Below are positions 1 to 64,000 of a DNA stretch of 64,000 nucleotides, one piece after another (within the stretch, counting starts at the first letter, position 1; every line of letters begins with the position of its first letter). Source of the DNA: an uncultured Burkholderiales bacterium (lineage in GTDB: Bacteria > Pseudomonadota > Gammaproteobacteria > Burkholderiales > Burkholderiaceae_C); NCBI GenBank assembly GCA_903956845.1, contig CAJBOO010000239.1:1-64000 (forward strand), in the 5' to 3' direction. The notes beneath the pieces are model-generated. The model saw nothing but the letters and a program-made list of their open reading frames with translations. It was not told where the DNA came from and did not search any database. Made by a program: the position numbers and the translations under genes.

Positions 1-1074
1 CACCCGGTTGAGGTTGAAGCCAAAACCGATGGGGCTGGTGCCGTCTCCCCAACCCGTGTGCTGGTGGCTGTATCCCCACCGCGATTGGCCGCGCAAGTCG
101 TCGATAGGCATCCATTCGAGTCGGGCAGTGCCCCCGAAGGGCAATTGCGGTTCTTTGCGCTCCAAGTATCTGAACTCGTTGCTGAACTTCACGCCACGTC
201 GGGTCATGGGTGTGGCCGTCACGGTCAGGTCGCGGTTAGGGGCGAGATTGACGTAATACGGCTGGCTCACCTCGACACCCCCCAAGCTGTCGACGCCAAA
301 GGTGGGCGGCAAAAACCCCGACTTGCGGTCGTTGCTCAAAGGAAAACTGAATGCAGGTATGGGCAACAAGGGCAGGCCCTTGAAGCTCAACAAAGCATCG
401 GTGGCCACCGCCTCGTTTTTATCCATGTCAAAGCTGATGCGCTCGGCGGTCATGAACCAGTCGGGCAACCAAGAGGGGCCGGGTTTGCGGGTACAGGTGG
501 TGTACATGGCTTGGGTTGCCACGGCGTGTTTGTCGTCTTGGAAGTCCAATCGCTTGGCGTCGCCATGGCCTTGGGTCCTCAAAAACTGGTAGCGCGGCTG
601 CAAGATAAAGCCTTGCATCGCATCCACGTAGAGCTCCAGGAACTCCCCCTCGTAACGGTTGCCCGCCCGGTTCATGAACACATGGCCGGTGGCGGTTGCT
701 TGGTCTTGCGGCTGCGCATAGTCAATGCGGTCTGCGCGAATCACGGTGTCGCCTCGGCGCAATTGGACTTGGCCTTCCAAGACGGTGCGCACATCCGATT
801 GGCCAGACAGCGTGTCGCTTTGCACATACGTGGGCTGACGCTCTCGCTCAGCACGCGTGGGTGTTTCGGTCAACCCCAGGCTGGGCTTGAGCTTGAGCGG
901 CTTGCTGGGTGGCTGGGGGGGTTGCCCGCTGGCCTGTGCTGCGCTGGGCTGGTCCAAGCTTTGCAACAGGTCGGTGTCTTTCAATTGCGGGGTTTGCGCG
1001 GCGGCACTGAGGGCCCACAGGCCCATCCATGGCAGCAAGCGGGCAAGCACCGACGTGTGAAAAAACATGCGCAT
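1..1074 (-). CDS. lptD: LPS-assembly outer-membrane protein LptD, N-terminal part (cut by window edge)
   Basis: LptD forms the outer-membrane barrel that, with LptE, inserts lipopolysaccharide into the outer leaflet. The frame stays open from an ATG at 1074 to base 1, giving 358 residues without a stop, so the C-terminal barrel lies outside the window. A signal peptide is visible (MRMFFHTSVLARLLPWMGL, then ALSAAAQ). A periplasmic OstA/LptA-like beta-jellyroll follows, with segments such as VQSDTLSGQ and GDTVIRADRIDYAQ, and then the typical LptD stretch SFPLSNDRKSGFLPPTFG. A second ATG at 1068 is possible; neither start has a good Shine-Dalgarno sequence. It is divergent from the amgK-like gene, with 51 bp between the two starts. 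Confidence 0.93.
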   Translation of the reverse strand, partial: MRMFFHTSVLARLLPWMGLWALSAAAQTPQLKDTDLLQSLDQPSAAQASGQPPQPPSKPLKLKPSLGLTETPTRAERERQPTYVQSDTLSGQSDVRTVLEGQVQLRRGDTVIRADRIDYAQPQDQATATGHVFMNRAGNRYEGEFLELYVDAMQGFILQPRYQFLRTQGHGDAKRLDFQDDKHAVATQAMYTTCTRKPGPSWLPDWFMTAERISFDMDKNEAVATDALLSFKGLPLLPIPAFSFPLSNDRKSGFLPPTFGVDSLGGVEVSQPYYVNLAPNRDLTVTATPMTRRGVKFSNEFRYLERKEPQLPFGGTARLEWMPIDDLRGQSRWGYSHQHTGWGDGTSPIGFGFNLNRV

Positions 1075-1125
1075 GAAAGAGAGGAGTCGCTGGCAACAGC
1101 GCTGTTTGTAGAATTTGGATTATCC

Positions 1126-2244
1126 ATGAGCACCTTCAACCCCTCCGCCTCCGCTGCTTTGCCTGTCCCTGAAGCGGTTGCCGCGCTGGGCTGGACCGAC
1201 GCCTCACGCGCCCAAGCCTTCTCGCAATGGCTGCAAGCCGTGGCCCCGCAGCACGCCCTGCACCCGACCAGCGTGCGGGTGGCCTCGGCCGACGCGAGCT
1301 TTCGCCGCTATTTCCGCGTCGATGGCGCCACGGGCAGCTTCATCCTGATGGACGCACCGCCAGACAAAGAAAACAGCGAGCCGTTTGTCCGCATTGCCCG
1401 GCTGATGACACAAGCCGGCTTGCATGCCCCGCAGGTGCTGGCCTGGGACGAGCCCCAAGGCTTCATGCTGCTGGACGACCTGGGCAGCCAAACCATGATG
1501 CAGGTGCTGCAAGACGCGGCTGCACCGCGGCGACAAGCCTTGTTTGAACAAGCGGTCGATGCCCTGGTGCGTTGGCAACAAGCCTCCAAGCCAGGTGTGT
1601 TGCCGGCCTATGACGAGGCCTTGCTTCGCCGCGAGCTGCAACTCTTCCCCGACTGGTACATCGCGCAGCACAAACAGCTCACCTTGAACGCGCAGCAGCT
1701 TGGGCAATTGCAAACCGTGTTTGACCGCTTGGTGGCCAACAACCTGGCTTCTCCCCAGGTGTTTGTGCACCGCGACTTCATGCCGCGCAACCTGATGGTG
1801 CCCAACGACCCAGGCCAACAACGCTTGGGCGTGCTCGATTTCCAAGACGCGGTCTACGGCCCCGTCACCTACGACATCGCCAGCCTGATGCGCGACGCCT
1901 TTGCCAGCTGGGACGAGGACTTCTGCCTGGACATCACGGTGCGCTACTGGCAACAAGCACGCGCAGCAGGTCTGCTCGACTTTGAGGACTGGCACAGCGA
2001 CTTTGGGGCGTTTTACCGCGCGGTGGAATGGATGGGTTTGCAACGCCATTTGAAAGTCGCGGGCATCTTTGCACGCTTGACCTTGCGCGACGGCAAGCCG
2101 AAATACCTGGCCGACACACCACGCTTCATGGGCTACATGCGCGCCACCGCCAGCCGCTACCGCGAGCTCACGCCTTTGCTGCGTTTGCTCGACCAGATCG
2201 AGGGCGAACAAGCGGTCACGGGCTATGCCTTTGGGCGGGTCTGA
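1126..2244 (+). CDS. amgK: AmgK-type N-acetylmuramate/N-acetylglucosamine kinase (APH fold)
   Basis: This is an aminoglycoside-phosphotransferase-fold kinase of 372 residues. In pseudomonads AmgK phosphorylates the anomeric position of MurNAc and GlcNAc, and MurU then makes UDP-MurNAc, recycling cell-wall sugars. Visible motifs are the catalytic loop HRD at residues 215-217 with N222, and the metal-binding DFQD at 238-241. The position next to lptD matches the pseudomonad layout, but murU is about 51 kb away here. A TAGAAT -10-like box at 1109-1114 puts the transcript start only a few bases before the ATG, and no Shine-Dalgarno is seen, so the message may be nearly leaderless. The substrate is assigned by family and context. 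Confidence 0.8.
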   Translation: MSTFNPSASAALPVPEAVAALGWTDASRAQAFSQWLQAVAPQHALHPTSVRVASADASFRRYFRVDGATGSFILMDAPPDKENSEPFVRIARLMTQAGLHAPQVLAWDEPQGFMLLDDLGSQTMMQVLQDAAAPRRQALFEQAVDALVRWQQASKPGVLPAYDEALLRRELQLFPDWYIAQHKQLTLNAQQLGQLQTVFDRLVANNLASPQVFVHRDFMPRNLMVPNDPGQQRLGVLDFQDAVYGPVTYDIASLMRDAFASWDEDFCLDITVRYWQQARAAGLLDFEDWHSDFGAFYRAVEWMGLQRHLKVAGIFARLTLRDGKPKYLADTPRFMGYMRATASRYRELTPLLRLLDQIEGEQAVTGYAFGRV

Positions 2245-2251
2245 ACCACCC

Positions 2252-2968
2252 ATGCCACGCTTTCACGCTGCCTGCGCCCTGCACCCGGGGCTGTCATTGC
2301 AACTGCCAGATGACACTGCACGCCATGTGCAGGTGCTGCGTTTGCAGCCCGGCGACGAAATCAGCCTGTTCAACGGGCTGGGTGGCAGCCACGCCGCCCG
2401 CATCTTGCGCATGGGCAAGCACACGGTCGATGTCGAGGTCTTGGCACACGACCCCAGCGACAACGCATCGGCCTGCCAAACCCATGTGGCATTGGGCATG
2501 CCGGCCAATGAACGCATGGACTGGTTGGTGGAAAAAGCCACCGAGTTGGGGGTGTCGCGCATCACGCCCTTGATGACACAGCACACGGTGTTGCGCTTGA
2601 GCGGCGAGCGCGCCTTGAAACGTCAAGGGCATTGGCAAGGCATTGCGCAAGCCGCGTGTGCCCAATCCGGTCGCAACCGGGTGCCCGTGATCGATGCGCC
2701 CGTCGGTTTGCGAGATTGGCTTCAAGCCTTGCCAGCGACCAGTGACTCGCCGCGCTGCCTGTTGTCTTTTCAAGCCAGCAGCCTGCCTTGGCAAAGTGCC
2801 TGGGGCGAGACGCCTTCCGCGTTGACGGTGTTGAGTGGGCCCGAGGGTGGCTTGAGCCTGGAAGAAGAAGCTTGGGCGCAGGCCAAAGGCTTTCAAGCCG
2901 TGCGCTTGGGTGAACAGGTCTTGCGTGCAGAAACCGCGCCCTTGGCGGTGTTGGCCCAATTGCTTTAG
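2252..2968 (+). CDS. rsmE: 16S rRNA (uracil-1498-N3)-methyltransferase RsmE
   Basis: RsmE methylates U1498 of 16S rRNA in the small subunit using SAM. The protein has 238 residues from the ATG at 2252, beginning MPRFHAA as the family usually does. An in-frame ATG at 2225 would overlap the amgK end. The N-terminal PUA-like domain carries LQPGDEISLFNG. The C-terminal SPOUT knot shows LSGPEGGLSLEEE and LGEQVLRAETAPLAVL, the SAM-binding signature. It starts 7 bp after amgK on the same strand, so the two are probably co-transcribed. Confidence 0.93.
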   Translation: MPRFHAACALHPGLSLQLPDDTARHVQVLRLQPGDEISLFNGLGGSHAARILRMGKHTVDVEVLAHDPSDNASACQTHVALGMPANERMDWLVEKATELGVSRITPLMTQHTVLRLSGERALKRQGHWQGIAQAACAQSGRNRVPVIDAPVGLRDWLQALPATSDSPRCLLSFQASSLPWQSAWGETPSALTVLSGPEGGLSLEEEAWAQAKGFQAVRLGEQVLRAETAPLAVLAQLL

Positions 2969-2986
2969 GCCGCGCGCACCCAGCCT

Positions 2987-3850
2987 TCAGGCCTTGGCGT
3001 ATCGCTGGTCTAGCCAGCCCACCAATTTGGTCAAGACCTGTTGCTTCTCGGGGTCGTTGAAGATCTCGTGGTACATCACGTTGAAGCAGTGCGATTGCAG
3101 CCACTGGGTCGGGGCGGCCTTGGCAAACAGTTCGCTCCCCTGGGGGTTGACACACCGGTCTTGCCCGGCATACATCAGCAGCGAAGGGGTCTGCCAATCA
3201 GCCGCGTGTTGCACCGCTTGCTGCGCCTCATCCATCAACCAGGCTGCCAGGCCAGCTGAAATCTGGTCATGCACCAAACGGTCTTCGCGGTAGGCGCGCA
3301 CCACTTGCGCGTCACGCGCCAGCCACGCCAGCGGCAAGCCATTGGACACGCGCAAATGCGGGAAATACTTGGGCAAGGTGGCCAGCAGCAGTTTTTGCAC
3401 GGCATTCGTGAAGGCGGCGAAGGCGGGCGAACTCATCACCACCGCGTCGACATGGCATGCGCCTTGTGCGACAGCCCGCTGCACGACCAGGCCGCCCAAG
3501 CTGTGGCCCAGCAACACCAAGGGTGTTGGGGGTGATGGGTGTTGCATGTCTGCGACCACTGCAGCCAAGTCATCCACCAATTGGTTGGACGTGTCGACGT
3601 CGCCACGGATGCCGCTGGACAGGCCGTGGCCGACATGGTCATAGCCGCTGACGGCGTAACCAGCGTGTTGCAAGGCATAGGCCACGTGGTTGTAGCGGCC
3701 CATGTGCTCACCCAAACCATGCACCAACAAGACCTGTGCTTTCGGGGTGTGCTCAGGCGCTGGCCAGTGGTAACGCGCCAGGGCATGGTCGCCACACAGC
3801 CACTCGGTGGTGGTGGGATGAAACGCGTGTTGGGCAGAAATCGTGGTCAT
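2987..3850 (-). CDS. Alpha/beta hydrolase, monoacylglycerol lipase-like
   Basis: This 287-residue serine hydrolase resembles the lysophospholipase/monoacylglycerol lipase group (Hydrolase_4). The oxyanion-side HGLGEH motif is at residues 44-49 and the nucleophile elbow GHSLGG at 115-120 has Ser117. The likely acid lies in MYAGQDRCVNP and the likely histidine in MYHEIFND. No signal peptide is seen, so it is probably cytoplasmic. It is convergent with rsmE (18 bp between stops) and begins 7 bp downstream of metW on the same strand, so metX-metW-hydrolase may be one transcript. The natural ester substrate cannot be told. Confidence 0.85.
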   Translation of the reverse strand: MTTISAQHAFHPTTTEWLCGDHALARYHWPAPEHTPKAQVLLVHGLGEHMGRYNHVAYALQHAGYAVSGYDHVGHGLSSGIRGDVDTSNQLVDDLAAVVADMQHPSPPTPLVLLGHSLGGLVVQRAVAQGACHVDAVVMSSPAFAAFTNAVQKLLLATLPKYFPHLRVSNGLPLAWLARDAQVVRAYREDRLVHDQISAGLAAWLMDEAQQAVQHAADWQTPSLLMYAGQDRCVNPQGSELFAKAAPTQWLQSHCFNVMYHEIFNDPEKQQVLTKLVGWLDQRYAKA

Positions 3851-3857
3851 GGAAACT

Positions 3858-4445
3858 TCAAAGTGGCGCAGCCGTCAATTGAAACACAGCCGTGGCAGCG
3901 CGCCCATTGGGCCACCAACGCACCTCTTGGTGCTCTTGCAATCCAAAGGCGTCTTGGATGTGCAAGCGGTTGTGGTGCGCGAGCGTTTTGAAGTCGGCAA
4001 AGGTGCCCACGCGGATATTGGGCGTGTCATACCACTGAAAGGGCAGTTTTTTGGTCACCGGCATATGGCCTTGCAACACGCTCAGGCGGTTGGGCCAATG
4101 GGCAAAATTCGGGAAGGTGATGATGCCCATGCGGCCAACGCGCACGGTTTCGCGCAACATGACCTCGGCATTGCGCAAATGTTGCAAGGTGTCGATTTGC
4201 AGCACCACATCAAAACTTTGATCGCCAAACATCGCCAAGCCTTGGTCGAGGTTGAGCTGAATCACTTGTACGCCGCGCTTGACGCAGGCCAGCACGTTCG
4301 CGTCATCGATCTCCACGCCATAACCGCTGCAGCCGTGGTGCTGCTGCAAATGCGCCAGCAACTCGCCATTGCCGCAGCCCAGGTCAAGCACCCGACTGCC
4401 AAAGGGCACCATGCGGGTGACCGCGTCGCGCAACACCGTGTTCAT
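3858..4445 (-). CDS. metW: Methionine biosynthesis protein MetW
   Basis: MetW is a SAM-methyltransferase-fold protein that accompanies MetX in proteobacteria. Its exact biochemical role is poorly defined, though it appears needed for efficient homoserine acylation in some species. The 195-residue sequence shows motif I as [15 protein letters not shown] and the family-typical stretches [15 protein letters not shown] and [13 protein letters not shown]. It overlaps the metX stop by 4 bp (4442-4445), which implies translational coupling and shared control by the riboswitch upstream of metX. Confidence 0.93.
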
Positions 4446-5572
4446 GCCGCACCCCCTGCGCCGATGCGCTCGAAATACGCACGCACCAAAGACAGGTAAC
4501 GCGGGTCATCCAACAAAAACGCATCGTGTCCGTGCGGTGCGTCGATTTCGGCATAGCTGACTTGACGCTGGTTGGCGACCAAGGCTTGCACCATCTCGCG
4601 ACTGCGCGAAGGCGCAAAACGCCAATCGGTGGTGAAACTCACCAATAAAAACTGCGCCGAGGCACGCGCCAAGGCGGCCGTCAGGTTGTTGTTGAAAGCA
4701 CGCGCCGGGTCAAAGTAGTCCAGCGCACGGGTGATCAGCAAATAGGTATTGGCGTCGAAATACTCGCTGAACTTGTCGCCCTGGTGGCGCAAGTAGCTTT
4801 CGATTTGGAACTCGATCTCTTGGGTGCTGTATTTCAAGGCCTCGCCGTTTTGCAACAAGCGGCCAAACTTGGTGTTCATCACGTCATCGCTCAAATAGGT
4901 GATGTGCCCGAGCATCCGCGCAATGCGCAAACCGCGCTTGGGCACCACGCCGTGGGCGTAAAAATGCCCGCCATGGAAATCCGGATCGGTGACGATCGCA
5001 CGGCGCGCCACTTCATTAAAGGCAATGTTTTCCGCGTTGAGGTTGGGCGCACTGGCAATCACCACCGCATGGCGCAAGCGGTCTGGGAATTGCAAACTCC
5101 AACTCAGCGCCTGCATGCCGCCCAGACTGCCGCCCATGACCGCCGCCAATTGACCAATGCCCAAAGCATCCAGCAGGCGGGCCTGCGCTTGCACCCAGTC
5201 TTCGACCGTCACCACAGGGAAGTCCGCCCCGTACACCCGGCCTGTCGCCGGGTTGGTGTGCATGGGCCCGGTCGAACCAAAGCAAGAGCCCAAGTTGTTG
5301 ACGCCGATCACAAAAAAACGCGTGGTGTCCACGGGTTTGCCAGGGCCGATCATGTTGTCCCACCAACCTTCGCTTTTGGCTTGCCCTGGGTAATGCCCAG
5401 CCACGTGGTGTGAGGCGTTCAAGGCGTGGCAAATCAACACCGCGTTGTCACGCGCCGCGTTGAGTTCGCCGTAGGTTTCATAACTGAGTTGGTATGCAGA
5501 TAACACCCCACCGCCTTGCAAGGGCAAGGGTTGGTCAAAAGACATCGACTGTGGGTGTGCTGTGAATGACAT
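4442..5572 (-). CDS. metX: Homoserine O-acyltransferase MetX (acetyl or succinyl donor)
   Basis: MetX acylates homoserine in the first committed step of methionine synthesis. The 376-residue alpha/beta-hydrolase-fold protein has its nucleophile elbow in [13 protein letters not shown] with Ser149 and a C-terminal histidine in [13 protein letters not shown]. In many proteobacteria MetX proteins linked to MetW use succinyl-CoA (metXS), so the donor is left open. The ATG at 5572 has only a weak GGAA upstream; an in-frame ATG at residue 10 is the alternative. It lies about 40 nt downstream of a SAM-II-type aptamer, so expression should fall when SAM is plentiful. Confidence 0.92.
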
Positions 5573-5611
5573 CCAAATATTCCGGCAATGCTAAAAACGG
5601 CGCCGGTTGGA

Positions 5612-5670
5612 CTGACGTCTTTAGCTGAACTTGTTAAAGCGCCCGCAAGCACAAGCAAATCGGCGCTGAA
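5612..5670 (-). promoter_or_regulatory. SAM-II (metA-type) riboswitch upstream of metX
   Basis: Read on the minus strand, this segment matches the SAM-II pseudoknot layout. A 6-bp P1 forms from AGCGCC (5668-5663) and GGCGCT (5643-5638). GATTTG and a CTTGCG-containing loop lie between the arms, and the conserved AGCTAAAG lies 3' at 5625-5618. The order GCGC-x-GATTT...TTGC...GCGC...AGCTAAA is the same as in the metX SAM-II aptamer solved by crystallography, as recalled from the literature. A TATACT -10 box at 5680-5675 would start the transcript almost at the first aptamer base. The aptamer ends about 40 nt before metX; no clear intrinsic terminator follows, so control of translation is more likely. 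Confidence 0.85.
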
Positions 5671-5690
5671 GCAAAGTATAACCATGGCCT

Positions 5691-7436
5691 ATGCCGCACA
5701 CCCTCGCCGCACACCTGGACCGACTTGGTCAACTGATCCTGGAGAAAACCCAGCACTGGCCTGGGGTGAGTCGCCGCGCTTTTTTGCTGTTCGGTTTGTC
5801 GGTTGGCATGCTCAATGCCTTGGTGTTTTACTTCGAGCCCCAAACCACCTCTGGGCAAATTTACAACCTCTACGAAGCCATGGCCTTTGCCGTGCTGTTG
5901 GGCATGGTCCTGGTTTTCAATGCCGTGACCTTTGCCTCACATGCTTTTTTGGTCATTGTGTTTTTGTTCATCAACCTGATTTCGGCGATCAACGGCGGCG
6001 TGAACTCGCCCAATATGGGGTGGATGCCCTTGATACCGATCTTGGCGCTCATGATGTTTGGCCCCAAAGAGGCCTTGGTGTGGTTATTGGCCGTGTTGGC
6101 AGCGCACCTGCTGCAAAACGTGGCGGTCGACCAAGGGTGGGTCAATGGCGTGATCGACGCCCATTTGTTTCCTGTTCACCATGCCCTGGCTTCGCGCTTG
6201 AACGTCTTGTGCTTGCTGGTGCTGGCGGTGTGCCTGTATGACTGGATGCACAGCAGCAAACGCCGTGAAATGGCGCAGCGCAACGCCGACCTTGAAGAAA
6301 CGCGATTGGCGCTGCTGCAAGCGCAAAGCCACAAGGATGAATTCATTGCCTCGGTCGGTCATGAACTGCGCACCCCCATGAATGCGATCTTGGGGCTCAA
6401 CGGTGTCTTGCTCACCGAGCTGGCCGATCAGCCAGCGCAGCACGCCTTGGTGGTGCATATCCGCGAATCAACCGAGCAACTGCTGCGGGTGGTCAATGAC
6501 ATTTTGGACATTTCTCAGCTCGAAGCTGCCCAGATCCACTTGCATCCCACGCCTTGCCAGTTGTCGGCCTTGATCGCCACCGCCTTGCAGGCAGTCACGC
6601 CCTTGGCCCACGACAAAGGCTTGCGCTTGCAAGCTGACAGCGGCCCGACCATCCCTGACTGGGTGATGGTTGACCAGCAGCGGCTGCTGCAGGTGTTGTC
6701 GCAATTGCTGGACAACGCGGTGAAGTTCACGCCCTCGGGTTTGATCCAGCTTCGCTTGTTGCCACTGGCACAGGGTGTCCGCTTTGAAGTGCAAGACTCG
6801 GGCATCGGCATTTCACCGGCGCGTTTGCACAATGTGTTCAGCCGCTTTGAGCACGCCGATATCGACACGCACCGCCAATACGGCGGCACGGGATTGGGTT
6901 TGGCGATCTGCGACCGCCTGGTTCGACGCGTCGGGGGCACCATCGGCGTGGACCAAGTGCAGCCACATGGCACCTTGGTCTGGTTTGAATGGCCTATGCA
7001 AGCCACCACCCCTGCGGTCTTGGCGCTTCAACCCAACCCGCTGGACGTGACCCAGGTGCACCAGTTGTTGGTCGTTGATGACAACGCCATGAACCAGCTG
7101 GTGGTGGAGTTGATGGTGCGCAAAGTGCTGCCCCTTGCCGTGGTGCACAAAGCCAGCAGTGGTGCGGATGCCTTGACGCTGCTGGCGACACACACTTTCG
7201 ATGCGGTGCTGATGGACATGGTCATGCCTGACATGGACGGGCTTGAAACCACACGGCGTCTGCGTGCGCTGCCAGGCTTGGCCAGGCTGCCTGTGATCGG
7301 TTTGACCGCCAACAGCCAGTCGCATGATGTGGCGAAGTGTTTGGCTGCGGGCATGGTCGATGTCTTGATGAAGCCCCTGGAAGCAAGCGCCTTGCACAGC
7401 TGCTTGAGCCGTCACCTCGGAGGCGACCATGGCTGA
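5691..7436 (+). CDS. Membrane hybrid histidine kinase / response regulator (first of a tandem pair)
   Basis: This 581-residue hybrid sensor kinase has a membrane region of about six helices (residues 30-185), a short coiled coil (about 190-215), a HisKA domain with the phospho-acceptor His224 in GHELRTPMN, an HATPase_c domain (N-box LLDNAVKF, G-boxes DSGIGI and GGTGLGLAI), and a C-terminal receiver with Asp509 in VLMDMVMPDMDG. There is no PAS, HAMP or Hpt domain, so sensing is probably done by the membrane helices and phosphate must pass to a separate Hpt or regulator. It overlaps the next kinase by 8 bp. Its ATG lies within the divergent metX promoter area and shows no Shine-Dalgarno. Confidence 0.92.
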   Translation: MPHTLAAHLDRLGQLILEKTQHWPGVSRRAFLLFGLSVGMLNALVFYFEPQTTSGQIYNLYEAMAFAVLLGMVLVFNAVTFASHAFLVIVFLFINLISAINGGVNSPNMGWMPLIPILALMMFGPKEALVWLLAVLAAHLLQNVAVDQGWVNGVIDAHLFPVHHALASRLNVLCLLVLAVCLYDWMHSSKRREMAQRNADLEETRLALLQAQSHKDEFIASVGHELRTPMNAILGLNGVLLTELADQPAQHALVVHIRESTEQLLRVVNDILDISQLEAAQIHLHPTPCQLSALIATALQAVTPLAHDKGLRLQADSGPTIPDWVMVDQQRLLQVLSQLLDNAVKFTPSGLIQLRLLPLAQGVRFEVQDSGIGISPARLHNVFSRFEHADIDTHRQYGGTGLGLAICDRLVRRVGGTIGVDQVQPHGTLVWFEWPMQATTPAVLALQPNPLDVTQVHQLLVVDDNAMNQLVVELMVRKVLPLAVVHKASSGADALTLLATHTFDAVLMDMVMPDMDGLETTRRLRALPGLARLPVIGLTANSQSHDVAKCLAAGMVDVLMKPLEASALHSCLSRHLGGDHG

Positions 7437-9168
7437 CGCCAAAGCAACGCCTTGGGGCCGGTGGTCGCAAGCCGGTTTGAGGTTGACCCATGACCCGATC
7501 AGCTATGTGTATTTCGTGCTGGTGCTGGCATGCATGTCGGATGTGTCAACGGCCTTGACCTCGCCCTTGCCGATGGTGAGTCAGTTCATGTGGGTCACCG
7601 CTGCCACCTGGGCCTTGTTGGTCGTGGCGCGTTGGCGCGGCCTGTCTGTGCCTGTTGTCTTGCAGCTGGGTTCGCTGTTGGCCGTCACTGAAGTGACTAT
7701 CCAATGTCTTCTCATCGGCGGCCTGTATTCCAGCGTCATGCATTGGCTCGGCGTGATCGTGGTGGTCAATTATTTCGTGGGGGGGCGTTTGCTGGGTGCG
7801 CTGTGGTTCGTGGTGGTGTTGCTTTTGATTTTTTTGCAATGGCATTTGCACCACCAGGGTAACTTCGGCCTCTTGATCGGCTCCCAAGCGAATCAGTCCT
7901 CGGCTGCTTTGTTGGATTACTCCTTCATTTGCATCAGCTTGATCGTGGTGTTTTTGTTTTTTGACCAACGCCACCGCAACACCATGAACGAGCTGACAGC
8001 GCGCCGATTGGCGCTTGAAAACTCCCAAAAAGAACTGGAACACACCTTGCAAATGCGTGAGCATTTCATCGCCTCTGTCAGCCATGAGTTGCGCACGCCC
8101 ATGAATGCCATTTTGGGGCTCAATGCTTTCTTGCTCTCCAGCGTCAAGCACAAACCGCGCGCCACGCAAGTGCTGACCCACACCCGTCAGTCTGCTGACC
8201 ACTTGATGACGGTGATCAACGATGTGCTGGATTACAGCCAGTTCAAATCAGGTCAGCTGCGGGCACAACTGGCCACCATGCCATTGCGGCAGGTCTTGCA
8301 AACTGCTTTCGATTTGTTCAAGCCACGCATCAACGACTCGACCGTCTCCTACCGCCTAGCGATTGCCGACGATGTGCCTGAATGGGTCACGAGTGACCGC
8401 CACCGTTTAACGCAAATCTTGGTCAACTTGCTGGGCAACGCCATCAAGTTCACCCACCAAGGCGAGGTGTCACTGCAGGTGCAAGTGATCGATGGGGGTG
8501 TCAAGTTCAGTGTGCGCGACAGTGGCATTGGCATCCCTGTCGACCAACAAGCGCGCTTGTTCGAGCGTTTTAACCAAGCCGATGCGAGCATCCAGCGCCG
8601 CTTTGGTGGCAGCGGTTTGGGTTTGACCATTTCTCAACGCCTGGTCCAACTGTTGGATGGCCACATGGGTTTTGAAAGCACCGCGGGCGAAGGCTCGGTG
8701 TTTTGGTTTTGGCTCCCTTTGCGCGCGGTTGTTTCACCCGCGCCGTCTTCCCGCGCGCCCATGCAACCGCTGCGCTCCACCGCTCATGGCTGGCATTTTT
8801 TGGTGGTCGATGACCATCCCGTCAACCGCTTGTTGTTGCGTCAAATCCTGCAAACGACCTGGCCCAAGGCTTCCATCACCGAGGCCAGCCATGGCGAGGC
8901 CGCGTTGCAACTGCTCGCTCAGCAACCTTTCGACCTGGTCCTGATGGACATGGTCATGCCGGGCATGGATGGGATTGAAACCACCCGCGCCTTGCATGTG
9001 CAATTGACTCAAGCCGACAAAACGGTGCCGCCCGTCTTGGGCCTGACCGCCAATGTCAATCCGCATGACTTGCAGCGCTTTCAAGAGGCAGGCCTGCAAG
9101 GCATTTTGCTCAAACCTTTTGAGCGTGATGCATTGGTCGCCCACATCGACGCCTTGCTTTTGGCCTGA
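7429..9168 (+). CDS. Membrane hybrid histidine kinase / response regulator (second of a tandem pair)
   Basis: This 579-residue protein has the same architecture as the kinase before it: an N-terminal multi-helix membrane region (about residues 25-180), a coiled coil, HisKA with His219 in SHELRTPMN, HATPase_c (LLGNAIKF, DSGIGIP, GGSGLGLTI) and a receiver with Asp507 in VLMDMVMPGMDG. The soluble halves are clearly paralogous to the first kinase, while the membrane parts differ, which suggests duplication followed by divergence of the input. The 8-bp overlap implies co-translation. An ammonium transporter follows but has its own promoter. The signal is unknown. Confidence 0.92.
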   Translation: MADAKATPWGRWSQAGLRLTHDPISYVYFVLVLACMSDVSTALTSPLPMVSQFMWVTAATWALLVVARWRGLSVPVVLQLGSLLAVTEVTIQCLLIGGLYSSVMHWLGVIVVVNYFVGGRLLGALWFVVVLLLIFLQWHLHHQGNFGLLIGSQANQSSAALLDYSFICISLIVVFLFFDQRHRNTMNELTARRLALENSQKELEHTLQMREHFIASVSHELRTPMNAILGLNAFLLSSVKHKPRATQVLTHTRQSADHLMTVINDVLDYSQFKSGQLRAQLATMPLRQVLQTAFDLFKPRINDSTVSYRLAIADDVPEWVTSDRHRLTQILVNLLGNAIKFTHQGEVSLQVQVIDGGVKFSVRDSGIGIPVDQQARLFERFNQADASIQRRFGGSGLGLTISQRLVQLLDGHMGFESTAGEGSVFWFWLPLRAVVSPAPSSRAPMQPLRSTAHGWHFLVVDDHPVNRLLLRQILQTTWPKASITEASHGEAALQLLAQQPFDLVLMDMVMPGMDGIETTRALHVQLTQADKTVPPVLGLTANVNPHDLQRFQEAGLQGILLKPFERDALVAHIDALLLA

Positions 9169-9201
9169 CGCGCTTCGGCGGGCGCCAGCCATGTCTTGCT
9201 T

Positions 9202-9217
9202 TGGTGCATTTTTTGCT
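9202..9217 (+). promoter_or_regulatory. Sigma-54-type -24/-12 promoter of the ammonium transporter
   Basis: TGGTGCATTTTTTGCT fits the sigma-54 pattern TGGYRN...TTGCW, with GG at 9203-9204 and GC at 9215-9216 separated by exactly 10 bases. The predicted start near 9228 leaves a leader of about 60 nt before the amt ATG. A 9-bp inverted pair, TTTGGTGCA (9200-9208) and TGCACCAAA (9253-9261), resembles NtrC half-sites but is unusually placed. Sigma-54/NtrC control would suit a nitrogen-scavenging transporter. Confidence 0.7.
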
Positions 9218-9288
9218 TGATTGTTGTGCGCGGCCTTGTCTGCGCGTTTTTTTGCACCAAAAACAAACATCATTCCCCAGGAGATCTC

Positions 9289-10491
9289 ATGGATGCACTT
9301 AAACAGGGCGCGGACGCTTTGTTCATCTTGCTTGGCGCCATCATGGTGTTGGCCATGCATGCCGGCTTTGCTTTTTTAGAGCTGGGCACGGTTCGTCGGA
9401 AAAACCAGGTCAATGCCTTGGTCAAAATCTTGGTGGATTTCAGCGTCTCGACCGTGGTGTATTTCCTGGTTGGCTACAGCGTGGCTTACGGGACCACGTT
9501 TTTGGTCGACGCGGCCACCCTGGCCGAGCGCAACGGCTATGACCTGGTCAAGTTCTTTTTCTTGCTGACTTTCGCGGCAGCCATCCCAGCCATTGTGTCT
9601 GGCGGCATTGCAGAACGCGCTCGCTTTTACCCTCAACTGATCGCAACTGCGGTTATCGTGGGCTTTATTTACCCCTTCTACGAAGGCATTGCCTGGAACC
9701 AGCATTTCGGTTTCCAAGCCTGGCTCAAAGCCACCACCGGTGCCGAGTTCCATGATTTCGCCGGCTCAGTGGTCGTGCACGCAGTGGGCGGCTGGATTGC
9801 CTTGCCCGCGGTCTTGCTGCTGGGCGCTCGCGCCAACCGCTATAAAAAAGACGGTGCCGTTTCTGCCCACCCGCCCTCGAGCATCCCGTTTTTGGCGCTG
9901 GGCGCTTGGGTGCTGTGCGTGGGCTGGTTTGGTTTCAATGTGATGAGCGCGCAAACCATCGACAAGGTGTCGGGCTTGGTCGCCGTCAACAGCCTCATGG
10001 CCATGGTGGGTGGCACCTTGCCCGCCCTGTGGTTGGGTAAAAACGACCCTGGCTTTGTGCACAACGGTCCCTTGGCAGGTTTGGTGGCTGTGTGCGCGGG
10101 CTCTGACCTCATGCACCCCTTGGGCGCCTTGGTGGTCGGCGGCATCGCGGGTGCCTTGTTTGTTTACATGTTCACCCTGACCCAAAACAAATGGCGGGTC
10201 GACGACGTCCTGGGCGTTTGGCCACTCCACGGCCTGTGCGGGACCTGGGGAGGCATCGCAGCGGGCATCTTTGGCAGCACCAGCCTTGGCGGTTTGGGTG
10301 GCGTGAGTTTGCTTGCTCAGGTGTTGGGTACCCTCATGGGGGTGGTGTGGGCCGTGTGTACCTCTGCTGTGCTTTACGGCTTGCTCAAACACTTCATCGG
10401 CTTGCGTTTGAGCCAAGAAGAAGAGTTTGAGGGGGCCGACATGACCATCCACAAGATCAATTCCAGCCCAGAACACGAAACCAGTTGGTGA
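9289..10491 (+). CDS. amtB: Ammonium transporter (Amt family)
   Basis: This is a 400-residue inner-membrane channel that moves ammonium/ammonia, usually as a trimer gated by a PII protein. The ATG at 9289 follows a good Shine-Dalgarno (CAGGAGA). The pore twin-histidine pair is recognisable in VVVHAVGGWIALPA and WPLHGLCGTWGG. No N-terminal signal peptide precedes the first helix, so it is the short Amt form. No glnK lies beside it, which is a departure from the common glnK-amtB pair. A sigma-54-type promoter sits immediately upstream, so nitrogen limitation probably controls it. The two membrane kinases upstream may sense a related signal; that is inference. Confidence 0.93.
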   Translation: MDALKQGADALFILLGAIMVLAMHAGFAFLELGTVRRKNQVNALVKILVDFSVSTVVYFLVGYSVAYGTTFLVDAATLAERNGYDLVKFFFLLTFAAAIPAIVSGGIAERARFYPQLIATAVIVGFIYPFYEGIAWNQHFGFQAWLKATTGAEFHDFAGSVVVHAVGGWIALPAVLLLGARANRYKKDGAVSAHPPSSIPFLALGAWVLCVGWFGFNVMSAQTIDKVSGLVAVNSLMAMVGGTLPALWLGKNDPGFVHNGPLAGLVAVCAGSDLMHPLGALVVGGIAGALFVYMFTLTQNKWRVDDVLGVWPLHGLCGTWGGIAAGIFGSTSLGGLGGVSLLAQVLGTLMGVVWAVCTSAVLYGLLKHFIGLRLSQEEEFEGADMTIHKINSSPEHETSW

Positions 10492-10663
10492 TATGTGTGG
10501 TTTTTTTGTTGTGCCATGGCATGAAGTCAGGATAAATACTTGGTTTTATATCGGTTTTCTGCCTCATAATGGCTCGGACTGCGTGTATCTACAGGGGTAG
10601 AGTGCGCAGTGTGTGTGGTGATCGGCTAGTTTCGCTTCTTGGCTTTCGTGGACAGGTGCAATC

Positions 10664-10702
10664 GGGACTCCATCGCTTTTTTATTTGTTTTTATGGAGTC
10701 CC
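10664..10702 (+). promoter_or_regulatory. RBS-sequestering hairpin in the leader of the RRM protein gene
   Basis: GGGACTCCAT (10664-10673) and ATGGAGTCCC (10693-10702) form a perfect 10-bp stem with a 19-nt loop made almost only of U, A and a few G. The Shine-Dalgarno GGAG (10695-10698) lies inside the 3' arm, paired with CTCC, and the ATG at 10706 follows three bases after the stem. The structure should keep translation low until it is opened. The 214-base gap from amtB to this gene also holds a weak promoter candidate (CATAAT at 10565-10570) and otherwise nothing recognised. Confidence 0.75.
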
Positions 10703-10705
10703 TGA

Positions 10706-11134
10706 ATGGGCAACAAACTGTATGTCGGCAACCTGCCGTATTCCGTGCGCGATGGCGACTTGGAACAATCTTTTGGTCAATTTGGCACGGTCACCAGCGC
10801 CAAAGTCATGATGGAACGCGACACCGGTCGCTCCAAAGGCTTTGGTTTTGTGGAAATGGCCAGCGACGCAGAAGCTCAAGCTGCCATCAGTGGCATGAAT
10901 GGCCAACCTTTGGGTGGCCGCAGCCTGGTCGTGAATGAAGCACGCCCCATGGAACCTCGTCCTCCCCGCAGTGGCGGCGGTGGCTACGGTGGTGGCGGTG
11001 GCGGTGGCGGCTACGGTGGTGGCGGCGGCGGCGGTTACGGCGGTGGTGGTGGTGGCGGTCGTCGTGAAGGCGGCGGTGGCTACGGTGGTGGCGGTGGTCG
11101 ACGCGAAGGCGGCGGCGGTCGCAACGAATACTGA
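10706..11134 (+). CDS. Glycine-rich RRM RNA-binding protein
   Basis: The 142-residue protein has one RNA-recognition motif at the N terminus: RNP2 LYVGNL at residues 5-10 and RNP1 KGFGFVEM at 44-51. A low-complexity tail from about residue 88 is made of YGGGGGG and RREGGG repeats. Similar single-RRM, Gly-rich proteins in cyanobacteria and some proteobacteria are often cold-induced and thought to act as RNA chaperones; function here is by family only. The repetitive tail is encoded by GGT/GGC runs prone to slippage. Translation is probably controlled by the hairpin covering its ribosome-binding site. It is convergent with lptC. Confidence 0.9.
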   Translation: MGNKLYVGNLPYSVRDGDLEQSFGQFGTVTSAKVMMERDTGRSKGFGFVEMASDAEAQAAISGMNGQPLGGRSLVVNEARPMEPRPPRSGGGGYGGGGGGGGYGGGGGGGYGGGGGGGRREGGGGYGGGGGRREGGGGRNEY

Positions 11135-11147
11135 TCTGCTCCAACAC

Positions 11148-11172
11148 AAAGGCCTCGCAAGAGGCCTTTTTT
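11148..11172 (+). terminator. Rho-independent terminator after the RRM gene
   Basis: AAAGGCCTC, a GCAA loop and GAGGCCTTT form a 9-bp stem followed by a T-run ending at 11172. It ends the RRM transcript. It abuts the lptC stop on the other strand and may also weakly stop that operon. Confidence 0.9.
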
Positions 11173-11822
11173 CATGGCGGGCTGTTTTTAGGTGCCAAAA
11201 CGGCTTTCACCCGTCCATTGAGTTGCATGACTTGTTGCACATTGTCTGCGTGCATGCGGTCTGCTTTGAAGGTATTTTGACCCCTCACCGCCTGCACGGG
11301 CACATGGCTTTTGACTTCATCGGTGTTGGCAAAAAAGTGCAAAAACTCACCTTGAATGGTCAGGGTGTCGGGTTGATCTGCGGTGGGCAACTGTTGCAGC
11401 TGCACCTGGCCCATCAGCTGCACCTCACTGCCGTCCTCGTTGAGCAAGGCTTGTTTGGCCACACCATTGGTCATGTGGCCTTCGGACGAAAACGCAAAAA
11501 ACCGCGGTTTGTCGACCAAGGTGGTCATGGTTGCCGGGAAATGCTGCGCTGCCGCCCCTTGCATCTCGGACTTGAGTTGCCCATTCAGGCCGTACACACT
11601 CATCTTGAATTGACGCACGTCGTAATCGGGAATCGCCAGCGTCTTTTTTTCCTGGGCTGCTTGCATGGGACTCGGGGCCATGCGCAACAACCAGACCGTG
11701 AGCAGCAAACCCATGCCCAAGAACAGCAAAGGCAGCAAACCCAACAACGTGTCTGCCAAGCTGTGCAATGTCTGGCGTGTTGAGGGAGGCTTGACGCCGA
11801 CTGGGCGCGGCAGCGTGCTCAA
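11172..11822 (-). CDS. lptC: LPS export protein LptC
   Basis: LptC is a bitopic inner-membrane protein that passes LPS from the LptB2FG transporter to periplasmic LptA. The 216-residue sequence has one N-terminal membrane helix (about residues 25-47, rich in Leu) and a periplasmic LptC-type domain with repeats such as DKPRFFAFSSEGHMTNGVAKQALL. It starts by 4-bp overlap with the kdsC stop and is the last gene of its operon. lptA and lptB, which usually follow lptC, are absent here; a terminator and the convergent RRM gene come instead. Confidence 0.9.
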   Translation of the reverse strand: MSTLPRPVGVKPPSTRQTLHSLADTLLGLLPLLFLGMGLLLTVWLLRMAPSPMQAAQEKKTLAIPDYDVRQFKMSVYGLNGQLKSEMQGAAAQHFPATMTTLVDKPRFFAFSSEGHMTNGVAKQALLNEDGSEVQLMGQVQLQQLPTADQPDTLTIQGEFLHFFANTDEVKSHVPVQAVRGQNTFKADRMHADNVQQVMQLNGRVKAVLAPKNSPP

Positions 11823-12361
11823 GCCAGCGCCTCTTTCAGCAATGACTCGTAATGACCCGTGGCTTGCAACAACACATCACACACCTCACGCACCGCACCA
11901 TGGCCACCGACCGCATGCGTCACGTGGTGGGCGCGAGCCAATACCTCCGGATGCGCATGGGGCGGCGCGAAGGCGACCGCACTGGGCAACATCATGGCCA
12001 AGTCGGGCCAATCGTCACCCATGGCGGCCGTTTGCGCCCAGGTCATGCCCAAGGCCTGCAACGCCTGTTGGGCTGCTGTGTGCTTGTCTTCCACACCACA
12101 ATGCGCGTGCTGGATGTGCAGGCCCGACAAGCGCATGCGCAGGGCGGGGCTGTCTCGGCCCGTGATGATGACGGGCTGGATACCTGCACGTTGCAACATC
12201 TTCAAGCCGTGGCCATCCAAGGTGTTGAATCGCTTGCTCGACTCGCCGTGTTCGCTGAAGTACAGACCGCCATCGGTCAATACGCCGTCCACATCCAGCA
12301 GCACAACGCGCACCGCTTTGGCTTGAGACAACAGGGAAGCAGGAAAGCGGGTGGGGGTCAT
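11819..12361 (-). CDS. kdsC: 3-deoxy-D-manno-octulosonate 8-phosphate phosphatase KdsC
   Basis: KdsC removes phosphate from Kdo-8-P in the synthesis of the LPS inner-core sugar Kdo. The 180-residue HAD-type C0 phosphatase has motif I as LLDVDGVLTDGG, motif II in IITGRDSPAL and motif IV in AMGDDWPDLAMM, with no cap domain, as is normal for KdsC. It lies between kdsD (one base upstream) and lptC (4-bp overlap), a classic Kdo/LPS-transport operon. Confidence 0.94.
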   Translation of the reverse strand: MTPTRFPASLLSQAKAVRVVLLDVDGVLTDGGLYFSEHGESSKRFNTLDGHGLKMLQRAGIQPVIITGRDSPALRMRLSGLHIQHAHCGVEDKHTAAQQALQALGMTWAQTAAMGDDWPDLAMMLPSAVAFAPPHAHPEVLARAHHVTHAVGGHGAVREVCDVLLQATGHYESLLKEALA

Positions 12362-12362
12362 G

Positions 12363-13364
12363 TCAAATCACTTTCGCCCGCATCAAGTCGTTGGTGTTGA
12401 CAAAGCCGCACAGTTGGCCTTGCGCGTTGACCACCATCACACTGGTGATGCTTTTGAGCTCCATGAGTTCGGCGGCTTGTGCAGCCAAGGCCGTGTCTTT
12501 CAACGTGACGGGGTGGGGGTGCATGACATCGGCTGCGCTGAGTTGGCGCATGTCCGCGCCTTTTTCGATCAAGCGGCGCAAATCACCATCGGTGAAGATG
12601 CCCAACACCTGCTGCTGTGCATCCACCACAGCGGAGGCGCCCAATCCTTTGCGGCTCATCTCACGCATGAGATCACTGAAGCTCGCGCTGGGCAATACCT
12701 GGGGAATGTCGTCGCCTTGGCGCATCACATCTGACACATGGGTCAACAAGCGCCGACCCAAACTGCCACCCGGGTGAGAGCGCGCAAAGTCATCGGCCTT
12801 GAACCCTCGCGCATCCAAAACGGCCACAGCCAGCGCATCCCCCAAAGCGAGTTGCGCGGTGGTGCTGGCGGTGGGCGCCAAGTTCAAGGGACAGGCTTCT
12901 CTTTCAACGCTGCAATCCAACACCCACTGGGCATGTTGTGCCAAGGTAGACCCCAAATGGCCCGTGATGGCCACCATGGGAATGCCTTGGCGCTTGATGA
13001 TCGGCAAAATGGCCGAGAGCTCTTCGCTCTCGCCACTGTTGGACAGGGCCAAGACCAGGTCTTCTCGTTTCACCATGCCCAGGTCGCCATGGCTGGCTTC
13101 GGCCGGGTGCACAAAAAACGCAGGCGTGCCGGTGGAGGCCAGGGTGGCGGCGATTTTTCTGCCCACATGGCCGCTCTTGCCCATGCCCATCACCACCACG
13201 CGGCCCTTGACCTGCAACACCGCTTGCACACTGTGCACAAACGCGTCTCCCAGGCGCTGCTGCACCGCCAAGATCGCCTCGGCCTCGATGGCCATGGTTT
13301 GCTGTGCCAGCGCCAGCCAATGCTTGTGGGAGGAGGGACTCGAATTCGTCATGGTCATGGTCAT
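12363..13364 (-). CDS. kdsD: D-arabinose 5-phosphate isomerase KdsD (KpsF/GutQ family)
   Basis: This enzyme converts ribulose 5-phosphate to arabinose 5-phosphate, the precursor of Kdo. The 333-residue protein has an N-terminal SIS domain (GMGKSGHVGRKIAATLASTG, SNSGESEEL) and two C-terminal CBS domains (ASAVVDAQQQVLGIFTDGDLRR and TSVMVVNAQGQLCGFV). The start shows three in-frame ATGs in a tandem ATGACC repeat (MTMTMTNSS), so the exact first codon is uncertain. It lies 28 bp downstream of mnmE on the same strand. Confidence 0.94.
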   Translation of the reverse strand: MTMTMTNSSPSSHKHWLALAQQTMAIEAEAILAVQQRLGDAFVHSVQAVLQVKGRVVVMGMGKSGHVGRKIAATLASTGTPAFFVHPAEASHGDLGMVKREDLVLALSNSGESEELSAILPIIKRQGIPMVAITGHLGSTLAQHAQWVLDCSVEREACPLNLAPTASTTAQLALGDALAVAVLDARGFKADDFARSHPGGSLGRRLLTHVSDVMRQGDDIPQVLPSASFSDLMREMSRKGLGASAVVDAQQQVLGIFTDGDLRRLIEKGADMRQLSAADVMHPHPVTLKDTALAAQAAELMELKSITSVMVVNAQGQLCGFVNTNDLMRAKVI

Positions 13365-13392
13365 GGATTATGCGTTTGAGCGCACGAGCGCC

Positions 13393-14823
13393 TTATTTGC
13401 CAATGCAAAAGCGAGAAAAAATTTCGCCCAGCAAATCGTCGGCGCTGAAGTCGCCCGTCAAACTCGCCAGCGAGAGCTGCGCCAAGCGGCACTCCTCGGC
13501 CAGCAAGTCCAGCGCAGGCGATGCGTGACCCAATTGCGCCGTGGCGACGGCCACATGCTGCGCCACTTGTCGCAAGGCCTGGACATGCCGGGTTCGCGCG
13601 GTGAACACCCCTTCTTGGGCTTGCGAGGACCAGCCCGCCAGCGCCAAGATGCGTTGGCGCAACTCGGGCAATCCCCATCCTGTTTTGGCCGAGATGCGCA
13701 CCGCCTCGTCCTGTTCGGCCACTTCGGTGCTGACCAGGGTGTCCGCCTTGTTATTGACTTGCAGCAAATGGGTGCGTGGCGGCATGGCTTGTTCGATTTG
13801 CGCACGCAAGTGGTGTTGCGCGGTTTGGTAAACCGCATCGTGCGCCCGGCTGAGGTCGTTGAGCAGCAGCACCATGTCGGCTTGCTGTATTTGTGCCCAC
13901 GCGCGGCCGATGCCCATTTGCTCCACCTCGTCCGCCATGGACAAGTCGCGCAAGCCAGCGGTGTCAAGCACATGGATAGGCACCCCTTCGATTTGAATCG
14001 ATTCACCCAGCACGTCGCGGGTGGTGCCAGCGATGGGCGTGACGATGGCCAACTCGGCGCCTGCCAAGGCATTGAGCAATGAGCTTTTGCCGGCATTGGG
14101 CTGGCCCGCGATCACCACTTTCAAACCATCGCGCAACAACGCGCCTTGTTCGGCCTGAGCCAACAAGGCCAGCAGCTGGGTTTGCAACGCGGACAGTTGG
14201 CTGGCCACACCCAACTGCTCAATGAAGTCAATGTCTTCCTCGGGAAAATCCAAGCTGGCTTCAATTTGCATGCGCACATGCACCAAGGCGTCTTTCAAAC
14301 CGTCGACTTGCTTGGAAAACGCCCCTTGCAATGACCGCCCTGCGCTGCGGACCGCGGCTTCGGTGTGGGCATCGATCACATCGGCAACGGCTTCGGCCTG
14401 GGCCAAGTCGATTTTTTGATTCAGATACGCCCGCTGCGTGAATTCACCGGGCTGCGCCATGCGCAAGCCAGGCAAGCAAGCCCGACCTTGGTGGTCGGTT
14501 TGCTGGGCCAAAGCCAGGCAATGTGCCAAGACCATGTGCAGCACCACGGTGCCGCCATGGCACTGCAACTCCAACACGTCTTCACCGGTGTAACTGTGGG
14601 GGGCGGGGAAATACAGCGCCAAGACCTGGTCGATGGCTTGGCCCTGGTCGTCTTGCAGTTGCACCAGGTGTGCATGGCGGGCTTTGAGGGGGACTTGGCA
14701 CAGTTGTTGGCCGAAGGCTTGCAACTGTTTGCCGCTCAGGCGAACCACACCCACCGCGCCGCGCCCTGGCGGCGTGGCGATGGCCATGATCGGTGCGTCG
14801 CGCTGCGCGAGCATGGGGGTCAC
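13393..14823 (-). CDS. mnmE: tRNA modification GTPase MnmE
   Basis: MnmE works with MnmG to install the (carboxymethyl)aminomethyl group at C5 of wobble U34 in certain tRNAs. The 476-residue protein has the N-terminal folate-binding domain (IATPPGRGAVGVVRLSG), the G domain (G1 GQPNAGKSSLLNA, G3 DTAGL) and the C-terminal CIGK motif carrying the essential cysteine. It follows yidC by 25 bp. Its partner mnmG is also in the window at 24.4 kb, and mnmA, which thiolates the same base, is at 44.4 kb. Confidence 0.96.
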   Translation of the reverse strand: MTPMLAQRDAPIMAIATPPGRGAVGVVRLSGKQLQAFGQQLCQVPLKARHAHLVQLQDDQGQAIDQVLALYFPAPHSYTGEDVLELQCHGGTVVLHMVLAHCLALAQQTDHQGRACLPGLRMAQPGEFTQRAYLNQKIDLAQAEAVADVIDAHTEAAVRSAGRSLQGAFSKQVDGLKDALVHVRMQIEASLDFPEEDIDFIEQLGVASQLSALQTQLLALLAQAEQGALLRDGLKVVIAGQPNAGKSSLLNALAGAELAIVTPIAGTTRDVLGESIQIEGVPIHVLDTAGLRDLSMADEVEQMGIGRAWAQIQQADMVLLLNDLSRAHDAVYQTAQHHLRAQIEQAMPPRTHLLQVNNKADTLVSTEVAEQDEAVRISAKTGWGLPELRQRILALAGWSSQAQEGVFTARTRHVQALRQVAQHVAVATAQLGHASPALDLLAEECRLAQLSLASLTGDFSADDLLGEIFSRFCIGK

Positions 14824-14848
14824 GCGCTCGTGAGGGCCGTGCGGCCGG

Positions 14849-16507
14849 TCAGTTCAAGCCCAATTGCTTGTTGATCATCCATTGCTGGGCGATGGACAAA
14901 ATATTGTTGGACAACCAGTACAGCACCAAGCCCGCGGGGAAGAAGAAGAACATCACGCTGAAGGCCAGCGGCATGAACCACATCATCTTGGCCTGTATCG
15001 GGTCCGGAGGCGTGGGGTTGAGCCAGGTTTGCAACATCGAGGTAGCGGTCATCAGCAGGGGCAGGATGAACCAGGGGTCGGGTGCGGCCAAGTCATGGAC
15101 CCAGCCGATCCAAGGCGCGTTGCGCATTTCGACCGAGGACAACAACACCCAATAGAGCGCAATGAAGAAAGGAATTTGCACCGCGATGGGCAAGCAGCCC
15201 CCCAAGGGGTTGACCTTTTCCTCGCGGTACATTTTCATCATCTCCATTTGCATTTGCTGAGGGTTGTCTTTCAAGCGTTCGCGCATTTCCATGATTTTCG
15301 GGTTGATGGCTTTCATCTTGCCCATGCTTCGGTAGGCTTGGGCATTGAGCCAATAGAACGCGGCTTTCAACACCACCACCAAGGCCACGATAGACCAACC
15401 CCAGTTGGCGATGATTTTGTTCAACTCGTACAACAACCAAAACAAGGGCTTGGACAAAATCGTGAGCCAGCCGTAATCTTTGACCAGCTCCAAACCGGGG
15501 TAAATGGCCTCGAGGGTTTTCTCTTCTTGGGGGCCAATGAACAAGCGGGTGCTTTGGCTCAATTGGCTGCCCGCAGCAATGGCGGGCAAGGGTGCCACCA
15601 TGCCAGCTGAATACAGGTTTTGATCGATCTTGCGCGCAAAGATATCGCGTTGTTGCCCGTCATCAAGCAGCCAAGCCGAGGCAAAGTAGTGCTGCACCAT
15701 GGCCACATAGCCTTGTGTGCTTTGCTTTTCAAAGTCGGCTTTGCTTTTTTCGATGTCAGCAAATTCCACTTTTTGGAATTTCTTTTGGCTGGTGTACACC
15801 GCCGGGCCGGTGAAGGTGGAATAAAAAGCGGACTCGCCTTCGAGCTTGTTGCCATCGCGCACCAACTGCACATACAGCTGCGGGTTGATGCTGGCCGCAC
15901 TGTTGTTGCGGATGAGGTGTTCCACGCCAACCGCATAACTGCCACGCTTGAAGCTGTAGGTTTTGACCAACTTCACGTCACCCACGGGGTCGGATTCAAA
16001 CTTGACCAGCAAGCTGTCTTCCCCATCGTTCAAGGCTTTGGCGCCACTGAAATGCATCGGGGTTTTGTGGTTGGGCAACAAGGCATTGGGCACGGATGAA
16101 ATCAAGCCGCTTTGGGCCAAATACACGCGCTCTTTGCTGTCGTCCAGCAGTTTGACGTTGTGGCCGCTGTGGTGTGCGTCGCCATGCTTGAGCAATTCGG
16201 CGCCCACCACGTTACCGCCTTCGGTATCAAACGTGATTTTCAAGACATCGGTTGCCACGTCAATGCGTTCACGAGGGCTGCTGGCCGGCGCGGTTGGCGC
16301 GGTCGTTGGCATGGCATGGCTCGACAGGGCGGCAGGTGGTGTCACCGCATCTGGGGTGGCCGCAGGCGCGCTGGTTTGCTCTGCAGGCTTGACCGCGCTT
16401 GGGAAGAAGGTGGGTTTATTTCCGTTATGGATTTGCCACTGGTCCCACAACATCACCAAGGAAAAACCAAAAACAGCCCAAAGAATGGTGCGGCGGATAT
16501 CGTTCAT
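14849..16507 (-). CDS. yidC: Membrane protein insertase YidC
   Basis: YidC inserts and folds inner-membrane proteins, alone or with SecYEG. The start is the ATG at 16507 (MNDIRRTILWAVFGFSLVML), giving 552 residues with the N-terminal helix, the large periplasmic beta-supersandwich domain of Gram-negative YidC, and the conserved C-terminal five-helix core (IMEMRERLKDNPQQMQMEM; PLGGCLPIAVQIPFFIALY). The frame is open further upstream, but that part overlaps yidD. It overlaps the yidD stop by 4 bp. Confidence 0.96.
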   Translation of the reverse strand: MNDIRRTILWAVFGFSLVMLWDQWQIHNGNKPTFFPSAVKPAEQTSAPAATPDAVTPPAALSSHAMPTTAPTAPASSPRERIDVATDVLKITFDTEGGNVVGAELLKHGDAHHSGHNVKLLDDSKERVYLAQSGLISSVPNALLPNHKTPMHFSGAKALNDGEDSLLVKFESDPVGDVKLVKTYSFKRGSYAVGVEHLIRNNSAASINPQLYVQLVRDGNKLEGESAFYSTFTGPAVYTSQKKFQKVEFADIEKSKADFEKQSTQGYVAMVQHYFASAWLLDDGQQRDIFARKIDQNLYSAGMVAPLPAIAAGSQLSQSTRLFIGPQEEKTLEAIYPGLELVKDYGWLTILSKPLFWLLYELNKIIANWGWSIVALVVVLKAAFYWLNAQAYRSMGKMKAINPKIMEMRERLKDNPQQMQMEMMKMYREEKVNPLGGCLPIAVQIPFFIALYWVLLSSVEMRNAPWIGWVHDLAAPDPWFILPLLMTATSMLQTWLNPTPPDPIQAKMMWFMPLAFSVMFFFFPAGLVLYWLSNNILSIAQQWMINKQLGLN

Positions 16508-16761
16508 ATGCTTGGCGGGTGAGAAGAGGAAAGGGTTTTGAAGAGTGCGTCGGGGACGGGATCGTGTCCACCCGCGCACCAGGGGTGGCAGCGGCCGATG
16601 CGCTTGAGGGTCAAGTAACTGCCACCTGCGGCGCCATGCTTGGCCAAGGCCTCGATGGCGTAGCGCGAGCAAGTCGGCTCAAAGCGGCAAGACGAACCCA
16701 ACCAGGGGCTGAGGATCAATCGGTAGGCTTTGACAAGGGCAATCAGGAGGCGCTGCATCAT
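16504..16761 (-). CDS. yidD: Membrane protein insertion efficiency factor YidD
   Basis: YidD is a small inner-membrane-associated protein that assists YidC-dependent insertion. The 85-residue sequence has the family core LILSPWLGSSCRFEPTCSRY followed by AIEALAKHG and RIGRCHPW, with the conserved cysteines. It overlaps both rnpA (4 bp) and yidC (4 bp), showing tight coupling in the rpmH-rnpA-yidD-yidC operon. Confidence 0.95.
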   Translation of the reverse strand: MMQRLLIALVKAYRLILSPWLGSSCRFEPTCSRYAIEALAKHGAAGGSYLTLKRIGRCHPWCAGGHDPVPDALFKTLSSSHPPSI

Positions 16762-17117
16762 GGTTGAGGGGCGTTGGCAAACAATTGCATCAGCTCTTCG
16801 CGCACCGCCACGCGCAATGCTTTGGAGGTGGCGCTGGTGAAAACGCGCCGGTCAAACTCTCGGCGCAAGCGCACAACCCGATCGGCTGCATTGGCCTGCG
16901 GCAAGCACTGCGCGGCCAGGCTGTAAATTTGTCGTTTGATGGTGTTGCGTGTCACCGCGCGTTTGGCCAATCGCTTGGGCACCACCGCCCCGATGCGCGA
17001 GAAGTCGGCGGCGCTGCGTTGGTGCAAGGCAAAATGCGCCGTGTTGACGGCCACGCCTGCGCCCATCACTTCGTCAAAGTCAGCGCGCTGCGTGATTTTG
17101 TGCACACCGCCTGACAA
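16758..17117 (-). CDS. rnpA: Ribonuclease P protein component
   Basis: RnpA is the protein cofactor of RNase P, which trims tRNA 5' leaders. The 119-residue sequence begins at a TTG (17117) directly after the rpmH stop; a GTG at residue 5 (17105) is an alternative. The family signature is present as KRLAKRAVTRNTIKRQ, and VVRLRREFDRR is basic as expected. It is translated between rpmH and yidD in the conserved ribosome/membrane-insertion operon. Confidence 0.92.
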   Translation of the reverse strand: MSGGVHKITQRADFDEVMGAGVAVNTAHFALHQRSAADFSRIGAVVPKRLAKRAVTRNTIKRQIYSLAAQCLPQANAADRVVRLRREFDRRVFTSATSKALRVAVREELMQLFANAPQP

Positions 17118-17252
17118 TCAGACAGCCAGGCGTTTACGGCCTTTGGCGCGACGGGCATTGATAACGGCACGACCACCACGGGTTTTCATGCGGACCAAAA
17201 AGCCATGGGTGCGCGCACGGCGCGTCTTTGAAGGTTGGTAAGTGCGTTTCAT
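17118..17252 (-). CDS. rpmH: 50S ribosomal protein L34
   Basis: The 44-codon frame translates as [19 protein letters not shown], then [20 protein letters not shown] and KRLAV, the complete L34 sequence. It is the first gene of the minus-strand rpmH-rnpA-yidD-yidC-mnmE series, divergent from dnaA. A likely promoter on the minus strand has -35 CAGACA (17312-17307) and -10 GATAAT (17289-17284) with a 17-bp spacer. Confidence 0.97.
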
Positions 17253-17462
17253 GGTAAATCTCTGCGTATAAGGGAAACCGCAGATTATCTCTAATTTTCA
17301 AGCGCTTGTCTGAGAATCCAACAGCCATTTCTGACAAGTGCGACAAATAAGCACCACTTATCCACACAAATGCTGAATCTGTGGATAATTTTTTGATAAA
17401 GTACCCGAAATGCGCCCCCATACCGAATCTATCCACAGTTTGTCTTCTGCGATGTCTGCCAC
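17253..17462. other. Candidate replication-origin element between rpmH and dnaA
   Basis: This 210-bp divergent region holds DnaA-box sequences: TTATCCACA at 17358-17366 (plus), its reverse complement TGTGGATAA at 17380-17388, and a near-consensus CTATCCACA at 17429-17437. A/T-rich stretches (17283-17300 and 17384-17400) could act as the unwinding element. The boxes also overlap the presumed dnaA promoter, so they may serve autoregulation. Together with the dnaA-dnaN gap this makes a two-part origin likely, but which side is the true oriC is not decided by sequence alone. Confidence 0.7.
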
Positions 17463-18863
17463 ATGACGTCGCCGACACCTGCCTCTGACCAAACCGATGC
17501 TGGGCAAGCCCTCTGGCAGACCTGTATCGATCAGTTGGCCCAAGAACTCCCTGAACAACAGTTCAATACCTGGATAAAACCCCTGCAAGCCTCGGTCAGC
17601 GATGACTTCACCCGCATGCGGGTGGTGGTGGCCAACCGCTTCAAGCTCGATTGGATTCGCGCGCAATACGCGGGCCGCATCACGGCCTTGCTGAGCCAAT
17701 CCTATGGCCAAGACATCGCGCTGGACTTCGTGCTGGAGGCCAAAGAAGCCCCCGTTCGGCAAGTGCTGAGCCGCCCCATGAGCGAGCCCGAAGACTTGGG
17801 AGGCGGCGCCTTGTCCCCTGGCGAACCCGCCCTCAACGGCTTTAAAAACAGGCTCAACAGCAGCTTGTGCTTTGACACCTTGGTGGAGGGCACGGCCAAC
17901 CGCATGGCTCGCGCCGCTGCCATGCACGTGGCCAATGTGCCCGGTCAGCTCTACAACCCTTTGTTCATTTATGGGGGCGTGGGCCTGGGCAAAACCCACT
18001 TGATGCACGCGGTGGGCAACCAGTTGCTGCAAAACAAGCCAGACGCCAAGGTGCTCTACATCCATGCCGAGCAGTTTGTGTCGGATGTGGTCAAGGCCTA
18101 CCAGCGCAAAACCTTTGATGAATTCAAGCACCATTACCACTCGCTGGACCTGTTGCTGATTGACGATGTGCAGTTTTTCGCCAACAAGGACCGCACGCAA
18201 GAAGAGTTTTTCAATGCATTTGAGGCTTTGCTGGCCAAGAAGTCACACATTGTGATGACCAGCGACACCTATCCCAAAGGCTTGGCCGATATCCACGAGC
18301 GGCTGGTGTCGCGCTTTGACTCGGGTTTGACCGTCGCCATTGAGCCGCCTGAGCTGGAAATGCGGGTGGCTATCCTGATCAACAAAGCACGCTCTGAAGG
18401 CGCTGAGATGCCCGAGGAAGTGGCGTTTTTTGTGGCGAAGAACGTGCGCTCCAACGTGCGTGAGCTCGAGGGCGCGTTGCGTAAAATTTTGGCGTATTCG
18501 CGCTTCAACCAAAAAGACGTCTCGATTCAGCTCGCCCGCGACGCCTTGCGCGACCTGCTGTCGATCCAAAACCGCCAGATTTCGGTGGAAAACATCCAAA
18601 AAACCGTTGCCGACTATTACAAGATCAAAGTCGCTGACATGTATTCCAAAAAACGTCCCGCGTCGATTGCCCGGCCTCGACAAATCGCCATGTACCTGGC
18701 CAAAGAGTTGACCCAAAAAAGCCTGCCCGAGATCGGTGAGCTGTTCGGTGGGCGCGACCACACGACGGTCTTGCATGCGGTGCGCAAAATCTCTGGCGAG
18801 CGCCAAACCCTCAGTGAACTCAACCAGCAACTGCACGTGCTGGAACAAACATTGAAAGGCTAA
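17463..18863 (+). CDS. dnaA: Chromosomal replication initiator DnaA
   Basis: DnaA is the AAA+ ATPase that binds DnaA boxes and opens oriC. The 466-residue protein has domain I (about 1-90), a short linker, the AAA+ domain with Walker A GGVGLGKT at 171-178 and Walker [11 protein letters not shown], and the C-terminal DNA-binding domain with the signature [15 protein letters not shown]. It heads the dnaA-dnaN-gyrB order. DnaA boxes lie just upstream and downstream. Confidence 0.97.
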
Positions 18864-19106
18864 AGAATGCTTTCGTTTGATCCAAACCCTGTGCAAAGTT
18901 CTGGCATAACCCATGGGTTATCCACAGGCCAAGCATTGGGGCTGAAGTTATCCCCTTTTCACGCATGCCAGTCAGCCCGCTTACAAACAGTGTTTGAGGG
19001 TCACCAAGTTGTTGAAATTACAGTAGAAAATAGCCTTGTCCCCAGAAAACAGCTTGGCTTATCTACTACCACTATTGAAATATAAAGAATTTAAGAAGAG
19101 GATGAC
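18864..19106. other. dnaA-dnaN intergenic region with DnaA box and palindrome (origin candidate)
   Basis: The 243-bp gap has a perfect 16-bp palindrome ATAACCCATGGGTTAT at 18906-18921. A consensus DnaA box TTATCCACA (18918-18926) overlaps its right arm. A degenerate TTATCCCCT lies at 18948-18956. The right end (about 19010-19100) is strongly A/T-rich and would suit DNA unwinding. No open frame of note is present. The region may be part of oriC or the dnaN control region, or both. Confidence 0.6.
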
Positions 19107-20213
19107 ATGATTGTCTTGAAAGCCACCCAAGAACACATTCTTGCCGCATTGCAATCGGTTGCAGGCATTGTTGAGCGTCGCCACACCTTGCCGATTTTGG
19201 CCAATGTGATGATCCGCAAAACTGGCAGCGATGTGCAACTCACCACCAGTGATTTGGAAATCCAAATCCGCACGCAAGCTTCGCTGGGTGGCGACAGTGG
19301 CAATTTCAGCACCACGGTGGGTGCGCGCAAACTCATGGACATTTTGCGTTCCATGCCCAGCGACCAAACCGTGAGCTTGGAGTCCAACCAAAACAAATTG
19401 CTGCTCAAAAGTGGCAAAAGCCGCTTCACCTTGCAAACCTTGCCCGCCGAAGATTTCCCGCTGGTGCAAGAGTCGACCAGCTTTGGCCCGCTGTTCAGCA
19501 TTCCGCAAAAAACCTTGAAAACGCTCTTGCAGCAAATTTCGTTTGCGATGGCCGTGCACGACATTCGCTACTACCTCAACGGCATTTTGTTTGTGGCCGA
19601 AGGCAAGCAACTCAGTTTGGTGGCCACCGATGGCCACCGATTGGCTTTCACGTCAGCAGTGCTTGAAGTTGAAGTGCCCAAGCAAGAAGTCATCTTGCCG
19701 CGCAAAACCGTTTTGGAATTGTTGCGTTTGCTGTCGGACAAAGACGGCAACATCGACATGCAATTTGCCTCGAACCAAGCGCGTTTTGCTTTCGATGGCA
19801 AAGAGTTTGTCACCAAATTGGTCGAGGGCAAGTTCCCTGACTACAACCGTGTCATCCCCAAGAGCCACAAAAACAGCGTGACCTTGGGTCGCCAATCCTT
19901 GCTCACCACGTTGCAACGCACGGCGATTTTGACCAGCGACAAGTTCAAAGGTGTGCGCATCAATCTCGAGCCGGGCTTGTTGCGTGTGGCCTCCAGCAAT
20001 GCAGAGCAAGAAGAAGCCGTGGACGAAATCGAAATCGATTACAGCGGTGACAGCATTGAGATTGGATTCAATGTGTCCTACCTGATTGACGTGCTGGTCA
20101 ACATGAGCGAAGACATGGTTCGCATGGACTTGGCTGACTCCAACAGTTCGGTGTTGGTCACCATCCCTGAGAACGACTATTTCAAATACGTGGTCATGCC
20201 CATGCGCATTTGA
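19107..20213 (+). CDS. dnaN: DNA polymerase III sliding clamp (beta subunit)
   Basis: DnaN is the ring-shaped processivity clamp of the replicative polymerase. The 368-residue length and three-fold repeated clamp domain are typical. Recognisable segments are VERRHTLPILANVMI near the N terminus, VATDGHRLAF in the middle, and the C-terminal YVVMPMRI, which forms part of the peptide-binding pocket. A Shine-Dalgarno-like AGAAGAGGA precedes the ATG. It is followed by gyrB after about 60 bp. Confidence 0.97.
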   Translation: MIVLKATQEHILAALQSVAGIVERRHTLPILANVMIRKTGSDVQLTTSDLEIQIRTQASLGGDSGNFSTTVGARKLMDILRSMPSDQTVSLESNQNKLLLKSGKSRFTLQTLPAEDFPLVQESTSFGPLFSIPQKTLKTLLQQISFAMAVHDIRYYLNGILFVAEGKQLSLVATDGHRLAFTSAVLEVEVPKQEVILPRKTVLELLRLLSDKDGNIDMQFASNQARFAFDGKEFVTKLVEGKFPDYNRVIPKSHKNSVTLGRQSLLTTLQRTAILTSDKFKGVRINLEPGLLRVASSNAEQEEAVDEIEIDYSGDSIEIGFNVSYLIDVLVNMSEDMVRMDLADSNSSVLVTIPENDYFKYVVMPMRI

Positions 20214-20268
20214 TGCGGCGATTTGCATCTTGGATCTTTGTTTTTTTTCGTGCATCCGCACGTGATGA

Positions 20269-22851
<2,583 letters not shown>

Positions 22852-23577
22852 TCAAGGGGCCAGGCTGGCCCCAAGCACCCCATGGCGCTGCATGGCGTCA
22901 CGGATGAAGCCCTTGGCTTTCAACGCGGCCAAGAAGCCGCACAGCGCTTGGTAAGCATCTTCACCCTTGGCTTTGGGTGTCGCCATGGCTTGTTGAATTT
23001 GCATGAAAGCACCTGGCAATAAACGCAAGCCTGGGTGAGCTTGTGCATCGGTCTCCAGCTGGTGTTTCACACCTGCGGCCACGGCATGTTCGCCGCTCAG
23101 GAAGGTTTGCACCACCGCCTTGGATGATTCGGCTCGGACCAAGGGGGCGTGCTGCAAGGCCCGGCTCAGGTACAAATCGTAGGCACTGCCCAAACCCACC
23201 ACCACGCGGTTGCCTGCTTGGTCGACTTGCGCATGCGTTTGAATGGGCGAGTCTGCTCTCACCAAATAGCAACCCTCGATCAGCAGATAGGGTGGCGTGA
23301 ACGCGATGTGTTGAGCCCGCAGGGGATCGACCGCCAAAAAACCGATGTCTGCCAGGCCTTGTTCTAAAGCCTGCACCGCTTCACGCGCGTTGTCGACCAC
23401 CACCAGTTGCGCATGGGCGCCCACGGCGCTCGCCATGGCAAGGGCCATGTCCACCGACACGCCCTTCGCGCTGTCGCCCTCGGCGACCGCGAGCAAGGGG
23501 TTGCCCAAGTTGATCACGCAGCGCAATGTGTCGCTTGGCCATGCGTTGCGCCAGCGGTTGGCTTGCTCGATGTCCAT
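22852..23577 (-). CDS. Substrate-binding-protein-fold protein lacking a signal peptide
   Basis: The 242-residue protein from the ATG at 23577 (MDIEQANRWRNAWPSDTLR) has the periplasmic binding protein type 2 (SBP_bac_3-like) pattern, for example LRCVINLGNPLLA, GVSVDMALAMASAVG and AVQALEQGLADIGFLAVDPLR. No hydrophobic leader is present, so it is probably cytoplasmic. No permease or ATPase lies nearby. It starts 5 bp after the class II aldolase stop, so the two are co-transcribed. It may be a ligand-binding or enzymatic derivative of the transporter fold. Its role is unknown. Confidence 0.8.
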   Translation of the reverse strand: MDIEQANRWRNAWPSDTLRCVINLGNPLLAVAEGDSAKGVSVDMALAMASAVGAHAQLVVVDNAREAVQALEQGLADIGFLAVDPLRAQHIAFTPPYLLIEGCYLVRADSPIQTHAQVDQAGNRVVVGLGSAYDLYLSRALQHAPLVRAESSKAVVQTFLSGEHAVAAGVKHQLETDAQAHPGLRLLPGAFMQIQQAMATPKAKGEDAYQALCGFLAALKAKGFIRDAMQRHGVLGASLAP

Positions 23578-23582
23578 GGGTA

Positions 23583-24350
23583 TCAGGTGCGGTAACTGCT
23601 GTCGTGGCGATCGAGTTTGCGCAGCAAGGCGGGCCACGCAATGCCCGCGCCTTGACCCGCGGTGGCGGTCTTCATGACCTCGGCCATGTTGTCGGTGATC
23701 GAGCTGGGGATCATGACCAAGGGGCCACAGGCTTGGGCGGTGACTTGGATTTGGCAGGCAGATTCCAGGATGTACATGTTGAGGAAGGCATCGGCAGCGC
23801 TCTTGCCGGTGGTGAGCAGCCCGTGGTTGCGCAACATCAGGTATTTCTTGGTGCCGAGGTCGGCTTGCAAGCGGGGAATCTCATCGCCGCGCAACGCCAA
23901 GCCTTCGTAGTCATGGTAGGCGATGTTGTTGACGACGAAGGTGGATTGCTGGCTGATGGGCAGCAAGCCCGACTGCAAAGCGCTCACCGCCACACCGGCT
24001 TTGGTGTGGGTGTGCATGACGCATTGCGCATCGTGTCGCACCGCGTGGATCGCGCTGTGGATGGTGAAGCCTGCGGGGTTGACGGGAAACTCACTGGGCA
24101 AAACTTTGTTGCATGCCATGTCCACTTTCACCAAGCTCGAGGCGGTGATCTCGTCAAACATCAGGCCATACGGGTTGATCAAAAAATGCGCTTGGCCACC
24201 GGTCACGCTGTCGGGCAAGCGCAAGCTGATGTGTGTGAACACCAAGTCGCTCCAGCCGTACATAGCCACCAATCGGTAGGCGGCCGCCAGGTCGCAGCGC
24301 AGTTGCCATTCTTCTTCGCTGACGAGTTCTTTCATGGATGGGATGTGCAT
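23583..24350 (-). CDS. Class II aldolase/adducin family protein
   Basis: This 255-residue zinc-dependent aldolase-fold enzyme begins at the ATG at 24350, after a good Shine-Dalgarno (AGGAGACACC). Conserved parts are WSDLVFTHISLRLPD, the metal-binding HTHTKAG and LMLRNHGLLTTG. Family members act on sugar phosphates or act as decarboxylases; the substrate here is unknown. The longer open frame upstream lacks family similarity. It is divergent from mnmG and is followed by the signal-less binding protein. Confidence 0.88.
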   Translation of the reverse strand: MHIPSMKELVSEEEWQLRCDLAAAYRLVAMYGWSDLVFTHISLRLPDSVTGGQAHFLINPYGLMFDEITASSLVKVDMACNKVLPSEFPVNPAGFTIHSAIHAVRHDAQCVMHTHTKAGVAVSALQSGLLPISQQSTFVVNNIAYHDYEGLALRGDEIPRLQADLGTKKYLMLRNHGLLTTGKSAADAFLNMYILESACQIQVTAQACGPLVMIPSSITDNMAEVMKTATAGQGAGIAWPALLRKLDRHDSSYRT

Positions 24351-24435
24351 GGTGTCTCCTTGTGATGGATTTGATTGTGTCATTGTCCGCGTCAGCATGC
24401 GGCCACTTAAAATCAGCACTTTACAAAGGTAGCGA

Positions 24436-26394
24436 ATGCTTTACCCAGCGCAGTTTGATGTGATCGTGGTCGGTGGCGGCCACGCCGGCACCGAGGCCGC
24501 GCTCGCGAGTGCGCGCATGGGTTGCCGCACCCTGCTGCTCACGCACAACATCGAAACCTTGGGGCAGATGAGTTGCAACCCGTCGATCGGTGGCATCGGC
24601 AAAGGGCATTTGGTCAAGGAAGTCGACGCCATGGGCGGCGCGATGGCGTTGGCCACCGACCAGGCGGGCATCCAGTTTCGGGTATTGAACCGCTCCAAGG
24701 GTCCTGCCGTGCGTGCCACCCGCGCGCAAGCCGACCGGGTGCTGTACAAAGCCGCCATTCGGCATCGCCTGGAAAACCAGCCCAACCTCTGGTTGTTCCA
24801 GCAAGCGGTGGACGATTTGATGGTCGAAGGCTCAAGGGTGGTCGGGGCTGTCACGCAAGTGGGCGTGCGCTTCGCTGCCAAAGCCGTGGTGCTGACGGCG
24901 GGCACCTTCTTGGACGGCAAGATCCATGTGGGTTTGCAAAACCATTCGGCGGGTCGTGCGGGTGATCCGCCAGCGATGCGTTTGTCGGCCCGCTTGAAAG
25001 AGCTCAAGCTGCCGCAAGGCCGTTTGAAAACAGGCACCCCCCCGCGCCTGGATGGTCGCACGATCGATTTTTCGCAATGCCTCGAACAAGCCGGGGACGG
25101 CATGCCTGGCGGCGAATCCGCAGCGATGCCGGTGTTCAGCTTCATGGGCGGTCGCGAGATGCACCCGGCGCAAATGGCGTGTTGGATCACGCACACCAAC
25201 GAGCGTACCCACGACATCATCCGCTCAGGCTTTGACCGCAGCCCGATGTTCACCGGCAAGATCGAAGGTGTGGGCCCGCGTTATTGCCCCAGCGTGGAAG
25301 ACAAGATCAACCGGTTTGCCGACAAAGCCAGCCACCAGATTTTTTTGGAGCCTGAGGGTCTGACCACCCACGAGTACTACCCCAATGGCATTTCCACCAG
25401 CTTGCCTTTTGACATCCAATACGACTTGGTGCGGTCCATGAAGGGTTTGGAAAACGCCCACATCTTGCGCCCGGGGTACGCCATCGAGTACGACTACTTT
25501 GACCCGCGCGAGCTCAAGCGCAGCTTCGAGACCAAGTCGATCGACGGCCTGTTTTTTGCCGGACAGATCAACGGCACCACGGGTTACGAGGAAGCCGCCG
25601 CCCAAGGCTTGTATGCCGGGGCGAATGCCGCGCTGCAAGTGTTGGGCAAACCGGCCTGGACGCCCGGGCGTGACCAAGCTTACTTGGGCGTGTTGGTTGA
25701 CGACCTGGTCAACCAAGGGGTGCTCGAGCCCTACCGCATGTTCACCAGCCGCGCCGAATTCAGGCTGCAGTTGCGCGAGGACAATGCCGATGCTCGCCTG
25801 ACCGAGGTCGGCCGTGACATGGGCTTGGTGGGCGATGCACAGTGGGATGTGTTCAGCCGCAAGCGCGATGCTGTTTCACGTGAAACACAGCGATTGGCTT
25901 CGACCTGGGTCAACCCGAAAAACCTCTCTTCCGCCGAATCCGAGCGGGTCTTGGGCAAAGCCATCAGCCACGAACACAGCTTGGCCGATTTGTTGCGCCG
26001 CCCGGACGTCAGCTATCCCAGCCTGATGAGCCTGGACGGTGGGCGCTTTGCCAGCCTCGAGATCGCCGCGCTGGACGATGTTTCACGTGAAACAGTGGTC
26101 GAGCAGATCGACATTGCCGCCAAGTATTCGGGCTACATCGACCGCCAGCGAGACGAGGTTGAGCGGGCCGCGCATTACGAGCACATGCCTTTGCCGGTCA
26201 CCCTTGACTACATGGCGATCCCCGCGTTGAGCATTGAAGTTCGGCAAAAACTCCACAAGCACCGCCCCGAAACTTTGGGGCAGGCCTCACGGATTTCAGG
26301 CGTGACCCCCGCGGCGATTTCCCTGCTCTTGATCCATTTGCGCCGTGCCAAGCACGGTGGCTTTGCCCCAGCCAAGACCGAGGCCTCGGCGTGA
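24436..26394 (+). CDS. mnmG: tRNA uridine 5-carboxymethylaminomethyl modification enzyme MnmG
   Basis: MnmG (GidA) is the FAD-dependent partner of MnmE in modifying wobble U34. The 652-residue protein starts with [20 protein letters not shown] (FAD-binding), carries [17 protein letters not shown], and ends with [16 protein letters not shown]. Two perfect parS sites are embedded in it, at codons 479-484 and 548-553, each read as VSRET. By alignment from memory with the E. coli protein, these fall in the variable C-terminal helical region. It overlaps rsmG by 4 bp. Confidence 0.96.
25872..25887. other. parS site 1 (inside mnmG)
   Basis: TGTTTCACGTGAAACA is a perfect 16-bp palindrome identical to the canonical chromosomal parS bound by ParB. 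It is read in mnmG as Ala-Val-Ser-Arg-Glu-Thr (residues 479-484). Confidence 0.96.
26079..26094. other. parS site 2 (inside mnmG)
   Basis: This is a second perfect TGTTTCACGTGAAACA, 207 bp from the first and in the same reading phase, giving Asp-Val-Ser-Arg-Glu-Thr (residues 548-553). Confidence 0.96.
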
Positions 26395-27038
26395 GCCACC
26401 CCCAGGCCGCGGCGTTGCGGCAGGGTTTGGACGCGCTGGATGTGCGCCTGAGTGACGCCCAACAAGCCGACCTGTTGGCCTACCTGGACCTGCTGCTCAA
26501 GTGGAACAAGGTGTACAACCTGACCGCGCTGCGCGAGCCAGACCAGGTGTTGACCCACCATGTCTTGGATTGTTTGGCCGTGGTGCGCCCCATGACCGAG
26601 CGCATGCCTGCGTTAACCACGGTCTTGGATGTGGGGGCGGGTGGCGGTTTGCCGGCGGTGGTGATCGCCCTGGCTTGCCCGCACATCCAGGTGACGGCGG
26701 TGGACACCGTGGCCAAAAAAGCCGCTTTCATCCAGACAGCAGCACACCGTTTAGGCCTGTCCAATTTGAAGGGCGTGCATGCGCGGGTGGAGGATGTATC
26801 CGGCCCGTTTGACCTGGTCACGTCCCGTGCGTTTGCCTCCTTGCATGATTTCACCGCTTGGTCGCGCGGGGCCTTGGCGCCGCATGGCGTGTGGATGGCG
26901 ATGAAGGGCCGCACGCCCGACGATGAAATCTCGGCCCTTCCAGCCTCGGTGCAGGTGGACGCCCTGGAGGCATTGCAAGTGCCTGGTCTGGATGCGCAGC
27001 GTTGCTTGGTCTGGATGCGGCCAGCGATTCAGCCCTGA
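26391..27038 (+). CDS. rsmG: 16S rRNA (guanine-527-N7)-methyltransferase RsmG
   Basis: RsmG (GidB) methylates G527 of 16S rRNA. The 215-residue protein starts at a GTG overlapping the mnmG stop (GTGA). It has the Rossmann SAM motif [17 protein letters not shown], the conserved WNKVYNLTA region, and [15 protein letters not shown]. It is translationally coupled to mnmG, as in the classical gid operon. Confidence 0.95.
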
Positions 27039-27091
27039 AGCCCCAAACCAAACACCTCGCCACCCAAGCCAAGCTCCCCTGGCTTGCAACT

Positions 27092-27107
27092 TGTTTCACG
27101 TGAAACA
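27092..27107. other. parS site 3 (rsmG-lysE intergenic)
   Basis: This is a third perfect TGTTTCACGTGAAACA, located in the 125-bp gap between rsmG and the LysE-type gene and 56 bp before the latter's ATG. It may also influence transcription of the exporter and parAB through ParB spreading. Confidence 0.96.
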
Positions 27108-27163
27108 ACCAACCCCATCCGCAGGGTTACACTCTCCTCCCCTTCAAGCACAGACCCTCAAGC

Positions 27164-27778
27164 ATGCTCGGCATCACCGACTACCCGACCTTTGTTGGCG
27201 CAGTCATCCTTTTTTTGGCCATTCCCGGCCCAGGCAACCTCGCCTTGTTGACCTCCACCGCCCAAGGCGGTTTGCGCGGCGGACTGGCGTCGTGCGCGGG
27301 CATCATCGCTGGTGACCAGGTGTTGATGTGGGCGGCGGTGGCTGGTTTGTCGGCCGTCTTGCTCGCCTCGCCCGCCTGGTTTGGCGCGGTTCAATGGCTG
27401 GGCGCCGCCTACCTGGGGTACTTGGGCATCCGAATGCTCATGGCCAAAGACGGCGACGCCCCGCTGCTGGACATGCGGTCTGGCCGGTTTTTTCGCCAGT
27501 CTTTCTTCATCACCTTGTTCAACCCCAAAGCGATCGTGTTTTACATGGCCTTCTTCCCGCTGTTTGTGGACAGCCAACAACCGCCCGCTTTGGGAACTTT
27601 CGCATTCATGGCCGTGACCATCGCAGCGTTGACCTTTCTCTACAGCCTCTCGCTCAGCTTGTTGGCCACCCGTCTGCGCTCTCGCATGCAGCAGTCGCCC
27701 TGGTTGGGCGCGGGCTTGCACAAGTTGGCAGGCGCCTTGTTGGTCGGGTTTGGTCTTCGTCTCATTTTTCAAAAGTAA
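27164..27778 (+). CDS. LysE/RhtB-family amino-acid exporter
   Basis: This 204-residue inner-membrane protein of about six helices belongs to the LysE/RhtB exporters. Typical features are the N-terminal VILFLAIPGPGNLALL, GGLRGGLASCAGIIAGD, and ITLFNPKAIVFYMAFFPLF in the middle. The exported compound (amino acid, homoserine lactone or similar) cannot be told. It ends 6 bp before parA, so the segregation genes may be read through from its promoter. Confidence 0.9.
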   Translation: MLGITDYPTFVGAVILFLAIPGPGNLALLTSTAQGGLRGGLASCAGIIAGDQVLMWAAVAGLSAVLLASPAWFGAVQWLGAAYLGYLGIRMLMAKDGDAPLLDMRSGRFFRQSFFITLFNPKAIVFYMAFFPLFVDSQQPPALGTFAFMAVTIAALTFLYSLSLSLLATRLRSRMQQSPWLGAGLHKLAGALLVGFGLRLIFQK

Positions 27779-27784
27779 CTCAGC

Positions 27785-28582
27785 ATGTCGAAAATCTTTT
27801 GTGTTGCCAATCAAAAAGGCGGGGTCGGCAAGACCACCACCACCATCAACCTGGCCGCTGCCTTGGCTGCCATTGGTCAGCGCGTGCTCATGGTGGACCT
27901 GGACCCGCAAGGCAATGCCACCATGGGCTCAGGCGTGGACAAACGCAAGTTGACGCACTCGGTCTACGATGTGTTGCTGGCTGAGGCCGACATCGCCCAA
28001 GCGCGTGTCAACAGCGTGTGGGGTGAAGCGGCAGCCAAACCCAACATGGCGACCTACCATGTGCTGGGGGCCAACCGGGACTTGGCTGGCGCAGAGGTCG
28101 AGTTGGTCAACCTGGACAACCGCGAAATGCGCCTGAAAGCCGCGTTGGCCAAAGTGGACCACGAGTACGACGTGGTGCTGATCGACTGCCCGCCTTCACT
28201 CTCCATGCTGACCCTCAATGGCTTGTGTTCAGCGCATGGCGTGATCGTGCCGATGCAATGCGAATACTTCGCGCTCGAGGGCTTGACCGACCTGGTCAAC
28301 ACCATCAAACAGGTGCACGCCAACCTCAACCACGACCTGAAAATCATCGGCTTGTTGCGTGTGATGTTTGATCCGCGCATCACCTTGCAGCAACAGGTGA
28401 GTGACCAGCTCAAGGGGCATTTTGGCGACAAGGTGTTCAACACCCTGATCCCGCGCAACGTGCGTTTGGCCGAGGCCCCCAGCTACGGCTTGCCGGGCGT
28501 GGTGTTTGACCCCGCCGCCAAGGGCAGCCAGGCCTTTCTCGAATTCGCCAAAGAACTGGTCGAGCGTTTTAAACACTTTTAA
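27785..28582 (+). CDS. parA: Chromosome partitioning ATPase ParA (Soj)
   Basis: ParA is the deviant-Walker-A ATPase that, with ParB and parS, moves newly copied origins apart. The 265-residue size without an N-terminal helix-turn-helix marks the chromosomal (Soj) type. The deviant Walker A KGGVGKTTTTINLAAALA, VLMVDLDPQGNATMGSG and VLIDCPPSLSMLTLN are clear. It lies among three parS sites about 10 kb from dnaA. Confidence 0.96.
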   Translation: MSKIFCVANQKGGVGKTTTTINLAAALAAIGQRVLMVDLDPQGNATMGSGVDKRKLTHSVYDVLLAEADIAQARVNSVWGEAAAKPNMATYHVLGANRDLAGAEVELVNLDNREMRLKAALAKVDHEYDVVLIDCPPSLSMLTLNGLCSAHGVIVPMQCEYFALEGLTDLVNTIKQVHANLNHDLKIIGLLRVMFDPRITLQQQVSDQLKGHFGDKVFNTLIPRNVRLAEAPSYGLPGVVFDPAAKGSQAFLEFAKELVERFKHF

Positions 28583-28617
28583 TGGACGAGCGGCTTGGCC
28601 GCAGCAAAGAGACACAC

Positions 28618-29529
28618 ATGGCAACGAAAAAAATCAAAGGCTTGGGCCGTGGCTTGGAGGCCTTGTTGGGCCCTACCGCGTCGGAGACCAGCAACCTGGC
28701 CAGCGCCGAAGGCGCACCGTCGACCTTGTCGGTCGACCAGTTGGTGGCCGGTGTGTACCAACCACGTACCCGCATGGACGAAGGGGCTTTGTACGAGCTG
28801 GCTGAGAGCATCAAAAGCCAGGGCGTGATGCAGCCTTTGCTGGTGCGCATGGTCAGCGCGGGCGCCCATGCGGGCAAGTACGAAATCATCGCGGGTGAGC
28901 GGCGTTTCAGGGCCTCCAAGCTCGCGGGCTTGACCGAGGTGCCGGTGTTGGTGCGTGATGTGCCAGACCAAACCGCCGCCGCCATGGCGCTGATTGAAAA
29001 CATGCAGCGCGAAGACCTCAACCCCTTGGAAGAGGCGCAGGGCATGCAGCGCCTGATCAAAGAGTTTGGGTTAACGCATGAACAAGCCGCGCAAGCGGTG
29101 GGCCGCTCACGCAGCGCAGCGAGCAACTTGTTGCGCTTGTTGAACCTGGCCGAACCGGTGCAAGGCATGCTGATGGCGGGCGACCTGGACATGGGCCATG
29201 CACGCGCATTGCTCAGCTTGGACCGCGCCGCGCAAATCACCGCGGCCAACCAAATCACCGCCAAAAAAATGTCGGTCCGCGAGGCCGAAAGCCTGGTGAA
29301 AAAGCTCGGTGCCGAGTTTTCATTGCAGACCCAAAAACCCAAAAAAGAAAAGCCACGCGACTTGAAGCGCCTGGAGGAAGAACTCTCCGACCTGCTGACC
29401 GCGCAAGTGGAGATCCGGGTGAAAAAACAGGTCAAACGCCACGGCCGCATCGAGCAAATGGGCGAAGTCGCGATCGACTTTGGCTCGCTGGACGCTTTGA
29501 ATGGCTTGATCGAGAAATTGCGCGGCTAG
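28618..29529 (+). CDS. parB: Chromosome partitioning protein ParB (Spo0J)
   Basis: ParB is the CTP-dependent clamp that loads at parS and spreads on flanking DNA. The start chosen is the ATG at 28618 (MATKKIKGLGRGLEALLG), which matches the family N terminus that stimulates ParA; an in-frame ATG lies at 28582. Of 303 residues, the ParB/Srx domain shows VYQPRTRMDEG, GERRFRASKLAG and ENMQREDLNPLEEAQG, followed by the helix-turn-helix THEQAAQAVGRSRSAASNLL and a C-terminal dimer domain. Confidence 0.96.
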   Translation: MATKKIKGLGRGLEALLGPTASETSNLASAEGAPSTLSVDQLVAGVYQPRTRMDEGALYELAESIKSQGVMQPLLVRMVSAGAHAGKYEIIAGERRFRASKLAGLTEVPVLVRDVPDQTAAAMALIENMQREDLNPLEEAQGMQRLIKEFGLTHEQAAQAVGRSRSAASNLLRLLNLAEPVQGMLMAGDLDMGHARALLSLDRAAQITAANQITAKKMSVREAESLVKKLGAEFSLQTQKPKKEKPRDLKRLEEELSDLLTAQVEIRVKKQVKRHGRIEQMGEVAIDFGSLDALNGLIEKLRG

Positions 29530-29631
29530 TGTTTCCACTGCCCTGAACAGGCCCTCGGGCGGGGTATCCTCAGCAGCTGTCGCCGCGGTTAACCCAGCGG
29601 CATCGCTTGTCTTTGCCCAGGAGTTGTCACC

Positions 29632-30933
29632 ATGCTGTTTCCATTGCGCCGTTTCTTGTGCCGCCCGCTGTGCGTGGCCGCCATGGCTGTGTTGTCTGGC
29701 GGTGTGCAAGCCCAAGAAACCTTCAAGATCGGCATCGTCAGCTTTTTGTCCGGCCAAGCCGCTGAAAGCTTTGGCATCCCTGCCGTGAATGGCGCCAAAG
29801 TGTTGGTCGATGCTTTCAACAAGGGCCAAGCACCCGCGCCTTACAACAAAGTGGGCATTGGCGGGCTGCCCATCGAAGCCATCTATGTAGACGAGGCCGG
29901 TGGCGCCACCAAGCAAGTGCAAGAGTTGCGCAATCTGTACGAGCGCGAAAAGGTCGATGTGGTGATTGGCTATGTCGGCTCGGGCGACTGCTTGGCGGTC
30001 GCACCCGTGGCGGAAGAGCTGAAAAAATTCTTGATCCTCTACGACTGCGGCACACCGCGGATCTTTGAAGACAACAGCTTTCGCTATGTGTTTCGCACGG
30101 CAGCCCACGCCACCATGGACAACGTCGCCTTGGCCCGCTACCTGAAGGCGCGCAAGATTCCTGTGAAAACCTACAACATGATCAACCAAGACTATGCCTG
30201 GGGCCAAGACTCGCGCAAAGACTTCATGTTGTCCATGGCCTCGCTTTACCCCGAAGCCAAATCCGGTGTCGACCAGTTGCCCAAGTTTGGCGCGGGTCAG
30301 TACGGCACTGAAATTTCTGCCTTGATGTCGCAACCCGCCGACCTGGTGCATTCCAGTTTGTGGGGCGGCGACTTGCAAGCCTTCATCTTGCAAGCCGCGC
30401 CGCGCGGCCTGTTCAAAAAATCGCAAGTGGTGTTGGCCGCGGGTGACCACGTGCTGCCTGGTTTGGGCAACAAAGTGCCAGACGGCACGATCTTGGGTGC
30501 GCGGGGTGCTTATGGTTTGATGGCACCGCCGTCACCGCTCAACACCTGGTGGTGGGACACCTACACCAAAGCCAACAATGTGTACCCCGTGCAAGCGCCT
30601 TACCGCATGGCGCAAGCGCTCATGGGATTGAAGCTCGCGGCCGAAAAAGCCATGGTGCAAAACAAAGGCAAAAAGCCCTCGACCGAAATGCTGGCCGCGT
30701 CATTGCGTGGCAGCGAGTGGATGTCGCCTGCTGGCAAGATCCGCATGGCTTTGTCCAATGGCCAACAAGCCATCCAAGACACCGCGATTGGCCGCACCAA
30801 ATGGGACGAGTCCAAAAAAATGGTGATGCTCGAAGACATCCAGCGCTTTGATGCCGAGTGCGTCAATCCGCCGCTGAACGTGAAATCCGAAGACTGGCTC
30901 AAGTCGGGCTTTGCGGGCGCAAAGTGCAAATAA
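29632..30933 (+). CDS. Branched-chain-amino-acid-type ABC transporter, substrate-binding protein
   Basis: This 433-residue periplasmic binding protein (Peripla_BP_6, HAAT class) has a signal peptide ending in GGVQA-QETFKIGIVSFLSGQ. It starts after AGGAGTTGTCACC and begins a five-gene operon with two permeases and two ATPases. The mature part carries the usual FRTAAHATMDNVALARYL and QDYAWGQDSRKDF segments. HAAT binding proteins carry amino acids, urea, amides or aromatic acids, so the substrate is not assignable. The sequence is longer than typical LivJ. Confidence 0.9.
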   Translation: MLFPLRRFLCRPLCVAAMAVLSGGVQAQETFKIGIVSFLSGQAAESFGIPAVNGAKVLVDAFNKGQAPAPYNKVGIGGLPIEAIYVDEAGGATKQVQELRNLYEREKVDVVIGYVGSGDCLAVAPVAEELKKFLILYDCGTPRIFEDNSFRYVFRTAAHATMDNVALARYLKARKIPVKTYNMINQDYAWGQDSRKDFMLSMASLYPEAKSGVDQLPKFGAGQYGTEISALMSQPADLVHSSLWGGDLQAFILQAAPRGLFKKSQVVLAAGDHVLPGLGNKVPDGTILGARGAYGLMAPPSPLNTWWWDTYTKANNVYPVQAPYRMAQALMGLKLAAEKAMVQNKGKKPSTEMLAASLRGSEWMSPAGKIRMALSNGQQAIQDTAIGRTKWDESKKMVMLEDIQRFDAECVNPPLNVKSEDWLKSGFAGAKCK

Positions 30934-30969
30934 ACGCCCTGCACTTGCGCGGCTCAGCGGTTTAATCCC

Positions 30970-31866
30970 ATGCAGCTGGCGCTCACGATTGTGGTGGACG
31001 GCTTGAGCTATGCCTCATGGCTGTTCATCGTTGCCCTGGGATTGACCCTGGTGTTTGGTGTGCTCAAAATCCTCAACATCGCGCACGGCAGCTTTTACGC
31101 CTTGGGCGCTTACGCCGCTGCCAGCGCGGTCGCGGCGGCCAGCACCTTCAACAGCGTGCCCCAGCTTTCATTGGTGGCGATGTTGGCGGCTGCCATGGCC
31201 GTTGCCTTGTTGGTCGCCCCGGTCACCGAGCGCGGCTTGCTGCGGTTTTATTACGGTCGCGACGAGGTGTTGTTGGTGCTGGTCACCTACGCCATGTTCC
31301 TCATGCTCGAAGACGTGACCAAACTGATTTGGGGCGCCAACCCGTATTACGTGTCCGAGCCCTATGGCTTGTTTGGCAACATCGATATCGGCAGCCAAAG
31401 CTATGTCGGGTATGACCTGTTTTTGATGGCCCTGGCCGTGGTGGTGGGTGTGGTCGTTTGGTGGGGCTTGAACCGCACCCGTTTTGGCAAGATCGTGACG
31501 GCCGTGATCCACAGCCCCGAGGTGGCGTCGAGCATGGGCATCCAAGTCTCGCGGGTCTACATGGTGGCGTTTGGCATCGGTATTTTCTTGGCGGCCCTCG
31601 GTGGCGCATTCACCGCACCCATGATCTCGGTGCAGCCCGGCGTGTCGGTGGGCGTGATCATCATCTCGTTTGCCGTGGTCATCATCGGCGGCTTGGGCAG
31701 CATCGAGGGTGCGGCCATCGGTGCGCTGATCGTGGGCTTGGCCCGTGCGTTCGCGGTGCACCTGGTGCCGGTGGCCGAGTTGTTCTCGGTGTATGTGGTC
31801 ATGGCACTGGTGTTGATGTTGCGACCGCAGGGTTTGTTTCAGCGGATTCAGGCGAGAAAAATTTGA
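30970..31866 (+). CDS. Branched-chain-amino-acid-type ABC transporter permease (LivH-like)
   Basis: This 298-residue inner-membrane permease of the LivH group has about eight helices. LTLVFGVLKILNIAHGSFYALGAY near the N terminus is the hallmark LivH motif, and GGLGSIEGAAIGALIVGLARAF near the C terminus is the ABC-contact region. It lies 36 bp after the binding-protein gene and 2 bp before the second permease. Confidence 0.92.
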   Translation: MQLALTIVVDGLSYASWLFIVALGLTLVFGVLKILNIAHGSFYALGAYAAASAVAAASTFNSVPQLSLVAMLAAAMAVALLVAPVTERGLLRFYYGRDEVLLVLVTYAMFLMLEDVTKLIWGANPYYVSEPYGLFGNIDIGSQSYVGYDLFLMALAVVVGVVVWWGLNRTRFGKIVTAVIHSPEVASSMGIQVSRVYMVAFGIGIFLAALGGAFTAPMISVQPGVSVGVIIISFAVVIIGGLGSIEGAAIGALIVGLARAFAVHLVPVAELFSVYVVMALVLMLRPQGLFQRIQARKI

Positions 31867-31868
31867 CC

Positions 31869-32804
31869 ATGTGGGCTTTGGGCATTCGCGCGACCTTGAT
31901 CTTGCTGGCTTGCCTGGGGCTGGGCCTGTGGCTGCCCAAATGGTTGCAGTTCATGCTCACCATGGCCATGGCCAATGGCTTGGTGTCCTTGGGCATTGTG
32001 TTGTTGATGCGCGGCGGCGTGGTGCCGTTTGGGCAAGGCCTGATGGCGGCTTTGGGTGGCTATGCCGTGGCCCTGGCTTTCCAGCATGCAGGTTGGAACG
32101 ATGCCGTGGGTTTGCCGTTGATGGGCGGCTTGGTGGCCATGCTGGTCACCGCGCCCTTTGCGCCTTTGTTGGCGCGGTACCGTGGCATTTTCTTTTCCAT
32201 GCTGACCTTGGCTTTGTCGATGGTGGGGTATGGCATTTTGGTCAAGACCGAATCCTTGGGCGGCTCGGACGGCTTCAACATGGGGCGGGTCAGCTTGTTG
32301 GGTCAACCCTTGGCTGACCACCAAGTGGGCTACACCTTGTATGCGGTGACCTTGGGGTTTGGGGTGTTGGCGGGTGTGTTGGCCCGCATGTATTTCGCGT
32401 CCACCCGTGGCTTGGTCACACGCGCCATCCGCGACAACGAGCTGCGCGTGGAGTACATGGGCGGCTCGGTCAGCCAGACCATGGCGATCAATTTTCTGAT
32501 GGCGGCTTTTTTGGCAGGCATGGGCGGTGCGCTCGCGGTCATGGCGCTGGGTCACATTGACCCCAACTTCAGCTACTGGACCACGTCGGGCGAATACGTG
32601 TTCGTGGCGATTTTGGCGGGCAGCCAAAGCGTGGTGGCGGTGTTGCTTTCAGCCGTTGTGCTCGAGGTGGTGCGCTCTTTCTCGAGCTTGTATTTCCCCA
32701 CCACCTGGCAGTTTGCCCTGGGCCTGTTCTTGTTGCTGGTGATTCGCTTCTTGCCACTGGGCTTGGGCTCGCTGTGGCAGCCGCGGCGGGAGGATGCGCC
32801 ATGA
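31869..32804 (+). CDS. Branched-chain-amino-acid-type ABC transporter permease (LivM-like)
   Basis: This second permease of the transporter is 311 residues from the ATG at 31869 (MWALGIRATLILLACLGLG). The LivM-type signature is seen in GGVVPFGQGLMAALGGYAVAL, TRAIRDNELRVEYMGG and FLAGMGGALAVMALGHIDPNF. The open frame extends upstream into livH, but that part is antisense-like and not part of the protein. It overlaps the following ATPase gene by 4 bp. Confidence 0.92.
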   Translation: MWALGIRATLILLACLGLGLWLPKWLQFMLTMAMANGLVSLGIVLLMRGGVVPFGQGLMAALGGYAVALAFQHAGWNDAVGLPLMGGLVAMLVTAPFAPLLARYRGIFFSMLTLALSMVGYGILVKTESLGGSDGFNMGRVSLLGQPLADHQVGYTLYAVTLGFGVLAGVLARMYFASTRGLVTRAIRDNELRVEYMGGSVSQTMAINFLMAAFLAGMGGALAVMALGHIDPNFSYWTTSGEYVFVAILAGSQSVVAVLLSAVVLEVVRSFSSLYFPTTWQFALGLFLLLVIRFLPLGLGSLWQPRREDAP

Positions 32805-33571
32805 GCGACATCTTGCTTCATGCGCAGGGCTTGAACAAGCGCTTTGGTGCGGTCGTCGCGGCCCAAGACCTGCAGGTGCCGATCCGCGCGGGTGAGCGCA
32901 TCAGCTTGATTGGCAGCAACGGTGCGGGCAAAACCACATTCGTCAACATGATCACCGGCTACATCAAGCCAGACCAAGGTCGCATCGTGTTCGATGGCCA
33001 AGACATCACCGCCATGACACCGCGCCAAATCACCCGACTGGGCGTGGCGCGGTCGTTTCAAATCCCTCAGCTCTATCCCAGCCTCACGGTGTTGGAGAAC
33101 ATGCTGGTGGCGCAAACCTGCCACGACAACCGCTTGTCGCTGTGGCGCGCCGCGTCCACCGCGCAGTCGCGCGAGCGTGCCGAGGCCGTGTTGTCGCGTT
33201 TCAACCTGTTGGCGCAGCGCCACCGCTGGGTGGCCGAGTTGCCAGGCGGCATGCGCAAGTTGGTGGACATCGCGCTGGCCATGACCGGCGAGCCCAAGCT
33301 GTTGTTGTTGGATGAACCCACCAGCGGCGTGGCCGCCGAAGAAAAATTCCCCATGATGGACACGGTGATGCAAGCACTGGAGGGCCAGCCGCTGACCGCC
33401 TTGTTTGTCGAGCACGACATGGACATCGTGAGCCGTTACTGCGACCGGGTGATTGCTTTTTACAGTGGCCGCATCATTGCCGACGATGTGCCCGCCTTGG
33501 CGCTGGCCAATGCCGATGTGCGCCGCTACGTCACCGGTGAGCGCGACCCACAGGAGGCCGGCCATGCTTGA
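32801..33571 (+). CDS. Branched-chain-amino-acid-type ABC transporter ATPase (LivG-like)
   Basis: This 256-residue ABC ATPase starts at the ATG at 32801 after GGGAGGATGCGCC. Walker A is GSNGAGKTTFVN, the signature region is read as ELPGGMRKLVDIALAM, Walker B is LLLLDEPTSG, and the H-loop is LFVEHDMDIV. The family-typical ARSFQIPQLYPSLTVLENML is present. The signature lacks the usual LSGG (it is LPGG), as seen in several LivG homologues. It overlaps both neighbours. Confidence 0.92.
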   Translation: MSDILLHAQGLNKRFGAVVAAQDLQVPIRAGERISLIGSNGAGKTTFVNMITGYIKPDQGRIVFDGQDITAMTPRQITRLGVARSFQIPQLYPSLTVLENMLVAQTCHDNRLSLWRAASTAQSRERAEAVLSRFNLLAQRHRWVAELPGGMRKLVDIALAMTGEPKLLLLDEPTSGVAAEEKFPMMDTVMQALEGQPLTALFVEHDMDIVSRYCDRVIAFYSGRIIADDVPALALANADVRRYVTGERDPQEAGHA

Positions 33572-34208
33572 GCTGCGCGACCTGCATGTGGACATCGCGT
33601 CGGCGCAAGTGCTGCGTGGCTTTTCGCTGTCGCTGCCCCAAGGACACATGGTGGGTTTGGTCGGACGCAACGGGGCAGGCAAAACCAGCACCATGCGCAG
33701 CATCATGGGTCACTTGCCCGTGCGCCAAGGCCAACTGCACCTGGACGGTCAAGACCTGAGCCTGTTGCCGCCCGAGGCGCGGGCAGGCTTGGGTGTGGGC
33801 TACATGCCGGAAGACCGCGGGCTGGTGCCCGAATTGACCGTGGAAGAAAACATGCTGATCCCCTTGTGGGTCAGCAAAACCTTGGTGGTGCAAGACCGCA
33901 TGCGCTTGGTCTACCTGGTGCTGCCCGAGTTGAAAGAGATGTCGGACCGCCGGGCATTGCTGTTGTCAGGGGGCCAGCAAAAACTCGTGGCCTTGGGCCG
34001 CGCATTGGCGGTTGGGACACGTTTGCTGCTGTTGGACGAACCCTTTGAAGGGGTTGCACCTGCCTTGTCGATGCGCATCGCCGAGGTGTTGCACCAACTC
34101 AAGGGCGCCGATTTGTCGGTGCTGATATCACAGTCCGACTTGAACCACTCGAGTGGTTTGCTCGACGCCACCGTGGTGATCGAGCGCGGCGCGAACGCGC
34201 CCGCGTGA
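33564..34208 (+). CDS. Branched-chain-amino-acid-type ABC transporter ATPase (LivF-like, short)
   Basis: This 214-residue second ATPase starts at the ATG at 33564, overlapping livG by 8 bp. Walker A GRNGAGKTSTM, signature LLSGGQQKLVALGRAL and Walker B LLLLDEPFEG are intact. After VLISQSDLN it ends sooner than common LivF proteins (about 235 residues), with the tail VVIERGANAPA. The catalytic parts are complete, so it is probably functional. It is the last gene of the operon and is convergent with the flavoprotein gene. Confidence 0.9.
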   Translation: MLELRDLHVDIASAQVLRGFSLSLPQGHMVGLVGRNGAGKTSTMRSIMGHLPVRQGQLHLDGQDLSLLPPEARAGLGVGYMPEDRGLVPELTVEENMLIPLWVSKTLVVQDRMRLVYLVLPELKEMSDRRALLLSGGQQKLVALGRALAVGTRLLLLDEPFEGVAPALSMRIAEVLHQLKGADLSVLISQSDLNHSSGLLDATVVIERGANAPA

Positions 34209-34249
34209 GCGCCAGCCCTGAGGGGGCCCAGCGCTGCCGAACCGAGCCC

Positions 34250-35677
34250 TCAGTACACAAACACCTTGCCGGGGTTCATGATGTTGTGCGGGTCGAGCGC
34301 GTGCTTGATGGTGCGCATCATGCTCACGGCGCCCGCGCCTGCTTCGCTGACCAAGAAATCCATTTTGTGCAAACCGATGCCGTGCTCGCCGGTGCAGGTG
34401 CCCTCCAAAGCCAGTGCACGGGTCACCAGCTTGTGGTTGAGCTCCTCGGCGGTGGCGCGTTCTTGGGCGCTGTTGGGATCGATCAAATAACCAAAGTGGA
34501 AATTGCCGTCCCCCACATGGCCGACCAAAAAGTACGGAATGCCAGACGCGTCCACCTCGGCCACTGATTCGAGCAAGCAGTCGGCCAAGCGCGAAATGGG
34601 CACACAGGTGTCGGTGCTGATGGCGCGGCAGCCAGGCCGGCTTTGGATGCCTGCAAAGTACGTGTTGTGCCGCGCGGTCCACAAGCGGGTGCGGTCTTCA
34701 GGCGTGGTCGCCCATTCAAAGGCATGGCCTTGGTGGTCCTTGGCAATGTCTTGCACGGTTTCGGCTTGCTCTTTCACGCTCGCGGGCGAGCCATGGAACT
34801 CCATGAGCAGCATGGGTTGCTCGGGCAGCGTGAGTTTGGAATGCGCGTTGACCATGCGCACCGCGTTGGCGTCGATCAGCTCGACGCGGGCAATCGGGAT
34901 GCCCATTTGGATGATTTGTATCGTGGTGCGCACCGCCGCCTCGATCGAGGGAAACGAGCAAGTCGCGGCCGACACCGCTTCGGGCAAGGGGTAGAGTTTC
35001 AAGGTGATTTCGGTGATCACGCCCAAGGTCCCCTCGCTGCCCACCATCAGGCGCGTCAGGTCGTAACCTGCAGACGACTTGCGGGCGCGGGTGCCTGTGC
35101 GAATGACCTCGCCACTGGCGGTGACGACTTGCAAGCCCAGCACGTTTTCGCGCATCGTGCCGTAGCGAACCGCGTTGGTGCCGCTGGCGCGGGTTGCACT
35201 CATGCCGCCAATCGAGGCATCCGCGCCGGGGTCGATCGGGAAAAACAAGCCGGTGCTTTTGATCTCTTCGTTGAGCTGTTTGCGGGTGACACCGGCTTGC
35301 ACCGTGACCGTCAAATCTTCGGGGTTGACGGTGAGCACCTGGTTCATGCGGCTCAGGTCGATGCTGATGCCGCCTTCGACCGCCAGCAAATGGCCTTCTA
35401 AAGACGAGCCCACGCCAAAGGGAATGATGGGAACGTGGTGTGCAGCGGCCAGCGCGACCGCGCGGGACACATCCTCGGTGCTGAGCGCAAACACCACCGC
35501 GGCGGGTGGCGGCACGGTGGTGTAGGCCGACTCGTCGCGCCCGTGTTGTTCGCACACCGCGGGTGCGGTTGAACAGCGGTCACCAAAAGCGGCCTTGAGG
35601 GCGTCGAGCAGCGCTGGCGGCACCGGGCGTTGGTTGACGGCAGGCATCAGGTGTTGGGCGGTGTTGGGTGCGTTCAT
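34250..35677 (-). CDS. FAD-linked oxidase, GlcD/D-lactate dehydrogenase type
   Basis: This 475-residue flavoprotein starts at the ATG at 35677, after CAGGAGACACGCC. It has the VAO-type FAD domain (PFGVGSSLEGHLLAVEGGISIDL, GADASIGGMSATRASGTNAVRYG) and a C-terminal domain with HVGDGNFH and ACTGEHGIG-like (TGEHGIGLHKMDF) motifs. It oxidises a 2-hydroxy acid, probably glycolate or D-lactate. glcE and glcF lie 20 kb away, so it may be the GlcD partner encoded apart from them, or an independent dehydrogenase. It is divergent from the adenosyltransferase gene. Confidence 0.87.
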   Translation of the reverse strand: MNAPNTAQHLMPAVNQRPVPPALLDALKAAFGDRCSTAPAVCEQHGRDESAYTTVPPPAAVVFALSTEDVSRAVALAAAHHVPIIPFGVGSSLEGHLLAVEGGISIDLSRMNQVLTVNPEDLTVTVQAGVTRKQLNEEIKSTGLFFPIDPGADASIGGMSATRASGTNAVRYGTMRENVLGLQVVTASGEVIRTGTRARKSSAGYDLTRLMVGSEGTLGVITEITLKLYPLPEAVSAATCSFPSIEAAVRTTIQIIQMGIPIARVELIDANAVRMVNAHSKLTLPEQPMLLMEFHGSPASVKEQAETVQDIAKDHQGHAFEWATTPEDRTRLWTARHNTYFAGIQSRPGCRAISTDTCVPISRLADCLLESVAEVDASGIPYFLVGHVGDGNFHFGYLIDPNSAQERATAEELNHKLVTRALALEGTCTGEHGIGLHKMDFLVSEAGAGAVSMMRTIKHALDPHNIMNPGKVFVY

Positions 35678-35785
35678 GGCGTGTCTCCTGGTCAGCACAT
35701 TCTAGAAAGAAACCAGGCTTGGCAGGGGTTTGGCTGTCACGTCGGTTTGGCTGAGACAATGCGCCCAACATTCAGGGATTCGCAC

Positions 35786-36346
35786 ATGGGCAACCGACTC
35801 ACACAAATCGCCACCCGCACGGGTGACGACGGCACCACCGGCTTGGGCGACAACCGCCGCGTCAGCAAAAACAGCTTGCGCGTGCACGCCATGGGCGAGG
35901 TCGATGAACTCAACTCGCACATCGGTGTGCTGTTGTGCGAAGACATGCCAGAGGGAGTGCGCAGCTTGTTGGTTGAGGTGCAGCACCAACTCTTCAATTT
36001 GGGCGGTGAGCTCAGCATCCCCGGGTTTGAGTTGCTCAAAGCCGAGGCGGTGGTCGCTTTGGACCTGGCCTTGGCAACGCACAACGAAGCCTTGCCCAAA
36101 CTGCAAGAGTTCATCTTGCCTGCGGGCAGCCGCGCGGCCGCCTTGTCGCATGTCTGCCGCACCGTGGCGCGACGCGCTGAGCGGGCGGTGGTGGCACTCG
36201 GGGCAGAAGAAGCCCTGAACGACACCCCGCGGCAATACCTCAACCGCTTGTCCGACCTGATGTTTGTGCTCGCCCGCGTGCTCAACCGCGTGAACGGTGG
36301 CGATGATGTGTATTGGAAAAGCGAGCGGATGGCGGCGGGCAAGTAA
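35786..36346 (+). CDS. Cob(I)yrinic acid a,c-diamide/cob(I)alamin adenosyltransferase, PduO type
   Basis: The enzyme transfers the adenosyl group of ATP to cob(I)alamin, making coenzyme B12. The 186-residue protein has the PduO N-terminal ATP loop RTGDDGTTGLGDNRRVSK and the conserved helix segments VDELNSHIG and CRTVARRAERAVVAL, ending YLNRLSDLMFVLAR. No cobalamin biosynthesis genes lie nearby, so it probably serves salvage. No cobalamin riboswitch was recognised upstream. It is convergent with the lipoprotein gene. Confidence 0.93.
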   Translation: MGNRLTQIATRTGDDGTTGLGDNRRVSKNSLRVHAMGEVDELNSHIGVLLCEDMPEGVRSLLVEVQHQLFNLGGELSIPGFELLKAEAVVALDLALATHNEALPKLQEFILPAGSRAAALSHVCRTVARRAERAVVALGAEEALNDTPRQYLNRLSDLMFVLARVLNRVNGGDDVYWKSERMAAGK

Positions 36347-36366
36347 AGCCCCGCTGCGCCCGCCAA

Positions 36367-37968
36367 CTATTTCATGGGGATGAGTTTGCTGATGGTGTTG
36401 CCGCTGGACAGTGTTTTTTTCACGCCAGGGTTGGCTGGGTCTGCGCCCAGAGAAGCAATGACCGTGTTGCCTGACATCGCATGGGTGCCGATGAATTCCA
36501 CCACACAAGTGGAACTGACCGAAAACTTGGAAACCGCATAGTTGCTAGAGGCTGATAACACCACTGTTTGGCTGCCTGTTGAAAGCGTTGTTTCTCCGGG
36601 TGTGGTGATGGCGTATTTCACAATCACGTCTTTGTCAGCACTGTCTTTGGCCAGCACAAAAAACCCGGTGTTGCAAGATGCCATGTCATATACCTTGGTG
36701 ACGCCTGCAATGGTGATTTTGCGTGGGGCCATAGCGCCGGTTTGCTGAACCACTTCGGGGTTAAGCACTTCGGTCACAAAATTGGGTGTCGGGTTGTCAG
36801 TGGTGTTGAAAGTGGGCAATTGAAATGCGTAATTTCCGACCTTGACGGTTTTCAAGCAATTGCGGCCGCTGGATGCATTCAAAGGGTTGGTTGCCCAGTT
36901 GGCATTGAGGTAAACCACTGAGCGCAAAAAAGAGCCGTTGACTTGCTTGGTGTATTTTTTCAATACATAGCTTTCATCGGTGAAATAAAAACTGTCTTCT
37001 TCGGACAACGTTGCAGGGCCAACAAGGGTGCAGTTCAGGAATGTGTCGGGCAAGGTCTGAAAGTCACTGGCAGCGGTTCCCGAGGCCTTGTAAATTCGTT
37101 GCAAGTTTTGAAAAGCAACACCCGTGTAAATGTCCACATAAGCGTCACCTGCGGCGTTGACAATCAAACTTTGAATAGCGCCGTCGGTGACTCGGTCTGT
37201 CAATTTGAGAATGGAGATATTGGCCGGGTCCGTCAAGTTGACTTTGTATAAATGCCAGTCTTCATCCTGCATGTAAATGATTTCACCGGTTGCATTGGCT
37301 TGTATGGACGAGTTGCCATGTGCATCGCCACAGTTAGAAAAATCCTCGCACCAAGGCGGTAAGTTCAGGCAGTAAATTTTGCCGTCAGACTTTTGCAAAA
37401 CCAAGACAGGGCATTTGTTGGCGTCGCTGGTTCGGTCTATCGTGCCGTTGGCTGCTGGCTTGTACAAATCCTTGAATGCCAACAAGATGAACTTAGGCGT
37501 GTCGAGCATGCCGGTCAAGCGAGGCGCCAAAGGGTTGGTGCCCGGGGAAAGCAGGTCCAAGGAGACTGTGCTTCTGCCCCCTGTTTGGCTGTCGATGGAC
37601 TCGATCAAATTCAAGGAACTCAATTTACCTTGGGTGTCTAACGAGTAAATCAGGTTGTTCAGCTGGGCGGATGCCGTGGCTGATTGGATGCCAAACAGTG
37701 CATACAGAAAATCGCTGATTTGGGTGGCAGAGGCAATCTTGCTATCGGTGGTGACGCCAAAACCACCCATCATGATGACTTGCATCGCCTGCATGGTGTT
37801 GGATCCACCTGGTACCTGGGTAGAAAAAGTAGCCGTATTCAGGGCGCTGCTGGGTGCAGAGCCACTTCCCCCGCCCCCACCACCACAAGACAACAGGCAA
37901 AGCAGCAATAAAGTACTTGTCAGAAATTGGGTGATGTAGGTCATGTGAGTATTGTCAGTTTTAACCAT
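36367..37968 (-). CDS. Large lipoprotein of unknown function
   Basis: The 533-residue frame begins MVKTDNTHMTYITQFLTST and continues LLLLCLLSC, a lipoprotein signal with the lipid-accepting Cys followed by a GGGGGGSGS linker. A later ATG at 37944 is an equally good start. The body is rich in Asn, Ser and Thr with repeated beta-strand-like segments (for example GEIIYMQDEDWHLYKVNLTD, AAGDAYVDIYTGVAF), suggesting a WD/beta-propeller-like secreted fold. No family is recognised. It looks lower in G+C than its neighbours, which fits lateral transfer. A TTATCAATGATAA palindrome overlaps the upstream start. Confidence 0.75.
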   Translation of the reverse strand: MVKTDNTHMTYITQFLTSTLLLLCLLSCGGGGGGSGSAPSSALNTATFSTQVPGGSNTMQAMQVIMMGGFGVTTDSKIASATQISDFLYALFGIQSATASAQLNNLIYSLDTQGKLSSLNLIESIDSQTGGRSTVSLDLLSPGTNPLAPRLTGMLDTPKFILLAFKDLYKPAANGTIDRTSDANKCPVLVLQKSDGKIYCLNLPPWCEDFSNCGDAHGNSSIQANATGEIIYMQDEDWHLYKVNLTDPANISILKLTDRVTDGAIQSLIVNAAGDAYVDIYTGVAFQNLQRIYKASGTAASDFQTLPDTFLNCTLVGPATLSEEDSFYFTDESYVLKKYTKQVNGSFLRSVVYLNANWATNPLNASSGRNCLKTVKVGNYAFQLPTFNTTDNPTPNFVTEVLNPEVVQQTGAMAPRKITIAGVTKVYDMASCNTGFFVLAKDSADKDVIVKYAITTPGETTLSTGSQTVVLSASSNYAVSKFSVSSTCVVEFIGTHAMSGNTVIASLGADPANPGVKKTLSSGNTISKLIPMK

Positions 37969-37980
37969 TATCAATGATAA
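37968..37980. promoter_or_regulatory. AT-rich 6-1-6 palindrome at the lipoprotein gene start
   Basis: TTATCA-A-TGATAA overlaps the upstream ATG and lies 24-36 bp before the downstream ATG, where a -10 element would be. On the minus strand, GATAAT at 37973-37968 may be the -10. A regulator or simple promoter overlap is possible. The rest of the 112-bp gap to the cytochrome gene holds nothing recognised. Confidence 0.35.
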
Positions 37981-38080
37981 AAACGATAATGAGCTGGCAA
38001 AACCACCAAACTGAGCAGATGTGGGTTGGCGTTATGGGCATTCACATTTGCCCTGATACACGCCCCGCAATCAAAGAGTT

Positions 38081-38401
38081 TTACTTCTTCATCGCCAAAA
38101 TCCAATCGACCAAGAGGTTGATTTCCTGTTGGCTCAAATTGAGGAAGGCTGGCATCAAGCTGCGGCCACCGCCAGCCCAGACGCCTTTGCCGCCATTGCG
38201 GATTTTGTCGGCCAGGTAAGCCCGGGCATCAGGGTCGCCGTGGTATTTCTCAGCGATCTTCTCGTAGGAGGGCACGGACATGGTGTGTGTGTCAATGCTG
38301 TGGCAGCCCAAGCAGGCTTTCTCTTTGGCCAATGCCTGCGCATCTTGTTGGGCAAATGCAAAAACAGGTAAACAACAAATCACAACAGCCAGCAACTTCA
38401 T
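38081..38401 (-). CDS. Class I cytochrome c (cytochrome c551/c552-like)
   Basis: This 106-residue periplasmic electron carrier starts at the ATG at 38401 after GAAGGAA. The signal peptide is MKLLAVVICCLPVFAFAQ. The haem-binding CLGCH follows, and the axial Met ligand is in RSLMPAFLNLSQ. The fold is the small monohaem cytochrome c551 type that shuttles electrons to terminal oxidases or peroxidases. No obvious redox partner lies adjacent. Confidence 0.93.
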   Translation of the reverse strand: MKLLAVVICCLPVFAFAQQDAQALAKEKACLGCHSIDTHTMSVPSYEKIAEKYHGDPDARAYLADKIRNGGKGVWAGGGRSLMPAFLNLSQQEINLLVDWILAMKK

Positions 38402-38500
38402 GGGAAAAATTCCTTCAAATAGGGGGATTCTATTTTTTTTGGGCTGGGCCACCGATTCACGTTGATTTGACCTGTGCAGGACAGGGAGAAGCGGGGTCGG

Positions 38501-39103
38501 TCAGGGCGGCGCCAGCAAGGCCTCGCGCAAGGCCGGCGCGGAGGTTCGGGGCGACAGCCAGATGCCAAAGAACAGCCGCGCAAATTCTGGGTCGCGGATC
38601 TCTCCCCGAGGCTCTCCGTTGTGCCAAAACACGGCGGATTCACCCTGACGGTGCAAGCCCAGCAGTCGGTCCCCTTTGCGCACATTGGGAAAGACCTGCT
38701 CCATGTCGCTCAGCCACTGCTTTTCTTGCGCGGCAGAAAAAGCCCTGACCCGGCGCATTTCTTGGAGTGAGCGTTTGGCAATGTCTGTGGCGGCGAAAGG
38801 GCGCAGGTAGTTCAACTCCAGCGCCAAACGCTGGTTCTCGCCAGCTTCAGGTTGGAAGTCAGGGGCGGTCCACAAACTGACCAGGTAGACATCAAACCCG
38901 AAATAGGTGTAGCGCGATTGGCTGCGGTGGGCCAGGCTGGGTTCGAGCTTGGTCAGGGCTTCAGGCAGGGAGGGGACAGCGGGCAGCGCCGTCGCAACAG
39001 GGCTTTGGGCCCAGCAGGGCCAGGCCAAGCAGCAACTCAGGCCGACGGCCCGCAGGCAGGCCAGGAGCAGAGGCGGCATGCCAAAGGGGCCCATGGTCAA
39101 CAC
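38501..39103 (-). CDS. Chalcone-isomerase-like periplasmic protein
   Basis: The 200-residue frame has an N-terminal export signal (LLLACLRAVGLSCCLAWPCWAQ) and a chalcone-isomerase-like domain recognisable from YTYFGFDVYLVSLWTAPDFQ and WLSDMEQVFPNVRKGDRL. Bacterial members of this family have no confirmed activity. The start is uncertain: ATGs at 39103, 39094 and 39079 are all in frame. The thioesterase gene ends 4 bp upstream on the same strand. Confidence 0.8.
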   Translation of the reverse strand: MLTMGPFGMPPLLLACLRAVGLSCCLAWPCWAQSPVATALPAVPSLPEALTKLEPSLAHRSQSRYTYFGFDVYLVSLWTAPDFQPEAGENQRLALELNYLRPFAATDIAKRSLQEMRRVRAFSAAQEKQWLSDMEQVFPNVRKGDRLLGLHRQGESAVFWHNGEPRGEIRDPEFARLFFGIWLSPRTSAPALREALLAPP

Positions 39104-39107
39104 AGCC

Positions 39108-39539
39108 TCAACGAGGCGCCAACACCGACAGCGTCAAGCGGGAGACACAGCTGGTGCGACCCTCGTCATCGGTCATGTCGATTTGCCAAACCTGGGTGCT
39201 GCGCCCGATGTGCACGGGACGCGCGATGCCGTTGACCCAACCGCTGCCCACCCCGCGGATGTGGTTGGCGTTGATGTCCAAGCCGACGATGCGGTGACCC
39301 ACCGGCGTGCAATAGTCCGCGCCACACGAGCCCAGGGTTTCGGCCAGCACCACGCTTGCGCCGCCATGGACCACGCCATAGGGCTGCTTGGTGCGGTGGT
39401 CTACCGGCATGCGGCCACGGATGAAGTTGTCCCCAATCTCGACGAACTCGATGCCCAAGCGCTCTGCCGCGGTGTCGATGTGGGTGGTGGTCAAAATCTC
39501 GGTGCTGATCGGTTTGGTCCAAATGGCGGCCATGTGCAT
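39108..39539 (-). CDS. Hotdog-fold thioesterase, PaaI/YdiI type
   Basis: This 143-residue 4HBT-family acyl-CoA thioesterase starts at the ATG at 39539 (a TTG five codons earlier is possible). The family motif PYGVVHGGASVVLAETLGS is present with the catalytic acid in AETLG, and VGLDINANHIRG follows. It probably hydrolyses an aromatic or medium-chain acyl-CoA. It is divergent from acetoacetyl-CoA synthetase and sits 4 bp before the chalcone-isomerase-like gene. Confidence 0.9.
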   Translation of the reverse strand: MHMAAIWTKPISTEILTTTHIDTAAERLGIEFVEIGDNFIRGRMPVDHRTKQPYGVVHGGASVVLAETLGSCGADYCTPVGHRIVGLDINANHIRGVGSGWVNGIARPVHIGRSTQVWQIDMTDDEGRTSCVSRLTLSVLAPR

Positions 39540-39616
39540 ACCCAGGAAAATCAAGCCCGCATCTTAGGGGCAATGCCCAGCCTCAGCGGGCATGAAGACT
39601 GATAACCTCTTTCACC

Positions 39617-41698
39617 ATGAACGCTGTCACCACCCAAGCCCCCTTTGTGCCGCAAATCCGCCTGTACCAACAGTGGCTGGCCGAGCACCGTCACTTGCAT
39701 TTCGACGATTACCAAGCCATGTGGCAATGGTCGGTCACCCACCTCGACGATTTTTGGCAATCGGTTTGGGACTACCTTGACCTGCAATCGCCCACCCCGC
39801 ACAGCGTGGTGCTCGAGCGCAATGTGATGCCTGGCGCGAGATGGTTTGTCGGCGCGCAAGTGAACTACGCCCAGCAGGTGCTGCGCCATGTGGACGCGGC
39901 CCACGCAGCGGGCATGCCCGCCATCATCAGCAACAACGAGCGAGGCCAACGTCGCGAGGTGTCCTGGCCGGCATTGAAACGCCAAGTCGCAGCCCTGGCG
40001 CTGCACTTGCAAGCCCAAGGTGTGCAGCCCGGCGACCGGGTGGCGGCTTACTTGCCCAACATCCCCGAGACCATGGTGGCGTTTTTGGCGGTGGTGAGCA
40101 TCGGGGGCATTTGGAGCGTATGCGCGCCCGACATGGGCACCAACGCGGTGGTCGACCGCTTCAAGCAAATCACGCCCAAGGTATTGATCGGTGTGGACGG
40201 GGTCACGTATGGCGGCAAAGACCACGAGCGCATCAGCGTGGTCCATGAATTGCGAGCGGCCCTGCCCAGTGTGACCCATGTGGTGCTGTATCAAAACCTG
40301 GGCGGCATGCCACCTTTGGCTGACAGCACCGATTGGGGCGCGGTCATGCAAGGCAAGGACGCGGCCATCAACGCGTTTGAGCCGCAGTGGATGCCGTTCA
40401 ACCACCCGCTGTGGATTGTGTATTCGAGCGGCACCACCGGCTTGCCCAAACCCTTGGTGCACGACCACGGCGGCACCCTGGTCAACGGCATGGCGCACAA
40501 AACCCTGCATTACGACGTGGCCTGCAGTTACGAACCCAATTCTTGGGGCGAGCGTTTCCTTTGGTACAGCTCCACCGGGTGGGTGATGTGGAATGCGCAA
40601 CTGAGCGGTTTGCTCAGCGGCACCACCTGCGTGATTTACGACGGCAACCCCGGCGGCTCGAAAGACCACCCCGACTGGGGTGTGTTGTGGCGTTATGCCG
40701 CGCAAGAAAAAATCACTTTCTTTGGTGGCGGCGCGGCGTTTTTCACCAACTGCATGAAGGCGGGCTTGGACTTGTCCAGCATCCCCGGCTTGGGCAACAT
40801 CCGCGCCTTGGGCGCGACCGGTTCTCCCTTGAGCGCCGAAGTGCAGCAATGGGGCACCGCGCAGTTCGAGCAGGTCTATGCCCAAGCAGGCGTCGAGCGC
40901 CCAGGGATATGGTGGTGCAATATCTCGGGTGGTACCGATGCGGGCGCCTATGTGGGCGGCCACCGCGACTTGCCCATGGTGCCCGGCGAGATGCAATGCC
41001 GCATGCTGGGCGTGTCGGTCCATGCCTTCAACGAGCAAGGACAAGCCGTGATGGACGAAGTGGGTGAGCTGGTGGTGACCCAACCGCTGCCGTGCATGCC
41101 CCCCTTCTTCTGGGGCGACCAAGACAACCAGCGTTATTTGGGCAGTTACTTCGACACGTTTCCCGCAGGCGTGGGCCGCCAACCCGGCGGTGGCGACCTG
41201 GGGCCAGAGGCAGGCGCCGTGTGGCGACATGGCGACTGGCTCAAGATCACGCCCGAAGGCCGCGCCGTCATTTATGGCCGCAGCGACGCCACCATCAACC
41301 GCCACGGCTTGCGCATGGGCACCAGCGAGTTGTACAGCGCGGTCGAGGCCTTGCCCGAGGTGATGGACAGCATGGTGGTGGACCTGGAGTACCTGGGCAA
41401 AGACAGTTACATGCCTTTGTTTGTGGTGCTGCGTGAAGGCGTGCTGCTGGACGAGGGCTTGCGCAGCCGCTTGAACACGGCGATCCGCACCGCGCTCAGC
41501 CCGCGGTTTTTGCCTGACGACATCTTCCAAGTGGCCGAGATTCCGCGCACCTTGTCAGGCAAAAAACAAGAGCTGCCCATCAAGAAGCTGATGCTGGGTC
41601 AGCCGCTGGAGAAAGTGCTGAACAAAGACGCCATGGCCAACCCCGGTTGTTTGGATTGGTATGTGGCGATGGCAAAAAGGCATTTGGCGCGGGTTTGA
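39617..41698 (+). CDS. Acetoacetyl-CoA synthetase
   Basis: This 693-residue ANL-superfamily enzyme activates acetoacetate with ATP and CoA, feeding ketone bodies or PHB-derived acetoacetate into central metabolism. The AMP-binding P-loop is VYSSGTTGLPKPLVHDHGG. The acetoacetyl-CoA synthetase-specific EPNSWGERFLWYSSTGWVMWN region is present, and the C-terminal SGKKQELPIKKL carries the catalytic lysine. Its length suits AacS rather than acetyl-CoA synthetase. It is divergent from the thioesterase. Confidence 0.92.
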   Translation: MNAVTTQAPFVPQIRLYQQWLAEHRHLHFDDYQAMWQWSVTHLDDFWQSVWDYLDLQSPTPHSVVLERNVMPGARWFVGAQVNYAQQVLRHVDAAHAAGMPAIISNNERGQRREVSWPALKRQVAALALHLQAQGVQPGDRVAAYLPNIPETMVAFLAVVSIGGIWSVCAPDMGTNAVVDRFKQITPKVLIGVDGVTYGGKDHERISVVHELRAALPSVTHVVLYQNLGGMPPLADSTDWGAVMQGKDAAINAFEPQWMPFNHPLWIVYSSGTTGLPKPLVHDHGGTLVNGMAHKTLHYDVACSYEPNSWGERFLWYSSTGWVMWNAQLSGLLSGTTCVIYDGNPGGSKDHPDWGVLWRYAAQEKITFFGGGAAFFTNCMKAGLDLSSIPGLGNIRALGATGSPLSAEVQQWGTAQFEQVYAQAGVERPGIWWCNISGGTDAGAYVGGHRDLPMVPGEMQCRMLGVSVHAFNEQGQAVMDEVGELVVTQPLPCMPPFFWGDQDNQRYLGSYFDTFPAGVGRQPGGGDLGPEAGAVWRHGDWLKITPEGRAVIYGRSDATINRHGLRMGTSELYSAVEALPEVMDSMVVDLEYLGKDSYMPLFVVLREGVLLDEGLRSRLNTAIRTALSPRFLPDDIFQVAEIPRTLSGKKQELPIKKLMLGQPLEKVLNKDAMANPGCLDWYVAMAKRHLARV

Positions 41699-41809
41699 GC
41701 CGACGGGTGGCCGGCGCTGAGTGGACGGCATGGCGCCCCCAGCCCCGTTCAGCCCCTCAAGTTCCAGTCACTGGGGTCGAATCCTATGGAGTAACCAAGG
41801 ATTTTGGCC

Positions 41810-42028
41810 ATGCAGCTCGAGCGCATCAAACTCGAAAACATCAAACAACAAGACCACCTTGTCGTCCTGGAAGGGATGGAGGTCGGCGAAAGCCTGTTCT
41901 TTGAAGACGAGCGCAAGGCCCAAAGCATCCGCGTCTTGAGCTATTACCTGATCAAAACCCGCAAGCTAGCGCGCAAATACGTGTTTCGCAAAATGGACCG
42001 CGGTTGGCGCATCATCCGCGTGCACTGA
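41810..42028 (+). CDS. Small basic protein of unknown function, 72 residues
   Basis: The frame starts at the ATG at 41810, 10 nt after AAGGA, and reads MQLERIKLENIKQQDHLVVL onwards. The second half is strongly basic (KTRKLARKYVFRKMDRGWRI), as in small nucleic-acid-binding proteins. No family is recognised. It is convergent with the flagellin-like gene, with only 3 bp between the stops. The 111 bp between aacS and this gene show no clear promoter. Confidence 0.65.
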   Translation: MQLERIKLENIKQQDHLVVLEGMEVGESLFFEDERKAQSIRVLSYYLIKTRKLARKYVFRKMDRGWRIIRVH

Positions 42029-42031
42029 AGA

Positions 42032-42850
42032 TCAGTTGGTCATGCCCTGCAGCAAGTAGCTCACGATTTCTTTGCTGATCGTGTTGGCCTGCACCATCAC
42101 AGCGGTGGCGGCTTCTTGGCCAATTTGAGCGCTGGCCAGGGCGGTGGTTTCGGCGGCCAAGTCGGCGTCCATGATGTTGCCGTAAGCACTGGTTTTGTTC
42201 AGCACCATGGTGTTGGCAAAGGTTTCGCGGGCATCCAACAGGGTTTCATAGACCCCCATCTTCGACTGGTAGCTCGCGATCGTCTCAAGCGCGGTGTCGA
42301 TCGTGGTGATGGCCGTGCTCGCATCGGTAGACACATCCAAAGCGCTCAGACCCAAGCTTGCTGCCGTTGCTGAAGAAAAGCTCAAGGTGCGGCTGTCGCC
42401 AGACGCGATGCCTGCCTGGATGTCTAAAGTGGTGGTCGATCCATCCATCAACGAAGCCCCATGGAGCGTGGTGTAGGTGGCCACGTTGTCGATGTCGTCA
42501 CGGTAGCTTGAAAAACTGGTTTGGTACGCCGCCAGCGCAGTGGCGCTGCTGGCGCTGGCCGCCGACACGGCCAAGGTGCGCATGTTCGTCAAGTAGGTGG
42601 TGATCGAGGTGAGCGACGCATCCACCATTTGCACCGCTGAGATGCCACTGTGGATGTTGGTGATGGCGCTGGTGTATGAGCGCAGCTCCGCGCTCAAGGT
42701 GGTGGCCATCATCAGCCCTGACGGGTCATCCGAGCTGTGGTTGATGCGCAGCGTGGTGCTGATGCGTTCACTGGAGGTCGCCGCCGCATCCGCCCACTTG
42801 TTGGCAGCTTGGATGGCGTACAGCGAAGCTCGGTTGGTGCTCGTGATCAT
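42032..42850 (-). CDS. Flagellin-like protein, isolated from any flagellar cluster
   Basis: The 272-residue protein has flagellin-type terminal domains. The N-terminal part reads SERISTTLRINHSSDDPSG, then LMMATTLSAELRSYTSAITN, which parallels the RINSAKDDAAG region of flagellins. The C-terminal part has NIMDADLAAETTALASAQIG, like the SRIEDADFA region. The middle is short and rich in Ser, Thr and Ala. The N terminus differs from classic FliC, with ISTTLRINHSSDD in place of LSSGLRINSAKDD. No flagellar chaperone, cap or sigma-28 gene lies near. It may be a minor filament protein or an adhesin. Confidence 0.82.
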   Translation of the reverse strand: MITSTNRASLYAIQAANKWADAAATSSERISTTLRINHSSDDPSGLMMATTLSAELRSYTSAITNIHSGISAVQMVDASLTSITTYLTNMRTLAVSAASASSATALAAYQTSFSSYRDDIDNVATYTTLHGASLMDGSTTTLDIQAGIASGDSRTLSFSSATAASLGLSALDVSTDASTAITTIDTALETIASYQSKMGVYETLLDARETFANTMVLNKTSAYGNIMDADLAAETTALASAQIGQEAATAVMVQANTISKEIVSYLLQGMTN

Positions 42851-42928
42851 TCGCGCAACTTTCTAAACCCAGGGATTGGATTGGCGAGCATCTCAGAAAA
42901 ACCAGCCGCTGAAAGTGATTTCCGAAAA

Positions 42929-42973
42929 CTTTAGCCAGATTTACGCTCTTTACAGACCTTTACAGGCTTTACA
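42929..42973. repeat. Five phased TTTA(C/G) repeats upstream of the flagellin-like gene
   Basis: TTTAG or TTTAC occurs at 42930, 42940, 42949, 42959 and 42968, a period of 9-10 bp, close to one helical turn. On the minus strand this reads as a series of (G)TAAAG boxes 80-120 bp upstream of the flagellin-like ATG. The array could bind an activator on one face of the helix. The rest of the 270-bp gap to gcdH holds nothing recognised. Confidence 0.55.
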
Positions 42974-43120
42974 ACATCAGTGGCTCAAGTGTCCTGGGGG
43001 CGAGTAACAGCCGCTTGGGGTGCTGATGCCACTCGACCCTCACCATTGTCAAAACCATATCATTTTCATAGGCGTTTAACATGGGCGGTTTCTCGCACTT
43101 CCAAGACAACCGGAGCATTC

Positions 43121-44317
43121 ATGGCCAAGACCGCATTCCACTGGGACGACCCGTTCTTACTCGACCAGCAATTGACCGAAGACGAGCGCATGATCCGCGA
43201 TGCCGCGGCGGCCTACTGTCAAGACAAACTTTTGCCGCGCGTCACCGAAGCCTTTCGCCACGAGAAAACCGATGTATCCATCTTCCGTGAAATGGGCGCG
43301 CTCGGCCTGATCGGCCCGACCATTCCCACCGAGTACGGCGGCCCTGGCTTGAGCTATGTCGCCTATGGACTGATTGCCCGCGAAGTCGAGCGTGTGGACT
43401 CGGGCTACCGCTCGATGATGAGCGTGCAGTCGTCCTTGGTGATGCTGCCCATCTTTGAATTCGGCACCGAAGCACAACGCCAACATTACCTGCCCAAACT
43501 GGCCACGGGCGAATGGATCGGTTGCTTTGGCCTGACCGAGCCGGACCACGGCTCGGACCCGGCCAGCATGGCCAGTCGTGCCCACAAGGTCAAGGGCGGC
43601 TACCAGCTCAGCGGCAACAAGATGTGGATCTCCAACTCACCCATCGCCGACGTGTTTGTGGTGTGGGCCAAAGAGGTCAGCGAGTCGGGCGCGGTCGGCC
43701 CTATCCGTGGCTTCATTTTGGACAAGGGCATGGCCGGTTTGAGTGCGCCCGCCATCCACAGCAAAGTGGGTTTGCGCGCCTCGATCACCGGTGAGATCGT
43801 GATGGACAACGTGTTCGTGCCCGAAGACAACGCCTTCCCCGAGGTGCAAGGCTTGAAAGGCCCGTTCACCTGTTTGAACAGCGCCCGCTATGGCATTGCC
43901 TGGGGAGCATTGGGTGCGGCTGAAGACTGTTTTCACCGTGCACGCCAGTACACCTTGGACCGCCAGCAGTTTGGTCGCCCGCTTGCGGCCAACCAACTCA
44001 TCCAGAAAAAACTCGCCGACATGCAAACCGACATTGCGCTCGGCCTGCAAGGCTGTTTGCGCTTGGGCCGCATGAAAGACGAAGGCACAGCGTCGGTGGA
44101 AATCACCTCCATCTTGAAACGCAACTCCTGTGGCAAGGCGCTGGACATCGCCCGCATGGCGCGCGACATGATGGGTGGCAACGGCATCAGCGACGAGTTT
44201 GGTGTGGCGCGACATCTGGTGAACCTGGAGGTGGTCAACACCTATGAAGGCACACACGACATCCACGCGCTGATCTTGGGGCGGGCCATCACCGGCATCG
44301 CGGCGTTCGCCAACTGA
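43121..44317 (+). CDS. gcdH: Glutaryl-CoA dehydrogenase (acyl-CoA dehydrogenase family)
   Basis: This FAD enzyme oxidises and decarboxylates glutaryl-CoA to crotonyl-CoA in lysine, tryptophan and aromatic catabolism. From the ATG at 43121 ([20 protein letters not shown], after CCGGAGCATTC) it has 398 residues. Typical GcdH parts are [38 protein letters not shown] and [20 protein letters not shown], the last holding the catalytic Glu. The open frame upstream is not part of the protein. No other glutaryl-CoA pathway genes adjoin. Confidence 0.92.
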
Positions 44318-44409
44318 GTGCCGCGTTGAGGTAGCGCGATTCAGATCGCCCCCAAGCACAGCAACTACCGCCTTGAAGCGACCTGAGACGAGCCGTCGAT
44401 AATCCCCGC

Positions 44410-45528
44410 ATGAGTAAAAAGGAGCGGATCGTGGTGGGCCTGAGCGGCGGGGTGGACTCGGCCGTCACCGCCCTCTTGCTCAAGCAGCAAGGCCACGAGG
44501 TGATCGGCATCTTCATGAAGAACTGGGAAGATGACGACGACGACGAATACTGTTCCACCAAACAAGACTTCATTGACGCGGCGGCTGTGGCCGATGTGAT
44601 CGGCATTGAGATCGAGCATGTGAATTTCGCCGCCGACTACAAAGACCGTGTCTTCGCCGAATTTTTGCGCGAGTACCAAGCCGGGCGCACGCCCAACCCG
44701 GACATTTTGTGCAACGCCGAAATCAAATTCAAAGCCTTCCTCGACCATGCCTTTGCCCTGGGCGCAGACAAAATCGCCACCGGCCATTACGCGCGGGTGC
44801 GTCACAACACCGACAGTGGTTTGCACGAATTGCTCAAAGGGGTGGACACCAGCAAAGACCAAAGTTATTTTTTGCACCGCTTGACGCAAGCGCAGTTGTC
44901 GCAAACCTTGTTCCCCGTCGGCGAGATTGAAAAAACCGAAGTGCGGCGTTTGGCCGATGAGGCAGGCTTGCCCAACGCCCGCAAAAAAGACTCGACCGGC
45001 ATTTGCTTCATTGGCGAGCGGCCGTTCCGCGAATTTTTAAACCGCTACATCGCCAAAGCGCCCGGCCCGATCAAAACCGATGCAGGCCGTGTCATTGGCC
45101 AGCACCAGGGCCTGAGCTTTTACACCTTGGGGCAACGCCAAGGTTTGGGGATTGGCGGCATCAAAGACAAGGGTGCGCAGCGCGGCGGTGGCGAACACGC
45201 ACCTTGGTTTGTGGCGCGCAAAGACATGGCGAGCAACACCTTGTGGGTGGTGCAAGGCCATGACCATCCGTGGTTGTTGTCACCGCAACTCCACGCCGAT
45301 GACCTGAGTTGGATTGCGGGTGCGCCACCTGCAGCAGGCCGCTACTTCGCCAAAACCCGCTACCGCCAACAAGACGCGGCTTGCACCTTGAGTTGGCCCA
45401 CGCCCGACTTGCTGCAGCTCGACTTTCCCCAGGCCCAATGGGCGGTCACGCCGGGACAGTCGGCCGTGTTGTATGACGGCGAGGTGTGTTTGGGCGGTGG
45501 TGTGATCAGCACCGGTTCATGGGGCTGA
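44410..45528 (+). CDS. mnmA: tRNA-specific 2-thiouridylase MnmA
   Basis: MnmA thiolates C2 of wobble U34 in Lys, Glu and Gln tRNAs. The 372-residue protein has the PP-loop [17 protein letters not shown], the catalytic Cys in [12 protein letters not shown], and the second Cys in [13 protein letters not shown]. The characteristic [21 protein letters not shown] also matches. With mnmE (13.4 kb) and mnmG (24.4 kb), all three core mnm5s2U34 enzymes are in the window. Confidence 0.96.
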
Positions 45529-45541
45529 CCGGGCCGGCATG

Positions 45542-45567
45542 AAAAAAGCCCCGCAGTGCGGGGCTTT
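45542..45567 (-). terminator. Bidirectional terminator between mnmA and the barstar-like gene
   Basis: AAAGCCCCGC (45545-45554), a 3-nt loop and GCGGGGCTTT (45558-45567) form a perfect 10-bp stem. The run of T is on the minus-strand side (six T after the stem), so it mainly ends the barstar-like transcript; for mnmA the tract is only TTTG. Confidence 0.88.
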
Positions 45568-45588
45568 GTGATGGAGCGCGCTGGAAGA

Positions 45589-46152
45589 TCAAGCCGCTGT
45601 GAGCCAGTAGCCCGCATTGAACGGGCTGCTCATGCGCAGTGCCAAGGGCGAGACGTCGACCAATTTGTCGGTGGGCATTTTTTCGCCATCGCCCAGGTCG
45701 ATGCCTTGGGCATCGGCATCTTCTGAACGCTCAGCCGCGGCAGCGCGGGCCACGGAGAAGGAGTAGAAGCAGCGGAAAGCGATTTTGCGCTCAGACCAGA
45801 ACTCAGCGGCTTCGCGGAACACGTCCAGCAACTGCTCGCGGGCTTCTTTGTCAAATTTGGCATGGGCGGGGATGTGCTCCAGCACCAAAATGAAACCAGG
45901 CTGAGGGCCAGATTTGTGCAGCGCATCACTCATGCTGTCAAACAAGGTGTCGAAATTCTTGCTGGACTGGGCAGGAAAGATGAACTGTTGTGCAGTCAGG
46001 TCCAGGATATCTTGCTTGCTTTGGGCTGACGACAAGTTGGCATACAAAAAATGATGGCCTAACTGAGCGGCAGCGTCTTGGAGGTCAGCGACCCGGAAAG
46101 CCCGGATTGACTGAACGATATTGCTTTTGACCGTACGAAGAGGCATGTCCAT
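45589..46152 (-). CDS. Barstar-family (ribonuclease inhibitor-like) protein
   Basis: The 187-residue protein from the ATG at 46152 (a second ATG two codons later is possible) has a barstar-like domain: YANLSSAQSKQDILDLTAQQ, then FIFPAQSSKNFDTLFDSMSD and FILVLEHIPAHAKFD. Barstar blocks barnase-type RNases. No barnase or other secreted RNase lies beside it, so the target is unknown. The domain starts after a roughly 30-residue N-terminal extension. It is downstream of malic enzyme (182 bp gap) with its own leader carrying competing hairpins. Confidence 0.85.
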   Translation of the reverse strand: MDMPLRTVKSNIVQSIRAFRVADLQDAAAQLGHHFLYANLSSAQSKQDILDLTAQQFIFPAQSSKNFDTLFDSMSDALHKSGPQPGFILVLEHIPAHAKFDKEAREQLLDVFREAAEFWSERKIAFRCFYSFSVARAAAAERSEDADAQGIDLGDGEKMPTDKLVDVSPLALRMSSPFNAGYWLTAA

Positions 46153-46182
46153 CGCCACAGTGTTCCTAATGTAAGGACCTCG

Positions 46183-46212
46183 AACCCGGGGGTTGAGATC
46201 CGGGTTAACCCG
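46183..46212 (-). promoter_or_regulatory. Competing inverted repeats in the leader of the barstar-like gene
   Basis: AACCCGG (46183-46189) is complementary to CCGGGTT (46200-46206), and the latter overlaps the perfect 12-bp palindrome CGGGTTAACCCG (46201-46212). The three arms can form only one of two hairpins at a time. The structure lies 31-60 nt upstream of the ATG. No T-run follows, so an attenuator is unproven. It may also be an operator. Confidence 0.4.
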
Positions 46213-46334
46213 AAAATTCAATCCCCAGATTATCGAGCAAAGCTGCCAAATTTGCAAGATCAGGCCCTGCCGACTATGCGCGCAACAGGGTTAAAAGTGT
46301 CGGCAAAGTTTGCGCTTGCTTACGCGCAAGCCTT

Positions 46335-48650
46335 TTATCTGAGAGCGTTGATGTCGGCAACCGTGATGGCTGTCATGTTCACAATTCGGCGCACCGTGGT
46401 GCTGGCGGTCAGGATTTGCACCGGTTTGGCCGCGCCCAACAAGATCGGGCCGATGGCGATATTGCCCCCGGCCGCGGTCTTGAGCAGGTTGTAGGTGATG
46501 TTGGCTGCGTCCAAATTGGGCAGCACCAACAGGTTGGCGTCCGACTGCAAACTGCTGTGAGGCATCAAAGCTTTGCGGGCGGGGGTGTCGATGGCCACAT
46601 CGCCGTGCATTTCGCCATCCACTTCCAGCCAAGGGGCGTCCCTTTGAATCAAGGCCAGCGCTTGACGCATCTTGATGGCGGTCGGTTGGTTGCTGCTGCC
46701 AAAGTTGGAATGCGACAGCAGGGCCGCTTTGGGCTCGACACCAAAGCGTTTCATTTCTTCGGCGGCCATGATGGTGATTTCGGCCAATTGCTCGGCCGTG
46801 GGGTCGTAGTTGATGTGGGTGTCGACCAAAAACAGCTGGCGATCGGGCAGCAGCAGCGCGTTCATGCACGCGTAGGTGCTCACACCTGGGCGCAGGCCAA
46901 TGACCTGGTCGATGTAATGCAGGTGTGAGTCGGGGGTAGACCAGGTGCCGCAAATCAAGCCGTCGGCTTCACCCTTGTGCACCATCATCGAGCCAATCAG
47001 CGACAAGCGGCGACGCATGTCGATCTTGGCCAGTTGGACGGTCACGCCTTTGCGTTCAGTGAGCTGGTGGTAAGTCTGCCAAAAGTCGCGGTAACGGTGG
47101 TCATCTTCCACGTTCACCACTTCATAGTGCACACCCTGGGTCAAGCGCAAACCAAAGCGTTCGATGCGCTCGCTGATGACCGCAGGGCGGCCAATCAAGA
47201 TCGGTTTGGCCAGGCCTTCGTCGAGCACGATTTGCGCCGCCCGCAGCACGCGTTCGTCCTCGCCTTCGGCAAAGCAAATGCGTTTTTTCGCGCCCCGCTT
47301 GGCGGCGGCAAACACCGGCTTCATGGCCGAGCCAGAGGCATAGACCAGCGATTGGAGCTTTTCACGGTAAGCGTCCATGTCGGTGATCGGGCGCTGCGCC
47401 ACACCACTGGCGATCGCGGCTTGCACCACGGCGGGTGCGATTTTCATCATCAAGCGCGGGTCAAACGGTTTGGGGATCAGGTATTCAGGGCCAAAGGCCA
47501 AGGTCTCGCCCGCGTAAGCGGCCGCCACCACCTCGCTTTGCTCGGCTTGGGCGAGCTCGGCAATCGCATGCACGGCGGCAATTTCCATCTCTGAGGTGAT
47601 GGTGGAGGCGCCCGCGTCCAAGGCACCCCGGAAGATGTACGGGAAGCACAAGACGTTGTTGACCTGATTGGGGTAGTCGGTGCGACCGGTGGCCATGATC
47701 GCGTCAGAGCGCACCTTCAGCACTTCCTCGGGCAAGATTTCCGGCGTGGGGTTGGCCAAGGCCATGATCAACGGCTTGGCCGCCATCTGTTTCACCATCT
47801 CAGGCTTCAACACACCGCCCGCCGACAAACCCAAAAACACATCCGCGCCATCGATCACTTCGGCCAGGGTGCGCAAATCGGTTTTTTGCACAAACTGAAT
47901 CTTGTCTTCGTCCATCAACTCGGTGCGGCCTTCAAACACCACGCCGGCCAAATCGGTGACCCAAATGTGTTTGCGTGGCATGCCCAACTTGACCAGCATG
48001 CCCAAACACGCCAGTGCAGCCGCACCCGCGCCAGAGGCCACAAGCTTGACTTGCGTGATGTCTTTGCCCACGACTTTCAAGCCGTTCAAGATGGCCGCGC
48101 CCACCACGATCGCGGTGCCGTGTTGGTCGTCGTGAAAGACCGGGATCTTCATGCGTTTGCGCAGTTGGCGCTCGACGTAAAAACAATCGGGCGCTTTGAT
48201 GTCTTCGAGGTTGATGCCACCAAAGGTGGGCTCGAGGGCGGCGATGATGTCGACCAATTTGTCGGGGTCTTTCTCGTTCACCTCGATGTCAAACACATCG
48301 ATGCCCGCGAACTTTTTGAACAACACGCCTTTGCCTTCCATCACCGGCTTGGCGGCTAAGGGGCCGATGTCACCCAGGCCCAGCACCGCGGTGCCGTTGG
48401 TGATCACCGCGACCAGGTTGCCGCGGCTGGTGTATTTGTAGGCGTTGTTTGGGTCCTTGACGATTTCTTCGCACGGCGCGGCCACGCCTGGCGAATACGC
48501 CAGCGACAAATCGTGCTGGTTGACCAACTGCTTGGTGGCTTGAATCGCCACTTTGCCGGGGCTGGGGAACTCGTGGTATTCAAGGGCAGCGCGGCGCAAC
48601 TGTGCGCGGGCCTCGGGACTGGTGTGGTCGGCCGTCTTGCGGTCAGGCAT
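46335..48650 (-). CDS. maeB: NADP-dependent malic enzyme with phosphotransacetylase-like C-terminal domain
   Basis: This enzyme converts malate to pyruvate and CO2 with NADP. The 771-residue size reflects the long MaeB form: an N-terminal malic-enzyme half ([51 protein letters not shown]) and a C-terminal phosphate acetyl/butyryl transferase-like half ([28 protein letters not shown]-type [11 protein letters not shown]). The C-terminal half is known as an acetyl-CoA-responsive regulator in relatives. It is 21 bp downstream of the outer-membrane protein gene. Confidence 0.95.
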
Positions 48651-48671
48651 GCATGTTCTCCAAATGCGGCA

Positions 48672-49304
48672 TCAAAATTTATAGGTGTACTCAAGAATGG
48701 TGGAGTCACTTTCGCGGGCATGGGTATGGGCATCCCAGGCGCGCACCCAGCGGAACTCGAGTTCATGGTGTTCACCGATGTCAAAGCTGGGCCCTAAGCG
48801 GAATTTATTCAAGTCATGGCCTGGGGTGCCGTCCAAGCTGCGCTGCACCCGCACGCCTGCGATGAAGCCAAAGAAGTCGTGTTCGTAGCGCAATGCTGCG
48901 TCGGTGTAGCCATACACAAAGCGCTCTGCGCTGCTGCTGTAGTGACCCAGCAGTCCGCGAAAGTACATGCCCCAGTCGTCGGTGAAGTGCACGTTTTTGC
49001 GCAAGCGCACCGCCAGTTTGGTGACCCTGGTGGTGTCACTCACGCCAGAGGACAGGTCTTTTTCGCGCTCGTCCATGATCAGCAAGTCAACGCGGTTGAC
49101 CGGTCCGTCGGGGAAGGACAGGCTGGGGATGTAGGTAATGGAGTTGGTCACGCCAAGGTGGTCAGGGGTTTTTTCTTGTTCAAGCTCGATCCCGAATTCA
49201 GGTCGACCACCCCACAAAAGGGATTCTGCATGGACATGGGCGCAAAGGAGAAGTGTCATCAAGCTCAGCGCACGGGCCATGGAGCGATTGAAAAGTATAT
49301 GCAT
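48672..49304 (-). CDS. Small outer-membrane beta-barrel protein
   Basis: The 210-residue protein has a signal peptide (MARALSLMTLLLCAHVHAES from residue 9) and alternating-residue strands (for example GMYFRGLLGHYSSSAERFVY, HELEFRWVRAWD). The C terminus YTYKF ends in the aromatic residue recognised by the Bam machinery. No named family is assigned. It lies 80 bp downstream of rubredoxin on the same strand. A 7-1-7 palindrome sits 9-23 bp before the start. Confidence 0.75.
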   Translation of the reverse strand: MHILFNRSMARALSLMTLLLCAHVHAESLLWGGRPEFGIELEQEKTPDHLGVTNSITYIPSLSFPDGPVNRVDLLIMDEREKDLSSGVSDTTRVTKLAVRLRKNVHFTDDWGMYFRGLLGHYSSSAERFVYGYTDAALRYEHDFFGFIAGVRVQRSLDGTPGHDLNKFRLGPSFDIGEHHELEFRWVRAWDAHTHARESDSTILEYTYKF

Positions 49305-49312
49305 GTCACACC

Positions 49313-49327
49313 CGGGAAATTTTCCCG
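49313..49327. promoter_or_regulatory. 7-1-7 palindrome before the outer-membrane protein gene
   Basis: CGGGAAA-T-TTTCCCG is a perfect inverted repeat ending 9 bp before the first ATG of the outer-membrane protein gene, where a ribosome-binding site would normally be. It could be an operator or an RNA hairpin that limits translation. No Shine-Dalgarno sequence is visible between it and the start. Confidence 0.45.
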
Positions 49328-49384
49328 AGCATACACCGCCCCCCCATGGCGATGGAGCCTGTCGTCTCGGCAGGCAAGGGGTGC

Positions 49385-49561
49385 TTAAAACTCCACCATT
49401 TCAAAATCCGATTTGCCCACGCCGCAATCTGGGCAAGCCCAGGTAGAGGGCACGTCGGCCCATGCCGTGCCCGCTGCGATGCCGTCTTCCGGCCTGCCCT
49501 GCGCTTCGTCATAGGTGAAGCCACACACGATGCAGACGTAGGTTTTGTTGGCTTGGCTCAT
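49385..49561 (-). CDS. Rubredoxin
   Basis: The 58-residue frame has the two iron-binding CxxCG knuckles, [15 protein letters not shown] and [16 protein letters not shown], so all four cysteines are present. The ATG at 49561 follows AGGAGAAACCCAG. Rubredoxin is a one-iron electron carrier, for example to alkane hydroxylase or oxygen-reducing flavoproteins; no partner lies beside it. It begins 19 bp after the pepP stop and is likely co-transcribed with it. Confidence 0.96.
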
Positions 49562-49580
49562 CTGGGTTTCTCCTGGGTTG

Positions 49581-50963
49581 TCAATCGCGCATCAGCGCTT
49601 CAATGTCGGCGACTTCGACCGGCACGTCGCGGGTGATCAGCTCGCAGCCGGTGGCGGTGACGATGGCGTCGTCCTCGATGCGGATGCCCAAGTGCCAAAA
49701 CGCTTCGGGCACATCGTCCGACGGGCTCACATACAGGCCAGGTTCGAGCGTGAGCACCATGCCGGGGTGCAACACGCGGCTGGGGCGTGGTTGCACCATG
49801 ACGCCTGTGAGCGGGTCGGCTTTGGCGGGCGCGGTGTTGGCTTCGCCCGGTTCGATGTAGCTGCCGCAGTCATGCACGTCCATGCCCAGCCAATGGCTGG
49901 TGCGGTGCATGTAAAACGGTGCATAGGCTTTCTTGTCCAGCACGTCTTCCAAGGAGCCATGCTTGGCTGTGGTGAGCAAGCCTAAGTCGAGCAAGCCTTG
50001 CGACAAGACACGCAAGGCGGCTTCGTGCGGGTCGTTGAAACGCGCACCGGCTTGGGTGGCCTTCACCGAGGCATGTTGGGCATGGAGCACCAGTTGGTAA
50101 AGGTCTTTTTGCGGGCCGGTGAACCGGCCATTGGCCGGGAAGGTGCGGGTGATGTCCGAGGCATAGCCATCGAGCTCGCAGCCGGCGTCGATCAAGACCA
50201 ACTCGCCGTCACGGATGGGCGCTGCATCTGCACGGTAGTGCAACACGCAAGCGTTAGCGCCTGCGGCGACGATCGAGGTGTAGGCCGGAAACTGCGAACC
50301 GTGCCGACGGAATTCGTGCAGCAGCTCAGCATCCAAATGGTATTCACGCACGTCTTGGCCAGCACGCAGCATGCGGGCGCTGGTTTGCATGGCGCGCACA
50401 TGCGCGTGCGCGCTGATGCGTGCCGCACGGCGCATGGTGTCTTGCTCGTGTGCGTCTTTCACCAGGCGCATCTCGTCCAGCAAGGTGCACAGGTCTTGTT
50501 GCGCAGAGGGGCAAGACACGCCCATGCGCACCCGCGCACGCACCTGGGTCAGCCAGCCGTCCACTTGCGCGGTCAATGCGTCGTGGGTGGCAAACGGAAA
50601 CCAGACCGTGGTTTGGTTCTCCAACAACTTGGGCAGTTCTTTGCTGAGCTCGCTCACCGAATGGGCCTGGTCCACGCCCAAAGCAGCTGGCGCGGCGAGT
50701 GGCCCCAAACGGATGCCGTCCCATATTTCGCGCTCCAAGTCTTTCGGTTGGCAAAACAAAGTGGTGTGGCCATGGGCTTGGATAACCAGCCAAGCATGGG
50801 GCTCGGTGAAACCGGTCAGGTAAAAAAAGTAACTGTCGTGCCGGTATGGGAAATCGCTGTCGCGGTTGCGGGCGCGCTCGGGGGCGGTCGGGATGATCGC
50901 GACGCCGCCCGCACCCAGTTGGGCGGCCAAGGCGGCGCGGCGTTGCGCATAAATAGAGGTCAT
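49581..50963 (-). CDS. pepP: Xaa-Pro aminopeptidase (aminopeptidase P)
   Basis: PepP removes N-terminal residues preceding proline. The 460-residue protein has the N-terminal creatinase-like domain ([17 protein letters not shown]) and the pita-bread metallopeptidase domain. The metal ligands are recognisable in [20 protein letters not shown] (two Asp), [13 protein letters not shown] (His), LTLEPGLY (Glu) and [10 protein letters not shown] (Glu). It begins the pepP-rubredoxin pair. Confidence 0.95.
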
Positions 50964-50999
50964 GCCGGGATTGTAGGAGTGGGTAGCAGAGTGAGTTGC

Positions 51000-51464
51000 T
51001 CAGGGGTGAAGGGTAGCCATGGATTGGAAATGCAAGCCATTGAAACTTGAGGGTGGACCAATGGACTCAAACCCAAGACGCTTATAAACAGGAACAGCAA
51101 ACAACGATGACCGCACTTTGAGCGTTGCGCCGAACTCCCCGTTGCGACTTGCATACTGCCACAGCAGTTTGCCTATGCCCATTTTTTGGTGTTCTGGATG
51201 TACAAAAAAATACTTGATGGACGACTTGTCTTCGATCGCCAAAACGCCGGCAATGCGCTGGTCAGACATGGCGGCCAACAAAAAAACCATGCGCTTCGAT
51301 GCAATCAGGGTTTCAATGGCTTGGGGTTGCAAGCTGATGAGATACCAGTCTGGGCAGGGCGTGGCCTCGGAAAAGCAACAGATTTCAGATGTTGACGCAA
51401 TCAGTTTGGAAATGCCAGAGGCGTCTGTGACCAAGGCATCACGAATAGATGCTTGTGGTGACAT
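51000..51464 (-). CDS. GNAT-family N-acetyltransferase
   Basis: The 154-residue protein has the acetyl-CoA-binding motif HQKMGIGKLLWQYA after VFFVHPEH-like FFVHPEHQ, and a C-terminal YKRLGFESIG, typical of small GNAT enzymes. The N terminus carries ICCFSEATPCPDWY with three cysteines. It starts 18 bp after the antitoxin stop on the same strand and seems richer in A/T than its neighbours. It may be a cargo acetyltransferase of the toxin-antitoxin unit or an unrelated metabolic enzyme. The substrate is unknown. Confidence 0.85.
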   Translation of the reverse strand: MSPQASIRDALVTDASGISKLIASTSEICCFSEATPCPDWYLISLQPQAIETLIASKRMVFLLAAMSDQRIAGVLAIEDKSSIKYFFVHPEHQKMGIGKLLWQYASRNGEFGATLKVRSSLFAVPVYKRLGFESIGPPSSFNGLHFQSMATLHP

Positions 51465-51482
51465 GGATAAGTTTTTTATGTA

Positions 51483-51782
51483 TCAGGGGTTCGCCACTTG
51501 CGCTCGCAACTCCAAACCTAATGCGTTCATGACTTTCAAAATGGTGTCGAAACTGGGTGAACGTTCACCCGACAGCGCTTTGTAAAGGCTTTCGCGCGAA
51601 AGCCCTGCGTCCTTCGCCACTTGGCTCATGCCTTTGGCGCGGGCGATGTCCCCCAAGGCTTTGGCAATAAAGGCTGCGTCGCCATGGGCTTCTGCCAAGC
51701 AAGCTTCAAGGTAGGCGGCCATTTCTTCGCGGGTTCGCAGATGGTCTGCAACATCGTAGGGGGTGGTGAGGGTTGTGGCCAT
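51483..51782 (-). CDS. Antitoxin of a HigBA/RelE-type module (XRE helix-turn-helix)
   Basis: The 99-residue protein matches the addiction-module antidote family (COG3636). It begins TTPYDVADHLRTREEMAAYL and has the helix-turn-helix GMSQVAKDAGLSRESLYKAL followed by SGERSPSFDTILKVMNALGL. It starts 2 bp after the toxin stop, with AGAAG as Shine-Dalgarno, so the two are translationally coupled. It is likely to repress the promoter that carries a palindrome in its spacer. Confidence 0.92.
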   Translation of the reverse strand: MATTLTTPYDVADHLRTREEMAAYLEACLAEAHGDAAFIAKALGDIARAKGMSQVAKDAGLSRESLYKALSGERSPSFDTILKVMNALGLELRAQVANP

Positions 51783-51784
51783 GT

Positions 51785-52081
51785 TTACTTCTCCAAGTTG
51801 TTTGCCAACTGCAGGGCTGTTTGAATGTCTTTCGGTTGACTGGACTTGTCACCTCCAGCCAAAAGAATCACGATGTCTAGTCCCCGCTGAGTGAAATACA
51901 CCCGATAACCGGGTCCAAAATGGATGCGCAATTCTGATACGCCACCACCGACGGGCCGCACATCACCAGGGTTACCGGAGATCAGTCTTTCCACGCGCAT
52001 CAAAATCCGAGCACGCCCTTGCAGATCGCGCAAGTTGTCGATCCATTCGGCATAGACAAGGGTTTTGCGTATGTGCAGCAC
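51785..52081 (-). CDS. Toxin of a HigB/RelE-type module (killer protein family)
   Basis: This 98-residue protein belongs to the COG3657 killer-protein/phage Gp49-like family, a RelE-superfamily mRNA interferase. It reads IRKTLVYAEWIDNLRDLQGR, then SELRIHFGPGYRVYF and VILLAGGDKSSQPKDIQ. The start is a GTG at 52081. The promoter (TTGACA, 17 bp, TACATT) puts the transcript start at or next to the GTG, so the message may be leaderless. The toxin-first order is usual for this family. Confidence 0.92.
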   Translation of the reverse strand: MLHIRKTLVYAEWIDNLRDLQGRARILMRVERLISGNPGDVRPVGGGVSELRIHFGPGYRVYFTQRGLDIVILLAGGDKSSQPKDIQTALQLANNLEK

Positions 52082-52087
52082 GCAATA

Positions 52088-52116
52088 AATGTAGCCAGCA
52101 GGCTACGGATTGTCAA
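52088..52116 (-). promoter_or_regulatory. Toxin-antitoxin promoter with operator palindrome in the spacer
   Basis: On the minus strand, -35 TTGACA (52116-52111) and -10 TACATT (52093-52088) are separated by 17 bp. The inverted repeat GTAGCC-AGCA-GGCTAC (52091-52106) covers the spacer, where a bound antitoxin would block polymerase. The -35 box overlaps the murU stop codon. Confidence 0.8.
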
Positions 52117-52913
52117 GCGGATGGCGTTTTGTTCAGCTGCGCCAATCGCTCTGGCGTGCCCACATCCACCCACAGGCCTTCGTACAGAGATGCGCTGACC
52201 AAGCCCTGATCCATGGCGGCGCGCAACATGGCGGCCAGCGGCGCTTTCATCCCATCGGGGTTGCCGGCGGGAATGGAGCACCAAGCTGCTTCGAAGAAAG
52301 CGCGTTTGTAAAGCGCGATGGTGCTGAAAGTGAAAAGCGCTTGACCCTCCACCCTGGGCAAATTCAGCGCCAAGCCATCAGCCGAAAAACCAAAATCTCC
52401 CTTGGGGTTGTGCTCGGGGTTGGGCACCAACCAAATATGCGCCAAGCAGGCGCTGGCTCTAAAACGCTCGTAAGCCTCGGCAGAAAATTCAAACTCGGGC
52501 GCATAAATATCTCCTGCCGCCACCCAAAAGACCTCGGCAAGCATGGGCAAGGCTCGCACAATGCCGCCTGCAGTTTCCAGGGCTTCGCCCGCCCCGCGAC
52601 CCTCATGGGAATAGCGTAGTTGCAGTTTGTTGGCGGACATGGAAGGCTGGACATGGCCCAGTTCAAGGTTCTGCTTGAAACGCATACCCAATGCGGGTTC
52701 AATCTGATCGCCCAGCCAACCGGTATTGATCACAACAGTGTTTACATCTGCTAACGCCAAAGCATTCAAGGGGTACCACAGCAAAGGCCTGCCCCGCACT
52801 TGCAGCAAAGGCTTGGGTGTGGTGTCGGTCAGCGGGCGCATACGCTCTCCCCGACCCGCTGCCAAGAGCATGGCTTGGGCAGGCTGGTTCAAGGAATTGG
52901 GGCGATATGTCAT
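52113..52913 (-). CDS. murU: N-acetylmuramate alpha-1-phosphate uridylyltransferase (MurU-like)
   Basis: MurU makes UDP-MurNAc from MurNAc-1-phosphate, bypassing the fosfomycin-sensitive de novo route. The 266-residue nucleotidyltransferase has the signature MLLAAGRGERMRPLTDTTPK followed by PLLQVRGRPLLWYPL, the metal-binding VAAGDIYAP, and GLWVDVGTPERL near the end. Its kinase partner amgK is at 1.1 kb rather than adjacent. It is divergent from tkt (94 bp). Other sugar-1-phosphate nucleotidyltransferases are possible, but the pair with AmgK favours MurU. Confidence 0.83.
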   Translation of the reverse strand: MTYRPNSLNQPAQAMLLAAGRGERMRPLTDTTPKPLLQVRGRPLLWYPLNALALADVNTVVINTGWLGDQIEPALGMRFKQNLELGHVQPSMSANKLQLRYSHEGRGAGEALETAGGIVRALPMLAEVFWVAAGDIYAPEFEFSAEAYERFRASACLAHIWLVPNPEHNPKGDFGFSADGLALNLPRVEGQALFTFSTIALYKRAFFEAAWCSIPAGNPDGMKAPLAAMLRAAMDQGLVSASLYEGLWVDVGTPERLAQLNKTPSA

Positions 52914-53007
52914 GAAAGCAGTTTAGCCAGCCGCCTAGTCTTGGACAAAAAAGATTTGGTTAAAATCGCCGACCCCCCTAATCACCCCTAACTCGAACGG
53001 AGCCCCC

Positions 53008-55062
53008 ATGGCCAATCACCAACAAATGGCGAGTGCGATTCGCGCACTGGCAATGGACGCGGTTCAACAAGCCAATTCGGGTCACCCCGGCGCGCCCATG
53101 GGCATGGCCGACATCGCGGTGGCTTTGTGGGGCGAGCACCTCAAACACAACCCTCAGCATCCGCATTGGGCCGACCGCGACCGCTTTGTGCTGTCCAACG
53201 GCCACGGCTCGATGCTGATCTACGCACTCTTGCACCTCACGGGCTACGACCTGCCCATGAGCGAGCTGAAAAACTTCCGTCAATTGCACAGCAAAACCGC
53301 TGGTCACCCCGAGGTGGGCATCACCCCCGGCGTGGAAACCACCACCGGCCCCTTGGGCCAAGGCATCACCAATGCGGTGGGCATGGCGCTGGCCGAAAAA
53401 CTGCTGGCCAGCGAGTTCAATCGCCCTGGCCACGACATCGTCAACCACCACACCTATGTGTTCATGGGCGACGGTTGCATGATGGAGGGCATCAGCCACG
53501 AGGCCTGCGCTTTGGCCGGCGCGTGGAAGCTCAACAAGCTGATCGCCTTGTACGACGACAACGGCATTTCCATCGACGGCAAGGTCACGCCCTGGTTCAT
53601 CGACGACACCCCCGCTCGCTTCAAAGCCTATGGCTGGAACGTGGTCACGGTCGACGGTCACGATGTGCAAGCGGTCAGCCGCGCCATCGCCACCGCCAAG
53701 CACAGCGCCGACAAGCCCACGCTGATCGCTTGCAAAACCCATATCGGCCAAGGCAGTCCCAACCGTGTGGACACCGCCAAAGCCCACGGCGAACCCCTGG
53801 GCGCCGAAGAAATCGCGCTGACCCGCGCGGCCATCCATTGGCCCCATGCCCCGTTTGTCGTGCCCACCGAGGTCTACGACGACTGGAATGCCAAAGACAA
53901 AGGCGCCACAGCAGAAGACCACTGGAACCACCAGTTCACCGCTTACGCCGCTGCCCATCCCGCCTTGGCGGCCGAGTTCAAGCGCCGCATGGCAGGGGAC
54001 TTGCCGACCCACTTCCACCAAACCGTGGTGGACGCGGTGGTGGCGGCCAACACCAAGGCCGAAACCGTGGCGAGTCGCAAGGCCAGTCAATTGGCTTTGG
54101 AAGCACTCACGGCCGCCATCCCTGAATTGCTGGGCGGCAGTGCCGACCTGACCGGCTCGAACTTGACCAATACCAAGTCCACGCCCAACCTGCGCGTTGA
54201 CTTGGCGGGCAACGTGGTCAAAGACGAGCACGGCCACGGTGGCCGCCACATCAACTACGGCGTGCGCGAATTTGGCATGGCCGCCATCATGAACGGCATC
54301 ACGCTGCATGGCGGCTTCATTCCTTACGGCGGCACTTTCCTCACCTTCTCAGACTATTCACGCAATGCCATCCGCATGGCCGCGCTGATGAAGCAACGCG
54401 TGGTGCATGTGTTCACCCACGACTCCATTGGTTTGGGCGAAGACGGCCCGACCCACCAGTCCATCGAGCACGCGGCTTCCCTGCGTCTGATCCCGGGGTT
54501 GGATGTTTGGCGTCCCGCCGACACGGCTGAAACGACGGTGGCCTGGGCCGTGGCCTTGCAAAACGCCAACCGCCCAACGGCCCTGCTCTTGAGTCGCCAA
54601 AACCTGCCCTACTTGCCCAAGGGCGACAGCGCAGCCAAAGACGCCAGCGGCCTGGACGCGATCAACAAGGGCGCGTATGTGCTGGCCGAGCCCTCAGAAG
54701 TGGGCCTGAACAAAAAAGCCCAAGCGGTCCTCATCGCCACGGGCTCCGAGGTGCAACTGGCCATGAAGGCGCAAGCCTTGCTGGCCGAGCACAAAGTCGC
54801 GGTGCGCGTGGTCTCCATGCCCAGCACCACCACCTTTGACCGCCAAAGCGTGGCCTACAAATCCGCCGTGTTGCCCAAAGGCATTCCGCGCATCGCGGTG
54901 GAAATGGGCTCGACCGATGGCTGGTGGAAATACGGCGTGTCTGCCGTGGTCGGCATCGACACCTATGGTGAAAGTGCCCCCGCACCGGTGTTGTTCGAGC
55001 ACTTTGGCTTCACGCCCAAGAACGTTGCCGACACCGTCTTGAAGGTGTTGCTCACGCAATGA
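53008..55062 (+). CDS. tkt: Transketolase
   Basis: Transketolase moves two-carbon units in the pentose phosphate pathway. The 684-residue protein has the N-terminal [20 protein letters not shown], the thiamine diphosphate motif [34 protein letters not shown], and the transketolase C-terminal region with [16 protein letters not shown]. The start follows AACGGAGCCCCC. It stands directly before gap, as in many betaproteobacterial carbon-metabolism clusters. Confidence 0.96.
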
Positions 55063-55081
55063 CAAACAGGGCTGGGTGTGA

Positions 55082-56134
<1,053 letters not shown>

Positions 56135-56142
56135 AGGTTTGT

Positions 56143-57273
56143 GTGCTTTCTGATTTCCAAGACCGCATCCGTGATGCGGCAGCCCACGGGCAGCGATTGC
56201 GTATCCAAGGTGGCAACACCAAGCATTTTCTCGGTGACACACAGGCCCCAGCACAGGTGCTCGACACCCGTGCTTGGTCGGGCATCGTCAGCTACGAACC
56301 CAGCGAATTGGTGGTGACGGTCAAGGCGGGTACGCCCTTGACCGAACTCGAAGCCTTGCTGTCAGACCAAGGCCAATCCCTCGCTTACGAGCCCCCTCAC
56401 TTTGGCGCGGCGGCCACGGTGGGTGGCATGGTCGCCGCGGGTTTGGCGGGGCCGAGCCGCGCCAGCGTGGGCGGCGTGCGTGACCATGTGCTGGGCGTGC
56501 AGATGTTCAACGGCTTGGGCGAATCGCTCACCTTCGGCGGACAGGTCATGAAAAACGTGGCGGGCTATGACGTCTCCCGCGCCATGGCAGGCAGCATGGG
56601 CACCTTGGGTTTGCTCACCGAGCTTTCCCTCAAGGTCTTGCCGGTCGCGCCACAAGAAGCGACCTTGCAATGCGCGCTTTCGCAGCACGATGCCTTGACG
56701 CTGCTGCACCGCTGGGGCGGGCAAGCCCTGCCACTCAACGCCAGCGCTTGGGTCCATGACCACACCGCGCAGCCCGCGCAAGACCTGTTGTTCGTGCGCT
56801 TGCGTGGCGCGGTGGCGGCGGTCGAGTCGGCCTGCCCGCGCATGATCGCCGACGTGCAGGCGGCGGGCGGCAGCGCACACCGCATGGAACCCGCGCAGGC
56901 CGCACGCGATTGGCAAGCCAGCCGCGAACACACCTTGCCCTTTTTCCAAGCGACTGCCGCCGACCTGTGTTTGTGGCGCTTGAGCCTGCCGCAAACCGCG
57001 CCCGTGCTCAACCTGCCCTACTTGCCCTACATCGAATGGCATGGCGCACTGCGTTGGCTGTGGGCCCCTGAGGGCGCCGCCGCCGAACTGCGCGCGACCG
57101 CACACGCTGCGGGCGGACACGCCACTTTGTTCCGACCAGCGCAGGCCGGCGTGCACCCACAGGTGCCGGTCTTTCAGCCCTTGCCACCCGCACAACAGCG
57201 CATCCAACGCGCACTCCAACAGCAGTTTGACCCCCAGGGTGTGTTCAACACCGGGCGTCTGGGCCTTTCCTGA
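56143..57273 (+). CDS. glcE: Glycolate oxidase FAD-binding subunit GlcE
   Basis: GlcE is the second flavin-binding subunit of the membrane-bound glycolate oxidase. The 376-residue protein starts at a GTG at 56143 (after AAAGG), 8 bp behind gap. The FAD_binding_4 domain shows GQRLRIQGGNTKHFLG, PHFGAAATVGGMVAAGLAGP and GGQVMKNVAGYDVSRAM. It is followed by glcF after 8 bp. The glcD-like gene is elsewhere in the window, on the opposite strand. Confidence 0.93.
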   Translation: MLSDFQDRIRDAAAHGQRLRIQGGNTKHFLGDTQAPAQVLDTRAWSGIVSYEPSELVVTVKAGTPLTELEALLSDQGQSLAYEPPHFGAAATVGGMVAAGLAGPSRASVGGVRDHVLGVQMFNGLGESLTFGGQVMKNVAGYDVSRAMAGSMGTLGLLTELSLKVLPVAPQEATLQCALSQHDALTLLHRWGGQALPLNASAWVHDHTAQPAQDLLFVRLRGAVAAVESACPRMIADVQAAGGSAHRMEPAQAARDWQASREHTLPFFQATAADLCLWRLSLPQTAPVLNLPYLPYIEWHGALRWLWAPEGAAAELRATAHAAGGHATLFRPAQAGVHPQVPVFQPLPPAQQRIQRALQQQFDPQGVFNTGRLGLS

Positions 57274-57281
57274 GCAGCCGC

Positions 57282-58520
57282 ATGCAAACCAACCTCGCCC
57301 CCGAATACCAACACACCGCCGATGGCCTCGAGGCCGAAGCGATCTTGCGCAAGTGCGTGCACTGTGGGTTTTGCACCGCCACCTGCCCGACCTACCAATT
57401 GCTCGGCGACGAGTTGGACGGGCCGCGTGGCCGCATCTACCTGATCAAACAAGTGCTCGAAGGCGTCGCACCCACACGCGACACCCAACTGCACCTGGAC
57501 CGCTGCCTGACCTGCCGCAACTGTGAAAGCACTTGCCCCAGTGGCGTGCAATACGGCCACTTGGTCGACATTGGCCGCAAGCTGGTCGACGACAAAGTGC
57601 CGCGCCCGGCCGCTGAGCAAACCGTGCGCTGGGCCTTGAAAGAGGGCTTGTCTTCGCCCTTGTTTGCGCCCGCCATGAAGTTGGGTCAAAGCGTGCGCGC
57701 CTGGTTGCCGTCGGCTCTCCAAGCCAAGGTGCCCGAGCGCCGCAGCGCAGGCGTCTGGCCGACCCGCACCCATGCACGCAAGGTGTTGATGCTCGCTGGT
57801 TGCGTGCAACCCAGCATGAGCCCCAACATCAACACCGCCACCGCGCGGGTGTTGGACGCCTGTGGCATCCAAACCCTGGTCGAGCCACTGGCGGGCTGTT
57901 GTGGGGGTGTCAAGTTTCACTTGAATGACCAAGACGCGGCGCATGTGCAAATGAAGAACAACATCGACGCCTGGTGGCCGCACCTCGCCCAAGGCGTCGA
58001 GGCGATCGTGATGAACGCCTCGGGCTGCGGCGTGACCGTGAAAGACTACGGGCACATCTTCCGCAACGACCCAGCCTATGCCGACAAAGCCCGTCGCATC
58101 AGCGAGCTCACCAAAGACCTGAGCGAGTTGCTGCCCGCCCTCATGCCTGAGCTGCAAAAGCAGATCCAACCCCAGCATGCCCAGCAACAAGGCTTGCTGG
58201 CTTTTCACCCGCCTTGCACCTTGCAACACGGGCAGCAACTCAAGGGCGGGGTGGAAACCCACCTGGGCCTGCTGGGCTTCAAGGTGCGCGTGGCCAGCAA
58301 TGAAGCCCACCTCTGTTGCGGCTCAGCCGGTACGTACAGCGTGTTGCAGCCCGCCTTGGCCACGCAACTGCGCGACCGCAAGCTGGGGCACTTGGGCGAG
58401 ATGCAACCACAAGCGATCATGAGCGCCAACATCGGCTGCATCACCCACTTGCAAAGTGGCACCGATGTGCCGGTGCGGCATTGGATCGAAATGCTGGACC
58501 AAGCCTTGCCCTCACCCTGA
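57282..58520 (+). CDS. glcF: Glycolate oxidase iron-sulfur subunit GlcF
   Basis: GlcF carries electrons from the flavin subunits to the quinone pool. The 412-residue protein has two [4Fe-4S] motifs, CVHCGFCTATCP and CLTCRNCESTCP, followed by two cysteine-rich CCG domains (GCVQPSMSPN, AGCCGGVKFHLND, HPPCTLQHGQQL, CCGSAGTYSV). It is part of the tkt-gap-glcE-glcF series and stops 3 bp before the glycosyltransferase gene. Confidence 0.95.
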   Translation: MQTNLAPEYQHTADGLEAEAILRKCVHCGFCTATCPTYQLLGDELDGPRGRIYLIKQVLEGVAPTRDTQLHLDRCLTCRNCESTCPSGVQYGHLVDIGRKLVDDKVPRPAAEQTVRWALKEGLSSPLFAPAMKLGQSVRAWLPSALQAKVPERRSAGVWPTRTHARKVLMLAGCVQPSMSPNINTATARVLDACGIQTLVEPLAGCCGGVKFHLNDQDAAHVQMKNNIDAWWPHLAQGVEAIVMNASGCGVTVKDYGHIFRNDPAYADKARRISELTKDLSELLPALMPELQKQIQPQHAQQQGLLAFHPPCTLQHGQQLKGGVETHLGLLGFKVRVASNEAHLCCGSAGTYSVLQPALATQLRDRKLGHLGEMQPQAIMSANIGCITHLQSGTDVPVRHWIEMLDQALPSP

Positions 58521-58523
58521 AGC

Positions 58524-59612
58524 ATGCCCACGAACCGCGAGCCAGCCCACACACCGCTGTACCTGGCCGCTGTGGGATTGAAAAAACAACTCGCAGCCGG
58601 CATCAACGAGCCACGCCTGCAATACCCCTTGCAGGCCTTGGCCCGCTTGCCGGGCGTTCGCTGCGTGTGGGGCGAAGGCAGCCTGAGCATTCCGCCCGAT
58701 TTCAAACCAGGGGTCTTGATGCTCAACCGCCAGTTCATGACCGACCCGCCCATGCTGCAGGCCTTGGAAAAGAAAGTGACAGAGGGCTGGTTGCTGGTGG
58801 CCGACATGGACGACGACCCGCTGCACTGGCCAGCCTACGAAGCCAGTGGGTTTTTGGCGTTCAAGGGCGTGCACGCGGTGACGGTGAGCACCCCCGAGCT
58901 GGCCAAGCGCATCGGTGCTTGGAACCCGCACATTGCGGTTTTGCCCAATGCCTTGCCCATGATCACAGCGGCACCTCAGCCTATCCCCAAACACCCCGAG
59001 CGGCTGAGGTTGTTTTTTGGCGCGATCAACCGACACAAAGACTGGGCACCTGTCATGTCGGGCATCTGTGCGGCCGCAAAAAATGTGGGCAACCGAGTCG
59101 AGTGGGTGGTGGTGCATGACCAGGCCTTTCACGACGCCTTGCCTGCCGACAGCATCAAAACCTTTCACCCGACGCTCGCGCCCGCAGACTACGCCAGCGT
59201 CATGGCCACTTGCGACCTGGCCCTGATGCCCTTGGCTGATACCGCGTTCAACCGATGCAAGTCAGACGTCAAATTGATTGAAGCGGCAGCCGCTGGTGTG
59301 GTGCCGGTGTGCGCCAGGGTGGTGTATGCCGACAACCCCGAGCACGCCAAGTTCGCGGTGTTTGCCGACACGGCAGAAGAATGGGAACAGGCCTTGACAA
59401 GCGCATGCCAACACCCCGACCGGCTGAACCAGCGAGCGCTGCAAGCACACACCTATGCCAAAACCCAGCGCATGCATGCGCAACAAGCGCCATTGCGACA
59501 CGCTTTGTATGTGCGCTGGATAGCGCAGCGCGATGCGCTGGAGGTGGACAGACAACAGCGCTTGCAGGCGATGCGGGGGACAGCCCTTGCGGCCAAAGGC
59601 GCCAGCCACTGA
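58524..59612 (+). CDS. Glycosyltransferase-like protein (GT-B fold, group 1-like)
   Basis: The 362-residue protein has a C-terminal half with the donor-binding layout of GT4-type enzymes: RLFFGAINRHKDWAPVMSGI, then LAPADYASVMATCDLALMPL and the E-x7-E-like FNRCKSDVKLIEAAAAGVVP. The N-terminal half contains LLVADMDDDPLHWPA. No sugar operon adjoins, and the acceptor is unknown. It starts 3 bp after glcF and is convergent with the peroxidase gene, so it may be co-transcribed with glcEF without being functionally linked. Confidence 0.75.
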   Translation: MPTNREPAHTPLYLAAVGLKKQLAAGINEPRLQYPLQALARLPGVRCVWGEGSLSIPPDFKPGVLMLNRQFMTDPPMLQALEKKVTEGWLLVADMDDDPLHWPAYEASGFLAFKGVHAVTVSTPELAKRIGAWNPHIAVLPNALPMITAAPQPIPKHPERLRLFFGAINRHKDWAPVMSGICAAAKNVGNRVEWVVVHDQAFHDALPADSIKTFHPTLAPADYASVMATCDLALMPLADTAFNRCKSDVKLIEAAAAGVVPVCARVVYADNPEHAKFAVFADTAEEWEQALTSACQHPDRLNQRALQAHTYAKTQRMHAQQAPLRHALYVRWIAQRDALEVDRQQRLQAMRGTALAAKGASH

Positions 59613-59643
59613 CGCTTCAAGCCAGCGCCAACCCGTCGACGCC

Positions 59644-60132
59644 TCAGGGTTGCGCCAACGCGGCCTCGATGTCCGCCGCGATGCCCGACGGTTTGTCCAG
59701 CGGCGCGTAGCGCTTGATCACCTGGCCTTGGCGGTTGACCAAAAACTTGGTGAAGTTCCACTTGATGCCCTCGCTGCCCAGCAAACCCGGCGCTTGGCTT
59801 TTCAGCCAAGCAAACAAAGGGTGCGCGTCTTGTCCGTTGACGTTGATCTTGGCCATCATGGGGAAGGACACGCCATAGTTCATTTGGCAAAAGGCACCGA
59901 TCTCTTCGTTGCTGCCGGGGTCCTGGCTGCCAAACTGGTTGCACGGAAAACCCAGCACCGCCAAGCCTTGGGGGCCCAGGGTTTGGTGCAAGGTTTCAAG
60001 ACCGGCAAATTGGGGGGTGAAGCCGCATGCGCTGGCGGTGTTCACGATCAACAGCACCTGGCCTCGGTAATCGGACAGGGCCACCTCGCGACCGTCGATG
60101 GTGCTGGCTTTGAAATCGTACACAGTGCTCAT
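59644..60132 (-). CDS. Glutathione peroxidase-family (thiol) peroxidase
   Basis: The 162-residue protein from the ATG at 60132 has the catalytic Cys in NTASACGFTPQ (Cys, not selenocysteine), the Gln in FPCNQFGSQ, and the Trp/Asn in KWNFTKFLV, which complete the tetrad. Bacterial Cys-type members often use thioredoxin rather than glutathione. It overlaps the EamA transporter stop by 4 bp. The open frame further upstream is not part of it. Confidence 0.94.
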   Translation of the reverse strand: MSTVYDFKASTIDGREVALSDYRGQVLLIVNTASACGFTPQFAGLETLHQTLGPQGLAVLGFPCNQFGSQDPGSNEEIGAFCQMNYGVSFPMMAKINVNGQDAHPLFAWLKSQAPGLLGSEGIKWNFTKFLVNRQGQVIKRYAPLDKPSGIAADIEAALAQP

Positions 60133-61010
60133 GGGTTCTCCTTGGGGCGACGGGGCATTGTCGCCAAAACCGCCGCCAACACAATCAACAAGCCGCCCAA
60201 CAGTTTGCGCTCGCTCAATTCGGCTGCGCCCAGGGCCACCGAGGAGGCCACGGCGAACACGATTTCCGAGAGCATCACCAACGAGGATGTCGCGGCAGAC
60301 ATGCGTGCGATGCCGTATTGCAAACTGAGGTTGGAGGCGAGCATGCACACCCCGAAGCCCAGCACATAAGGCCACCAGCTCAGGTCGCTTGGGAAGGTGA
60401 CCAGGCCCATGGGCACGCCTGCCAACGCAGTCAACGCCGTGATGACGGTGCCGCCAGCGAACATGGCGCTCATGCGCGACGCGTCAGGCACATGCGCCAT
60501 CTTGCGCAGGATCACGTTGTTGAGCGCAAAACTCGCTCCGCCCAGCAAGGCCAAAAAGTCATAGGGGGTGGACGGCAGCGGCCAAGCCATGTCTGGGGTT
60601 TTCAAGACCAGCGCCACGCCCACCAAGGCCAGTGCCAAGCGAAGCAGCGCCATGCGGGTCGGGCGTTCGCCCAATAACCACCAGGCCAACAAGATCGACC
60701 AAGCGGGCATGGTGTAGAACAACAGCACCACCCGCACCACGTCACCCAAGGTCACGGCCCAGTTGAAGCCCACGTTGGTCAACCCTGAGGCAAGGAACAA
60801 CCACCACAGCGTGGGGTGTCGCCACAGGTCACGCCAAGCCTGCGGTTGCACGGTGCGCACAAAGCCAAACGCCAGCGCGTACATCAAGGCCATCGACCAC
60901 AAAGGGTGCAAACCCAGGGCTTGCATTTCGCGCAGCGGCCACCAAGACACGCCAAACACGAAGGCATTGAACAACAAGCCCAGCACCGGGCCCCAAACAG
61001 GTGTGTGCAT
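60129..61010 (-). CDS. EamA/DMT-superfamily transporter
   Basis: This 293-residue integral membrane protein of ten predicted helices is made of two EamA repeats. Segments such as LLFYTMPAWSILLAWWLLGERP (end of repeat 1) and SSLVMLSEIVFAVASSVALGA (repeat 2) are typical. It probably exports a small metabolite; the substrate is unknown. It lies 3 bp after lplT and overlaps the peroxidase gene by 4 bp. Confidence 0.9.
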   Translation of the reverse strand: MHTPVWGPVLGLLFNAFVFGVSWWPLREMQALGLHPLWSMALMYALAFGFVRTVQPQAWRDLWRHPTLWWLFLASGLTNVGFNWAVTLGDVVRVVLLFYTMPAWSILLAWWLLGERPTRMALLRLALALVGVALVLKTPDMAWPLPSTPYDFLALLGGASFALNNVILRKMAHVPDASRMSAMFAGGTVITALTALAGVPMGLVTFPSDLSWWPYVLGFGVCMLASNLSLQYGIARMSAATSSLVMLSEIVFAVASSVALGAAELSERKLLGGLLIVLAAVLATMPRRPKENP

Positions 61011-61013
61011 GGC

Positions 61014-62321
61014 CTAGTGGTGGCCCGGGTCGCGGCGGGCGATGTCCATCAGACGCTCGACCTCATCGTGGTGCACCACACAGTTGCGACCATGCCAATG
61101 CTGGATCAGCCACATGCAACCGGCCATCAGCGCGGCAAACCCGACGATGGCGCCAAAGGCACTCAAGCCCCAGCTGGTGGCCAAGGCGTAGAGGCCACCC
61201 AGCGCCAAGATGCAAGCTTGTTCGTTGAAGTTTTGCACCGCGATGGACCGCCCCGCGCCCATCAGGTTGTGGCCACGGTGTTGCAGCAGCGCGTTCATGG
61301 GCACCACCAAAAAGCCGCCCAAGCCGCCCAACAAAATGAAGAACGGCGCGGCCAGCCAAACGTTGTCAATGAAGTTCATGCCCAACATCAGCAAACCCAT
61401 GGCAATGCCCAGGGGCATGACACGCGGTGCATCAACCAGCCGCATGCGCATGGAAGCGAAGACCGCGCCAGCGGCCGTGCCAATCGCGATCACGCCCACC
61501 AAGGAGGACGCTTGCGTGGTGTTGTAGCCCAGCGCCACTGCGCTCCAGGCCAAGACGATGTAGCGCAGGTTGCCACTGGCGCCCCAAAACAAAGTGGTCG
61601 TGGCCAAGGAAATTTGTCCCAAGCGATCGCGCCACAGCAGCAGGTTGCAGCGCCAAAAATCGGGCACCAAGGCAAACAGGTTGTAGGCCAGGCTGTGCGC
61701 TTTGTCGCTGTGCATGGGCATCAAGGGCGCGTCGGTTTGGGGGATGCGGGTGTTGAACCAAGCCGCCAAGCCATACAGCAAGACGATCACGCTGATGGCC
61801 GCTTCGGGCGCGGTGTCGATGCCCACATCCAACCAGGGCAAATCGAATGACAGCAAAAAGGAAGCAATGTGCGGGCCGACCAATTGACCGCCCAAGAGCA
61901 CACCCAAAATGATCGAGGTGATGGTCAGACCTTCGATCCAGCCATTGGCTTTGACCAACAAAGAAGCCGGCAGCAACTCGGTGAGGATGCCGTATTTGGC
62001 AGGGGAATAAGCCGCCGCCCCCAGGCCAACGATGGCATAGGACAACAGGGGGTGCGAGCCAAACAACATCATGAGGCAGCCGATCACCTTGATGCCATTG
62101 CTCATGAACATCACTTCGCCTTTGGGGCGGGAGTCGGCAAAGGCGCCGACAAAGGGCGCGAGGACCACGTAAAACAAGGCAAACATCGGCACCAAGGCAG
62201 CGCGTTGCCATTCCGCGCCGCCGGTGGCTTTGATCATTTCCACCGCTGCCACAAACAAGGCGTTGTCAGCCAATGAGCTGAAAAACTGGGCCGCCATGAT
62301 GGTGTAAAAACCGCGCTTCAT
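61014..62321 (-). CDS. lplT: Lysophospholipid transporter LplT (MFS)
   Basis: LplT flips lysophospholipids across the inner membrane for re-acylation. The 435-residue MFS protein begins MKRGFYTIMAAQFFSSLADN, then ALFVAAVEMI as in LplT, and has about 12 helices. In E. coli the acyltransferase Aas is encoded next to or fused with LplT; neither is seen here, so re-acylation must be done by a distant gene. It starts the lplT-EamA-peroxidase operon, divergent from alr (134 bp). Confidence 0.9.
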   Translation of the reverse strand: MKRGFYTIMAAQFFSSLADNALFVAAVEMIKATGGAEWQRAALVPMFALFYVVLAPFVGAFADSRPKGEVMFMSNGIKVIGCLMMLFGSHPLLSYAIVGLGAAAYSPAKYGILTELLPASLLVKANGWIEGLTITSIILGVLLGGQLVGPHIASFLLSFDLPWLDVGIDTAPEAAISVIVLLYGLAAWFNTRIPQTDAPLMPMHSDKAHSLAYNLFALVPDFWRCNLLLWRDRLGQISLATTTLFWGASGNLRYIVLAWSAVALGYNTTQASSLVGVIAIGTAAGAVFASMRMRLVDAPRVMPLGIAMGLLMLGMNFIDNVWLAAPFFILLGGLGGFLVVPMNALLQHRGHNLMGAGRSIAVQNFNEQACILALGGLYALATSWGLSAFGAIVGFAALMAGCMWLIQHWHGRNCVVHHDEVERLMDIARRDPGHH

Positions 62322-62455
62322 GTGTAGGAATTCAAGGTCAATAAAGCGGGGTGAGAGCTGGGTGGGTAAGGGGTCGTCATCAGACGGTGCCTGACAAGGC
62401 GTGTCTGGTTATATCACGCCATTTGCACCCCTTTGGGGCCTGCGACAATGCCCGC

Positions 62456-63562
62456 ATGGCCCGCCCGATACACGCATTCATCCACCCACACGCCTTGCGC
62501 CACAACTTGGCACGTGTGCAAGAAGCCGCTCCCGATGCGCGGGTGTGGGCGGTGGTCAAAGCCCATGCCTATGGCCATGGGGTGGCGCGGGCTTTCGAGG
62601 GATTGCGCGCCGCCGATGGGTTTGCCGTGCTCGATTTGCATGAAGCGCAGACCCTGCGCGACTTGGATTGGCGCGGCCCGATCCTGTTGCTCGAGGGGGT
62701 GTTTGAGCAGCGCGACCTTGAGCTGTGTTCGCGCTTGGACCTTTGGCATGTGGTGCACAACGAAGCGCAAATCGACATGCTCAGCCGCCATAAAACCCAA
62801 GTCCCACAGCGCATCTTTTTGAAAATGAACAGTGGCATGAACCGCCTGGGTTTTGCGCCCGAGCGGTTTCGCTCGGCCTGGGCGCGGCTCAATGCCTTGC
62901 CGCAAGTCGATGAGATTTCCTTGCTCACGCATTTCGCGCATGCCGACGATGCGGTGGGTGTGGCGCAGCAACTGCAGGTGTTTCAAGCCACCAGCCACGA
63001 CTTGCCTGGCGAGCGCAGCCTGGCCAACAGTGCGGCGGTTTTGCGCCATGGCGACAACCCACTGGTGCTCGGCGACTGGGTGCGCCCCGGCATTGCGTTG
63101 TATGGCAGCTCGCCCGACCACCCCTTGCACAGCGCAGCCGATTGGGGCTTGCGCCCGGCCATGAGCTTGCGCAGCCAGGTCATCGGGGTGCAGCAATTGC
63201 AAGCCGGGGACGAGGTGGGCTATGGCGGCATCTTTACCGCGCCCCACGCCATGCGCCTGGGCGTGGTGGCCTGTGGGTATGCCGACGGCTATCCGCGCCA
63301 CGCGCCCAATGGCACACCGGTCTTGGTCTCGGGGGTGCGCACGCAGACGGTGGGCAGGGTCAGCATGGACATGCTCTGCGTGGACCTGACCCACTTGCCC
63401 CATGCCCACTTGGGCAGCGAGGTCACCTTGTGGGGTCAGGCCAGCACGGGCGAAGTGCTGTCGATTGACGAGGTGGCCTGGGCGGCAGGCACGGTTGGTT
63501 ACGAGTTGATGTGCGCGCTGGCGCCGCGCGTGCCGGTCACCAGCCTTGGGCTTGCTGCGTGA
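62456..63562 (+). CDS. alr: Alanine racemase
   Basis: This PLP enzyme makes D-alanine for peptidoglycan. The 368-residue protein from the ATG at 62456 has the PLP lysine in [16 protein letters not shown], the conserved [13 protein letters not shown], and the catalytic Tyr in the C-terminal [17 protein letters not shown] / [12 protein letters not shown] region. A GACAAT -10-like box at 62444-62449 ends 6 bp before the ATG with no Shine-Dalgarno, so the transcript may be leaderless. Its last 26 bp overlap the convergent oxidoreductase gene. Confidence 0.95.
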
Positions 63563-64000
63563 TCCGTTGAATCACCAGCGCTGCTGCTGGCGCGTCGTGC
63601 ATCAAACCCACCGCCTCACCGACCGTCACATGGGCACGCTCGTAATCACCCTCAGCCACCCCCGCGTCATAGTCGGCACGCGCGGCTTCAGGTGCTTCAC
63701 GCAATTCCTCCACCCGTGATTCCCATTGCCTGTGCAAGCCATTGCGCAGGGCGCGAAAGTCGTATGGCGCAGGCCATTGCTTGCGTCGCAACACATCAAA
63801 CACGGCGCTGCGTGCGGTGTCGTCTCCCGTGGCGCGCAATGCGGCGGCGACTGCGCCACGTGCAGCCAAGCTCTCGGCACTCGCCCACAAACGGCTGCCC
63901 ATCAACACCCCATCGGCGCCCAGGGCCAACGCCGCGGCCAAGCCCCGCCCATCGGCGACGCCGCCTGCGGCCAAGAGCAACGTGGCAGGCGATCGCGCGG
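63537..64000 (-). CDS. Nitronate monooxygenase/2-nitropropane dioxygenase-like flavoprotein, C-terminal part (cut by window edge)
   Basis: The frame is open to the window end; only the C-terminal 154 residues are seen. [20 protein letters not shown] followed by [17 protein letters not shown] is the FMN-phosphate-binding end of the TIM barrel in the NMO family. The tail [19 protein letters not shown] ends inside the alr gene, with a 26-bp tail-to-tail overlap. The start lies beyond base 64000. The exact substrate is not assignable. Confidence 0.87.

Follow-up and report, generated by a model that had tools for sequence, protein, structure and literature searches.

RRM genes in Comamonadaceae and their relatives are preceded by what is, as judged from comparison of sequences, a conserved cis-regulatory leader RNA. 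The leader would be around 129 nt long and begin with a hairpin (P1), followed by a conserved block without pairing, by a helix that is optional (P2) and by a terminal hairpin (P3) that includes the Shine-Dalgarno (SD) sequence as its 3' arm. It may well serve in negative autogenous translational control by the RRM protein, a reading that we hold with slightly more than even confidence. RRM proteins are common in eukaryotes and little understood in bacteria, and the leader probably contains a sequence that is the natural ligand of a bacterial member of the group. The example described here comes from an uncultured Burkholderiales bacterium and lies within a window of 64,000 nucleotides, the whole stretch of DNA that was analysed.

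The leader and its gene in the window

Transcription is predicted to start near 10577, as placed by a conserved -10-like sequence, CATAAT. The initial annotation had proposed folding from 10492, and the transcript probably does not start near that position. The features of the locus are as follows.

10540-10545, + strand: possible -35 element TTGGTT, 19 nt before the -10, from reading beside relatives' leaders
10565-10570, + strand: -10-like CATAAT, conserved in relatives' leaders
10578-10610, + strand: P1, 5' hairpin of the leader, from the window fold; the corresponding helix covaries in relatives
10615-10632, + strand: conserved unpaired block GUGGUGAUCGGCUAGUUU (relatives' consensus GCGGUGAUCGGUCAGUUU), from the alignment of relatives
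10633-10658, + strand: P2 region; the helix covaries in relatives and is weak in the window
10664-10673, + strand: P3 5' arm, the anti-Shine-Dalgarno strand, from window reading, shuffle test and relatives' leaders
10674-10692, + strand: P3 U-rich loop; CAUCGC (10671-10676) and the U run before the SD are conserved in relatives
10693-10702, + strand: P3 3' arm with the Shine-Dalgarno GGAG (10695-10698), from window reading, shuffle test and relatives
10706-11134, + strand: RRM gene for a protein of 142 aa with one RRM (PF00076) and a tail rich in glycine; open reading frame, Pfam E 5e-23
11148-11172, + strand: terminator-like inverted repeat and T run, 3' of the RRM gene, from window reading alone

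A consensus promoter scan of the window gave no match at this leader, and an open reading frame considered as a leader peptide was rejected, since its start at 10569 precedes the predicted transcript start. The pairing assigned to P2 in the window, between CGCUU (10633-10637) and AGGUG (10654-10658), is a putative one made by position and is absent from the predicted minimum-energy fold; the leader of a relative from the window's own genus (L011) is without P2. The RRM gene is present as a single copy in the genome from which the window derives. The terminator-like repeat that follows it suggests a single-gene transcript, and the repeat is not among the features listed by the consensus scan.

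P3 had been described in the initial annotation as a perfect 10-bp stem that contains the GGAG, with the ATG just after it, and direct reading of the window reproduces this exactly. The 5' arm, GGGACTCCAT, pairs along its full length with the 3' arm, ATGGAGTCCC, around a loop of 19 nt in which U is predominant, and the ATG occupies 10706-10708. The pattern of both arms and their spacer has one occurrence in the window and none in 100 dinucleotide shuffles. Among stems that end 2-13 nt before an ATG, the one at the RRM gene has 10 gapless Watson-Crick pairs, and none of the window's 50 other open reading frames with 150 aa or more has over 6; stems of 10 such pairs turned up at 13 of 6000 random positions. 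Taken as a whole, the leader has an ordinary fold energy (z -1.02 for 10492-10760 and z -0.59 for 10577-10725), so the case for the element rests on conservation. A reading of P3 as a terminator was rejected because the U run sits in the loop and not 3' of the stem.

Conservation among relatives' leaders

The family (Comamonadaceae and relatives) is a large one of water and soil bacteria, and 140 of the 150 genomes searched from it have the RRM gene. The leaders compared were those of 216 RRM genes of relatives, together with the window; 129 belong to the loci L001-L130, 79 or 80 to named organisms, which include Variovorax, Acidovorax, Polaromonas, Limnohabitans and Hydrogenophaga, and 8 to extra sites. 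Most relatives share a common order, which runs from CATAAT through a variable hairpin, the GCGGUGAUCGGUCAGUUU block, a helix and P3 to the start codon. The consensus of P3 in most of them is GGGACUCC-AUCGC-U-rich-GGAGUCCC, followed by the start codon.

A gapless Watson-Crick SD stem of at least 7 pairs is found in 84 of 173 leaders, as opposed to 7 of 865 shuffled ones, in a set from which second-type leaders (see below) and others were left out according to our own classification. When G-U pairs are counted, 165 of the 173 have an SD stem of at least 6 pairs, the shuffled comparison covering the Watson-Crick count only. The U-rich nature of the loop, also claimed for the window at the outset, holds for the relatives, with a mean U content of 51% in 93 loops (those with a stem of at least 6 Watson-Crick pairs) compared to 30% further upstream. 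Two or three copies of the RRM gene are present in many genomes, frequently spaced by about 600 bp, and the hairpin is also found at many of the additional copies.

Some loci depart from this arrangement. In the genome G113 (loci L115 and L224) the RRM start codon is placed further downstream, and the hairpin, kept some 33 nt ahead of it, does not cover the apparent SD. At L037 and L154, one of which is titled Comamonas sp., GGAGCTAGGAG precedes the RRM start codon and there is no P3-like stem. Another RRM group (L202, L203, L205, L207, L209, L210 and L243) encodes proteins that mostly start MSN or MSS; by eye, its leaders have a terminator-like G+C hairpin, mostly with a U run, that abuts the SD GAAAGG, and they are without an SD stem of the P3 kind.

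Confinement to RRM genes

R1, a covariance model of the hairpin trained on 52 leaders (the window's among those of relatives), was searched against 150 whole genomes of the same family under stricter filters and at E up to 0.01, the E-values being rough. The initial annotation had counted lack of conservation of the stem in relatives against its own proposal; the search came out otherwise, with 122 matches in 85 of the 150 genomes. In 112 of the 122, the last matched position is the third base of a start codon that belongs to an RRM gene in the initial list. Eight of the other 10 correspond to RRM starts missing from that list, including one whose gene is truncated at 11 residues by a contig end and one whose frame is broken, which brings the total at RRM start codons to 120 of 122. 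The remainder is made up of one match around 33 nt before an RRM start and the weakest match, which is at no RRM gene. Non-training sequences make up at least 68 of the 120, and up to 52 of the 122 may be training sequences. Within the window, R1 matches this site only.

The second leader type was represented by R2, a sequence-only model of 24 leaders, searched at E up to 0.001. R2 gave 49 matches in 49 of the 150 genomes, all 49 at RRM starts (26 and 23 in two checks), with at least 13 of the training leaders coming from the genomes searched. No genome has matches to both models. R1 or R2 is present in 134 of the 140 RRM-bearing genomes, and 16 of the 150 genomes have neither, 10 of these being without an RRM match. 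A leader found at nearly every RRM gene across the family constitutes a defined and testable regulatory RNA.

At the level of the order, 10 of 250 genomes match R1, of which 7 belong to the same family. The 3 matches outside the family are weak (E 2e-4 to 7e-3), and their loci yielded no RRM start. A survey of other families found RRM genes in 23 of 80 genomes, the window's own genome counted in, and inspection of these leaders by eye revealed no P3-like hairpin among 26 loci, in 4 of which the start was unlocated. The confinement of the element to RRM genes points to something that is tied to the gene, most simply its product; with a general regulator, other genes should carry the element as well.

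Evidence for pairing

In the first leader type, 95.2% of pair cells in 52 leaders hold standard pairs, against 39-60% when the register is slid by 1-3 columns. The 8 stem pairs of the same 52 leaders contain no two-sided change, and their covariation score is below that of all 500 shuffles; the addition of a ninth, outer pair brings six two-sided cells, no more than in shuffles. As the stem is near-fixed without two-sided change, sequence constraint alone could explain the first type.

Comparison with divergent leaders is what supports the pairing. In the second type, GAAGCUCC is found opposite GGAGCUUC, in the same register as GGGACUCC opposite GGAGUCCC in the first, and pairs 5, 6 and 7 pass from A-U to G-C, from G-C to A-U and from G-C to A-U, respectively, with pairing kept. 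The comparison takes in 147 first-type and 7 second-type leaders, such that 154 of 239 leaders are alignable in register and only 7 of 47 second-type leaders fit it. In the rest of the second type the stem is weaker or shifted, as in GAAGCUC opposite GGGCUUC, and a gapless Watson-Crick stem of at least 6 pairs is present in 2 of 24 second-type leaders, or 18 of 24 when G-U is counted. The exchange of pairs 5-7 may represent one historical event. Compensatory changes in the stem, which had been put forward earlier as a check, are therefore lacking within the first type and appear as three exchanged pairs between the types.

Both stem arms are altered and still pair in L109, L113, L130 and L217, and in L060 and L164 the stem is altered and shifted and still pairs. 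Mismatches break pair 3 in 24 of 147 leaders and pair 8 in 48 of 147. Outside P3, of 265 candidate 3-pair stacks the six that covary most all belong to the helices P1 and P2, the next having less than half of the top score, in a scan that ignored relatedness and left out 10 of 167 leaders as misaligned or of another type.

Predicted accessibility of the Shine-Dalgarno sequence

The accessibility of the GGAG was predicted by folding from the predicted transcript start to 40 nt of coding sequence at 5, 20 and 37 °C, with pseudoknots and proteins outside the model, for 142 of 167 leaders; the 25 without a -10-like site or GGAG were left out. The median unpaired probability is 0.002-0.004 and is the same at all three temperatures, with values below 0.1 in 69-74% of the 142 leaders and above 0.5 in 1-3%. 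Since the GGAG is predicted to be paired in most leaders, the default state would be closed, with no opening in the cold. The suggestion of a cold switch, made when the hairpin was first noted, finds no backing in this constancy between 5 and 37 °C. The term "locked", applied to the SD at the same time, agrees with the predicted closure and is too strong for the family as a whole, where mismatches are common and some stems are weak.

As in RNA thermometers that sequester the SD, the sequence is predicted to be paired at low temperature; opening in the growth range, the other trait of such thermometers, is not seen in the predictions, which have the SD closed up to 37 °C. The alternative cold fold with an open SD that characterizes cspA-type leaders is likewise missing at 5 °C from the pseudoknot-free model. 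The Rfam model of the cspA-type cold switch has no match in the window or the leader.

Predicted stem strength varies by genus among 33 named leaders within L131-L197, in a comparison that is confounded with phylogeny and gene copy. Stems are weaker on average in Polaromonas, where they range from -6.5 to -12.4 kcal/mol, as well as in Limnohabitans (-7.7 to -14.2 kcal/mol), and strong stems are found in Tepidicella (-17.4 kcal/mol), which we take to be a thermophile, and Verminephrobacter (-17.9 kcal/mol), with Giesbergeria at -9.9 kcal/mol.

Proposed control and its alternatives

We infer three things about the leader, namely repression by P3, the RRM protein as ligand, and the sign of the feedback loop. 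P3 would keep translation low, and the RRM protein or a tandem paralogue would bind the U-rich loop of P3, perhaps together with the conserved upstream block. The bound protein would hold P3 shut, and through this feedback an abundant RNA-binding protein would have its level set. Two features, the restriction to RRM genes and the U-rich loop, favour autogenous translational control, and the leader has the trait of such systems in that a conserved structure lies at the SD of a gene for an RNA-binding protein. Autoregulation had been offered as a guess in the initial annotation; it has become the best-supported reading, through conservation, restriction to RRM genes, two-sided changes and the U-rich loop, with the step that involves the protein still conjectural.

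ELAV/Hu proteins, PUF60 and Sex-lethal are binders of U-rich RNA. They are included, the first as HuC and HuD, among the nearest solved sequences to the RRM of the window, and a poly(A)-binding protein, with a ribosomal protein of the chloroplast, provides the top solved-structure matches (both statements refer to the best 60 of 164 matches). A single-RRM protein of Acinetobacter is described, in PMC9313427, as preferring AU-rich RNA.

In a more elaborate form of RRM-protein sensing, an upstream GCGGUG would pair as a pseudoknot with the CAUCGC at the start of the P3 loop and so clamp the SD hairpin, and the RRM protein would read the closing U-rich strand. All 6 pairs can form in 104 of 164 leaders, and 72 of 2000 shuffles equal this on average. 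This pairing is compatible with the leaders and weakly supported, and we consider the switch as a whole to be doubtful. In the second type, as seen by eye, a pairing could form between CACA of the loop and a UGUG that lies upstream.

P3 could also be a fixed translational brake, in which the U-rich loop acts as a standby or S1-binding site and the ribosome, along with S1 or cold-shock proteins, opens the stem without any feedback from the RRM protein. Such a brake would be in keeping with the U-rich sequence that immediately precedes the SD in first-type leaders, the closed state predicted at every temperature folded (5, 20 and 37 °C) and the differences in stem strength among genera, but it explains neither the confinement to RRM genes nor the retention of the upstream unpaired block and the two helices, and we think it unlikely. 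That some other ligand reads the leader appears decidedly unlikely, since restriction to a single gene family better fits self-recognition and no Rfam family matches; the candidates would be a small RNA, an RNase whose cleavage of the U-rich loop frees the SD, or a small molecule. An unpaired conserved block beside conserved helices does resemble a riboswitch, and single-stranded U-rich loops are targets of RNase E-like enzymes.

Highly improbable, in our estimation, is a temperature-responsive leader, whether through a stem tuned to the temperature of the habitat or through a cspA-like cold fold that opens the SD. The weak stems of Polaromonas and Limnohabitans and the place of the presumed thermophile Tepidicella among the strongest would suit the former, but the genus trend is confounded as described, and Verminephrobacter and Giesbergeria break any simple rule. 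The constant predicted accessibility of the SD speaks against this reading, and the covariation scan of relatives' leaders found no conserved helix that competes for the SD or anti-SD strand. The temperature-responsive reading does have a parallel in cyanobacterial RRM genes, whose 5' UTRs carry cold-response boxes according to PMC9333190.

Relation to known systems

Autogenous control by the RRM protein would, if true, provide an RRM-protein translational feedback loop outside cyanobacteria and Bacteroides. The S15 and S4 pseudoknots are autogenous translational leaders of ribosomal proteins, and the present leader resembles them as the leader of an RNA-binding protein gene that would control its own SD. 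They differ from it in ligand, structure and lineage, and the binding of the RRM protein here is putative.

The nearest named kind is the Chlorobi-RRM RNA motif (RF01697), which sits in RRM leaders, as the element in the window does (RRM_1 E 5e-23). In PMC2864571, this motif is a candidate structured cis-regulatory RNA (table entry "y y n"), likewise named for RRM genes, and is listed for Chlorobi, whereas the window leader falls outside its Rfam model, with no match to the covariance model in the window or the leader. The cyanobacterial rbp genes share 5' UTR control of single-RRM genes with glycine-rich tails, and they are set apart by the conserved boxes and cold response in their description (PMC9333190), no cold response being predicted for the window leader. 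In Bacteroides thetaiotaomicron, a CLIP site for the RRM protein RbpB lies on the rbpB mRNA and autoregulation of rbpB is suggested (PMC11697453); this organism belongs to another phylum, and an SD hairpin is not among the features described in the portion of that article available.

No report of this RRM leader was found in the open-access literature, with some of the queries being narrow. The whole window, searched against Rfam at the gathering score, gave no match to any family at the element, and a search of 10492-10780 at E up to 5 returned only mir-1954, which is below threshold and chance-like. Ten loci with related leaders gave no Rfam match other than a manganese riboswitch elsewhere in L005. 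This riboswitch (RF00080, L005:2722-2895) adjoins the RRM locus of a relative.
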